A stretch of 34,065 nucleotides of DNA, from the IMG/VR virus record IMGVR_UViG_3300042261_001706, positions 1 to 34,065 of that record; one strand, written 5' to 3'. Under the pieces are notes generated by a model that searched no databases, was not told the origin of the DNA, and saw only the letters and a list, made by a program, of their open reading frames with translations. This document shows, one piece after another, positions 1 through 34,065 of this stretch (the first letter of the stretch is position 1; the number at the start of each line of letters is the position of its first letter). Source of the stretch: a virus. The position numbers and the translations under genes were made by a program.

Positions 1-89
1 TGGTGGTTGGCGCGCTGCCGTGGACATTGTGCGCGCTGACGGCGACCCAGAGCTGGCGCGAGGAGGCGCAGGTGCCGCAAGCGCGGGCG
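1..89. other. Probable host flank next to the prophage end
   Basis: GC-rich sequence outside the candidate phage end at 90. One plus-strand frame (from base 3) stays open across the flank and runs to a stop at 120-122 inside the phage end. It could be the interrupted end of a host membrane protein, but 29 codons are too few to identify anything. The opposite strand also has open frames. The assignment as host DNA is inferred only from its position outside the terminal repeats. Confidence 0.35.
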
Positions 90-133
90 TGTAAAATGAC
101 AGAAGGTTTTTGCAACCGTTGACAAGTGGTTTT
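90..133. repeat. Candidate transposable-prophage end with transposase-binding repeats
   Basis: The sequence TGACAGAAGGTTTT (97-110) recurs as TGACAAGTGGTTTT (120-133), a 23-bp pitch, just outside the last late gene. A TG dinucleotide at 90-91 could be the phage terminus, since Mu-type ends begin 5'-TG and carry roughly 22-bp transposase sites. The opposite end lies outside the window, so the terminus and the target duplication cannot be confirmed. Confidence 0.45.
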
Positions 134-150
134 AATAGGTTGCAGGCGGT

Positions 151-176
151 AAAAGAGCGGCTCGGTTTTTGCCGCT
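151..176 (-). terminator. Possible weak terminator of the late operon
   Basis: On the minus strand a six-base stem (AGCGGC / GCCGCT, at 171-176 and 156-161) with a nine-base loop is followed by CTTTT. It lies about 40 bases after the stop of the last late gene. The stem is short and the T-run is brief, so it is a modest candidate. Confidence 0.35.
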
Positions 177-214
177 GCTGTGACGGTTTAGGAGAGGGGG
201 CGAGGGATGGTGGG

Positions 215-514
215 TTAGGGTGGTATGGAGGCTGGGACGGACGCCGGTGAAGGCGTAGATGGGGTTTGGTTTGAGATCTGAAGCGGAGGAAATTGTTCTC
301 GGCAGTGGTCCAGCCAGGCAAGTTCTACGACGTGGATGGAATGGCCACCGGTGCCAACGTCCACGGATCTGGATAGGACGGTGTCGTGGTAGGCTGGCGG
401 GCGCGTGGCGGCGTCGGCGGTGTAGGCGGCACCGAGCCAGACTTTGGAGGCGGCCGGCGCGAAGGCGGCGGGCCGCGTCTGGGCGGGCTTGTCGTTGCAG
501 CCATTGCAGGGCAT
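215..514 (-). CDS. Small distal late-operon protein with CxxC start
   Basis: A 99-residue protein, the last gene of the late operon. It starts MPCNGCNDKP, so it has a CNGC pair at the N terminus, followed by an alanine/proline-rich body and a proline/serine-rich tail. The start ATG overlaps the stop of the upstream gene as TGATG, which suggests translational coupling. Its place at the distal end of the tail cluster suggests a tail-tip accessory or fibre-associated protein, but no family is recognised and the function is unknown. Confidence 0.6.
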   Translation of the reverse strand: MPCNGCNDKPAQTRPAAFAPAASKVWLGAAYTADAATRPPAYHDTVLSRSVDVGTGGHSIHVVELAWLDHCREQFPPLQISNQTPSTPSPASVPASIPP

Positions 515-1059
515 CAGGGGGCCTCCGGGACAACTGAGATGGTGACGGTGACGGAAGACGATGGAAAGCCCTTGTTCGTCTCTTCGTCGCATGGGCCGCC
601 GAGGGCCACGCTGGCGGTGATGGCGATCGGGCAGCATTTTGGATAAACGCGGCTGGTGAAGTCTGCGCCGAAGTCGCTGGTGGTGTCGCAGCAGTCGCCT
701 TCTCCTGGCTGGACTTGTTGCGTGCCGTGATCTTCCCCGGCAAAATAGGATGCGTTGGCAATAACTCCGCCGCGGCTCTCCAAGGGCAACGGGGCGCTGC
801 CGGACATGGAGAAGTTGATGGCGCTGGGCGATGTGGGGCAGTAGTAGCCCGTGAACATCGCGCCCGGTGTCTCGCTGTCGCCCGACCCGCCGCAGTCTTC
901 GTTTGCGTCCTTCTGGGCGCTGATGGTGATTTCGCCGCCGCTGATCTGGTTTCCGTCGAGGTCGCGGCCGTAGAAGTTGCCGGGGTTGGCGGCGGCGAGG
1001 CAGAACAGCTCGCGCTCGGCGGGATCGTCTGGGACTCCGTTTCCGATGAGGCGTGTCAA
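514..1059 (-). CDS. Cysteine-rich distal tail protein, hypothetical
   Basis: A 181-residue protein with clustered cysteines (ELFCLAA, NEDCGG, GYYCPT, GDCCDTT, PKCCPIAI and GGPCDEE), serine/glycine-rich stretches and a beta-rich C terminus ending in TVTISVV. It overlaps both neighbours by a few bases. The cysteine pattern suggests metal binding or disulfides, unusual for a cytoplasmically assembled tail protein. Several adjacent tail proteins are also cysteine-rich (the 571-residue tail protein at 1514-3229 has over ten), so they may form one tail-tip assembly. No family is recognised. Confidence 0.7.
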   Translation of the reverse strand: MTRLIGNGVPDDPAERELFCLAAANPGNFYGRDLDGNQISGGEITISAQKDANEDCGGSGDSETPGAMFTGYYCPTSPSAINFSMSGSAPLPLESRGGVIANASYFAGEDHGTQQVQPGEGDCCDTTSDFGADFTSRVYPKCCPIAITASVALGGPCDEETNKGFPSSSVTVTISVVPEAP

Positions 1060-1511
1060 GATGGGTCTCCCCGGAGGATTTTGGCGGAGGTGCCGGCGGC
1101 GTCGCAGACTCCGGTGGCTTTGAATGATGCGGTGCCGTTGACATCGGCGGCGTTGATGTCCACCTTTTTGGCGTCGGCGGACGGGTCGGAGAGTCCGAGG
1201 CGGCCGGCCTGGAGGGCGACTTTGGCGATGCCGTTGATGAACATCTGAAGGAAGGCGGTGTCGAGTGTGATTTTCTTGGAGCCGTCGGAAAGTTGGATGG
1301 TCAGGCCGTTTTTGGAAAGACTCACAAGCGAAGTCGTGCCGTCGGTGTGGTTAAACTGGAGGCTGTTTGAATCGTATTGGCCGATGAGATTCCCGTCGCT
1401 GTTGTAGAACCATGTGCCCGTCGCGTTGTCGCGCCGACGCTTCACGCCCTGGTCGTCATACCAGACCATTTCGTCGCTCTTGCGTTCAACTCGTTCGATT
1501 GCTTCAGCCAT
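1056..1511 (-). CDS. Small baseplate/tail-tip protein, hypothetical
   Basis: A 151-residue protein starting MAEAIERVERKSDEM. The N-terminal half has short repeated strand-turn units (SDGNLIGQYDSN, HTDGTTSLVSLSKNGLTIQL, DGSKKITL) like a beta-helix or spike; the rest (DINAADVNGTASFKATGV) resembles C-terminal strands of Gp5/spike-like tail proteins. It lies directly after the large hub-like protein, with a two-base gap. A small tail spike or puncturing tip is a reasonable guess from order and repeats, but no catalytic motif is visible. Confidence 0.6.
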   Translation of the reverse strand: MAEAIERVERKSDEMVWYDDQGVKRRRDNATGTWFYNSDGNLIGQYDSNSLQFNHTDGTTSLVSLSKNGLTIQLSDGSKKITLDTAFLQMFINGIAKVALQAGRLGLSDPSADAKKVDINAADVNGTASFKATGVCDAAGTSAKILRGDPS

Positions 1512-1513
1512 GT

Positions 1514-3229
1514 TTATCCTTTGATAATCGCGTCGCAGATCGGTTTGGTCGGGGCCTTGCCCTTGACGATGCCGGGGGCGCTGCCACGGATGCGGACGCC
1601 GCGCGCGGCGGTGGAGCCGGTGGACTCGAAGCGGACGGCGCTCAGCCGGAATCGGCTGCGGCGGGCGAGTTCCCAGCGGTCGGCGAGGCCGAGGTGGCCG
1701 GGAGGTCCGCAGGTGCGGGAGACGCTGCCGCTGCCGACTTCCCACGCGACTTGCTGGACCATCGCCTTGGCGGTGGAGAGTTCGCCCTCGATGCCGTCGA
1801 AGCGCGCGATCCTGCCGAGGGTGCAGGTGTCGGTGACTTCGCGCTCGATGGTGTTGACGGTGCCCTTGTAGTGGAGCATGGCGAGAGAGTCATACATTTC
1901 CTTCTCGATGCCGTCGGGGATCGGCTCAGCGCCGGAGCCGCCGACGAACTCGCTGATGTCGCTGGTGCCGATGGCGCAGTCGGTGACGGTGCAGTTTACG
2001 ACGAGGATGACTTCCTCCTCAGCGATTTTGATGGCGCCGGCCGCGCCCGCGGTGCGGTCGTAGAACGTCACCTTGATCTTGCAGCGATAGGTCTGCGGGA
2101 GAGCGCGTTTTCCGCTGCCGTCCGGCGGCATTGGTGAGCCGGGGACAAGCTCTCTTGTGAGGCCGACGTAATCGCCTCCGTCGTTGACGTAGAAACGGCC
2201 GGGCATGTCGTCGCAGTAGGCGGGAGTTCCGAGCGAGCAGTTCGGGGCGCTGTATTCGGGGCAATGCTCCTTCCACCAGGCGGCGCTCGACGGCTCGATA
2301 GACTTGGTGGTGACGGTGACGGTGTTATAGCTGGCCTCCGCGCCGCGCAACGAGAACGCCTCCTCAACACGGTCCCATGCGTAGGCGTTCGCCTCGGGTG
2401 GATATTGGCGGTCCTCGATCTCCGCGCCGCCGCTGCCGTCGCGCTCGTAGTGGATGATGACGACGCTGGCCTGGAGGTCGCGGCAGGCGGTGAGATCCGG
2501 CACGGAGGCGAGCGGGCGCTGGCCGACGGTGAAGGTGTGGTCCTCCAGCTCCGCGTAGCGGCGTATCTGGAGCTTCGGCGGGACGGTGGAGTAATCGAAC
2601 CACGCGCACACATCGGGGACGTAAGCGACGACCTTCTGGACTGCCTGGAGCACGGAGACGCCGTTCACGTCAAAGGTCGGCAGGTTGGCCGAGACGCGGA
2701 TGTTCTGCGAGGCCCACGGCATGAGCGAGCCAGGCGGGATGGAGATGGGGCCGATGTCGAACGGGCGCGGCTCGCCGAGATGGTCGGCGTTGTTGAGGAC
2801 GTAGAACAGGCAGTCGGTGATCTGCTGGCCGGCGTGGATTTTCGCGCCGGTGGCGTCGCACATCATCGAGGCGTGGCAGGTGAGCCAGTAGAACTCCAGC
2901 CCGCTTTGCTTCCATTTCTTGTTGTAGATGATGCGGCAGAACCACCACGGGTCGGCGATGGTGTAGCTCTGGCGCTCGTCGCGCGGCGCGCCGGAGCGGT
3001 TCACGAGCTGGCGGCGGCCGGTGAACCACGGCGCTCCGTCCTTGAGGATGGTGAGGCGCGTTCCGTAGGCCCACTCTTCGGCTCCCTCGAACGGCGCGCC
3101 CTCTTTGTCGAAGGTGACGTATCCTTCGGCGAGGTTGGCGTCGAGGCGGCGGAGCGTGCGCGCGAGCTTGTCGCTGAACGGGCGCTCATCGCCGGGGTTG
3201 GTCACTGGGCGGATGGTCCAGGTGCTCAT
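1514..3229 (-). CDS. Large tail protein, probable baseplate hub-like protein
   Basis: A 571-residue protein immediately downstream of the tape measure gene, the place usually held by distal-tail or hub proteins (Dit/Tal or gpD-like). The N-terminal 120 residues contain beta-rich segments (RLTILKDGAPWFTGRRQ) typical of hub proteins that begin by setting a coordinate frame. A middle stretch, NGVSVLQAVQKVVAYV, resembles the segment of late-control D proteins that precedes the second beta barrel. Cysteines are frequent throughout. The stop overlaps the tape measure side by one base. Identification rests on order and weak sequence features, not on a firm family match. Confidence 0.6.
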   Translation of the reverse strand: MSTWTIRPVTNPGDERPFSDKLARTLRRLDANLAEGYVTFDKEGAPFEGAEEWAYGTRLTILKDGAPWFTGRRQLVNRSGAPRDERQSYTIADPWWFCRIIYNKKWKQSGLEFYWLTCHASMMCDATGAKIHAGQQITDCLFYVLNNADHLGEPRPFDIGPISIPPGSLMPWASQNIRVSANLPTFDVNGVSVLQAVQKVVAYVPDVCAWFDYSTVPPKLQIRRYAELEDHTFTVGQRPLASVPDLTACRDLQASVVIIHYERDGSGGAEIEDRQYPPEANAYAWDRVEEAFSLRGAEASYNTVTVTTKSIEPSSAAWWKEHCPEYSAPNCSLGTPAYCDDMPGRFYVNDGGDYVGLTRELVPGSPMPPDGSGKRALPQTYRCKIKVTFYDRTAGAAGAIKIAEEEVILVVNCTVTDCAIGTSDISEFVGGSGAEPIPDGIEKEMYDSLAMLHYKGTVNTIEREVTDTCTLGRIARFDGIEGELSTAKAMVQQVAWEVGSGSVSRTCGPPGHLGLADRWELARRSRFRLSAVRFESTGSTAARGVRIRGSAPGIVKGKAPTKPICDAIIKG

Positions 3230-4800
3230 CAGTTGCCCGAGTGCGTGGTGGTGGCCTCGATCTTGGCGGCCAGTTCACGGAGTTTCTTGTCCATCGCGGA
3301 GATCTGCGCGCGGTTGGCGCGCTGGATGGACTGGTGGTAAGCCTCCAGCGCGGCGATGACGGCCGTGTCGCCGCCGCCGACGGCCGCGCCGAGCGTCTGC
3401 ATCCGGTGGTGGATGGCCTGCGACATGCCGGAGGGCATCCCAGGCTGGTTGCTGGCCGCGCCGTATTCGCGGAGTCCGGCCTGCGCGTTGCGCTGGCTGG
3501 CGGCGAGCGCGGCGCGCTGCTGCTGCTCGGCAAGACGCTGCTGTTGTTCAGACGCGCGCAGGCGCTCCTGATCGCGGCGCTCCTGCTCGCGGCGGTGCTC
3601 CTCGGCAATCTGCGCCTCGAGCGCGCGCTGCTCGTTGGATTGCGCCGTGCCGGAGGCGGTTGAAGATGAGGACGCTGCGCGTTGCTTCATCTTCGCCGTC
3701 TCGATGCCGGTGGTGGCGGCGTCGCGCTTGACGTTGAGTTCATTCTGTCGGACCGCGTCGGCCTTCTCGGCGTCGTCTGCTTTTTTCTTCGCGGCTGCCG
3801 CGGCGTCTGCGGCAGCCTGGTATTCTCCGATTCGGCGCGAGGTCTGCGCGGCGAGCATCGAGCCTTGCTCCTGTGCCATCTTGTTGAGGCCCGCCTGCAT
3901 GGACTTGGCCTTCTCCGGGTCAAGGTTTCCGTTCTTGTCCCAGATGTCGTAATTTTGGAGTTCCTCGGCGCGGGACTTGCGGTCGGCCTCGGCGCGTTTT
4001 GCCTCTCCGCGAACGCCGGCTGCTCCCTCGCGGCTCTTCCGCGCCTCTTCATCAATGGCGCTGCGTTCGCCGACGGCGCGCCCGAGTTCTTCGTCGGCTG
4101 CTTTTTTCGCGTAGCGGTTGCGGATCTCGGACTCGCTGCCGGCGTATTTGAGCTTGATGCGGCGCTCGGCGTCCTTGTCGCCGCCGGCGGCGGCCAGCTC
4201 GGCCTGCATGGCGGCTTCGTTGCCGGCGAGTTCCTGCGCCATCTGCGCGGAGGTGAGCTTGTCCGCGGCCGCCTGGAGTTCGTGCGCGGCCTTGACGGCG
4301 CGTTCCCACTCGTCGGCGAGGTCCTTGGCCGACTGGATTGCCTCGTCGAGCTTGGCCTTGTTGAGCTTCTCCAGTTCCTTCGCGGAGGCTTCGGCTTCGG
4401 CTTCTAGCTTCTTGAGCGCGGCGGCTTGTTTGTCGGCGGCGTCGGAGCCGGCGCCGAAGGCTCCCGCGAGCTTGAAAAGGAGCGGCGCGAGCAATCCGAC
4501 GAGCGCGATGATGCCGGTGATCGGGTTCTCCAGCATCGCGGCCCAGAGCAGCTTCAGTCCCTTGGATACATTCTTGATCGCACCGAGGAGGTTGCCGTGG
4601 AAAAGCTCGGCGAGGCCGTGGCTGATCATCCCGGTGCCCTTGGCGGCCTTGGAGACTTCGCCGAGGTCGTGGGTGAGTTCCTTCGCGCCGCCGCCGGCGT
4701 TCTCGGCGGACTGGCCGAGCTTCTTCACGTCGTCCTCGGCCTTTTTGACCGGGGCGCCGTCGTAGCTGGCGGAGATCGGAATGTGGACGTTCTGGCCCAT
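3229..4800 (-). CDS. Tape measure protein
   Basis: A 523-residue protein. It sets tail length and usually helps DNA pass the envelope. The start at MGQNVHIPIS follows the upstream stop by two bases. Residues about 85-120 form a hydrophobic segment (NPITGIIALVGLLAPLLFKLAGAF), the kind found in tape measures. After it comes a very long alanine/glutamate/lysine/arginine-rich coiled coil (from about residue 120 to 420) with a QQQRLAEQQQR patch. It is short for a tape measure, so the tail is likely short (about 80 nm at 1.5 angstroms per residue). Position between tail tube and hub genes fits. Confidence 0.8.
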   Translation of the reverse strand: MGQNVHIPISASYDGAPVKKAEDDVKKLGQSAENAGGGAKELTHDLGEVSKAAKGTGMISHGLAELFHGNLLGAIKNVSKGLKLLWAAMLENPITGIIALVGLLAPLLFKLAGAFGAGSDAADKQAAALKKLEAEAEASAKELEKLNKAKLDEAIQSAKDLADEWERAVKAAHELQAAADKLTSAQMAQELAGNEAAMQAELAAAGGDKDAERRIKLKYAGSESEIRNRYAKKAADEELGRAVGERSAIDEEARKSREGAAGVRGEAKRAEADRKSRAEELQNYDIWDKNGNLDPEKAKSMQAGLNKMAQEQGSMLAAQTSRRIGEYQAAADAAAAAKKKADDAEKADAVRQNELNVKRDAATTGIETAKMKQRAASSSSTASGTAQSNEQRALEAQIAEEHRREQERRDQERLRASEQQQRLAEQQQRAALAASQRNAQAGLREYGAASNQPGMPSGMSQAIHHRMQTLGAAVGGGDTAVIAALEAYHQSIQRANRAQISAMDKKLRELAAKIEATTTHSGN

Positions 4801-4802
4801 GA

Positions 4803-5936
4803 TCAGGGTGCGGGCGTCTGCCAGGTGATGTTGAAGGTCGCGCCCGCGCCGGTGCCGCCGGTGACGGACACGGCGTTGGCGGGCTTCACAGTGTAGTTGC
4901 CGAGGGTTGCATATTGGTAATCCGTCGGCGCGCCGGATGTGTTGAGGATCGCGCCGCTCTCGTCCACGGCGTTGACGGTGATGGTGATGGGCGAGGTGTA
5001 ACTGCCGCCGCTGAGCGTGAGCGTGTCGCTGACCGTGTAGCCACTGCCGGCGGAGACAAGCTCCGGCTGGCTTCCCGTCTGCGCGCCCCACGACTCCGGT
5101 GGCGAGCCACTGCCGCCGTTGGTGGACGGAACGGCCCACGACCAGTCGCCGCGCAGGAATGAGTTGGATGTGGCGTCGCCGGTGGCGTTGATCTTGGCGA
5201 AGCCGATGGTGGCGGCCCAGATGTTGGAGCCGTTGAATTTGTTCGTGGCGAGGATGGATGCGACGGTGTTGGACACCCACGATGCGGAGACAACGGAGTA
5301 GCCGTTGGTGGTGATGGTGAGCGTGTTGCCGTTGGTTGTGATCTTGAGGCCCTCGCCGATGACGAGGTTGACCGCGCCGGTGAGCGTGTTGAGCGAGTTG
5401 ACGGCGGCGACGGAGCCGGTGGCGTTGTTGACGGAGGTGACGATGGGCTGGACGACGTAGCCGGTCTGGCCGTTGAAGCTGAGCACGGCGTTGCCGCTCC
5501 AGATCGGCGCGGTCCAAAGTCCGTCGCCGCGCAGGAAGTTGTTGCTGCCGGGCGAGCCGCCGGCGTTGATGGCGGCGATGCCCACGGTGGCGTTGGAGAG
5601 GCAGACACCAGAGAGCAGTCCGGTGGAGGCGTTCAGCGACGAGATGATGTAACCCGCCGTTGCCTGGTTGGTGAGCGTGAGCACTCCGTTCGAGTAGGAG
5701 CCGGCGAGCGGGCCGGTGAGCGCGAGCGAGCTGATGCCGGAGCCGTCACCGCCCGCGGTGGTCATGTAGGTGCCGTTGGTGAAGTTGAGCTGGCGGACGG
5801 TGATCTGTCCGTTGGAAGGATAGATGACGCGGCCGTAGCTGTCCACCATCACGCCGAACGACGCCGCGTGCGCGGCCATCGGCAAGATGCAACAGGCAAT
5901 AGCGCCCGCGATGAGTTTAGATATGAATGACTTCAT
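4803..5936 (-). CDS. Fibre-like protein with signal peptide
   Basis: A 377-residue protein starting MKSFISKLIAGAIACCILPM and ending its leader in AAHA|AS, a clear Sec-type signal peptide. The mature part is rich in N, G, S and T, with repeated units (NFLRGDGLW, SFLRGDWSW; TGLLSG, TGPLAGS) typical of phage tail-fibre or side-fibre stalks. A later start than the first ATG at 5957 was chosen because it begins the signal peptide. It lies within the late operon between tail genes. A signal peptide on a tail-operon fibre is odd because tails assemble in the cytoplasm; it may be a secreted adhesin or host-derived stalk. Confidence 0.7.
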   Translation of the reverse strand: MKSFISKLIAGAIACCILPMAAHAASFGVMVDSYGRVIYPSNGQITVRQLNFTNGTYMTTAGGDGSGISSLALTGPLAGSYSNGVLTLTNQATAGYIISSLNASTGLLSGVCLSNATVGIAAINAGGSPGSNNFLRGDGLWTAPIWSGNAVLSFNGQTGYVVQPIVTSVNNATGSVAAVNSLNTLTGAVNLVIGEGLKITTNGNTLTITTNGYSVVSASWVSNTVASILATNKFNGSNIWAATIGFAKINATGDATSNSFLRGDWSWAVPSTNGGSGSPPESWGAQTGSQPELVSAGSGYTVSDTLTLSGGSYTSPITITVNAVDESGAILNTSGAPTDYQYATLGNYTVKPANAVSVTGGTGAGATFNITWQTPAP

Positions 5937-6690
5937 TATCGGTCTCCAAGACTTCAACAGTGTAGGGATCCGCGCCGCGGCAGATGACGTAAGCCTCGCG
6001 GTTAAGCTCGGTGTTCCAAGTCCGCAGGCCGCCCGGCCCTCCGACCTCCGCGAGCGTTAGCTCCGTCGTGAACGGCTCCGCGCTGCCGCGCGCCACGAGG
6101 AGGCAGGTGCCCTCGATGTCTGGGTTGTAGACGAGCGCCCCGCCGGAGCGCCCGGTGAACGTCGTGCCCGCCTCCGGCTCCAGGAGCACCAGCGATTGCG
6201 CGCCGAGCGCGCCGACGGCGGGCATGATGCAGAAGTCCTCGAGGTCGGTGTTCCAGATCCGCGCGCCGAAGGTGCCGACTACGCCGCTGCTCTCCAGCAT
6301 CCCGCCGTGGACGGAGAACGCCATGCGCACGGTCTTGCCGTGGAACGCCACCGGCGCGCACATCTCCACGACCGCATCGCGGAGCGTGATGACGCGCTGC
6401 GACGCGCCGTGGCCCCAGATGAACCGCGCGTCCGCCTGGTCGGGCAGCGTGGCGCGGAAGCCGAGGCACGTCGCGGCCGCCTCCGCCTCGGTGTCGAACG
6501 TCCACGCGCTTTCAAACGCAACGACCGTTTCGACATTGCCGCGTGGGAACACGGAGACCATCGTGGCGCGCAGGAACTCGGCGACCTGGACGACGAGCCG
6601 GTCGTTGACGCGGATGTTCACCGCGCCCCCGCGCGTGCGGGAGCCGTGAATCGAACCGGTCAGCCAGATGTCGCCGAATTGAGCGAGCAT
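5917..6690 (-). CDS. Tail protein, hypothetical
   Basis: A 257-residue protein, mostly predicted beta, between the tail tube gene and the fibre-like gene. It has two similar segments, FGARIWNTDLEDFCIMPAV and GLRTWNTELNREAYVICRG, which look like an internal repeat (WNT-D/E-L). The N terminus, MLAQFGDIWLTGSIHGSRTR, has no leader. Its order suggests a minor tail or tail-chaperone-like role, but no known family is recognised. It overlaps the downstream start by 20 bases. Confidence 0.65.
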   Translation of the reverse strand: MLAQFGDIWLTGSIHGSRTRGGAVNIRVNDRLVVQVAEFLRATMVSVFPRGNVETVVAFESAWTFDTEAEAAATCLGFRATLPDQADARFIWGHGASQRVITLRDAVVEMCAPVAFHGKTVRMAFSVHGGMLESSGVVGTFGARIWNTDLEDFCIMPAVGALGAQSLVLLEPEAGTTFTGRSGGALVYNPDIEGTCLLVARGSAEPFTTELTLAEVGGPGGLRTWNTELNREAYVICRGADPYTVEVLETDNEVIHI

Positions 6691-6702
6691 GACGGTGAAT
6701 TA

Positions 6703-7929
6703 TTAAGCCGCTTCGATGGTGCACTCGGCCACCTGCGTGGCGGTGGCGGCGTCATCGTCGGTCACTTCGATCTCGAAGACGTAGTGGCCGGCGGTGGTCG
6801 GTGTGCCGGTGAGCGCGCCTCCGCTGGCGAGCGAGAGGCCCGGAGGCAGAGCGCCGCCGGAGAGCGCGAACGTGCGCGGCGCGGTCCCGCCGTCGGCGGT
6901 AAACGCGTGTCCCGCGTAAGCCTCGCCCTCGGTGCCGCCGGCGAGCGTCGCGGCGCTCGTGATGCGGAGCGCGTTGACGGCCGCGAGCGTGGCGATGGCC
7001 TGGGCGACGCCGTTGCCGTCGAACGTGCGGATGGCCGCGAAGCCGACCTCGCCGTTGCGCAGGACCTTCGCGCCGAACTTGAAGCCGCCCTCGTGGATGT
7101 TCGCGGCGGGGATCGTCAGGTAGGTGACGCCGTCCGCGCCGGTGATGGTGAACGCCGCGGCGTTGGCCGAGAGCCGCGTGCCGATGCCGTTGCCGCTGCC
7201 CTGCACGCGCAGCGCGTTGAGCACCTGCGTGACGGTCGGCCCGATGGGGATGAAGCTCACCATCACGCCGACGGATACGAGCTTGCGCGAGACGATGCCG
7301 ATGCCGTCCACATGCTGCTCGGAGAACTCCGCATCGAACGAGACCTTGAAACCCTCCTGCGTGTAGAGCGCCGTGAAGCCCGTCACCGAACCCCACGCGG
7401 CCGTATACGCCTGCCGCTTCAGCAGCGTGCGGATGAAGGCCGGGTCGCCGAACGTTCCGCCGCTGGCCGCGTAGGAGACATAGCTGTCCGAACTCGCGGG
7501 ATCCTTCGCGTTGCCGATCACGCCGCCGAACGTCACCTGCCCGACGAGCGGCTTCGACGGCGAGAAGACCAGGTCGGGCATCTTCGTGACCGCCGCGGCG
7601 ATGAGCGCGCCGAGCGAGCTGTCCGCGCCGTGAATCGAGAGCGGCACATCCGCGCTCGCGCCGTAGATGTCCGTGCCGATGGCCATCGAGAGGTAGGGCC
7701 AGAGCGCGGCGATCGTGGCGGCGTTCCAGCGGCCGTCGGGCGTGAAGCTCACCTCCGGCTGGAAATCCGTCTTCACCTTGTCAATTTTGCCGAGGCCGTC
7801 CACCTCGTCGTCCTCATACTTCGGCTTCATGGGCCACTCGATCGCGTCGCGCGAGTAGAGGGATGCGCTGCCGAAGACCACGCGCCCGGGGGCGCCCACC
7901 AACGATGCTCTGCTGATTCCGATGCTCAT
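6703..7929 (-). CDS. Major tail (tube) protein with C-terminal Ig-like domain
   Basis: A 408-residue protein. Residues 1 to about 320 have the look of tail tube proteins (MSIGISRASLVGAPGRVVFG, FSPSKPLVGQVTFGGVIG). The last 85 residues (about 325-408) form an Ig-like domain of the He_PIG kind, with PRTFALSGGALPPGLSLA and LTGTPTTAGHYVFEIEVTD. Such a decorating domain sits outside the tube and may bind surfaces. The gene precedes the unknown tail protein and tape measure in transcription order. No sheath gene is present beside it, which supports a non-contractile tail. Confidence 0.75.
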   Translation of the reverse strand: MSIGISRASLVGAPGRVVFGSASLYSRDAIEWPMKPKYEDDEVDGLGKIDKVKTDFQPEVSFTPDGRWNAATIAALWPYLSMAIGTDIYGASADVPLSIHGADSSLGALIAAAVTKMPDLVFSPSKPLVGQVTFGGVIGNAKDPASSDSYVSYAASGGTFGDPAFIRTLLKRQAYTAAWGSVTGFTALYTQEGFKVSFDAEFSEQHVDGIGIVSRKLVSVGVMVSFIPIGPTVTQVLNALRVQGSGNGIGTRLSANAAAFTITGADGVTYLTIPAANIHEGGFKFGAKVLRNGEVGFAAIRTFDGNGVAQAIATLAAVNALRITSAATLAGGTEGEAYAGHAFTADGGTAPRTFALSGGALPPGLSLASGGALTGTPTTAGHYVFEIEVTDDDAATATQVAECTIEAA

Positions 7930-7984
7930 GTTTCTGTTTTGTCCTTTCTAAAAAACGATCCGTTAATCCGCCTTGTTCAAAACC

Positions 7985-9520
7985 TCATGGGTTCAGCGTC
8001 TCCAAATCCGCCGACGAGTTGCTCGCACAACCTCCTGCGACGTTCTGCCAGAACAGCAAAAGGTTCGTCGTGCTGCCGCCGCCCCACCAGCGGCCAGATC
8101 CAAGCTGCCGCAAAATGTCGTTCGTCCCGCCGGAGGTCCGGTTGACGAATATGTCCCAGCGCAACTTAACGAAAGGCGGAATTGTATTGGTGACATGCTC
8201 GCCCTCGATGTCCACTGTGTAAATTCCATTGGTGCTGCTCTCCGCTTCGGCCTCGAAAGCGAAGTAGTTCGTGCGGTAGCCGATCTTCTGCTGGGTGCCG
8301 CCGCCGGTGACGCCTCCACCAATTCCAGGCGTCGACGTGTAGTAGCTCCAGGCTGTCCCGTCGTAGTTCGTGACGCTCGTGTCGCCATTGAGCTGTCCCC
8401 ACAATCTTCCGCTGCTACCCGAGCCGGTCATCGTCGTCAGTTGGATTTTTACGGAACTTCTCCATTTGCGGCACGCTGGGATCGTGATGTTGAAGGTTGC
8501 CGAATTGGTCGCCAGTGATACCGTCCCGCGAGAGATCCACACGCCAAGAAGCGATGCGGAGTTCGTTGGCGATCCGATGGTGACGCTCGTGGCGCTGTTC
8601 GTCGTCACGGGGCCGGCGCTGGACAAGATGTTGGTAATTCCACCGCCGCCGGAGACGGCCGCCGTGGTCTGCGTGGTGCCGTCAGCGAATCGCACGCCGT
8701 TGGTCATCACCGTCACGCCGTAGGTCCCGCCCGTCGAAATCGTTTGGAAGCCCTGGCCGAAGATGGACGCGCCGGCGATGTAAGGGTCGCCCGTGTTCCA
8801 TCTCATCCCAGCGAGCTGGTTGCTCGTGCCGAAGTTCTGAAGTCCGTTGAGGTAGACGATCTGTCCGGTGAGGCTCAACTGCCATAGGAGCTTGTCGTTG
8901 AAGATCTGGCGCTGGCGGAACGTGTTCGTCTCGGTGATGACGTTGGGCGCGCCGAGCTGGAAGATGCTTTGCGTGGAGGTCGCGGTGAGGAAGCCGTAAT
9001 TGAATACCGTGTTGCTGAGGTTCTGCATGTCCGTCGCGGAGATGGTGAGCACCCAGTTCGACGCGGCGAAGTAGTTGGTGTTCGCGAGGCCCGTCGCGGC
9101 AAAGATGCTGTTGACGGTGTTGGACAGGTTCTGCTGCTGCGCGAGCGCGGTGCCGGCGGTGTCGAACGACGGCGCGCCGGAGATCGCCGCCCACGGCAGC
9201 GACGGGACGTGTAGCGTATAGTTCGTGCCGTCCACGACGATGACGATGTTGCTGCCGGCGATGAGGTTCAACGCCGCGGCGCTGGCCGGCCATTCGGTGC
9301 GGCTCTCACCGCCGAGCGTCACGCTGCGCGCGGTGACGTTGGAGCTGTTGACGATGGCGAGGTTGGTGAACGAGTTGCCGCCGCCGTTCGCATCGGTGCC
9401 GAGCAGGAGCCGGTCAATCTGCCGCTCCACCGTCGCGCCGGAGCAGGAAAGAACCGCAAGCAGGAGAGCAACTCCGCAACTCTTCACTCTTAACTCTTCA
9501 CTCTTAACTTGCTTGTTCAT
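7985..9520 (-). CDS. Fibre-like protein with signal peptide and repeat-encoded N terminus
   Basis: A 511-residue protein. Residues 1-14 (MNKQVKSEELRVKS) are encoded by a heptamer repeat tract, and a hydrophobic leader with a lipobox-like cysteine (VALLLAVLSCSGA) follows. The body is N/T/S/G-rich with fibre-like repeats (NLSNTVNSIFAATGLANTNY, MQNLSNTVFNYG). Its ATG overlaps the upstream stop as ATGA. It resembles the other signal-peptide fibre of this operon in composition and placement. The true start may be later, at the leader, if the heptamer tract entered the coding region recently. Function is inferred as a fibre or surface adhesin. Confidence 0.65.
   Translation of the reverse strand: MNKQVKSEELRVKSCGVALLLAVLSCSGATVERQIDRLLLGTDANGGGNSFTNLAIVNSSNVTARSVTLGGESRTEWPASAAALNLIAGSNIVIVVDGTNYTLHVPSLPWAAISGAPSFDTAGTALAQQQNLSNTVNSIFAATGLANTNYFAASNWVLTISATDMQNLSNTVFNYGFLTATSTQSIFQLGAPNVITETNTFRQRQIFNDKLLWQLSLTGQIVYLNGLQNFGTSNQLAGMRWNTGDPYIAGASIFGQGFQTISTGGTYGVTVMTNGVRFADGTTQTTAAVSGGGGITNILSSAGPVTTNSATSVTIGSPTNSASLLGVWISRGTVSLATNSATFNITIPACRKWRSSVKIQLTTMTGSGSSGRLWGQLNGDTSVTNYDGTAWSYYTSTPGIGGGVTGGGTQQKIGYRTNYFAFEAEAESSTNGIYTVDIEGEHVTNTIPPFVKLRWDIFVNRTSGGTNDILRQLGSGRWWGGGSTTNLLLFWQNVAGGCASNSSADLETLNP
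9481..9508. repeat. Heptamer tandem tract, four units
   Basis: Four 7-bp units alternate TCTTCAC and TCTTAAC (read on the minus strand as GTGAAGA and GTTAAGA). The tract lies inside the first codons of the fibre-like gene. The same unit family occurs at 25676-25712 and 25879-25913. Confidence 0.85.
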
Positions 9521-10377
9521 ACTTCAACCTTCCACCAGAGCTGAAAACCCGGGACCTTTGGCGCGCCGGAGAGAAGCAGTTTGAAGCCATCCGCCGTCGT
9601 CTCCTGAATGGCCCAGAGGCCGATGCTCTGCGCCGTGCCGTCGGGCGCGTGGACGGCCAGCTCGACGAAATGATAGGTGCCGCTCTTCGGCACGCTGAAC
9701 GTGATCTCCGCCACGTCCACGCCGACGGCCAGCGGGGACTTCGCGCTCTCGGCAAACTCCGTCGCGGTGGCCGCGCCGACCTCGGCGGTGTCGTAGGTGA
9801 CGCGGGAGACGAGGTTGATCTCGCAGTCGAGGTCGGCCTCGAAGGTGTCCGTCTTGAAACCGGGGCCGAAGTTGTAGTCGGTGACGAAGAGCCGCGCGCC
9901 GAGCACGTCGCTATCGGCGAAGTGGAGCAGCCGGCACGCGAGGATCTGCGCGGAAAAGACGTTGATGAAGGGCGCCCAGTGCGCCTCGCTGGAGCCGTCG
10001 CCGTCGAGCAGCCACCAGTAATCGCCCGTATCGAGCTGCTTCACGATCTGGCGCGGCAGGATGCCGGTGAGCGCGAGCCGCGCCGCGAGGTCCGCCGTCT
10101 CGGTGATGACTTCGCGCCCGCGGTTGAGCGCTAGATTCTCGTAGATTTCCACGACCGGCTGGCGGTCGTCCACGAGCATGGGCGATTCGTTGAAGTCGGC
10201 GGGGACCTTCCCGGCCTTCGCTGCGACAAAGATGACGAGGCCCGTCTCGGCCATCGCCGTGGCGAACTTCACGAAGGCGTCCTTGTCGTCGCCGGAGATC
10301 ACCGTCACGCCGCGCAACGCCGCGCTGGCGCGCAGGAGTCCGGCGATGGTGGTGTTGAGGCCGAGCACGTCGTTCAT
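9517..10377 (-). CDS. Hypothetical structural protein, head-tail or tail
   Basis: A 286-residue protein whose start MNDVLGLNTT overlaps the stop of the virion-morphogenesis gene (ATGA). The sequence is beta-rich in the second half (GTYHFVELAVHAPDGTAQSI) and contains DTGDYWWLLDGDGSSEAHW. Position between the tail-completion-like gene and the exported fibre-like gene suggests a tail terminator or joining protein. No family recognised. The function is unassigned. Confidence 0.65.
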   Translation of the reverse strand: MNDVLGLNTTIAGLLRASAALRGVTVISGDDKDAFVKFATAMAETGLVIFVAAKAGKVPADFNESPMLVDDRQPVVEIYENLALNRGREVITETADLAARLALTGILPRQIVKQLDTGDYWWLLDGDGSSEAHWAPFINVFSAQILACRLLHFADSDVLGARLFVTDYNFGPGFKTDTFEADLDCEINLVSRVTYDTAEVGAATATEFAESAKSPLAVGVDVAEITFSVPKSGTYHFVELAVHAPDGTAQSIGLWAIQETTADGFKLLLSGAPKVPGFQLWWKVEV

Positions 10378-10949
10378 CGCTTGCCTCCGTTGTTCCAGGC
10401 GTCCTCGATGGCGGCGGAGATCGCGCCGCCGTAGCTCGGCACGCAATCCTCGATGCCTGTGCGGATCGGCGCGCGCTCGGGGAACTTGATCGTGCGGCTC
10501 TTGAACGTGAACGCACGCTCCGCGACGCGCTTGTGCTCCTTCTTGGCGAAGATCGCGCCGCCGCGTCCGTTGCGGAGCAGGTTGCCCTTGGCGTCGGCGC
10601 GCAGCCGCGTGATGCCGCCGGTGGCCTTGCGCTGGAAGCTGCCGCCGAACTCGTGGATGGCGGCGTAAAAGATGTTCGTGCCGATGGCCGATGTCACGGT
10701 CCGGCCCGTGACGCGCGCGGGCGTCGCGCGCAGCGAGCGCCGGAGCAGGCCACTGCGCACGCCGAGCTTGTGCTCCGATGGCGGGAACGGGCCTTCGCCT
10801 GTGAGCCGCTCATCCTCGATGTGCGTCTTGGTCTGCTGGTTCTGGAAATCCATCGCCGCCGCGATGGCCGCGCCGATGCCGCGCTCGTTCAGGTCGCGAA
10901 TGTTCTCCGCGATCTGCCGGGCGTTGGAAGTGATGGCGATGGCGATCAT
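10374..10949 (-). CDS. Virion morphogenesis (gpG/HK97 gp10-like) protein
   Basis: A 191-residue protein starting MIAIAITSNARQIAENIRDL. It has the pattern of head-tail joining or tail-completion proteins: an N-terminal helix, QNQQTKTHIEDERLTGEGP, then GLLRRSLRATP and a segment NIFYAAIHEFGG, a variant of the YA..HE.G motif of the Mu G / gp10 family. It overlaps the upstream stop by four bases. It probably completes the tail or the connector. The basic C-terminal portion supports contact with nucleic acid or the portal ring. Confidence 0.75.
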   Translation of the reverse strand: MIAIAITSNARQIAENIRDLNERGIGAAIAAAMDFQNQQTKTHIEDERLTGEGPFPPSEHKLGVRSGLLRRSLRATPARVTGRTVTSAIGTNIFYAAIHEFGGSFQRKATGGITRLRADAKGNLLRNGRGGAIFAKKEHKRVAERAFTFKSRTIKFPERAPIRTGIEDCVPSYGGAISAAIEDAWNNGGKR

Positions 10950-11572
10950 GCGATGGCGAACCGGCGGTAAGCGTTGAGGATCTCGACGACCTGCGGCGTG
11001 AGCTTCACGTCGCCGAGCTTGGACTCCGCGTCCGGCTTCGCTCCGACGGAGACGCCGAGCTTGTCCATCGCGGCCCAGACGTGGCGGCACTGCATGAGCC
11101 ACGCGAGCTTGAGATCGTCCGGCAGAGACGCCGCGCCGGTCGGCGGCGTGGTGGAATAGCCCTGGTCCGCCGGCTCCTTCGTCTCCCACCAGTATCCGCC
11201 GGTGAAGGTGATGCGGCCGATGGCGAGGTCGGTGCTCAACGGAGAACCGAAGCTCACCCAGCCGCTCTCCGCTCGCCAGTTCTCGACGGCGTTGGCGTCC
11301 TCGATGAAGCCTTCGGTGGCGTTCTCCTTCACCTCGACCTTGGCGATGGACTCGACCGGGTAACGGTCCACGATGACGTTGTCCGCTCCGGCGGGGAACG
11401 TCATCGTCGCGCCGACGGCGCGGTAAAACTTGCGGTTGCAGAAACGCTCGAACTGCGCCGCGACGCCGAGGCCGAGGTCGGCGATGACCGTGTCGAGCGC
11501 CGTCTGCGTGCGGATGGCCGGCGCGAGCAGGTGCGCCTTGAGCGTGGCGAGGTTGGAAAGTCCGGCGTTCAT
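10946..11572 (-). CDS. Head-tail connector (gp6-like)
   Basis: A 208-residue protein starting MNAGLSNLATLKAHLLAP. The pattern (LDTVIADLGLGVAAQFERFCNRKF, then YPVESIAKVEV, then ITFTGGYWW, then LPDDLKLAWLMQCRHVW) is typical of phage head-tail connector proteins of the gp6/Gp15-like group, which ring the portal. The start overlaps the stop of the small upstream gene. Placement after capsid genes and before the gpG-like gene fits this role. Confidence 0.75.
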   Translation of the reverse strand: MNAGLSNLATLKAHLLAPAIRTQTALDTVIADLGLGVAAQFERFCNRKFYRAVGATMTFPAGADNVIVDRYPVESIAKVEVKENATEGFIEDANAVENWRAESGWVSFGSPLSTDLAIGRITFTGGYWWETKEPADQGYSTTPPTGAASLPDDLKLAWLMQCRHVWAAMDKLGVSVGAKPDAESKLGDVKLTPQVVEILNAYRRFAIA

Positions 11573-11706
11573 GGCTTCTTGACTTGCGAGATCATCGTTG
11601 CGGCCGGAGTGGGCCGCGGACCAGCCGCCAGAGGCGGACGCTGCGCCCTGCGCGTCGTGAGATCGCGCGAGCGCAGCATCCGGTTCTCTGGGGAGTGGTT
11701 TTGCAT
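11569..11706 (-). CDS. 45-residue ORF in the connector region
   Basis: A 45-codon frame starting MQNHSPENRMLRSRDL and ending VKKP. It is arginine/proline-rich. Its stop overlaps the connector ATG (ATGA), and its start lies just after the upstream stop, so it fills an otherwise empty interval in a tightly packed operon. No family is recognised. The length and arginine bias could also reflect a leader without function. Confidence 0.5.
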   Translation of the reverse strand: MQNHSPENRMLRSRDLTTRRAQRPPLAAGPRPTPAATMISQVKKP

Positions 11707-11708
11707 GG

Positions 11709-11885
11709 TCACTTCACGTCGGTGACGAGAGCGCCGAGGGCGGCGCGGCGCGCGGGCGCGACCTCGAAGATGTCGCCGGGATTCCGGTGCTGATCATCCT
11801 CGTGGAGGTGGACCACGGCCTTGACCTTGACCTTCGCCGGTTTTTCCGGCGCGGGCTTGGTTTCGATTTTGTCCTTGTCCGCCAT
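11709..11885 (-). CDS. Small phage protein, hypothetical
   Basis: A 58-residue protein starting MADKDKIETKPAPEKPAKVK, with a lysine/proline-rich head and a compact tail containing HRNPGDIFEV. The H...PGD.FEV pattern appears in short proteins encoded between capsid and connector genes in many phages. It may be a small head-completion or decoration protein, unconfirmed. It is spaced two bases from the next gene, as expected in this operon. Confidence 0.65.
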   Translation of the reverse strand: MADKDKIETKPAPEKPAKVKVKAVVHLHEDDQHRNPGDIFEVAPARRAALGALVTDVK

Positions 11886-11893
11886 GTGGCTCC

Positions 11894-12328
11894 TTAGTTG
11901 CCCAGCCGCGTCGGTTTGACGTAGCCGGTCACGATCACCGTGATGATGTTCGTGGAGGGGTTGATGATGGTGCCGAGTCGGACGTAACCGATGGCGCCGA
12001 GCGTCAGGTTCGTGTTCTGCACGGCGGTCGTGTTCGCCACCTGGCTGACCTGGAGCGTCGCGATCGGCGCGGCGTCGTAGGTGGAGCCGTCGAGCGACTT
12101 CATCAGCGTGGCCGTCGGCGCGTCCGTGGCGGTGCCCGCGGCGGTGACAGCGAACTTGATGCCGATGTCGTTGGCCTTGGTGGCCGTGAACGCGCCGCCG
12201 TTGATGGTGTTGGTGGTGTTCGGCGCGAAGACCATGTTCGTGCCGAGTTGGGTGCCGGCGTATTGCTGCGCCGAGGCGATGCCCGCGCACAGCGCGAGCA
12301 TCATGCAGACTGCGATCAGTTTCTTCAC
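11894..12328 (-). CDS. Exported protein in head operon, hypothetical
   Basis: A 144-residue protein beginning MKKLIAVCMMLALCAGIASA|QQ, a textbook signal peptide. The mature 123 residues are threonine/asparagine/valine-rich beta sequence (NTINGGAFTATKANDIG). It lies directly downstream of the capsid gene, where head decoration proteins are usually encoded, but the leader predicts export from the cytoplasm. It may be a host-derived or envelope-acting protein, or a decoration protein with an uncleaved leader. No family is recognised. Confidence 0.65.
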   Translation of the reverse strand: MKKLIAVCMMLALCAGIASAQQYAGTQLGTNMVFAPNTTNTINGGAFTATKANDIGIKFAVTAAGTATDAPTATLMKSLDGSTYDAAPIATLQVSQVANTTAVQNTNLTLGAIGYVRLGTIINPSTNIITVIVTGYVKPTRLGN

Positions 12329-12409
12329 TGTGTTTGTCCTTATGTTGTTGGTTGAGCGTTTGCCGTCGGGGCCGGCCGCGTCTCCGCGACCGGCCCTCCG
12401 GGCAATGGG

Positions 12410-13633
12410 TTACTGGGCGGCCAGGGTGAGCTTGGCGAACGCCGTGGCGGCGCGGATGATGACGCCCGCGCGCATCACGCCGCGGTAGGCGATCTGGTTG
12501 TAATCGAAGTAGAACGAGTCGCTCGCGGCGAACTCGAACTGCTTGCGGATTCCGACGGCGCAACCCTGCGGGTCGCCGAAGACAGCCACGACGTTTCCGG
12601 CGCTGTCCGTGGAGGGCATGGCGTCGGCCAGGACGACCGGGTAGCCGAGGATGCTGCCGATGGCGTTCGGCGCGGGAGCTTCCAGAGCGTTCTGGAATAC
12701 CGGGCGGCCGTTGGCATCCTTGACGAGCACGATCTTCGCCATGATGGACGGATGCACCCACCACTTGCAGGCCCGGCGCAGCGTGCCCGCCGCGACGGTG
12801 GTGAGGCACTTCACGAAGTCATCCACGTCGAGCGCGGAGACGGTCGTGTTGCCGTTGGCGGCCGTCGCGGCGGTGCCGCCGCTGGCGATGCCGGTGTAGT
12901 TGCCGTCGGTGGTGTCGTTGCTGCCGTCGGCCGCGAACGCCGCCCAGTCGAGCCGGTAGGCGCACGCCTCGCCGAAGTCGGCGAGCACGTCGGCGACCAC
13001 GTCAATATCCGCCTCCTCGATGAGCGCGCGGGCGACGCCGATGAGCACGCCCATGTCGAGCATCGTGAGGTTGACCGAGGTGCCAGCCTTGTTGCTGTCA
13101 GCGCCGATCTGGCCAGCGCCGGTCAGCATCCACAACGCCACCGGACGCGCCGTCTTCACGGGCATCGTCTGGAGATATTTGCTGACGGAGCGCACGCCGA
13201 GCGTGGACCACGCGCCGTAGGTGCTCAGCACGTCATAGACGTCCTGCGCGACCTCGTTGTTGATGACCGTGGAGCCGGGCGTGCTGCTCTCCAGCAACGC
13301 TTTGGCCTCCGGGCGCAGCTCCATCTTCGCGCCCGCGCCGGCCAGCAGCAGGGTCTTGAGGATGCTGCGGACCTTGTTCTCGTCGGACATGATGCGGCGG
13401 ATCGGGTCGCCATTGGCGCGAACGATGTCGCTGCGGAGCGAGACCTGCGCGCGCTGGATCTGCTGCAAGAGCACGGCCTGGTCGTTGGTGACAGTCTTGA
13501 TGCGGTTGATCTCCGCGATCGCGCCCTTGGTTTCCTGGCTCAGCGTGGCGACTTCCTGCTTCACGGCCTTCTGCTCCGTTTGCAGCGTCTCGACGCCGCC
13601 GAGAACCTTCGTTTGAAATTCCTGATTTTCCAT
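12410..13633 (-). CDS. Major capsid protein, HK97 fold
   Basis: A 407-residue protein. Residues 1-90 form a charged coiled coil (VETLQTEQKAVKQEVATLSQ), the scaffolding delta domain of HK97-type capsids that the prohead protease removes. The remainder contains typical capsid segments: TVINNEVAQDVYDVL, ARALIEEADIDVVADVL and WWVHPSIMAKIVLVKDANGR, then GSILGYPVVLADAMP and a C-terminal FYFDYNQIAYRGVMRAGV. It is adjacent to the protease gene, as expected. Forms the shell of the head. Confidence 0.9.
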   Translation of the reverse strand: MENQEFQTKVLGGVETLQTEQKAVKQEVATLSQETKGAIAEINRIKTVTNDQAVLLQQIQRAQVSLRSDIVRANGDPIRRIMSDENKVRSILKTLLLAGAGAKMELRPEAKALLESSTPGSTVINNEVAQDVYDVLSTYGAWSTLGVRSVSKYLQTMPVKTARPVALWMLTGAGQIGADSNKAGTSVNLTMLDMGVLIGVARALIEEADIDVVADVLADFGEACAYRLDWAAFAADGSNDTTDGNYTGIASGGTAATAANGNTTVSALDVDDFVKCLTTVAAGTLRRACKWWVHPSIMAKIVLVKDANGRPVFQNALEAPAPNAIGSILGYPVVLADAMPSTDSAGNVVAVFGDPQGCAVGIRKQFEFAASDSFYFDYNQIAYRGVMRAGVIIRAATAFAKLTLAAQ

Positions 13634-13666
13634 AGTCTGATTTTCCTTCGTGGGTTGTGGTTGTGA

Positions 13667-14350
13667 TTACTGTGTCCTGACCGCTGCCTCGAACTTCCGC
13701 AGGAACTCCTCGTGCATCCGATGGCGGGCCAGCGCGGCGGCATCGGAGCCGTCGGCCGCGTTGGCGGTGTTGCGCTTGGAGACTTCGGCGGAAATGAAAT
13801 CAATGTCGCTGTCGGCGAGCGCGCCGCTCTTGTAGGCGCGCGCGATGGCGACGGCGTTCGGGTTGGCCGGTATGACAACGGCGGAGAGTTCAATCTGCTG
13901 CTGCTCGATGAACACGCGGCGGACGTCCGTCTTCGCGTCGAGCTTCAGCTCGGCGAGCTGCTGGCTCCAGCCTTCGTCGTTCTGCCAGAGCGAGCGCACC
14001 GGCACGAAGCCGACGCTCACCGCCGGAAGAAAACCTCCCTGCAACATCCGCCAGCCGAGCTGCGCGAGCGTGTTCTCGGCCACGTCCTTCGCCCACTGGA
14101 CCGTCTCGACGAGCTTGCGGCCGGCGACCTTGAAATCCACCACCTTGCCCAGCAGGCACGCGATGGAGTCGTAATTGTGGCTGTCCACGAATGGCGCGTT
14201 TTTCTCGAAGCGGTCGAAGCGCCAGCCGTCGGCGCGGATGACCTCGCGGTAGCTGTCCACGGTCTCGTCGCTGGCGACGTATTCGACCGTGCCGGCCTTC
14301 TCATCGAGGACGCGGACTTCGGGGTGAATGGTGCGGCGGAGTGTGTTCAT
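13667..14350 (-). CDS. Prohead protease, HK97 family
   Basis: A 227-residue protein starting MNTLRRTIHPEVRVLDEKAG, chosen because this ATG lies next to the portal stop and begins the fold. Family landmarks include the histidine in FVDSHNYDSI (about residue 58) and the serine in PAVSVGFVPV (about residue 117), which match the S78-type serine protease catalytic pair. It cleaves the capsid scaffold domain during maturation. The extended C-terminal tail is probably autocleaved. It is followed by the capsid gene. Confidence 0.88.
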   Translation of the reverse strand: MNTLRRTIHPEVRVLDEKAGTVEYVASDETVDSYREVIRADGWRFDRFEKNAPFVDSHNYDSIACLLGKVVDFKVAGRKLVETVQWAKDVAENTLAQLGWRMLQGGFLPAVSVGFVPVRSLWQNDEGWSQQLAELKLDAKTDVRRVFIEQQQIELSAVVIPANPNAVAIARAYKSGALADSDIDFISAEVSKRNTANAADGSDAAALARHRMHEEFLRKFEAAVRTQ

Positions 14351-14351
14351 G

Positions 14352-16460
14352 TCAGTTCGGCTCCTGTTCGGCCACCGCGACGCAGTGGCAGTTGATGACG
14401 TTGCCCGGCTTTCCGTTCGGGTCACCGGGATAATCGAGGTCTTCGCCGCCGACATGGAACGGCTCGTCCACGGGCACGGTCTGGCCGTTGGCGGCTTCGT
14501 GCGCGTCGCGGACGTTATCGAGGCCGCTGGTGAGCCATCGCTTCCAGCGGATGCCGGCGGTCTTCATGGCGAGGTCGCGGGAGCTGCCGTAGGCGGCGCT
14601 CGTCTCGGTGCTGGCGACGACGCGGGCCTTGCCCTCGGAGATGTCGTTGAACTCCCCGCGGATGCGCTTGGCCATGCCTCCGATGCCGTCGCCGTCCACC
14701 ATGCCCTGCGCGATCTGCTCCTTGATGCGCTCGAAGATGTCGTCAGATACGCCCTTCATCTTGTTCTGGCGGCCCGCGAGGAACTCCATCGCCTGCTGCG
14801 GCGGGTATTTCCAGACATCGTCCTTGCCGATCTCGTCGAAGAGTTGCTGGCCGGCGGTGTTGAGCGCGTCCTGGGCGACGCTGCGCATCGCGGCCCAGAG
14901 CTTCGTGCCGAAGGACTCCTTGTCGAACACCATATCCGCCGCCGCGCCCGCGCGGACGAGCGACTTCTCCACCGGCTGGTAGTGCAGTTCAATCTTGCGG
15001 AGCGTCTCGGCGCGCGCCTCGAAGAGGATGCGGTTGAACTTCGACTCGAAGAGCTTGATGAAGGCCCGGCGCTTCGCGGCGTGCGTTTTCCAAAGCGCGA
15101 TCTCGTGCGCGGGGCGCGCGCGCTGGAATGTCGTCTCGCCGTTCCGTAGAACGCGAAGCATCTGCTGCACCGCATCGCCATCCTCCGGCGCGACGCCGTC
15201 CGCGCCCTGCGTGAAGGCCGGGTCTTTCTGCGGCGGCGCGGACTCGGCGCTGCCGACGGGCGCGACGCTGTAGGGCAGATAGCCCACATCCCAGCCGTCG
15301 AACTCCGGCAGGTCGAGATGGAGGTAGTCGTTGACCTTCTCCATCGGCATCCCGACCTGCCACAACTTCACCGCCGTGTCGGCGCGCTCGCGGCGGACCT
15401 CCTGCATGACGGGGTGATCGTCCCAGTCGAGCGCGACGCGCGCCACGCGGCCTGCGGCCATGCGGGCGACGATGCTCTCGACGGCGGAGCAAATCTTGTT
15501 GCCCGTCGGGATGCAGGTCTCGTGGATGAGCATGAAGTAATCGCTCGCGCTGCCGATGGAGTAGGACGCCTTCACGTCGGCCATGCTCGGCGGGACGCCG
15601 AAGGCCATGAAGATCTCGTGGCGGTTCTGCAAGCGCGCGGCCATCACGTTCTGGTCGAGCGGCTGGACCTTCGCGTCCTCGATCGTCACGTCCCCGGATA
15701 GGAACGTGGGTCGGAACTGTCCGCGCATGGAGAGGTCGCGCTTCATGCGGAGCTGCTCGGTGATCTGCTGGTGCTGCTCGTCGCTGACCATGCCGCCCTT
15801 GGCGATGACATAGACGCCCTGGTCGCCCGCGGCGCGCATCAGGTTGCGGTTGTAGACGCCCGTGGCGTGGTCGGCGTCGGCGGCGACGTTCGCGGAGGCG
15901 TATTCGCTCATGCCGCGGATGGCGTCGTATGGGTTCCAGTATTTCAGATGCACCAGCTCGTCGGGCATGAGCGTGTGGCGCTGGCCGCGCGCATCGGTGA
16001 GCGTCCACGCCACCAGCGCGTCGCCGCGCATCACGGCCATCATCCGGTCGGGCCGGGCGATGATGAGCTTGCCGCGCAGCGACGCGCCAGCAACATCAGG
16101 GAACGGCACGCGCCACTCGTCGGGCAGGATCCAGAACGCCTCGCCTTCGAGCTTGAGCCAGCCGACCGTGGCCTCGATGAAATCCGCTCGCGACATGCCG
16201 AGAGCCGGGTCTCGCCAGATCGCGTCGAGGGCCGGGTCTTCGATGGACTCGCCGGCATCATCGCAGAAGTAGAACGGCACGGAGGCGATCGGGCCGGAGA
16301 TTTTCTTGATGGCTCGCTGCACCCAGACGGAGTTCCTGAACGGCTGCGTCAGCGCGTCCGCGCTCGCGCCGCTGCGGCCGGGTTGGTTGAAATAGCGGTC
16401 GAACGAGGACCCGCGGACGATCATCTCGGCGGCGGCTTTGATTCGGGAGATCATGTTCAT
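14352..16460 (-). CDS. Portal protein fused to MuF-type head morphogenesis domain
   Basis: A 702-residue protein starting MNMISRIKAAAEMI, two bases after the large terminase stop. Residues 1 to about 400 match HK97-type portals (RNSVWVQRAIKKISGPIASV, PDELVHLKYWNPYD, AFGVPPSMADVKAS). The C-terminal 250 residues contain the Mu F / SPP1 gp7 fold, with STETSAAYGSSRDLAMK, KRWLTSGLDNVRDAHEAANG and a closing VINCHCVAV. In many phages these are separate genes; here they are one frame, so the portal ring would carry its own MuF domains inside the head. The junction (about residues 420-470) is proline/glycine-rich. Confidence 0.85.
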   Translation of the reverse strand: MNMISRIKAAAEMIVRGSSFDRYFNQPGRSGASADALTQPFRNSVWVQRAIKKISGPIASVPFYFCDDAGESIEDPALDAIWRDPALGMSRADFIEATVGWLKLEGEAFWILPDEWRVPFPDVAGASLRGKLIIARPDRMMAVMRGDALVAWTLTDARGQRHTLMPDELVHLKYWNPYDAIRGMSEYASANVAADADHATGVYNRNLMRAAGDQGVYVIAKGGMVSDEQHQQITEQLRMKRDLSMRGQFRPTFLSGDVTIEDAKVQPLDQNVMAARLQNRHEIFMAFGVPPSMADVKASYSIGSASDYFMLIHETCIPTGNKICSAVESIVARMAAGRVARVALDWDDHPVMQEVRRERADTAVKLWQVGMPMEKVNDYLHLDLPEFDGWDVGYLPYSVAPVGSAESAPPQKDPAFTQGADGVAPEDGDAVQQMLRVLRNGETTFQRARPAHEIALWKTHAAKRRAFIKLFESKFNRILFEARAETLRKIELHYQPVEKSLVRAGAAADMVFDKESFGTKLWAAMRSVAQDALNTAGQQLFDEIGKDDVWKYPPQQAMEFLAGRQNKMKGVSDDIFERIKEQIAQGMVDGDGIGGMAKRIRGEFNDISEGKARVVASTETSAAYGSSRDLAMKTAGIRWKRWLTSGLDNVRDAHEAANGQTVPVDEPFHVGGEDLDYPGDPNGKPGNVINCHCVAVAEQEPN

Positions 16461-16462
16461 CG

Positions 16463-17800
16463 TCAGCACACCTCCGCGTAGATGGGAACGCTCGCGGGCT
16501 TTGCCGCGTGCAGCGCGAGAGCCTTCGCCCAGAAACGGTCGCAGTGGGAGTCTGCGGCCTCGCCGGAGAACCGGATGTTTCCGGCGGCCGTGTTTTCCTT
16601 CTTGATGCCGCGCAAATCGCTGCGGAGCGCGTCGTCCTTCGTGTAGCGGAGCGTGCGGTCTTCGTGGGCGGCGCGGACGGGGAACGCAAGCTCCTCCTTC
16701 ATCGGCGCGGTGAACTTCACCGGCTCCACCTTGTAGCCGAACTTCTCCCGGGCGCGCTCGGCGAGCTGCATCCCGAGGCCGCTGGCGTCCATGCAGCACC
16801 GCCGCACCTGCGGCAGCGAGAGCAGCCGGTAAAGTTCCGCCTCCTGCACGCTGAACGGCGTCGCGCGCAGTTCCACGCGCATCCGCTCCCAGAGCACGTC
16901 ACCCACCCGCTCCTCCACGTCGAACACCGTGAGGTCCTTCGTGCGGCCCACGTCCACGCCGATGTATAGCGGGTTCTTCGCGTCGAGCAGATAGTTGAAA
17001 TCCTTGCGCGCGCTGTCGTCCTCGCACGCGGCCATCATTTCGAACGTGATGAACGCGGTGGATTCGTCGGCGGGGATGCAGCAATACTCCTGCATCCAGG
17101 ACTCTTCGTCGAGGCACTCCGCGCGCTGCCGCGCGAGCCATTCTTCGCGCGTGTCGTTGCGGCCGGTGGCAACATTGATTTTCTCCACGAGGCCGTCCTC
17201 CACCGCCCGCGTGACGGGGATGGAATGCAGCGACCATCCCATCGGGTTGCCGCGCTCCTTGATGTCGCGGATGATCTCGTTGAACACCGTGGCCGCGCCG
17301 CGGTGCGTGGAGATGATCGAGAGCGTGCCACCCCACTGGATCACCGGCTTGGCGACGGCGTAGAGCGTGCGCTGGTCCTTGTGCAGCGCGAACTCGTCGA
17401 GCTTCACATGGCCGGTCTTGCCGACGATGGCGTCGGGGTTGCTGCTGAGCGCGTAGATGCTCGCGCCGCTGGCGAACGTGAGCACCTGCACCTTGACGGA
17501 CTTGCCGTCGGCGGTGGTGAACACCTGCTCGCCGTGGTCCTCCGCGGCGTGCTTCAACACGCGCGCCCACCGCTTGCAGTAGAGCAAATATTGTTTCGCC
17601 TGGATCTCGTCGCGGGACATCACCCACACGTCGCGCCCGTTCGTCGCGGCGGCCTTGCGGACGCTGTCGTAGGAGTCCGCGTAGGACAGCCCGATCTGGC
17701 GCGACTTCTCGCAGATCTTCAGGTGCGCCGTGTCCAGTATCCACGCCGCCTGATAGGGCATGAAGTATTTGCCGGAGAGTTTGGGAGCGATGGCCGTCAC
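16463..17800 (-). CDS. Terminase large subunit
   Basis: A 445-residue packaging ATPase-nuclease. The ATPase half has a deviant Walker A segment at about 34-42 (KSRQIGLSY), seen in Mu gp28-type terminases, and a Walker B at HVKLDEFAL (about 133) followed by the coupling motif SIISTHRG. The nuclease half begins at YIGVDVGRTKDLTVFDV (first acidic residues of the RNase H-like site). The start overlaps the upstream stop as ATGA. It works with the neighbouring small-subunit-like protein to cut and pump DNA, probably by headful. Confidence 0.92.
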   Translation of the reverse strand: MTAIAPKLSGKYFMPYQAAWILDTAHLKICEKSRQIGLSYADSYDSVRKAAATNGRDVWVMSRDEIQAKQYLLYCKRWARVLKHAAEDHGEQVFTTADGKSVKVQVLTFASGASIYALSSNPDAIVGKTGHVKLDEFALHKDQRTLYAVAKPVIQWGGTLSIISTHRGAATVFNEIIRDIKERGNPMGWSLHSIPVTRAVEDGLVEKINVATGRNDTREEWLARQRAECLDEESWMQEYCCIPADESTAFITFEMMAACEDDSARKDFNYLLDAKNPLYIGVDVGRTKDLTVFDVEERVGDVLWERMRVELRATPFSVQEAELYRLLSLPQVRRCCMDASGLGMQLAERAREKFGYKVEPVKFTAPMKEELAFPVRAAHEDRTLRYTKDDALRSDLRGIKKENTAAGNIRFSGEAADSHCDRFWAKALALHAAKPASVPIYAEVC

Positions 17801-18465
17801 AGCAGCTTCAGCTCCTTCTCAATCTTCTCGATCGTCTCCGGCCGCACGCCGCTCTTGTTGCGCGCGGCGTCGAGCTGTTTCTGGATGGCGGCCTTGCGCT
17901 CCGCGACGTGCTCCTGGTGTTTCTCCAGCTTGATCTGAAGCTCCGCGCGCGCGAGTTCCAGGTCTTCGCGCTTGAGCTTGTTGCCCTCGATCTTCGCCTC
18001 GGCGCCGACGACCTTAGTGATCGTGGAGAGGCCGGATGCGATGAGCTTGGCGGCCTTCAACGGGTCCTTCTCGGCGGCGGCGTCCATGATGTCAGCGAGG
18101 CCCGCGCTCTGCTGCTTCATCGCCTCGGTGGCCAGCGTCGTTCCGCGCCGCTCGGCGTCGCGCTCGGCGGCCTCGATGGCCAGCCGGTTGGAGTTGATGC
18201 GGCGGATGGCGTTGAGGATGCGGTTGCGGCCGATGCTGATGTTGCCGCTGGAGATCTGCCTCTTGTGCTCCGCGAGCCACGCGCGGATGTTGGTGAAGGA
18301 CTCCGTCGTCAGAAGGTGGAAGAACTCATGGCCGAGTTCGGAGTCCACGAGCACGGCGCGGAGCTTGGAGTCCGCGCGCAGGTCTTGCACGATCATCGCC
18401 AGGAGTTGGCTGTCCGCGGCGGGCTGCCGTTCGTTCGAGGCCTTGACTGGTTGCTTGATGCCCAT
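17797..18465 (-). CDS. Terminase small subunit-like protein (Mu gp27-like)
   Basis: A 222-residue, mostly helical protein directly upstream of the large terminase, overlapping it by four bases. Two parts are visible: a helical DNA-binding-like front (SQLLAMIVQDLRADSKLRA, LNAIRRINSNRLAIEAAERD), and a coiled-coil C terminus (LELARAELQIKLEKHQEHVA). Mu-like phages encode a DUF3486-type protein in this position, and size and helical content fit, but the assignment is mainly positional. Confidence 0.6.
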   Translation of the reverse strand: MGIKQPVKASNERQPAADSQLLAMIVQDLRADSKLRAVLVDSELGHEFFHLLTTESFTNIRAWLAEHKRQISSGNISIGRNRILNAIRRINSNRLAIEAAERDAERRGTTLATEAMKQQSAGLADIMDAAAEKDPLKAAKLIASGLSTITKVVGAEAKIEGNKLKREDLELARAELQIKLEKHQEHVAERKAAIQKQLDAARNKSGVRPETIEKIEKELKLL

Positions 18466-18481
18466 GACGGTGACAGCGAGA

Positions 18482-18718
18482 CTACCCGCAGACAGCCAGT
18501 CCCTTCGCGCTGACGACCCAGCGGTCGCCGCGCAACGTGGCGAGACCGGCGCGGAAGAGGTCGCGCAGCGCGGCCTCCGCCGTCTCCGGCGAGATGACGA
18601 TGCGGACGGCGCTCGCCTGCGCGAGAAGCCCGTCCACGGTGATGCCGATGCCGCCGGCGGCCTTGACGAGCAAAAGGATGTCCTGCTGCTCGGCGGTGAG
18701 TTTCTTGCGTGTCTTCAT
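18482..18718 (-). CDS. Small winged-helix-like late protein
   Basis: A 78-residue protein starting MKTRKKLTAEQQDILLLVKA. The pattern (GIGITVDGLLAQ, then SPETAEAALRDLFRAGLATL, then RGDRWVVSAKG) fits a winged helix, with the recognition helix in the second segment and the wing near GDRW. A longer start at 18787 exists but overlaps the upstream gene, so this one is preferred. Mu encodes a small protein in the same place between lysis-type and terminase genes; its exact role is not known. Confidence 0.6.
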   Translation of the reverse strand: MKTRKKLTAEQQDILLLVKAAGGIGITVDGLLAQASAVRIVISPETAEAALRDLFRAGLATLRGDRWVVSAKGLAVCG

Positions 18719-18722
18719 TGGA

Positions 18723-19217
18723 TCAACCTTTCCCTTGCGAGCCGGATAGGTTGGCCAACCCTTTGGATACGTCGGCCAGTTCGACACTTGTTGATCTCAT
18801 CCATTCTTCGAGTCCGTCCAGCCGCGTGGCGACCCGCTCGACGGACTTGTTAAGCTCCGCGATCTGGTCGTGCAGGACCTTGCGCGACTGTTTGGCGGAG
18901 GATTCATAGGCGGCGATCTGCTCCATGCCGCGCAGCCGGATCAGGTTCTCGTTGCCCATCGCGAGCACGTTATGGCGCTCATCGCACATCGTCTTCGTCA
19001 CGAGCGTCGGCAGGATCTCCATCTGCCTCTTCTGCGTCTCGTTCTGCACCTGCACTTGCTGCGGCACATCCTCGCGGCGCAGGAGGCGGCCGTTGATGAC
19101 GAACTTCTGGACGATGACCGCGCTGCCGCCGAGCGTGAGGATGACCGAGCACATGCCGACGAGCCACGCAACGCCGTGCGTGAAGTTCGGGTCGGAGATC
19201 TGGGAGAGAAGGTTCAT
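18723..19217 (-). CDS. Membrane-anchored coiled-coil protein (Mu gp25/DUF2730-like)
   Basis: A 164-residue protein with one N-terminal transmembrane segment (HGVAWLVGMCSVILTLGGSAVI) followed by a coiled coil (QVQVQNETQKRQMEIL; HDQIAELNKSVERVATRLDG). Mu-like phages encode a DUF2730-like protein with the same layout between lysis and terminase genes. It could be a spanin-like lysis factor. It overlaps the upstream gene by four bases. The family assignment is by layout and order. Confidence 0.55.
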   Translation of the reverse strand: MNLLSQISDPNFTHGVAWLVGMCSVILTLGGSAVIVQKFVINGRLLRREDVPQQVQVQNETQKRQMEILPTLVTKTMCDERHNVLAMGNENLIRLRGMEQIAAYESSAKQSRKVLHDQIAELNKSVERVATRLDGLEEWMRSTSVELADVSKGLANLSGSQGKG

Positions 19218-19537
19218 CGTGAGACGTAAAACTCGACGGCGGTCTTGGCGAGCCAGATGATCGCGAGCGAGGCGACGGCAAGGAACGCCATCAATCCGAA
19301 GTCGCTGCGGCCGGAGATCGGCGGGACGCCGACGAGGCTCGGCGGCATCTGCGCGTGGCCGGCCTGCGGGATGCCGTAGCTCTCGTATGGCGGCGCGTAT
19401 TTCCGCAGCGCATCCCAGTCGTCGGCGGTCAACTCCTTCTTCGCCAGCATCGCCTGCACTTCGGCGACGGCCTTCGGGCCGTATTGAATGACGGCGGGGA
19501 TGATGATCTTCAGCAGCTCGATGAGGATGACGGGCAT
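19214..19537 (-). CDS. Small membrane protein of the lysis region
   Basis: A 107-residue protein with a hydrophobic N-terminal helix (MPVILIELLKIIIPAVIQYG), a charged middle and a second membrane helix near the C terminus (FGLMAFLAVASLAIIWLA). Two membrane segments and the location between a holin-like gene and a coiled-coil membrane protein suggest a holin or antiholin component. No catalytic motif is visible and no lysozyme is encoded beside it. Confidence 0.5.
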   Translation of the reverse strand: MPVILIELLKIIIPAVIQYGPKAVAEVQAMLAKKELTADDWDALRKYAPPYESYGIPQAGHAQMPPSLVGVPPISGRSDFGLMAFLAVASLAIIWLAKTAVEFYVSR

Positions 19538-19539
19538 AA

Positions 19540-20097
19540 TCAGCCGCCTCCTTTCAGCGCCGCGGCCCGCGACTCGGGCAGGCGCTCCATGACGGCATTG
19601 ACGAGGTCAGACTCCAGCGCGGCCATCCCGCGCACGAGCAGCGCAAGCGCCGAGCCATCGTTCGCGGACGCGCACGACTTGCCGGCGTCCACCGCGAGAT
19701 TGTAGGCCGCCGCGTAGGCGCGGTAGGCGCGCTCCACCGTGGCGATCTCGTCCGCGTCCGCCTTGCCCGCCTTGCACCAGTCCGCCCACGCGAGCATCGC
19801 CGAGTGCGCCGTCACGCCGAGCGTGCCGACGGTGGCGTAGGATGTGCGCAGCGGCGTGGAGCACGCGGAGAGGGCCAGAGGACAGAGGACGGAGGACAGG
19901 AGAATCAGCGGAGCGGCCGCTTTCGTCACGCCGGCGCGCAACGTGCCGAGGCCGCACGCGCCGAGCACCGCCAGCACACACTCCGGGCCGCTGAGCGTGC
20001 CGTTGAGGTAAGCGCCGAGCGCGGTGAGGATCGCGCCCGCGGCGATGATGTAGGTTTTCTTCCCCCGCAGAAACTCGATCAACTTGGCGACATCCAC
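19540..20097 (-). CDS. Holin-like membrane protein
   Basis: A 185-residue protein starting from GTG at 20097 (VDVAKLIEFLRGKKTYIIAA), preceded by AGGCAGG. The first 70 residues hold hydrophobic segments (TYIIAAGAILTALGAYL; CVLAVLGACGLGTLRAG). A lipobox-like stretch follows (ALSAC), whose preceding residues (SSVLCPL) are encoded by a heptamer tract. The C-terminal 100 residues are alanine-rich helices. First gene of the late operon. It may be a two-part product, a holin-like head joined to a lipoprotein-like body by the repeat tract. Confidence 0.55.
   Translation of the reverse strand: MDVAKLIEFLRGKKTYIIAAGAILTALGAYLNGTLSGPECVLAVLGACGLGTLRAGVTKAAAPLILLSSVLCPLALSACSTPLRTSYATVGTLGVTAHSAMLAWADWCKAGKADADEIATVERAYRAYAAAYNLAVDAGKSCASANDGSALALLVRGMAALESDLVNAVMERLPESRAAALKGGG
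19876..19896. repeat. CAGAGGA heptamer tract, three units
   Basis: Two exact CAGAGGA units and one CGGAGGA unit lie inside the holin-like gene, encoding the residues just before its internal cysteine. The same unit is found at 24416, 24888 and 25477. Confidence 0.85.
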
Positions 20098-20229
20098 CGC
20101 GCACCTGCCTTTCTTTTTTGCACCCGCGCCCCACGTCCGGCGAGCCACGTTTCCGCGCTCGCCGGACGGGCGAGGTGCATTCATGGACTGCTTGCAACGC
20201 GCGCGAGCATGGCACGGTTTTTCTGGAGA

Positions 20230-20328
20230 ACCGTTTTTAACGGTGCGACGGTCGCATGTGGTGCGACGGTCGCAGGGGGTGCGACGGTCGCACTAAAACC
20301 AACAGGAAAACGCTGTTTTTCAAAACAG
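20230..20328. promoter_or_regulatory. Operator-like palindrome cluster ahead of the late operon
   Basis: The 15-mer GGTGCGACGGTCGCA occurs three times at 20242, 20260 and 20278, an exact 18-bp pitch. Each copy contains the palindrome TGCGAC-G-GTCGCA. They are flanked by ACCGTTTTTAACGGT (20230-20244) and the hairpin CTGTTTTTCAAAACAG (20313-20328). The cluster lies between the lysogeny genes and the late operon, in the 300-base gene-free interval 20098-20396. An operator array for a late activator or for the repressor is the best explanation. No convincing sigma-70 promoter was found within it. Confidence 0.6.
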
Positions 20329-20396
20329 AGTAATGACAAAACTTCTTAAAAAAACTATTTGACCGGGGTGTGGGAAAAACGCGCCGTAGAAAACTT

Positions 20397-20525
20397 TTAG
20401 CGTTCGCGTTGCGCGATCGCGTGGATAACAATGATGGCCATTAACACGCCCGTCACCCACATGAGGAACTCGACGCGCGCGCCATCATCGAAGTCGAACG
20501 CGCACGCGAGCAAATTCACATTCAC
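20397..20525 (-). CDS. Single-pass membrane miniprotein, 42 residues
   Basis: Starts from GTG (VNVNLLACAFDFDDGARVEF) and ends in one hydrophobic helix (VTGVLMAIIVIHAIA) with a basic tail. It follows the GYF-TM2 gene by 13 bases in the leftward lysogeny transcript. Such miniproteins next to repressors often modify the host envelope or exclude other phages, but that is inference. The short length and GTG start make the call moderate. Confidence 0.5.
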   Translation of the reverse strand: MNVNLLACAFDFDDGARVEFLMWVTGVLMAIIVIHAIAQRER

Positions 20526-20538
20526 AGCGCGCGCACCA

Positions 20539-21012
20539 TCAATACATCGGCTGGCCGGCCGCGTCTTCAGTGACGATGCACAGCTCGACGATGACCCAGA
20601 CCAGCACCAGCGCGGCGATGAACAGAGATTGCGGGACCGCGACCGCGACGCCGCAGCCGGCAATCCATGCGACGCACTGCGCGGCGCCGCGGTCGTGGTA
20701 TCCGGCGTAGAAGTTATGCGCGCCAAAACCTCCGAGCAGGAGGCCGAGGATGATGAAGACGCCTCGATTGCGCGGAGGTGCCGCGTGTCCGTGGCGTCGC
20801 GGCGTGCCGGGAGCAAGTTTTCGGAAATCAATCTTCTGTGTCACCGGCAGGCCGAGCGCATCGGCGACTGTTTGAACATCCGGCTTTGAACTGCTCATAC
20901 AAGAATCGGAGGGCCGCGCTTCTCCACGCGCCACCATATCGTTCAGCACGTCGGCATTGAATGGACCGATGAACTTCCCGCCCCGGTAGAGAAAGTAATC
21001 ACTCGTTGCCAT
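20539..21012 (-). CDS. GYF-like plus TM2-domain membrane protein
   Basis: A 157-residue protein. Residues 1-45 match a GYF_2-type domain (DYFLYRGGKFIGPFNADVLNDM), used in bacteria for peptide binding. Residues about 85-150 match TM2 (two membrane helices around FGAHNFYAGYHDRGAAQ with the GGFGAHNFYAG signature). It is carried on the same leftward transcript as the repressor, so it is probably expressed in the lysogen and may alter host envelope or block superinfection. Only one base separates the AAGGAG in the upstream palindrome from its ATG, so its translation may be weak or controlled by a regulator. Confidence 0.8.
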   Translation of the reverse strand: MATSDYFLYRGGKFIGPFNADVLNDMVARGEARPSDSCMSSSKPDVQTVADALGLPVTQKIDFRKLAPGTPRRHGHAAPPRNRGVFIILGLLLGGFGAHNFYAGYHDRGAAQCVAWIAGCGVAVAVPQSLFIAALVLVWVIVELCIVTEDAAGQPMY

Positions 21013-21013
21013 G

Positions 21014-21031
21014 CTCCTTATATATAAGGAG
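21014..21031. promoter_or_regulatory. Perfect 18-bp palindrome at the GYF-TM2 start
   Basis: CTCCTTATATATAAGGAG is a perfect palindrome. It ends two bases before the start codon, and its AAGGAG half is the only Shine-Dalgarno-like sequence available. It could be an operator for the adjacent repressor or a hairpin controlling translation. Confidence 0.6.
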
Positions 21032-21045
21032 AGCGGGCTGGAGCA

Positions 21046-21342
21046 TCAATGTTTTTTCAGCCTGCGGCTCACCTCCGCCAGGAGCGCGGCGTCGCTGACG
21101 CGCTTCAACAACTCTTCGTCGCTCGGCAGCGCGACCCGCGCGACATACTCCGCGGATTCCTCAGAAACGCGGTCGGTTTTTATTTTAAGAAATGCGTCCA
21201 GTTGATCGCGAAGGCGGCCGCTGGGTTGAGCTGCGCCGTTCTCGACGTTGTTGATGGTTGACACGGCGTAGCCGATTCCCGCCGCTACATCTTCCAGCGT
21301 CAAGCCCAGTGCTTCTCTTGCCGCCTTATACTGATTTCTCAA
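21046..21342 (-). CDS. XRE-type HTH repressor, probable lysogeny regulator
   Basis: A 98-residue protein with an XRE helix-turn-helix at about residues 3-57 (YKAAREALGLTLEDVAAGIG, then YAVSTINNVENGAAQPSGRL) and a short helical C terminus (RVALPSDEELLKRVSDAALL) for dimerisation. The only start available is TTG at 21342 with no clear Shine-Dalgarno sequence, so its synthesis may be low. It is divergent from the early operon across a 54-base gap containing the early promoter, the usual layout for a phage repressor. Confidence 0.85.
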   Translation of the reverse strand: MRNQYKAAREALGLTLEDVAAGIGYAVSTINNVENGAAQPSGRLRDQLDAFLKIKTDRVSEESAEYVARVALPSDEELLKRVSDAALLAEVSRRLKKH

Positions 21343-21358
21343 AAGCAGAAAAATGTTG

Positions 21359-21387
21359 TTGACCGTTTCTTAATTTAAGAGTATCTA
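21359..21387 (+). promoter_or_regulatory. Early promoter with palindromic operator
   Basis: TTGACC (-35) and TATCTA (-10) are separated by 17 bases, 10 bases before the first early gene. The spacer holds the palindrome CTTAATTTAAG, a likely repressor site. It is the only near-consensus promoter in the divergent interval. Confidence 0.8.
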
Positions 21388-21396
21388 TACGCACAC

Positions 21397-21639
21397 ATGG
21401 AAACCAACATTCCAAGGCGAGCAAAGATTAACCCGAAAGCGGGAATGCGCAAGCCGGATTTCAGGAGGAGGGTGATCGCGGCGCTGATGATGCGGGGGAT
21501 GACGTTGACCGAGTGGGCGAGGCTCGCCGGATACTCCAACTGCACACAGGTCTCGCTCGCGATGAACCAACAGCGCCGGCACCCCAAAGCGCGGATGATC
21601 CGTGCGGAGCTGGAGACGCTTGTAAAGGGGTCCCGATGA
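21397..21639 (+). CDS. Ner-like early DNA-binding protein
   Basis: An 80-residue basic protein, first gene of the early operon. It starts METNIPRRAKINPKAG and has a HTH-like stretch at about residues 33-58 (MTLTEWARLAGYSNCTQVSL). In Mu-like phages the first early gene is Ner, which turns down both the repressor and early promoters; this protein has the size and position expected. Function is inferred from position and the HTH-like sequence. Confidence 0.65.
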   Translation: METNIPRRAKINPKAGMRKPDFRRRVIAALMMRGMTLTEWARLAGYSNCTQVSLAMNQQRRHPKARMIRAELETLVKGSR

Positions 21640-21657
21640 AGAAAGGAAATTCCCATC

Positions 21658-22005
21658 TTGAGGCGAACCGAGCTGTCCACACGTTTGGAGGAACGGAAAC
21701 GAACAATGTCCGGCGCGGCGCGCGCAGCGGGGATCACACGGCGGCGGATGCAAGTGGCCGCGCGCGGCGAAATGTCCCTGTGCGCGGCGACTGTTCAGCG
21801 GCTGGCACGTTACGCGCGCGTGGACACGCGGACGATGCGGCGGTGGCTGGCCGGAGAAGGGAAGACGACAGGCCGAAATACGGGAGGACGATGTTGCGCC
21901 GGATGTTCCGCGAAGGACGCGGAAATCCTGGCGCTGAGAGAACGGCTGGCGGCGTTCGAGCACGCCGCGGCTGAGTTGAATCGAGTGCAATCAAGAAAGG
22001 ACTGA
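21658..22005 (+). CDS. Small HTH-like early protein
   Basis: A 115-residue basic protein (TTG start at 21658, or ATG 21706 beginning MSGAARAAGITRRRMQ). Residues 17-65 look like two adjacent HTH-like segments (SGAARAAGITRRRMQVAARG and VQRLARYARVDTRTMRRWL). A CCAGC pair follows, then a C-terminal coiled coil (EILALRERLAAFEHAAAELN). The start cannot be decided because neither has a strong ribosome site. An early regulator is likely. Confidence 0.6.
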   Translation: MRRTELSTRLEERKRTMSGAARAAGITRRRMQVAARGEMSLCAATVQRLARYARVDTRTMRRWLAGEGKTTGRNTGGRCCAGCSAKDAEILALRERLAAFEHAAAELNRVQSRKD

Positions 22006-22011
22006 TGCGAC

Positions 22012-22728
22012 ATGAGCACGACGACGAAGGATAGGGAAGCGGCGGACCGGAAGACGGAGACGGAGGACCGGCGGATGCAACGGCTGAAGTTGATCCGGCA
22101 GCGAATGGCGCTGCTGGATGACTACGACCCGTTCGAGTTCACCGCCGCGCACAAGCGCGCGAGCGGATTCGAGCCGCGGTTGATGAAGAGCGCGGAGTTC
22201 AGGGTGAAGAACTGGGAGGGCGCGCTGGCGTTGCTGCTGGCTGCTCTCCTGCCTATCGCCTCCTGCCTCGCGCAGGCGCCGGGAGCGCCCGCGCCGGCCG
22301 AGCCGGCGAAGGCCGCGGCGGCGGAGCCGGTGGCCGTGGAGATGGCGCGGTCGGCGCTGCCGGCGGCGCTCTGGCCCGGCTACGCGGCGGCGCGGTCGGC
22401 GGCGGCGGGCAACGGCGGCGCGTCGCTGCGGGCGTGGAACGCGGCGCATCGCGCGCTGCCGGCGCGGACGCTGGCGGTGCTGCAACTGGACCTCGCGGAC
22501 GCGATGACCGCGCCGGTGGCGGCGTGGCAGGCCGCGCAGCAGAAGGGCGACGCGCGGCGGCTCGGCGCGGCGCAACGGCTGGCGATGGCGACGGCGCTGC
22601 GCGACGCGGAGATCGTGCTTCAGCTTTTGCGTCCGAGGTCCGGCGCGTGGCCGGAGGTCGCGGCAGGGATCGAGGAACGGACGGCACGCATCGCGGCGCT
22701 GCGCGCGGCGGTGGCGTCGGCGAAGTGA
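22012..22728 (+). CDS. Early membrane or exported protein, hypothetical
   Basis: A 238-residue protein with a hydrophilic start (MSTTTKDREAADRKTETEDR), a hydrophobic helix at about 72-87 (ALALLLAALLPIASCLAQA) with a signal-like cysteine, then an alanine-rich helical domain. The front part may be a separate short protein joined to a signal-peptide protein, because the helix starts 70 residues in. No family is recognised. It lies in the early operon upstream of three small regulators, probably without a direct role in transposition. Confidence 0.6.
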   Translation: MSTTTKDREAADRKTETEDRRMQRLKLIRQRMALLDDYDPFEFTAAHKRASGFEPRLMKSAEFRVKNWEGALALLLAALLPIASCLAQAPGAPAPAEPAKAAAAEPVAVEMARSALPAALWPGYAAARSAAAGNGGASLRAWNAAHRALPARTLAVLQLDLADAMTAPVAAWQAAQQKGDARRLGAAQRLAMATALRDAEIVLQLLRPRSGAWPEVAAGIEERTARIAALRAAVASAK

Positions 22729-22750
22729 ACGCGGACAGGAAAGGAACACG

Positions 22751-23209
22751 ATGACGACTGTGACGATGGAGCCGAAGACGGAGACGGCGTTGCGCGTGGC
22801 GGTGGCGGGCGCGACGGCGGCGAAGTGCCTGGTGGACGGCGAGCGCGCGACGGCGAAGCACCTCGCGGACGAACTGCTGCGCACCGTGAGGAACAGGGCC
22901 ACGGCAATGCGGCTGCTCTGCGGCCCGGCGCTCGTGCCGGCGGAGGCGATGCACTCGCTGGAGAGCGCGCGGGATGAAGTGGACCGGTTGATGCACATCG
23001 CGCCGGAGACGCGGGACGGGTGCAGCCTGAAGGCGCTGCGCGCGGTGCACGCGATGCGCTCGGCGCTGGATGACTTCAGCCGGGCGCTCTCGGCGTGGGA
23101 GCGGCTGCTGCCGGGCGAGGAGTTCCCGCTCGACGTGCTCGCGCCGCTGGATGTCGAGGCGAAGCGCGCGGCGCGCACCTTCGACCGCGCCAGCAATCTC
23201 GGAGAGTAG
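22751..23209 (+). CDS. Early hypothetical protein
   Basis: A 152-residue, mostly helical protein starting MTTVTMEPKTETALRVAVAG, with a good ribosome site (AAAGGAACACG) before the ATG. Contains several leucine/alanine helices (AKHLADELLRTVRNRATAMR; LKALRAVHAMRSALDDFSRA). No motif or family recognised. Genes of this kind are common between the regulators and gam in Mu-like phages. Confidence 0.65.
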   Translation: MTTVTMEPKTETALRVAVAGATAAKCLVDGERATAKHLADELLRTVRNRATAMRLLCGPALVPAEAMHSLESARDEVDRLMHIAPETRDGCSLKALRAVHAMRSALDDFSRALSAWERLLPGEEFPLDVLAPLDVEAKRAARTFDRASNLGE

Positions 23210-23220
23210 AAAGGAACGCG

Positions 23221-23574
23221 ATGAGCGACACTCAAACATTGCTGCCGTTCCGCCCGCGCAAGAGCGGGCCGCACGTCGAGGCCGACGACCCGCGCATCGG
23301 GCAGATGATCGCGGCGCTGCGCGGCGAGGGATGGATCAAGCGGCATGTCCTGCGCGCGCGGCTCGGATGGAACGACCGCGTGATGCGCGCGGTGAAGGCC
23401 GCCAGCGGCGGGCGCGTGATCTCCACCAGCGACCTCGGCTATTGCCTCGCGGAGGAGGCGGACCGCAAGAGCTTCTCCTCCGCCATCAGCCAGGCGCGCA
23501 GCCGGATCAAGCAGGAGGCGCTCAACCTGCGCGACATGCTGCGCGAGTTCCACAAGATTGAGAGGGCGGCATGA
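23221..23574 (+). CDS. Early DNA-binding-like protein
   Basis: A 117-residue protein starting MSDTQTLLPFRPRKSGPHVE with a strong ribosome site (AAAGGAACGCG). Residues 23-75 look like a winged helix: DDPRIGQMIAALRGEGWIKR, then VLRARLGWNDRVMRAVKAAS, then GRVISTSDLGYCL as the wing. A basic C-terminal helix follows. Its stop overlaps the next ATG. Probably a regulator or accessory of the early operon. Confidence 0.65.
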   Translation: MSDTQTLLPFRPRKSGPHVEADDPRIGQMIAALRGEGWIKRHVLRARLGWNDRVMRAVKAASGGRVISTSDLGYCLAEEADRKSFSSAISQARSRIKQEALNLRDMLREFHKIERAA

Positions 23575-24218
23575 CGGCGCGTTCTTCAAAAACCAGTCGC
23601 GGCGGCGGTTTCCTCCACGCGGGTGTTCCTACCGCTGCATGGCGGTCCCGCGGCCTCAACAGCACCGCCGCCGCGCTGGTCCTCTTTGCGGCCGTCTCCG
23701 CTCTTGCAGCGCAGGGTGGATCGCGACCTCAGGGAGCGATCTCTGAGAGAGGACAGAACGCGCCCGGAGGTCGCGTTCCACCTGCGATCCCACCGGCGAT
23801 CTGGATGCGCGTGACGGCTTACTGCCCGTGCAAGCAATGCTGCGGGCCGCACGCCTGCGGCATCACGGCCAGCGGCAAGGCCGCCGTCGGCGCGATCGCG
23901 GCGGTGGACACTCGGCGCATCCGGCTCGGCTGGATGGTGAAGGTGCCCGGCGCGGGCTGGCTCGCGGCGGAGGACACGGGCCGCGACATCCGGGGCAACC
24001 GCGTGGACGTGCTCATGCCGACGCACACGGAGGCGGTGCGCTGGGGCGTGAAGTGGCTGCCGGTGACGGTGGCCACGCGCGCGGACGTGGAGCGCGAGGC
24101 AGAGGCCGCGAGGCAGGAGGCGGCGATGGAGCGGCTCATCGCGGCGGGCCGGCGGCTCGCGGCGGGCACCTACCGGCGCGCCGACGGCACGCTGATGCTC
24201 GTGGAGGTCGCGCGATGA
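23571..24218 (+). CDS. 3D-domain protein, probable secreted cell-wall hydrolase-like
   Basis: A 215-residue protein. An N-terminal hydrophobic segment (STAAALVLFAAVSALAA) could be a leader. The 3D domain covers about residues 78-165: WMRVTAYCPCKQCCG, then ITASGKAAVGAIAAVD, then AAEDTGRDIRGNRVDVLMPT, which contains the conserved aspartates (ED...D....DVLM). 3D proteins resemble lytic transglycosylases of the MltA fold. Its location in the early operon, far from the lysis genes, is unusual. Four cysteines in the CPCKQCC cluster may bind metal or form disulfides. Confidence 0.8.
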   Translation: MTARSSKTSRGGGFLHAGVPTAAWRSRGLNSTAAALVLFAAVSALAAQGGSRPQGAISERGQNAPGGRVPPAIPPAIWMRVTAYCPCKQCCGPHACGITASGKAAVGAIAAVDTRRIRLGWMVKVPGAGWLAAEDTGRDIRGNRVDVLMPTHTEAVRWGVKWLPVTVATRADVEREAEAARQEAAMERLIAAGRRLAAGTYRRADGTLMLVEVAR

Positions 24219-24358
24219 ACATCCCGGCCACACCGGAGAAGACGATCTACTCGTTCCGCGAGTGGGCGGCGAAGTTCCTGCGCCTCGATCTGTCCGAGGC
24301 GGCCGCGTCCTTACTCTGGAGTGATTTTACCCGGGACTTCATGGGCGGGAGGAATTGA
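24215..24358 (+). CDS. 47-residue early protein
   Basis: Starts at ATG 24215, overlapping the upstream stop (ATGA). It begins MNIPATPEKTIYSFREWAAK and ends DFMGGRN. No motif is recognised; the sequence is not obviously disordered and lies in a gap otherwise without a gene. It lies a single base ahead of the next ATG, so it may be translationally coupled to it. Confidence 0.55.
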   Translation: MNIPATPEKTIYSFREWAAKFLRLDLSEAAASLLWSDFTRDFMGGRN

Positions 24359-24359
24359 C

Positions 24360-24932
24360 ATGGGACTCCACGACTTCAACCCGACGGACAGCGAAGCCGA
24401 GGCGATGGAATACCTCAGAAGTCAGAGGACAGAGGACAGAGGTCAGAGGACGGCGGAGAAGAAGAAGAGCTGGCCGCAGCGGCGGGCTTATCTCGCGGCG
24501 TGGGAGCGGTGCGCGGCGCACATGGGCTGGGAGAAGAAGGACGGCGCGAAGCGCAAGGCGCTGCGCGCGGATGTGCTCGATGTGCTGGGCGAACCGCCAA
24601 AGGAGTTCGACGAGCTGACGACGGTGGAGTTTGGCGTGGTGCTCTGGGTGCTGAACGAGATGGCGGACGGCCGGCTGCCGGACGCCGCGGCGATCCTCGA
24701 GCGCAAGGCCGTGGAGAAGCGGAACAACCTGCTCTGGCGCATCCGCAAGCTGATGGAGAGCTACGGGCCGCCGAAGGCGTGGTCCGTGCTGCGCGACCGG
24801 TTCAAGATTGTGCTCATCGAGGAGCTGGAGGCGGCGGACATGGACACGCTGGAGCAGATCCGGCGGACGTTCACGGCGAGAACATACCAGAGGACAGAGG
24901 ACAGAGGACAGAGGACGGAGACAACTTTATGA
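24360..24932 (+). CDS. GemA/gp16-like early regulator
   Basis: A 190-residue protein starting MGLHDFNPTDSEAEAMEYLR. Between residues about 35 and 110 it has features resembling the GemA/gp16 (DUF1018) family, WERCAAHMGWEKKDGAKRKA and a helix LTTVEFGVVLWVLNEMADG. The flanks are not typical: QRTEDRGQRT near residue 21 and YQRTEDRGQRTE at the C terminus are both encoded by CAGAGGA heptamer tracts. The gene precedes gam, as in other Mu-like phages. It may modulate host supercoiling and replication, by analogy. Confidence 0.5.
   Translation: MGLHDFNPTDSEAEAMEYLRSQRTEDRGQRTAEKKKSWPQRRAYLAAWERCAAHMGWEKKDGAKRKALRADVLDVLGEPPKEFDELTTVEFGVVLWVLNEMADGRLPDAAAILERKAVEKRNNLLWRIRKLMESYGPPKAWSVLRDRFKIVLIEELEAADMDTLEQIRRTFTARTYQRTEDRGQRTETTL
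24416..24452. repeat. CAGAGGA heptamer tract at the GemA-like N terminus
   Basis: Tandem, slightly degenerate 7-bp units (CAGAAGT, CAGAGGA, CAGAGGA, CAGAGGT, CAGAGGA). In the coding frame they encode SQRTEDRGQRT. Confidence 0.85.
24888..24920. repeat. CAGAGGA heptamer tract, four exact units
   Basis: Four perfect CAGAGGA units plus a partial fifth at the 3' end of the GemA-like gene, read as YQRTEDRGQRTE. The nearly identical tract at its 5' end makes the gene repeat-bounded. Confidence 0.9.
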
Positions 24933-25474
24933 CAACGAAACGAATCAAGCAGAGTGTGGCAAGCGAGATCGAGACGCGGGCAGAGGCGGAGGCGGAGGCG
25001 GCTGAGATCGCCAGCCTGGAGCTTCAGCGGCGGCGCGACCAGAACGCGATGGACAAGGAAGTGGAGCGCATCCGCAACCTTTACGGCGGGAACATCAACG
25101 CCATCGGCGCGGAGATCGAGGACCGGATGGCGCGATTGACGACGTGGGCGGACCAGAACAGGGGCGAGTTCGCAGACCGGCGGAGCATCGAGACTCCGAG
25201 CGCGACGTTCGGTTTCCGGCTCGGCACGCCGAAGGTTGGCAAGCTGCGCGGGTGGACGTGGGATCGCGTGCTGGAGGCGGTGGCCAAAACAGCCGGCCCG
25301 TTCAAGCACTGGATCCGCGAGAAGATTGAACTCGACAAGACCGCGATCCTGGCCGACCGCAGAGTCGGCGAGAAGATCGAGAGCCTCGGCATCGTCATCG
25401 AGCAGGACGAGACGTTCTATGTCGAGCCGAAGCTGAGCGCGCCGGCGAAGGCGATGAAGCAGGAGGCGGCGTAA
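24929..25474 (+). CDS. gam: Host-nuclease inhibitor Gam
   Basis: A 181-residue protein, the Gam family that binds double-stranded DNA ends and protects phage DNA from RecBCD-type nucleases. The ATG at 24929 overlaps the upstream stop. Helical front (ETRAEAEAEAAEIASLELQR) then the signature coiled region (INAIGAEIEDRMARLTTWAD; QNRGEFA), followed by the beta hairpins GFRLGTPKVGKLRGWTWDRV and the C-terminal FYVEPK. The order gemA-gam-transposase fits. It is followed by a heptamer tract. Confidence 0.92.
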   Translation: MTTKRIKQSVASEIETRAEAEAEAAEIASLELQRRRDQNAMDKEVERIRNLYGGNINAIGAEIEDRMARLTTWADQNRGEFADRRSIETPSATFGFRLGTPKVGKLRGWTWDRVLEAVAKTAGPFKHWIREKIELDKTAILADRRVGEKIESLGIVIEQDETFYVEPKLSAPAKAMKQEAA

Positions 25475-25476
25475 AT

Positions 25477-25510
25477 CAGAGATCAGAGGACAGAGAACAG
25501 AGGACAGGAA
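25477..25510. repeat. CAGAGGA heptamer tract between gam and a small gene
   Basis: Degenerate heptamer units (CAGAGAT, CAGAGGA, CAGAGAA, CAGAGGA) fill most of the short gap between Gam and the next gene, whose start codon follows at 25513. Confidence 0.8.
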
Positions 25511-25512
25511 CG

Positions 25513-25698
25513 ATGAAGACACTGACATCGAGGCAACTGGAGATCGAGCGCGTGAAGCTGGCGATCGTGACGACGAGCCTGCGGATCGAGGAGGCCAAGG
25601 CCGGCATCGCGGCGATGCAGCGGAAGAACCGCGCGCGGCTGCGGGAGATCAAACGGCAGCAGAAGGCGGCGGAGGCGGAAGTGAAGAGTTTAAAGTGA
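25513..25698 (+). CDS. Small helical early protein
   Basis: A 61-residue, highly charged helical protein (MKTLTSRQLEIERVKLAIVT; AAMQRKNRARLREIKRQQKA). The ATG follows a heptamer tract with AGGACAGGAACG as ribosome site. Between Gam and the transposase; function unknown. The C-terminal codons enter the second heptamer family (AAGTGAAGAGTTTAAAGTGAAGAG). Confidence 0.6.
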   Translation: MKTLTSRQLEIERVKLAIVTTSLRIEEAKAGIAAMQRKNRARLREIKRQQKAAEAEVKSLK

Positions 25699-25712
25699 AG
25701 AGTGGAGAGTTG
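25676..25712. repeat. AGTGAAG-type heptamer tract
   Basis: Units AGTGAAG, AGTTTAA, AGTGAAG and AGTGGAG, in the gap between the small helical gene and the transposase. The same unit is used at 9481 and 25879. Confidence 0.8.
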
Positions 25713-25723
25713 AGGAGACGACC

Positions 25724-28204
25724 ATGAGCACCCACACCGAACTGATTTGCGAGACCGGCGCTTCGGTCGCTGACAACATTTCAACCGTGGAACCAGCCGG
25801 CGGAGGAGCGGAGACGAGCCAACAGCCTACGGACATGCGCTCCCGCGATGACGCCGCCGGACCTCCACGGGTTTTTTCTGAGAGTGAAGAGTTAAGAGTG
25901 AAGAGTGAAGAAATGGGAACCGCGAAGCCGCGGCGGGTGTTGGATCTGCCGGACTTGAACGCGCCGGTGACGGCGCGCGAACTCCAGGAGGCGCTGGGGA
26001 TTTCGCGGCAGGCGGTGACGAAGGCGGCGGGCAAGGGACGGTTCGGGGAATCATTAACCCCGGGTGTGTATGTCTTCGCGCTGGCGTCGCTGCCGGAGGA
26101 TGCGCGGCGGAAGGTGACGGCGGCGCGGAAGGCGCGGCAGCGGGAGCGGGTGCGCGAGGCGCTGGCGCCGTCGGCGCTCGCGCCGGTGTTCGAGCCGGCG
26201 TTGGACCACTTCACGACGGCGGAGCAGGAGGCGGGCGGCCAGCGCCGGGACTTCGTGCTGGAGGTGGAGTTGACGGTGGCGAACGACCCGCGCGTGTCGA
26301 AGCGGGACGCGGTGGACCGGATCGTGCGGCGCGAGCTGGCGCTGGAGCGCGCGGGGCGCGTCGGTGATCTGAAGTATCCGCTGTTGCTCTCGTCGGGGAA
26401 GAATCTTGGCATCGCGCTCTCGTGGGGGAACTACAACTCATGGCACGCGCGCTGGCGGCCGTGGCGGCGCGGCGACGGCGACCGCGCGAACTGGTGGTGC
26501 CTCTGCCCGCGATACCGGGGCCACACACGCGAGCGGTTCGGGGACGACCGGTTCTGGAGAAAGTTCGCGGCGCTATACGAGTGCGAGACCCGGCGGGACA
26601 TGCACAACAGCTATCTATCGGCGCGGGAGTTCTCGATCCGGGCGGGCGTGAGCGAGCTGAACATCCCGAGCGAGCGGCAGGTGCGGTTTTTCTACGAGAC
26701 AAAGGTGGACCCGCACGTCCTCGCGGCGCGGCGGAACGGGCCGAAGCATGTATATGACCAGCTTGACAGCTTCACGATGCGGGACTGGAGCAAGGTCTCG
26801 CCGGACGAGTGTTGGACGGCGGACGGCCACATCTGCAACGTGTTCGTGCGTTACTTCGACGCGATGGCCGGGCCGATCGACCCGGCGACGGCGCTGCCGA
26901 CGGGCGGCTGGCGCTGGTGCCGTCCGGTGCTGACGCAGTGGATGGACGCGAAGACGTGGAAGACGGTGGGGCACATCTTCACGCGGGTGAGCAGCAAGGA
27001 CAGCATCGAGATCGCGCTGCGGCGTGCGATTGACAAGCGCGGCGCGGTGCCGCTGGTGGCGTATTACGACTGCGGGCGCGACTACCAGGCGTTCGGCGGG
27101 ACGGCGCGCGGCTTCGCGGGGTCGCAGCGGATGGGCTACGACGCGGACCGCGCGAAGAGCGTGTGCGAGGCGCTCGGCATCCGGGCGATCATGGCGCTGC
27201 CATATAACCCGCGCGCGAAACTGAACGAGCGGTTCTTCCGCGCGCACGAGGTCTTCATGCAGCGGTGGCCGAGTTACACGGGGATGCGCAAGGAGCAGAT
27301 GGACAAGCTCTGGCGGCGCAAGACGGGCACGGACAACCTCTGCCTCCAGGAGCGCGTGGAGACTTACCCGGAAGGGCACAAGCTCGCGGGCTGCCTCGTG
27401 CGGCCGGAGGCGCTGCCGACGATGGAGCACTTCGAGGCGGAATATCTGCGCTGGCTCGAGGAGGTCTGGAACAAGCGCCCGAGCAAGGGGCGCGTGAACT
27501 TCGGCGCGTCGCCGGATGAGACCTACTACGGCGCGAAGAGCGCGGGCCGCGATGTGTCGGCGGAGGATGTCTCGCTGGCGTTCCTCGAGGTCTACGCGAC
27601 GCGCAAGGTGGCGCGCGGCGGATACCTCCACTGGTGCCCGCCGAACGGGACGAAGCCGGACTGGAAGTTCTACCAGGACCCGGAGCTGGTGCTGCGGCGC
27701 GGGGAATACGTGCAGCTCCGCGTGGACAAACGATGGTCGCCGGCGCCGCGGCTCTTCGTCTTCGAGCGCGTGCGGCAGACGATCGCTTGCGCGGATGTGG
27801 AGACGTGGCGGCAGATCAAGTGCAGCGGGCCGCTCGGCAGCGTGCCGAACACGGCGGGCATGGAGGCGTTCGCGGGTGACGCGGAGCAATACCTCGAAGC
27901 CGGCCGAAAGCGGGCGCAATGGAAGCGGAAGATCAAGGCCGGCGTGGACGCCGCCGACCGCCTGGACGTAATGCGCGACCTGGAGGCGAGCGTGAACATC
28001 GAGCGCGGCGAGTCCGCGACGGGCCGGCGCGAGGACGGGACGTTCCGCATCGCGGCGGAGCGGAAGGTCTTCGTGCCGCAGACGGCGCGGAAGGCGGAGG
28101 AGGCCGCGATGCGCAAGGCGGTGGACGTTGCGCGCAAGGCCGTGCCCGCCGATCTGGCGGCGGCGTATCGTGGAGAAGAGGAGAACGAGAAAGCTGAGCG
28201 ATGA
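25724..28204 (+). CDS. Mu-type DDE transposase A
   Basis: An 826-residue transposase that cuts and joins phage ends. Residues about 80-105 hold a HTH-like end-binding segment (PVTARELQEALGISRQAVTK). The catalytic DDE triad is clear: first D in DECWTADGHICNVFV (about residue 367), second D in VAYYDCGRDYQ (about 449), and the glutamate in AKLNERFF (about 504). Residues near 52 (SEELRVKSEE) come from a heptamer tract. The C-terminal helical tail (RKAEEAAMRKAVDVARKAVP) would contact MuB. The last six codons and stop (28186-28204) lie in an attC-like site, so the gene end was rebuilt by cassette insertion. Confidence 0.93.
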   Translation: MSTHTELICETGASVADNISTVEPAGGGAETSQQPTDMRSRDDAAGPPRVFSESEELRVKSEEMGTAKPRRVLDLPDLNAPVTARELQEALGISRQAVTKAAGKGRFGESLTPGVYVFALASLPEDARRKVTAARKARQRERVREALAPSALAPVFEPALDHFTTAEQEAGGQRRDFVLEVELTVANDPRVSKRDAVDRIVRRELALERAGRVGDLKYPLLLSSGKNLGIALSWGNYNSWHARWRPWRRGDGDRANWWCLCPRYRGHTRERFGDDRFWRKFAALYECETRRDMHNSYLSAREFSIRAGVSELNIPSERQVRFFYETKVDPHVLAARRNGPKHVYDQLDSFTMRDWSKVSPDECWTADGHICNVFVRYFDAMAGPIDPATALPTGGWRWCRPVLTQWMDAKTWKTVGHIFTRVSSKDSIEIALRRAIDKRGAVPLVAYYDCGRDYQAFGGTARGFAGSQRMGYDADRAKSVCEALGIRAIMALPYNPRAKLNERFFRAHEVFMQRWPSYTGMRKEQMDKLWRRKTGTDNLCLQERVETYPEGHKLAGCLVRPEALPTMEHFEAEYLRWLEEVWNKRPSKGRVNFGASPDETYYGAKSAGRDVSAEDVSLAFLEVYATRKVARGGYLHWCPPNGTKPDWKFYQDPELVLRRGEYVQLRVDKRWSPAPRLFVFERVRQTIACADVETWRQIKCSGPLGSVPNTAGMEAFAGDAEQYLEAGRKRAQWKRKIKAGVDAADRLDVMRDLEASVNIERGESATGRREDGTFRIAAERKVFVPQTARKAEEAAMRKAVDVARKAVPADLAAAYRGEEENEKAER
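25879..25913. repeat. AGTGAAG-type heptamer tract inside transposase
   Basis: Units AGTGAAG, AGTTAAG, AGTGAAG and AGTGAAG in the poorly conserved N-terminal region of the transposase, encoding SEELRVKSEE in frame. Confidence 0.85.
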
Positions 28205-28272
28205 CGCCCACAACGACATCCGAATTGGAACAGGAGCGCGATGGCGTCATTCGCTCCAGCGCCTTGTTAGCA
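28180..28272 (-). repeat. attC-like site at the transposase/methyltransferase junction
   Basis: Read on the minus strand: core TGCTAAC (28272-28266), 6-base spacer, left arm, loop 28209-28242, right arm, 7-base spacer, core GTTCTCC (28186-28180). The arms 28194-28208 and 28243-28259 pair over 15 bp with two bulged bases (T at 28251 and one C at 28256/57), both on the same arm, the hallmark of attC. The core TGCTAAC is exactly complementary to the methyltransferase cassette boundary at 28889-28896. Confidence 0.85.
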
Positions 28273-28895
28273 GGCCAGCCCGCTCCATACTACGAGTCCG
28301 AAGGCATCACCATCTACTGCGATGACAATGCTCGCGTGCTGCCACACCTGTTTCCGTGTGACCTGCTACTTACCGACCCGCCGTTCGGAATCGGATTCGC
28401 GGCGCAACCAACCACCGGCCAGCGCAAACGTGGACAAGCCCGTGAATCATGGGACGATGCAACGCCGGAAGAATGGACGCTGCTGCTCGCCCGCAAACTC
28501 TGCGGCAAACAAATCATCTGGGGCGGCAACTACTTTGGGCTTCCGAGAAGCCGCTGCTGGCTATCGTGGTATAAGCCGGACGCCCCGCCGAGCATGGGAA
28601 ATGTGGAATACGCATGGACGAACCTCGACCAGAACTCGCGGCAAATAGAGCAGAGCATCGCCGCAACCAACGGCGAACGCGTCGGACACCCGACGCAGAA
28701 ACCGCTCCGGGTGATGGGCTGGGCACTGCAACAGGCCGGTGAAGCGCAAACGATACTCGACCCGTGGATGGGGAGCGGCACAACCCTCGTGGCCGCGAAA
28801 CTCGCCGGAGTGCGAGCAATCGGAATCGAGGCAAACGAAACCTACTGCAAGCTGGCGGTCGCCCGATTGGCGCAAGGCGTCCTCTGGCCTGCTAA
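28186..28895 (-). mobile_element. Single gene cassette carrying a DNA methyltransferase
   Basis: A 710-bp unit bounded by the attC-like site at 28180-28272 and the attI-like sequence at 28896. The inverted pair TTGTTAGCAGGCCA (28264-28277) and TGGCCTGCTAACAA (28885-28898) is perfect over 14 bp, as expected when a cassette start and its own attC core match. The cassette separates transposase A from the gene B leader. Strand is that of the attC; the gene itself reads on the plus strand. Confidence 0.75.
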
Positions 28896-28905
28896 CAATG
28901 ATTAG
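28201..28905 (+). CDS. DNA methyltransferase, adenine-type beta class
   Basis: A 234-residue methyltransferase. The catalytic motif IV is DLLLTDPPFGIGF (about residue 57), and the SAM-binding motif I comes later as ILDPWMGSGTTLVAAKLAG (about 190), so the motif order is beta-class. HPTQKPLRVMGWAL precedes it. DPPF suggests N6-adenine methylation. No restriction gene is nearby, so it is an orphan enzyme that may protect phage DNA. The ATG 28201 overlaps the transposase stop inside the attC stem; a TTG at 28264 starts the first residues outside the attC arms. The stop TAG lies in the attI-like sequence, which supplies the last three residues. Confidence 0.9.
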   Translation: MTPTTTSELEQERDGVIRSSALLAGQPAPYYESEGITIYCDDNARVLPHLFPCDLLLTDPPFGIGFAAQPTTGQRKRGQARESWDDATPEEWTLLLARKLCGKQIIWGGNYFGLPRSRCWLSWYKPDAPPSMGNVEYAWTNLDQNSRQIEQSIAATNGERVGHPTQKPLRVMGWALQQAGEAQTILDPWMGSGTTLVAAKLAGVRAIGIEANETYCKLAVARLAQGVLWPANND

Positions 28906-28925
28906 GCGACGGACGGTTAGCATAT
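28896..28925 (-). other. attI-like site, copy 1 (occupied by the methyltransferase cassette)
   Basis: Agrees at 27 of 30 positions with the sequence immediately upstream of the integrase remnant (33588-33617). On the minus strand it reads GCTAACCG...GCCTAATCATTG and its final G abuts the cassette start TTAGCA. GCCTAAT-CATT-GTTAGCA resembles the inverted-core simple site of attI. Here it is followed by gene B leader sequence instead of intI. Confidence 0.65.
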
Positions 28926-29026
28926 CAACATCGAGGAACTGAAAGGAGAACGAGATGAGCATGGACGACGAGAATGATTTCAACCCGCAAGGCGGGCAAC
29001 TGACGACGACGGTGACGATCAACGTG
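28896..29026. repeat. 131-bp direct repeat, copy 1 (attI-like plus gene B start)
   Basis: Matches 29735-29865 with only four mismatches, at an offset of 839 bp. It contains the attI-like stretch, the ribosome site and the first 24 codons of gene B. Copy 1 then runs into unrelated, more AT-rich sequence, while copy 2 continues as gene B. Confidence 0.92.
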
Positions 29027-29266
29027 AATACTCCAAAATACGAACTCAAAGAAACCAACCACGGGACAGATGGCTTGGACGCCACAACCAAACTCGTGGC
29101 TCGCTTCGACACAAAAGAACTGGCTGAGGCGTGGCTGGCGAGGCGCGAATACACCTACAAGGAATATGGCTCATACTCGCACGCTGACCCCAACAAGCGG
29201 CACTGTATGGGCAAAATCTCATACACCATCACGGAAGATTCGCAAGTGCCGGAGAATCCTCAATAA
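28955..29266 (+). CDS. Chimeric ORF: gene B N terminus plus unknown domain
   Basis: A 103-residue protein. The first 24 residues (MSDDE-type start, MSMDDENDFNPQGGQLTTTV) duplicate the N terminus of the gene B product. The rest (TPKYELKETNHGTDGLDATT; ELAEAWLARREYTYKEYG) is unrelated and of different base composition. The gene uses the copied B ribosome site (AAAGGAG). It may be expressed as a fusion; whether the tail is a free-standing domain is unknown. Confidence 0.6.
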   Translation: MSMDDENDFNPQGGQLTTTVTINVNTPKYELKETNHGTDGLDATTKLVARFDTKELAEAWLARREYTYKEYGSYSHADPNKRHCMGKISYTITEDSQVPENPQ

Positions 29267-29334
29267 TGTCTAACGATCAATATCTCCAACAAGCATCATG
29301 AATAACAAAACCAGAACCACCGAAGGAGTATAGA

Positions 29335-29553
29335 ATGAGAACATGGATAGCTGTATTGGCAATAATAACATCCTGCATCACCATTGGCCTGCAACTGGCG
29401 ATGCTCACACGTGGCCAGTCATCGCAGCGCACCAACAAACCTGTTTGGGTAGAGGAGAGCATTTTGGGCGTCTGTCCTGACTGCGGCAAATATGTGCCGC
29501 GAGGAGATTCTCATTATCCATGTAAATCGTTTTTGAAACGAATGTATCACTAA
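29335..29553 (+). CDS. Small membrane-anchored zinc-ribbon-like protein
   Basis: A 72-residue protein starting MRTWIAVLAIITSCITIGLQ, a membrane segment, followed by GVCPDCGKYVPRGDSHYPCK, a CPDC...PCK cysteine set that could bind zinc. It has a good ribosome site (GAAGGAGTATAG). The composition is visibly more AT-rich than phage genes. It lies between the two 131-bp repeats. Function unknown. Confidence 0.6.
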   Translation: MRTWIAVLAIITSCITIGLQLAMLTRGQSSQRTNKPVWVEESILGVCPDCGKYVPRGDSHYPCKSFLKRMYH

Positions 29554-29572
29554 CCACCGAAGGAGTAATGCC

Positions 29573-29734
29573 ATGACCAAGAAAACCAAAAAGAAGTGCG
29601 GAGCGAGGAAGTGTTTACCATTCACCACGAAAGGCTACCACGTCTGCGGGCGACCAGCAGGACACCAGGGCAAGTATCGTTGTGGCTGGTTGGATGACCA
29701 TGACTGCCGGCCATGCGCTTACGAATGGAGATAG
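29573..29734 (+). CDS. Cysteine/lysine-rich miniprotein
   Basis: A 53-residue protein: MTKKTKKKCGARKCLPFTTK, then HVCGRPAGHQGKYRCGW and DHDCRPCAYEWR. Six cysteines and several histidines in C/H clusters suggest a zinc-binding fold. Its leader (AACCACCGAAGGAGTAATGCC) repeats the leader of the preceding gene almost exactly. Its stop is directly followed by the second attI-like copy. Not recognised. Confidence 0.55.
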   Translation: MTKKTKKKCGARKCLPFTTKGYHVCGRPAGHQGKYRCGWLDDHDCRPCAYEWR

Positions 29735-29865
29735 CAATGATTAGGCGACGGACGGTTAGCATATCAACATCGAGGAGCTGAAAGGAGAACGAGATGAGCA
29801 TGGACGACGAGAAGGATTTCAACCCGCAAGGCGGGCAACTGACGGCGAAGGTGACGATCAACGTG
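29735..29865. repeat. 131-bp direct repeat, copy 2 (attI-like plus gene B start)
   Basis: The second copy, which continues into the intact gene B. The first 30 bases (29735-29764) are the attI-like stretch. On its left the expected TT of a cassette core reads CT, so no canonical cassette boundary is present here. The region between the repeats (29027-29734) is lower in GC than the phage. Confidence 0.9.
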
Positions 29866-30909
29866 CCGGGGGACCACGCGAACGCGCGGTGCCGCGGGGC
29901 TTACACGCGGGAGCAGGCGGAGCTGGCGCTCTGGAGCTATTACCGGTCACTGCCGATGACGTGGCGGGAGGCGGCGGCGTTCTTCGACGTGGAGAGCGCG
30001 GTGCTGAAGAAGCTCTGGCTCGGCGCGCTGGATGGCGCGGAGTTGACGGCGGCGCTGAAGGCCGTGGCGGAGGTGAAGGAGTCCAGCGGGCGGAACGCCA
30101 CGCCGCGATACGCGATGACCTCGGCGGCGCGGAAGTTCGGCCACGCGCTGGAGGTGGCGCTGGACACGGCGGACGCGGACCTGCCGCTGACGAAGCCGCG
30201 CATCATCTTCATCGCCGCGGATGCCGGCGCGGGCAAGACGACGCTCCTGCGGGCGTTCGCGGAGGCGAACAACCACGGGCGGACGTGCTACTGGCAGCCG
30301 GACAGGATCGGCGGGCTGAAGCATTGCGTGCAAGAGCTGGCCGCGCTCAACAACATCAACAGTTACGTCAGTTACAACGACATGCTTCCGCGAGTGCAGT
30401 CGTGCTTCGACCACCGCATCCTGATCGTGGACGACGCGCACACGCTCATCGAGGACGGCAGCAACCGGCTGCGGAAGCTGGAGTTCCTGCTCGGCCTGCA
30501 CGACACGCGGCGCGTGACGATCGTGATGGCCGCCGCGCTGGACCGGTTCGGCTCGGCGCTCTCGGAGGTGCGGTATAATCACAAGCAGTTTTTCCGGCGC
30601 TGCCGCTACAAGCTCATCCTGGACGACCCGGCCAGCCGCAAGGACGTGGAGGCGCTCTGGACTTTCCACTTCCCCAGGCTCGCGCTGCCGGACGAGCTGC
30701 GGACGATCCTGGAGGCGCTGAACGCGCACGCGCAGGGAGGCTTCGGCGCGGTGGCGGCGGTGCTGGACGACGTGCGGCGGTTCGCCGACAAGCGCGGCGA
30801 GCGCGTGGGCGCGCCCGTGGCGCTGGCCGTGGCCAGCGAGCAGCTCGCGGATCTAGAGAAGCTCGGCAAGCTCATCGGCACCCCCGTCTGGCAACGGAGG
30901 GCGGCGTGA
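29794..30909 (+). CDS. Mu B-type target-immunity AAA+ ATPase
   Basis: A 371-residue ATPase that binds target DNA, activates transposase A and mediates target immunity. Residues about 35-80 form a HTH-like N terminus (YTREQAELALWSYYRSLPMT; WREAAAFFDVESAVLKKLWL). Walker A is AADAGAGKTTLLRAF (about residue 145), Walker B RILIVDDAHTL (about 209), and sensor-like RVTIVMAAALDRFG follows. The C terminus (VAAVLDDVRRFADKRG) resembles the DNA-binding MuB tail. Its stop TGA at 30907-30909 falls inside the core of the next attC-like site. Confidence 0.92.
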   Translation: MSMDDEKDFNPQGGQLTAKVTINVPGDHANARCRGAYTREQAELALWSYYRSLPMTWREAAAFFDVESAVLKKLWLGALDGAELTAALKAVAEVKESSGRNATPRYAMTSAARKFGHALEVALDTADADLPLTKPRIIFIAADAGAGKTTLLRAFAEANNHGRTCYWQPDRIGGLKHCVQELAALNNINSYVSYNDMLPRVQSCFDHRILIVDDAHTLIEDGSNRLRKLEFLLGLHDTRRVTIVMAAALDRFGSALSEVRYNHKQFFRRCRYKLILDDPASRKDVEALWTFHFPRLALPDELRTILEALNAHAQGGFGAVAAVLDDVRRFADKRGERVGAPVALAVASEQLADLEKLGKLIGTPVWQRRAA

Positions 30910-30968
30910 ACGACCAAGCTCACCCCACTGCCGCCGGGAGCCGGTTAGCTCCCACGACTGGTTCTGCG
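30906..30968 (-). repeat. attC-like site at the gene B end (leftmost of the array)
   Basis: On the minus strand: core GCAGAAC within CGCAGAAC (30968-30961), arms with AGCTAACC pairing GGTGAGCT at 7 of 8 positions, and core GTTCAC (30911-30906) preceded by GAGCTTGGTC, very close to the usual right end of attC sites. It is less perfect than the other five. Its core CGCAGAAC matches the cassette boundary at 31225-31232. Confidence 0.55.
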
Positions 30969-31259
30969 ATTTTCGCGGAAATCGCCGCCGAAGTGGAACG
31001 CGCAACCGCCAAGTTCCAGACGTGGCCAACCGATGCGTTGCACGCCGTTGGTGTTGTGGCCGAGGAAATGGGCGAGCTACAAAAGGAGGTCATGCAACTG
31101 ACTTATGAGCCGCACAAGTCCACCAAGGAGAGCGTGCGGAAAGAGGCGGTCCAACTCGCGGCCATGTCGCTGCGCTTCCTAACGAGCCTCGACCGCTACG
31201 AATACGCGCCGAGTCCGCAGCACTCGCAGAACGCCGGAACTCAGCGACCCGGCCAATGA
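30906..31259 (+). CDS. MazG-like nucleotide pyrophosphohydrolase-type protein
   Basis: A 117-residue helical protein with the MazG-like patterns GVVAEEMGELQKEVMQLTY (EE..E at about residue 54) and RKEAVQLAAMSLRFLTSL (about 78). The usual E-x-x-D is E-x-x-Q here (KEAVQ), so activity may be lost or altered. GTG start at 30906 overlaps the gene B stop. If active it would hydrolyse noncanonical or excess nucleotides during phage replication. Boundaries 30911 and 31231 are cassette edges. The C-terminal residues are supplied by the next attC. Confidence 0.75.
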   Translation: MNDQAHPTAAGSRLAPTTGSAIFAEIAAEVERATAKFQTWPTDALHAVGVVAEEMGELQKEVMQLTYEPHKSTKESVRKEAVQLAAMSLRFLTSLDRYEYAPSPQHSQNAGTQRPGQ

Positions 31260-31320
31260 AACGCACCGATTGCAACCAGACCGCGAAGGCCGGGTCCGCT
31301 GGAGTGACTTGTTGGGCCAC
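31225..31320 (-). repeat. attC-like site 2
   Basis: On the minus strand: core GCCCAAC (31317-31311), spacer AAGTCA, arm CTCCAGCGGACCCGGCC (31304-31288), 33-base loop, arm GGCCGGGTCGCTGAG (31254-31240), spacer TTCCGGC, core GTTCTGCG (31232-31225). Two extrahelical bases (31296 and 31301/02). The sequence AACAAGTCACTCCAGCGGAC is the usual attC left end. It contains the overlapping stop/start ATGA at 31256-31259. Confidence 0.85.
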
Positions 31321-31492
31321 GGGCGCAGTCATTCGCATATGTGAATGCGGCTCAACCAAATGGCCACCGTCCCCGTGCCTACAGGTCTGCACAAATGGGC
31401 GCGACGAATGGGCATCCTGCCCGACATGCAACAAGACATGGGACACTCGCACGCTCAAGGAGTGGCCCAACGTAGCGATCACCCATGACTGA
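31256..31492 (+). CDS. Zinc-ribbon-like protein in a cassette
   Basis: A 78-residue protein, starting within the attC-like site 2 (ATGA overlap). It contains RTDCNQ, GVTCWA, RICECGSTK, SPCLQVC and ASCPTCNKTWD. The pairs CEC and CPTC fit a zinc-binding ribbon. It may be a small Zn protein interacting with nucleic acid or a host protein. No family is recognised. Confidence 0.65.
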   Translation: MKRTDCNQTAKAGSAGVTCWATGAVIRICECGSTKWPPSPCLQVCTNGRDEWASCPTCNKTWDTRTLKEWPNVAITHD

Positions 31493-31530
31493 CCAACGGG
31501 AAGGAATTGGGTGCATCGACCTGTTGGGCC
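31462..31530 (-). repeat. attC-like site 3
   Basis: On the minus strand: core GGCCCAAC (31530-31523), spacer AGGT, arm CGATGCACCCA (31518-31508), 22-base loop, arm TGGGTGATCG (31485-31476), spacer CTAC, core GTTGGGCCAC (31471-31462). One extrahelical base (31514). The cores are perfectly complementary, and GTGGCCCAAC matches GTTGGGCCAC at 31311-31320. Contains ATGACTGA at 31485. Confidence 0.9.
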
Positions 31531-31579
31531 GCTTTCGAGAGACGCCGAAAAAAAAGATGAAAATAGTTGCAGATTTCTC

Positions 31580-31608
31580 TTGCGCAAGCGGCTTGCGCAT
31601 GGCAAAGT
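31580..31608 (+). promoter_or_regulatory. Cassette promoter with palindromic operator
   Basis: TTGCGC (31580-31585) and CAAAGT (31603-31608) are 17 bases apart. The -35 and spacer carry the palindrome TGCGCAAG-CGG-CTTGCGCA. The -10 lies six bases ahead of the ATG at 31615, so the transcript would be almost leaderless. TCTCTT precedes the -35, as at the second cassette promoter. Confidence 0.45.
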
Positions 31609-31614
31609 GTGGCC

Positions 31615-31827
31615 ATGAAAACGAACTGCAACATGACAATCGAAACCAAAATCGTAGCGGCTGCTGTCCTCGGCACGATGGCCTTCAACGCTGGAATGAA
31701 GCGCATCCCCGCAATGGACAAGAACCTCGAACCACTCCTTGCCGGGAATCAAATCGGCGAAGGAATCCCTGTCCTCAAGGCTTGGATCGCCTCATGGGAC
31801 GCCGCCAACCTCGCCGCCCCGGTATGA
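31615..31827 (+). CDS. Small cassette protein, hypothetical
   Basis: A 70-residue protein starting MKTNCNMTIETKIVAAAVLG, with GMKRIPAMDKNLEPLLAGNQ and KAWIASWDAANLAAPV. No ribosome site is seen, but a candidate promoter lies directly before it, so a near-leaderless mRNA is possible. Its stop overlaps the next ATG as ATGA. The two-gene unit with its own regulated promoter would suit a toxin-antitoxin pair, but no known toxin or antitoxin family is recognised. Confidence 0.55.
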   Translation: MKTNCNMTIETKIVAAAVLGTMAFNAGMKRIPAMDKNLEPLLAGNQIGEGIPVLKAWIASWDAANLAAPV

Positions 31828-31991
31828 GCGACCCAATCAAGAAATACCTCGCGTCAATCGGGGCGCGAGGTGGTAAGGCGGGGACGGGCAAGGCCAAAGC
31901 CCGCACGAAAGCGCAAGCCCGTGCTGCGGCAAAGGCGCGATGGGACAAGGCGCGTGCTCTGCGCCAGAACGATGAGGTCAGCCATGAGTGA
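31824..31991 (+). CDS. Basic miniprotein, KGG/GxRGG type
   Basis: A 55-residue protein starting MSDPIKKYLASIGARGGKAG. The GARGGKAGTGKAKARTKAQA stretch and AARAKAR-type repeats make it strongly basic, like the small GxRGG/KGG stress or DNA-associated proteins. It is coupled to the upstream gene by ATGA. Its stop falls in the attC-like site 4 (ATGAGTGA). Perhaps binds nucleic acid. Confidence 0.55.
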   Translation: MSDPIKKYLASIGARGGKAGTGKAKARTKAQARAAAKARWDKARALRQNDEVSHE

Positions 31992-32061
31992 CGCGCCGAT
32001 GATGCCCGATTTCTCGAAAACCGTGAACGCGGCACTCATTGGCTGCACCGATTGGTTGGAG
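31964..32061 (-). repeat. attC-like site 4
   Basis: On the minus strand: core CTCCAAC (32061-32055), spacer CAATC, arm from 32049, 42-base loop, arm to 31976, spacer TCATC, core GTTCTGG (31970-31964). Arms 31976-31990 and 32033-32049 pair over 15 bp with exactly two bulged bases (32040 and 32046). Core GTTGGAGCG (32055-32063) is perfectly complementary to CGCTCCAAC (32729-32737) at the far end of its cassette. Confidence 0.9.
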
Positions 32062-32126
32062 CGTCCGGTTCAAAATCGCAATAAAATCAAGGCTTTCGTG
32101 AGCCTGAAAATAAATCAAAATATCTC

Positions 32127-32157
32127 TTTACAGGAAACCGCTTTCCTGTCATATTCT
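32127..32157 (+). promoter_or_regulatory. Second cassette promoter with palindromic operator
   Basis: TTTACA (32127-32132) and TATTCT (32152-32157, spacer 19; CATATT would give 17) precede a gene at 32200. The palindrome CAGGAAA-CCGC-TTTCCTG overlaps the -35 and the spacer. TCTCTT before the -35 and the operator placement match the promoter at 31580, although the operator sequence differs. Confidence 0.5.
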
Positions 32158-32199
32158 AACCATCGAAGGGCCAGTAACCCGACGAAGAAAAAACAGAAT

Positions 32200-32595
32200 A
32201 TGAAAGCAACAATCGAACAAATCGCGGAGCGTGCAAACCAACTCTCCGGCTCGATGAGCCACGGCAACGCCTGCTACGCCGCCTGCCGCGAAATGGGTGT
32301 GGAAGAATCCGAAGTGCCGGCGGTGGCGAGCATCGTCAGCACCGAACTGACGAATCGGGAAATGAATCCGAGATGCGAAACGCCTGAAGAAAAATCGAAG
32401 AAGGTCGCAATCGCGGCGCTCGTGCCGAAGCATCTCGAAGCCATCGCCGCTGAACTCGAAATCGAATCCACCAAACGCGGCGGAAACTGGGGGCAAAAAG
32501 CCATCGCCGCCATTCGGCGCGGCCAACCTCGGTGGGAACACACCTCCGAAGCCAACCGCCGTGCGACCGTGGAAGTGGAGGCGAATCGTGAATAA
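32200..32595 (+). CDS. Cassette protein of unknown function, 131 residues
   Basis: Starts MKATIEQIAERANQLSGSMS after the AT-rich promoter region. Mostly helical: HGNACYAACREMGVEESEVP; VAIAALVPKHLEAIAAELEI, with a C-terminal arginine-rich segment GQKAIAAIRRGQPRWEHTSE. An in-frame longer version starts at ATG 31984 in the attC-like site 4, giving 203 residues, but the intervening promoter and low-complexity sequence favour the shorter start. It overlaps the next gene by eight bases. Not recognised. Confidence 0.6.
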   Translation: MKATIEQIAERANQLSGSMSHGNACYAACREMGVEESEVPAVASIVSTELTNREMNPRCETPEEKSKKVAIAALVPKHLEAIAAELEIESTKRGGNWGQKAIAAIRRGQPRWEHTSEANRRATVEVEANRE

Positions 32596-32779
32596 GGCTG
32601 CTCAAGCACTCGGTCGGCTGGCCAAAGGCGTCCCGAAAACTCTGACGGATGAACAGCGGAAATTCCGCGCCGAGCAGTTGGCGGCTGCTCGGAAGAAACG
32701 CCACGAAAAACCGAAGCGCATCGCCCGGCGCTCCAACGCAGAACTGAGCGACGGGCTGAAAGCCCGTTCGCTCCAGTGA
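32588..32779 (+). CDS. Basic cassette miniprotein
   Basis: A 63-residue protein from GTG 32588 (VNKAAQALGRLAKGVPKTLT; DEQRKFRAEQLAAARKKRHE), rich in lysine and arginine. It overlaps the previous gene by eight bases and ends SLQ* inside the attC-like site 5, so its last codons cross the cassette boundary at 32736/32737. Could be a DNA-binding partner of the upstream protein, such as an antitoxin, but no family is seen. Confidence 0.5.
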   Translation: MNKAAQALGRLAKGVPKTLTDEQRKFRAEQLAAARKKRHEKPKRIARRSNAELSDGLKARSLQ

Positions 32780-32789
32780 TTTGTTCGCC
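32731..32789 (-). repeat. attC-like site 5 (nearest the attI-like site)
   Basis: On the minus strand: core GGCGAAC (32789-32783), spacer AAATCA, arm CTGGAGCGAACGGGCT (32776-32761), loop of three, arm AGCCCGTCGCTCAG (32757-32744), spacer TTCTGC, core GTTGGAG (32737-32731). Two extrahelical bases (32768 and 32773/74). TTGTTCGCCGA (32781-32791) is perfectly complementary to TCGGCGAACAA (33580-33590), the far end of its cassette. Confidence 0.9.
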
Positions 32790-33612
32790 GATGATTCGTG
32801 TATTTCCAATGAAAACGAAGTGGACGCCAGCCGACGACATGGCATTTGTCGGGGAGCCTCCGCTGTGGCGTCCTGGAACTCCCGAAACACCAGTGCGCGT
32901 CTCTGTGACCTTCACATGGCACAAGGATGAAGCCGAGCGGATCGCCGCCTCGTGGGCGCACTACTACCGCGACGTGAAGTTGGGCGGGCCGGCATACGAC
33001 GACCCCGGCGGCGAGTTCACGCCGGGAATGTTCCTGAAAGAAGGCTGCACCATAACAAGCCGAGGATGCCCGAAGAAATGCGGCTGGTGCGTCGTGCCTA
33101 CCCGAGAAGGGTCGGTGCGCGAACTGGAAATAAAGCCGGGATGGATCGTGCAGGACAACAACCTGCTGGCGTGCTCTGAAAAGCATATCCGCGCCGTGTT
33201 CGACATGCTCAAGGCTCAAAAGCGCCGTGTGTGGTTCAACGGCGGACTCGACAAGCACTTCCTCAAGCCGTGGCATCGTGAAATGTTCGACTCTGTGCCA
33301 ATCGGTGAACTCTGGTTTGCGTGCGACACGGCGCTAGACCTTCCGTGGCTCGAAAAGGCGGCGGCGATCCTCGATGGCTATCCGGTGCGAAAACTCCGCT
33401 GCTACACGATGGTCGGATACAACGGTGAAACCATCGCCGACGCCGAGGCGCGGCTACACCGTGTGCTCAAGCTGGGCTTCCTGCCGTTCACGCAACTCTA
33501 TCAGCCGGAAACACGCAAACACTACTCGGACGACTGGCGGAAACTGTGCCGACGATGGGCACGACCGGCGGCCATGTTGTCGGCGAACAATGATTCTGCG
33601 ACGGGCGGTTAG
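32776..33612 (+). CDS. Radical SAM protein in a cassette
   Basis: A 278-residue radical SAM enzyme from GTG 32776 (GTGA overlap with the upstream stop); alternative starts are ATG 32791 and 32809. The [4Fe-4S]-SAM motif is SRGCPKKCGWCVV at about residues 95-107, CX3CX2C. The remaining domain (QDNNLLACSEKHIRAVFDML; NGGLDKHFLKPWHREMF; LRCYTMVGYNGETIADAEAR) fits a partial TIM barrel with the usual loops. Substrate unknown. The last eight residues (NNDSATGG) and stop come from the attI-like site, not from the cassette. The usual C-terminal extension seems short. Confidence 0.88.
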   Translation: MICSPMIRVFPMKTKWTPADDMAFVGEPPLWRPGTPETPVRVSVTFTWHKDEAERIAASWAHYYRDVKLGGPAYDDPGGEFTPGMFLKEGCTITSRGCPKKCGWCVVPTREGSVRELEIKPGWIVQDNNLLACSEKHIRAVFDMLKAQKRRVWFNGGLDKHFLKPWHREMFDSVPIGELWFACDTALDLPWLEKAAAILDGYPVRKLRCYTMVGYNGETIADAEARLHRVLKLGFLPFTQLYQPETRKHYSDDWRKLCRRWARPAAMLSANNDSATGG

Positions 33613-33617
33613 CATAT
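33588..33617 (-). other. attI-like site next to the intI remnant
   Basis: Thirty bases directly before the integrase start. On the minus strand it reads GCTAACCG...GCAGAATCATTG and abuts the first cassette (TTCGCC). GCAGAAT-CATT-GTTCGCC is an inverted-core simple site like attI. It lies between the integrase and the array, exactly where attI belongs, and occurs twice more near gene B. Confidence 0.7.
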
Positions 33618-33618
33618 T

Positions 33619-33918
33619 ATGAACGCGCAAGAGGCGATCCAGCGGATGCGGGAGGTGTTGAGGTTGAAGCACTTGGCTCTCTCGACTGAGGAGTCTTATT
33701 GTGGGTGGGTGCTCCGTTACGCGGAGCATCTGAGGTCGCTGCCAGCCGGGCTTCCTTGCGAGCGGAAGATCGAGTCGTTTCTGACGAAGCTGGCGAAACA
33801 GAACGTGTCCGCTTCCACGCAAAATCAGGCTTTCAACGCCCGCGCAAGGTGGAAGTGGAGCGTCCCAGTGTGGCCGTTCACGTCGCCGATCTGGTGGACG
33901 GCGTTATTCAGGGGGTAG
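33619..33918 (+). pseudogene. intI: Integron integrase, N-terminal remnant
   Basis: The first 74 codons match the N-terminal (SAM-like, core-binding) domain of IntI-type tyrosine recombinases: EVLRLKHLALSTEESYCGW, VLRYAEHL, ERKIESFLTKLA, and VSASTQNQAFNA, where integrases usually continue ALLFFY. At about 33840 the similarity stops and an unrelated tail (RARWKWSVPVW) follows to a stop. All catalytic residues (R-H-R-Y) are missing. It is placed divergently from the attC array, the canonical intI arrangement, and its loss would freeze the array. Confidence 0.85.
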
Positions 33919-33926
33919 GGGCATGA
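33841..33926 (+). other. Tail of an interrupted phage early gene
   Basis: From 33841 one plus frame reads KVEVERPSVAVHVADLVDGV and ends at 33926, overlapping the next ATG as ATGA, the coupling pattern of intact phage genes here. This suggests a phage gene that lost its 5' part when the integron piece was inserted or deleted. Its N terminus is not recognisable in the window. Confidence 0.4.
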
Positions 33927-34065
33927 TTGAAACCGAAATCTCGCCGCAGGAGATGAAGGTCGCCGTCAAGCGGATGCCGCTGGCGGAGGCTCGGGCGTTG
34001 GCCGAGAGCTGCGCGCGGGTCGTCGGCCAGTTCTGCTCGCGGGTGGAGATCGCCGGTAGCATCCG
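33923..34065 (+). CDS. Pol-beta-like nucleotidyltransferase, partial
   Basis: An N-terminal fragment of 47 residues reaching the window end: MIETEISPQEMKVAVKRMPL, then ARALAESCARVVGQFCSRVE and IAGSI. The C.RVEIAGSI pattern is the start of the GSxRR helix in Pol-beta-type nucleotidyltransferases carried by many phages. The catalytic aspartates lie outside the window. It belongs to the early operon, coupled to the preceding gene tail. Confidence 0.65.
   Translation, partial: MIETEISPQEMKVAVKRMPLAEARALAESCARVVGQFCSRVEIAGSI

Follow-up and report, generated by a model that had tools for sequence, protein, structure and literature searches.

Whether an integron can belong to a phage is the question raised by the locus described here, since integrons are generally viewed as bacterial devices that are only occasionally captured by phages. 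The locus lies in a viral contig from the IMG/VR collection (G000), the whole 34,065 bases of which were analysed and are referred to below as the window. A first-pass annotation made from the sequence alone had proposed that a Mu-like phage here harbours an attC array, an attI site and an intI remnant within its early operon. This proposal held and is confirmed by related phages, and the locus is most probably a phage-adapted integron in decayed form, of a type that resides just downstream of gene B within the early operon of one family of Mu-like phages, an interpretation that rests on sequence and on no experiment.

The window is a contig of a transposable (Mu-like) phage. Mu-like phages are recognized by a transposase A and an ATPase B accompanied by a structural module, and the window fulfils this definition. 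Its plus strand encodes a MuA-like transposase (gene A, 25724–28204; phrog_310, 2.9e-53) and a MuB-like transposition protein, the ATPase B (gene B, 29794–30909; phrog_296, 1.2e-17), and profile matches identify a terminase, a portal protein fused to a Mu F domain (Phage_portal/Phage_Mu_F) and a capsid protein (Phage_capsid), all of which are features shared with Mu-like phages. Close relatives of A and B were not found by peptide patterns. The integron parts occupy positions 28180–33840, next to the transposition genes.

The integrase is represented by an open reading frame that begins at 33619 on the plus strand. Its residues 7–74 match the integron integrase profile TIGR02249 (1.8e-11) and PF13495 (1.6e-14), so that the profile search upholds the first-pass identification of an integron integrase reduced to its 74 N-terminal codons. 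This remnant (33619–33840) is followed after codon 74 by an out-of-family tail that continues to 33918. It shares 61% identity with residues 1–74 of the intact G001/L005 IntI, full-length relatives align to it over residues 1–74 only, and the remaining ~243 integrase codons were not found anywhere in the window by alignment to those relatives.

Immediately before the intI ATG is the sequence AACAATGATTCTGCGACGGGCGGTTAGCATATTATG, also given as AACAATGATTCTGCGACGGGCGGTTAGCATAT, which occupies 33586–33618 on the minus strand and has its crossover core, AAC, at 33586–33588 (GTT on the array strand). This stretch is identified as attI because 20 of 27 related intI genes are directly preceded by its motif, which fits 1.8% of random background windows; some of the remaining related genes have one-base variants of the motif at the same place. 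The identification is inferred from sequence, without recombination data. Integrons carry attI beside intI, which is the case here, and the R′ of the first cassette in the window is complementary to the first R″. The exact 22-base attI motif had no match in viral and genome contigs. A 20-nt attI-like motif is present in three copies in the window (0.01 expected), and attI-like copies are found on the minus strand before a duplicated gene B leader (28897–28925) and in the gene B leader itself (29736–29764).

The attC sites are read on the minus strand, which is the array strand, and comprise four strong sites, one weaker site and one half-site between 28180 and 33840. attC1 (32731–32789; score 13.4; R″ GGCGAAC, R′ GTTGGAG) has a canonical two-bulge L″ arm, a plus-strand fold z of -3.96 and 82% identity to an attC of the related contig L029. 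attC2 (31964–32061; score 13.6; R″ CTCCAAC, R′ GTTCTGG) has a plus-strand fold z of -3.30, and synteny with another relative, L043, breaks at its core. attC3 (31226–31317; score 14.1; R″ GCCCAAC, R′ GTTCTGC) is 80% identical to an attC of phage L032, and its whole-stretch fold was no better than that of shuffles (z 0). attC4 (28180–28272; score 14.1) belongs to a methyltransferase cassette, and its L′/R′ half overlaps the 3′ end of gene A. The weaker site (minus strand, 31465–31529; score 9.9; R″ GCCCAAC, R′ GTTGGGC) scores close to the shuffle background but has a plus-strand fold z of -3.44, and its R′ complements the next R″. The half-site, identified by reading the sequence, is the R″ GCAGAAC of cassette 5 (minus strand, 30961–30967), which forms an inverted repeat with 31214–31232; its attC partner arm, at the end of gene B, is degenerate. 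Neither the weaker site nor the half-site is individually significant.

An attC is defined by its R and L boxes and by extra bases on one arm, and the four strong sites (13.4–14.1) fulfil this definition, each with two extra bases on the L″ arm. Sites were detected by an L-arm scan, and the strict pattern was a bulge filter. The L-arm scan replaced an initial scan that required R″ and R′ to be complementary; as R′ is part of the following cassette, most sites had escaped that initial scan. Dinucleotide shuffles of the 34-kb strand gave a mean of 0.033 strict hits per strand, and the best score in 150 shuffles (12.3) was below those of all four strong sites. Since the strict filter is too narrow for cellular attC sites, with few matches in cellular loci, the positive control was scored with the general scan, which recovered six of the six attC sites of a class 1 integron plasmid with scores of 12.4–14.4. 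A search of Rfam gave no match. The first-pass annotation had counted five attC-like sites within 30906–33617; these comprise three strong sites, the weak site and the half-site, and the interval itself has been corrected, as the element extends left to 28180 and includes two attI-like copies before gene B.

All cassette genes of the window are on the plus strand. Starting from attI, cassette 1 encodes a phage radical-SAM protein (32791–33612; phrog_9298, 1.7e-22), and the two genes of cassette 2 (32200–32779, comprising 32200–32595 and 32588–32779) had no family match in the profile search. Cassette 3 (31567–31991) contains a phrog_19203 gene (31567–31827; 9.2e-7) and a second gene at 31824–31991, cassette 4 a gene with only a weak match to DUF5817 (31256–31492; 0.001, under the curated cut-off), and cassette 5 a phrog_2831 gene (30906–31259; 3.6e-16), the start of which overlaps the gene B stop by 4 nt. 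The methyltransferase cassette, to the left of gene B, encodes an N6/N4 DNA methyltransferase (28201–28905; PF01555, 2.8e-15; phrog_67, 1.7e-32), the ATG of which overlaps the stop codon of gene A inside attC4.

Each cassette of an integron array opens with an R′ complementary to its own terminal R″, and five of the six cassettes in the window follow this rule. The pairs are GTTCGCC/GGCGAAC (cassette 1), GTTGGAG/CTCCAAC (cassette 2), GTTGGGC/GCCCAAC (cassette 4) and GTTCTGC/GCAGAAC (cassette 5), and in the methyltransferase cassette the rule holds over 13 bases, its ends TTGTTAGCAGGCCAG/CTGGCCTGCTAACAA being perfectly complementary. Cassette 3 breaks the rule (GTTCTGG versus GCCCAAC). The genes of cassette 3 are found as 86–96% identical DNA in the viral contig L043, and because that homologue ends in the expected CCAGAAC, thereby obeying the rule, the cassette 3 of the window is probably a rearranged copy. 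In L043, window cassette 3 (86%, 167 bp) is directly joined to the window methyltransferase cassette (70%, 741 bp; the gene itself shares 70% DNA identity), whereas the two are ~3.5 kb apart and in the opposite order in the window. The alignment switches from one cassette to the other at the attC core (AGAAC; CCAGAAC). This junction, a cassette rearrangement with its breakpoint at the core, is the footprint expected of integron recombination and is shown by sequence, albeit indirectly; recombination between attI and attC by IntI has not been demonstrated.

These observations bear upon the most sceptical explanation, namely that no integron is present and that the locus consists of operon junctions with chance hairpins and a domesticated N-terminal fragment of a tyrosine recombinase. 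In its favour are the location of the sites, which coincide with gene junctions, and the short length of the integrase piece (74 residues). The shuffle and opposite-strand controls argue against it, as do the conserved attI, the cassette rule and the L043 junction at the core. In the DNA preceding 26 related intI genes, the array strand contains 36 matches to the strict attC pattern and the opposite strand one, and shuffles gave none. This explanation is all but excluded.

The arrangement seen in the window is conserved in other phages, a comparison that the first-pass annotation had put forward as a check. Integrase scans of IMG/VR yielded 47 and then 58 loci, most of which have a full-length gene of ~315 residues. 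Two of them, G001 and G015, are Mu-like phages and have the order of the window, namely gene B, cassette array, attI and intI in the same direction, with intI intact. Both carry B, terminase and portal genes and share structural proteins with the window; gene A was identified by profile in G015 only and was not detected in G001 with phrog_310. The best PDB match of the full-length G001 IntI is Vibrio IntI4 (2a3v, 4.9e-47; residues 10–305), and the gene that follows intI in G001 is homologous to the gene that follows the remnant in the window. Because both phages have this order with an intact intI, and G001 has the same downstream gene, the intI of the window represents an internal deletion within a conserved arrangement. 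A further candidate, G030/L034, has A, B and a truncated IntI-like open reading frame but no canonical attC, and was not counted.

An alternative is that the window carries a CALIN-like orphan array fed by the integrase of the host or a co-infecting phage, with the intI remnant being incidental. The truncation of intI supports this, as does the published finding that phage attC sites are substrates of IntI1 (PMC9892861), and as an operational description of the present state of the window phage alone it may be right. As an account of the locus it is unlikely, since it takes no account of G001 and G015, where an intact intI occupies the equivalent position and, in G001, is followed by a gene matching the one after the remnant of the window.

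The related integrases form one deep clade, with 100/100 support in a maximum-likelihood tree (SH-aLRT 99 in a quick tree), that contains 26 viral contigs and two pieces of Verrucomicrobiota metagenome-assembled genomes (MAGs), one a 3-kb contig and the other at a contig end. Other cellular IntIs are at most 44% identical to the G001 IntI, and the best identities to it were 38% among GenBank phages and 40% among plasmids. Of 388 Verrucomicrobiota genomes, 112 had an IntI-like match and none was close except the two MAG pieces. As the genome scan relied on one exact 8-mer and was incomplete, close cellular relatives could be missing, and rarity of the clade in cells is supported rather than proved. 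A terminase large subunit gene, with different profiles in different phages, was found in 20 of 32 records tested; no terminase was detected in the other 12 with the models used, and spot checks of other records found virion or tail proteins. For the sampled sequences, the clade is virus-associated. One detail of the first-pass reading needs to be changed here, as the locus does not resemble a stray cellular integron, its integrase belonging to a virus-associated clade. The two MAG pieces are the sole hint that Verrucomicrobiota might be the host, a possibility for which there is no isolated phage.

A third explanation is accidental capture by this phage, as in Vibrio anguillarum prophages, of part of a bacterial chromosomal integron that is now decaying. 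Phages that have picked up parts of host integrons are documented (PMC9892861), and the intI of the window is truncated and one of its attC sites is weak. However, the position, the attI and the integrase clade are all found again in other Mu-like phages, the clade has 100/100 support and is virus-associated, the 388 Verrucomicrobiota genomes lack a close IntI except for two short or end-of-contig pieces, and no phage or plasmid record exceeds 40% identity. Accidental capture is thus very unlikely.

The phage loci have one further peculiarity. Ordinary cassette genes are read away from attI, with attC following the stop codon. The first-pass annotation described the array as placed exactly as in a cellular integron, and this held in part: the polarity of intI and attC is canonical, but the cassette genes of the window are read toward attI. 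Reading away from attI, which is typical of integrons and not strictly defining, does not apply to the window, nor to 29 of 32 related cassettes, in which the longest open reading frame is on the intI-ward strand. In scans of profile libraries, intI-ward reading frames matched 8 Pfam and 49 PHROG families and opposite-strand reading frames matched none of either. A 4-nt stop/start overlap on the intI-ward strand occurs at 13 of 37 attC sites; random placement predicts 4.3, with no more than 11 in any of 2,000 trials, and the opposite strand has 1. The recognizable cargo is mostly concerned with DNA modification, including several methyltransferase families, Mom (a cassette gene in relatives) and PAPS reductase, with HNH nucleases also present; that of the window consists of the methyltransferase and the phage radical-SAM protein.

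In the phage-adapted integron that we favour, the viral IntI of intact relatives would insert circular cassettes at the attI beside intI by recombining their attC sites as single-stranded hairpins. Because cassette genes are reversed relative to their own attC, a new cassette would land codirectional with the A–B early operon and would be expressed with it by read-through, in many cases with translational coupling where stop and start codons overlap within attC. Since recognizable cargo is mostly DNA-modification genes, the device would work as an exchangeable anti-restriction toolkit. With intI cut off after codon 74, the array of the window would be frozen in cis, but an integrase supplied in trans could still act on its attI and attC sites, which is plausible as phage attC sites were usable by the class 1 IntI1 in a published assay (PMC9892861). 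Read-through expression, protection from restriction and activity in trans are all inferred, without promoter or transcript data.

Phage integrons as such are already known. Integrons or their components have been described in 21 phages, with methyltransferase cassettes and a proposed role in counter-defence (Qi et al., 2023; PMC9892861). Like the window, these phages have attC arrays with cassettes and methyltransferase cargo, and the methyltransferase of the CALIN phage MW202573 is 65% identical over 293 bp to that of the window. Their intI-bearing members carry host-type integrases (Vibrio, class 1 and Shewanella) that are 31–37% identical to the G001 IntI. The relevant sections of that paper mention no transposable phage, no cassettes of reversed polarity and no viral clade of IntI; Shewanella M16-3, which possesses a phage integrase gene, is treated there separately from the Mu-like prophages. 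The first-pass statement that no integron had been described within a transposable phage held for the literature searched, with the proviso that phage-borne integrons and CALINs had already been reported. Within the same limits, with most subscription papers lying outside the search, no viral IntI clade or reversed cassette arrays were found either, and the lineage, position and polarity appear to be new.

Sedentary chromosomal and class 1 integrons share with the window an attI beside intI and an intI divergent to the attC array strand; the canonical attC with extra L″ bases is common to the phage arrays, and the full-length phage IntI resembles Vibrio IntI4. The phage loci differ from them in their reversed cassette genes, short arrays (0–7 strict sites found per locus), viral location and own conserved attI. 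In phage Mu the modification gene, mom, is fixed. In contrast to the mom region of Mu, modification genes are here in exchangeable cassettes, and in relatives Mom itself is a cassette gene.

A bolder reading, to which we incline by a narrow margin, is that a virus-specific integron lineage exists, in which phages of several packaging types inherit the IntI clade with its own attI as a platform for gene exchange, cassettes are reversed to join the phage operon, and anti-restriction genes are swapped among phages. If this is true, phages run their own modular exchange of counter-defence genes, in the present case on genomes spread by transposition, and the route by which phages acquire new methyltransferases and Mom-type modifications becomes testable. 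A viral origin of integrons has been suggested (PMC4792948). If this reading is correct, the deep split from all sampled cellular IntIs would bear on that suggestion and give the debate on integron origins a deep viral branch.

A 134-bp duplication involves the start of the MuB-like gene B (29794-30909), its copies (28893-29026 and 29732-29865) being 96% identical and each holding an attI-like copy (28897-28925 and 29736-29764, respectively), the gene B leader, and the first codons of B; an unrelated open reading frame (28955-29266) is fused to the first duplicate. The two attI-like sites before B may have been left by an earlier integron between B and the MuA-like transposase gene A (25724-28204).

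The leader of cassette 3 (31559-31626) carries the inverted repeat TTGCGCAAGCGGCTTGCGCA, and its counterpart in the related viral contig L043 (record G039) is 96% identical. Conceivably, this leader with its inverted repeat constitutes a promoter or operator inside the cassette. L043 itself bears two attC clusters in opposite orientations on the one contig (10472-13412 and 17220-17866, in reverse-complement coordinates), with six attC sites close to its IntI and two more distant.

Among the other viral records, in-frame TGA codons occur within the terminase matches of G013, G016, G017, G027, G029, and G043, for which TGA recoding, frameshifts, or joined domains are all possible explanations. 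The deposited phage Virus Rctr41k (KX853513; locus L224) encodes an IntI-like gene (38% identity) that is annotated as xerD and has methyltransferase-like genes nearby.

Two further Mu-like records, G033 (integrase locus L037) and G042 (L046), encode IntIs that fall outside the main viral clade of the integrase tree. Both have the gene order A, B, several kilobases, and then intI, and contain one or two attC-like sites. Here transposable phages may have gained integrons a second time, independently.
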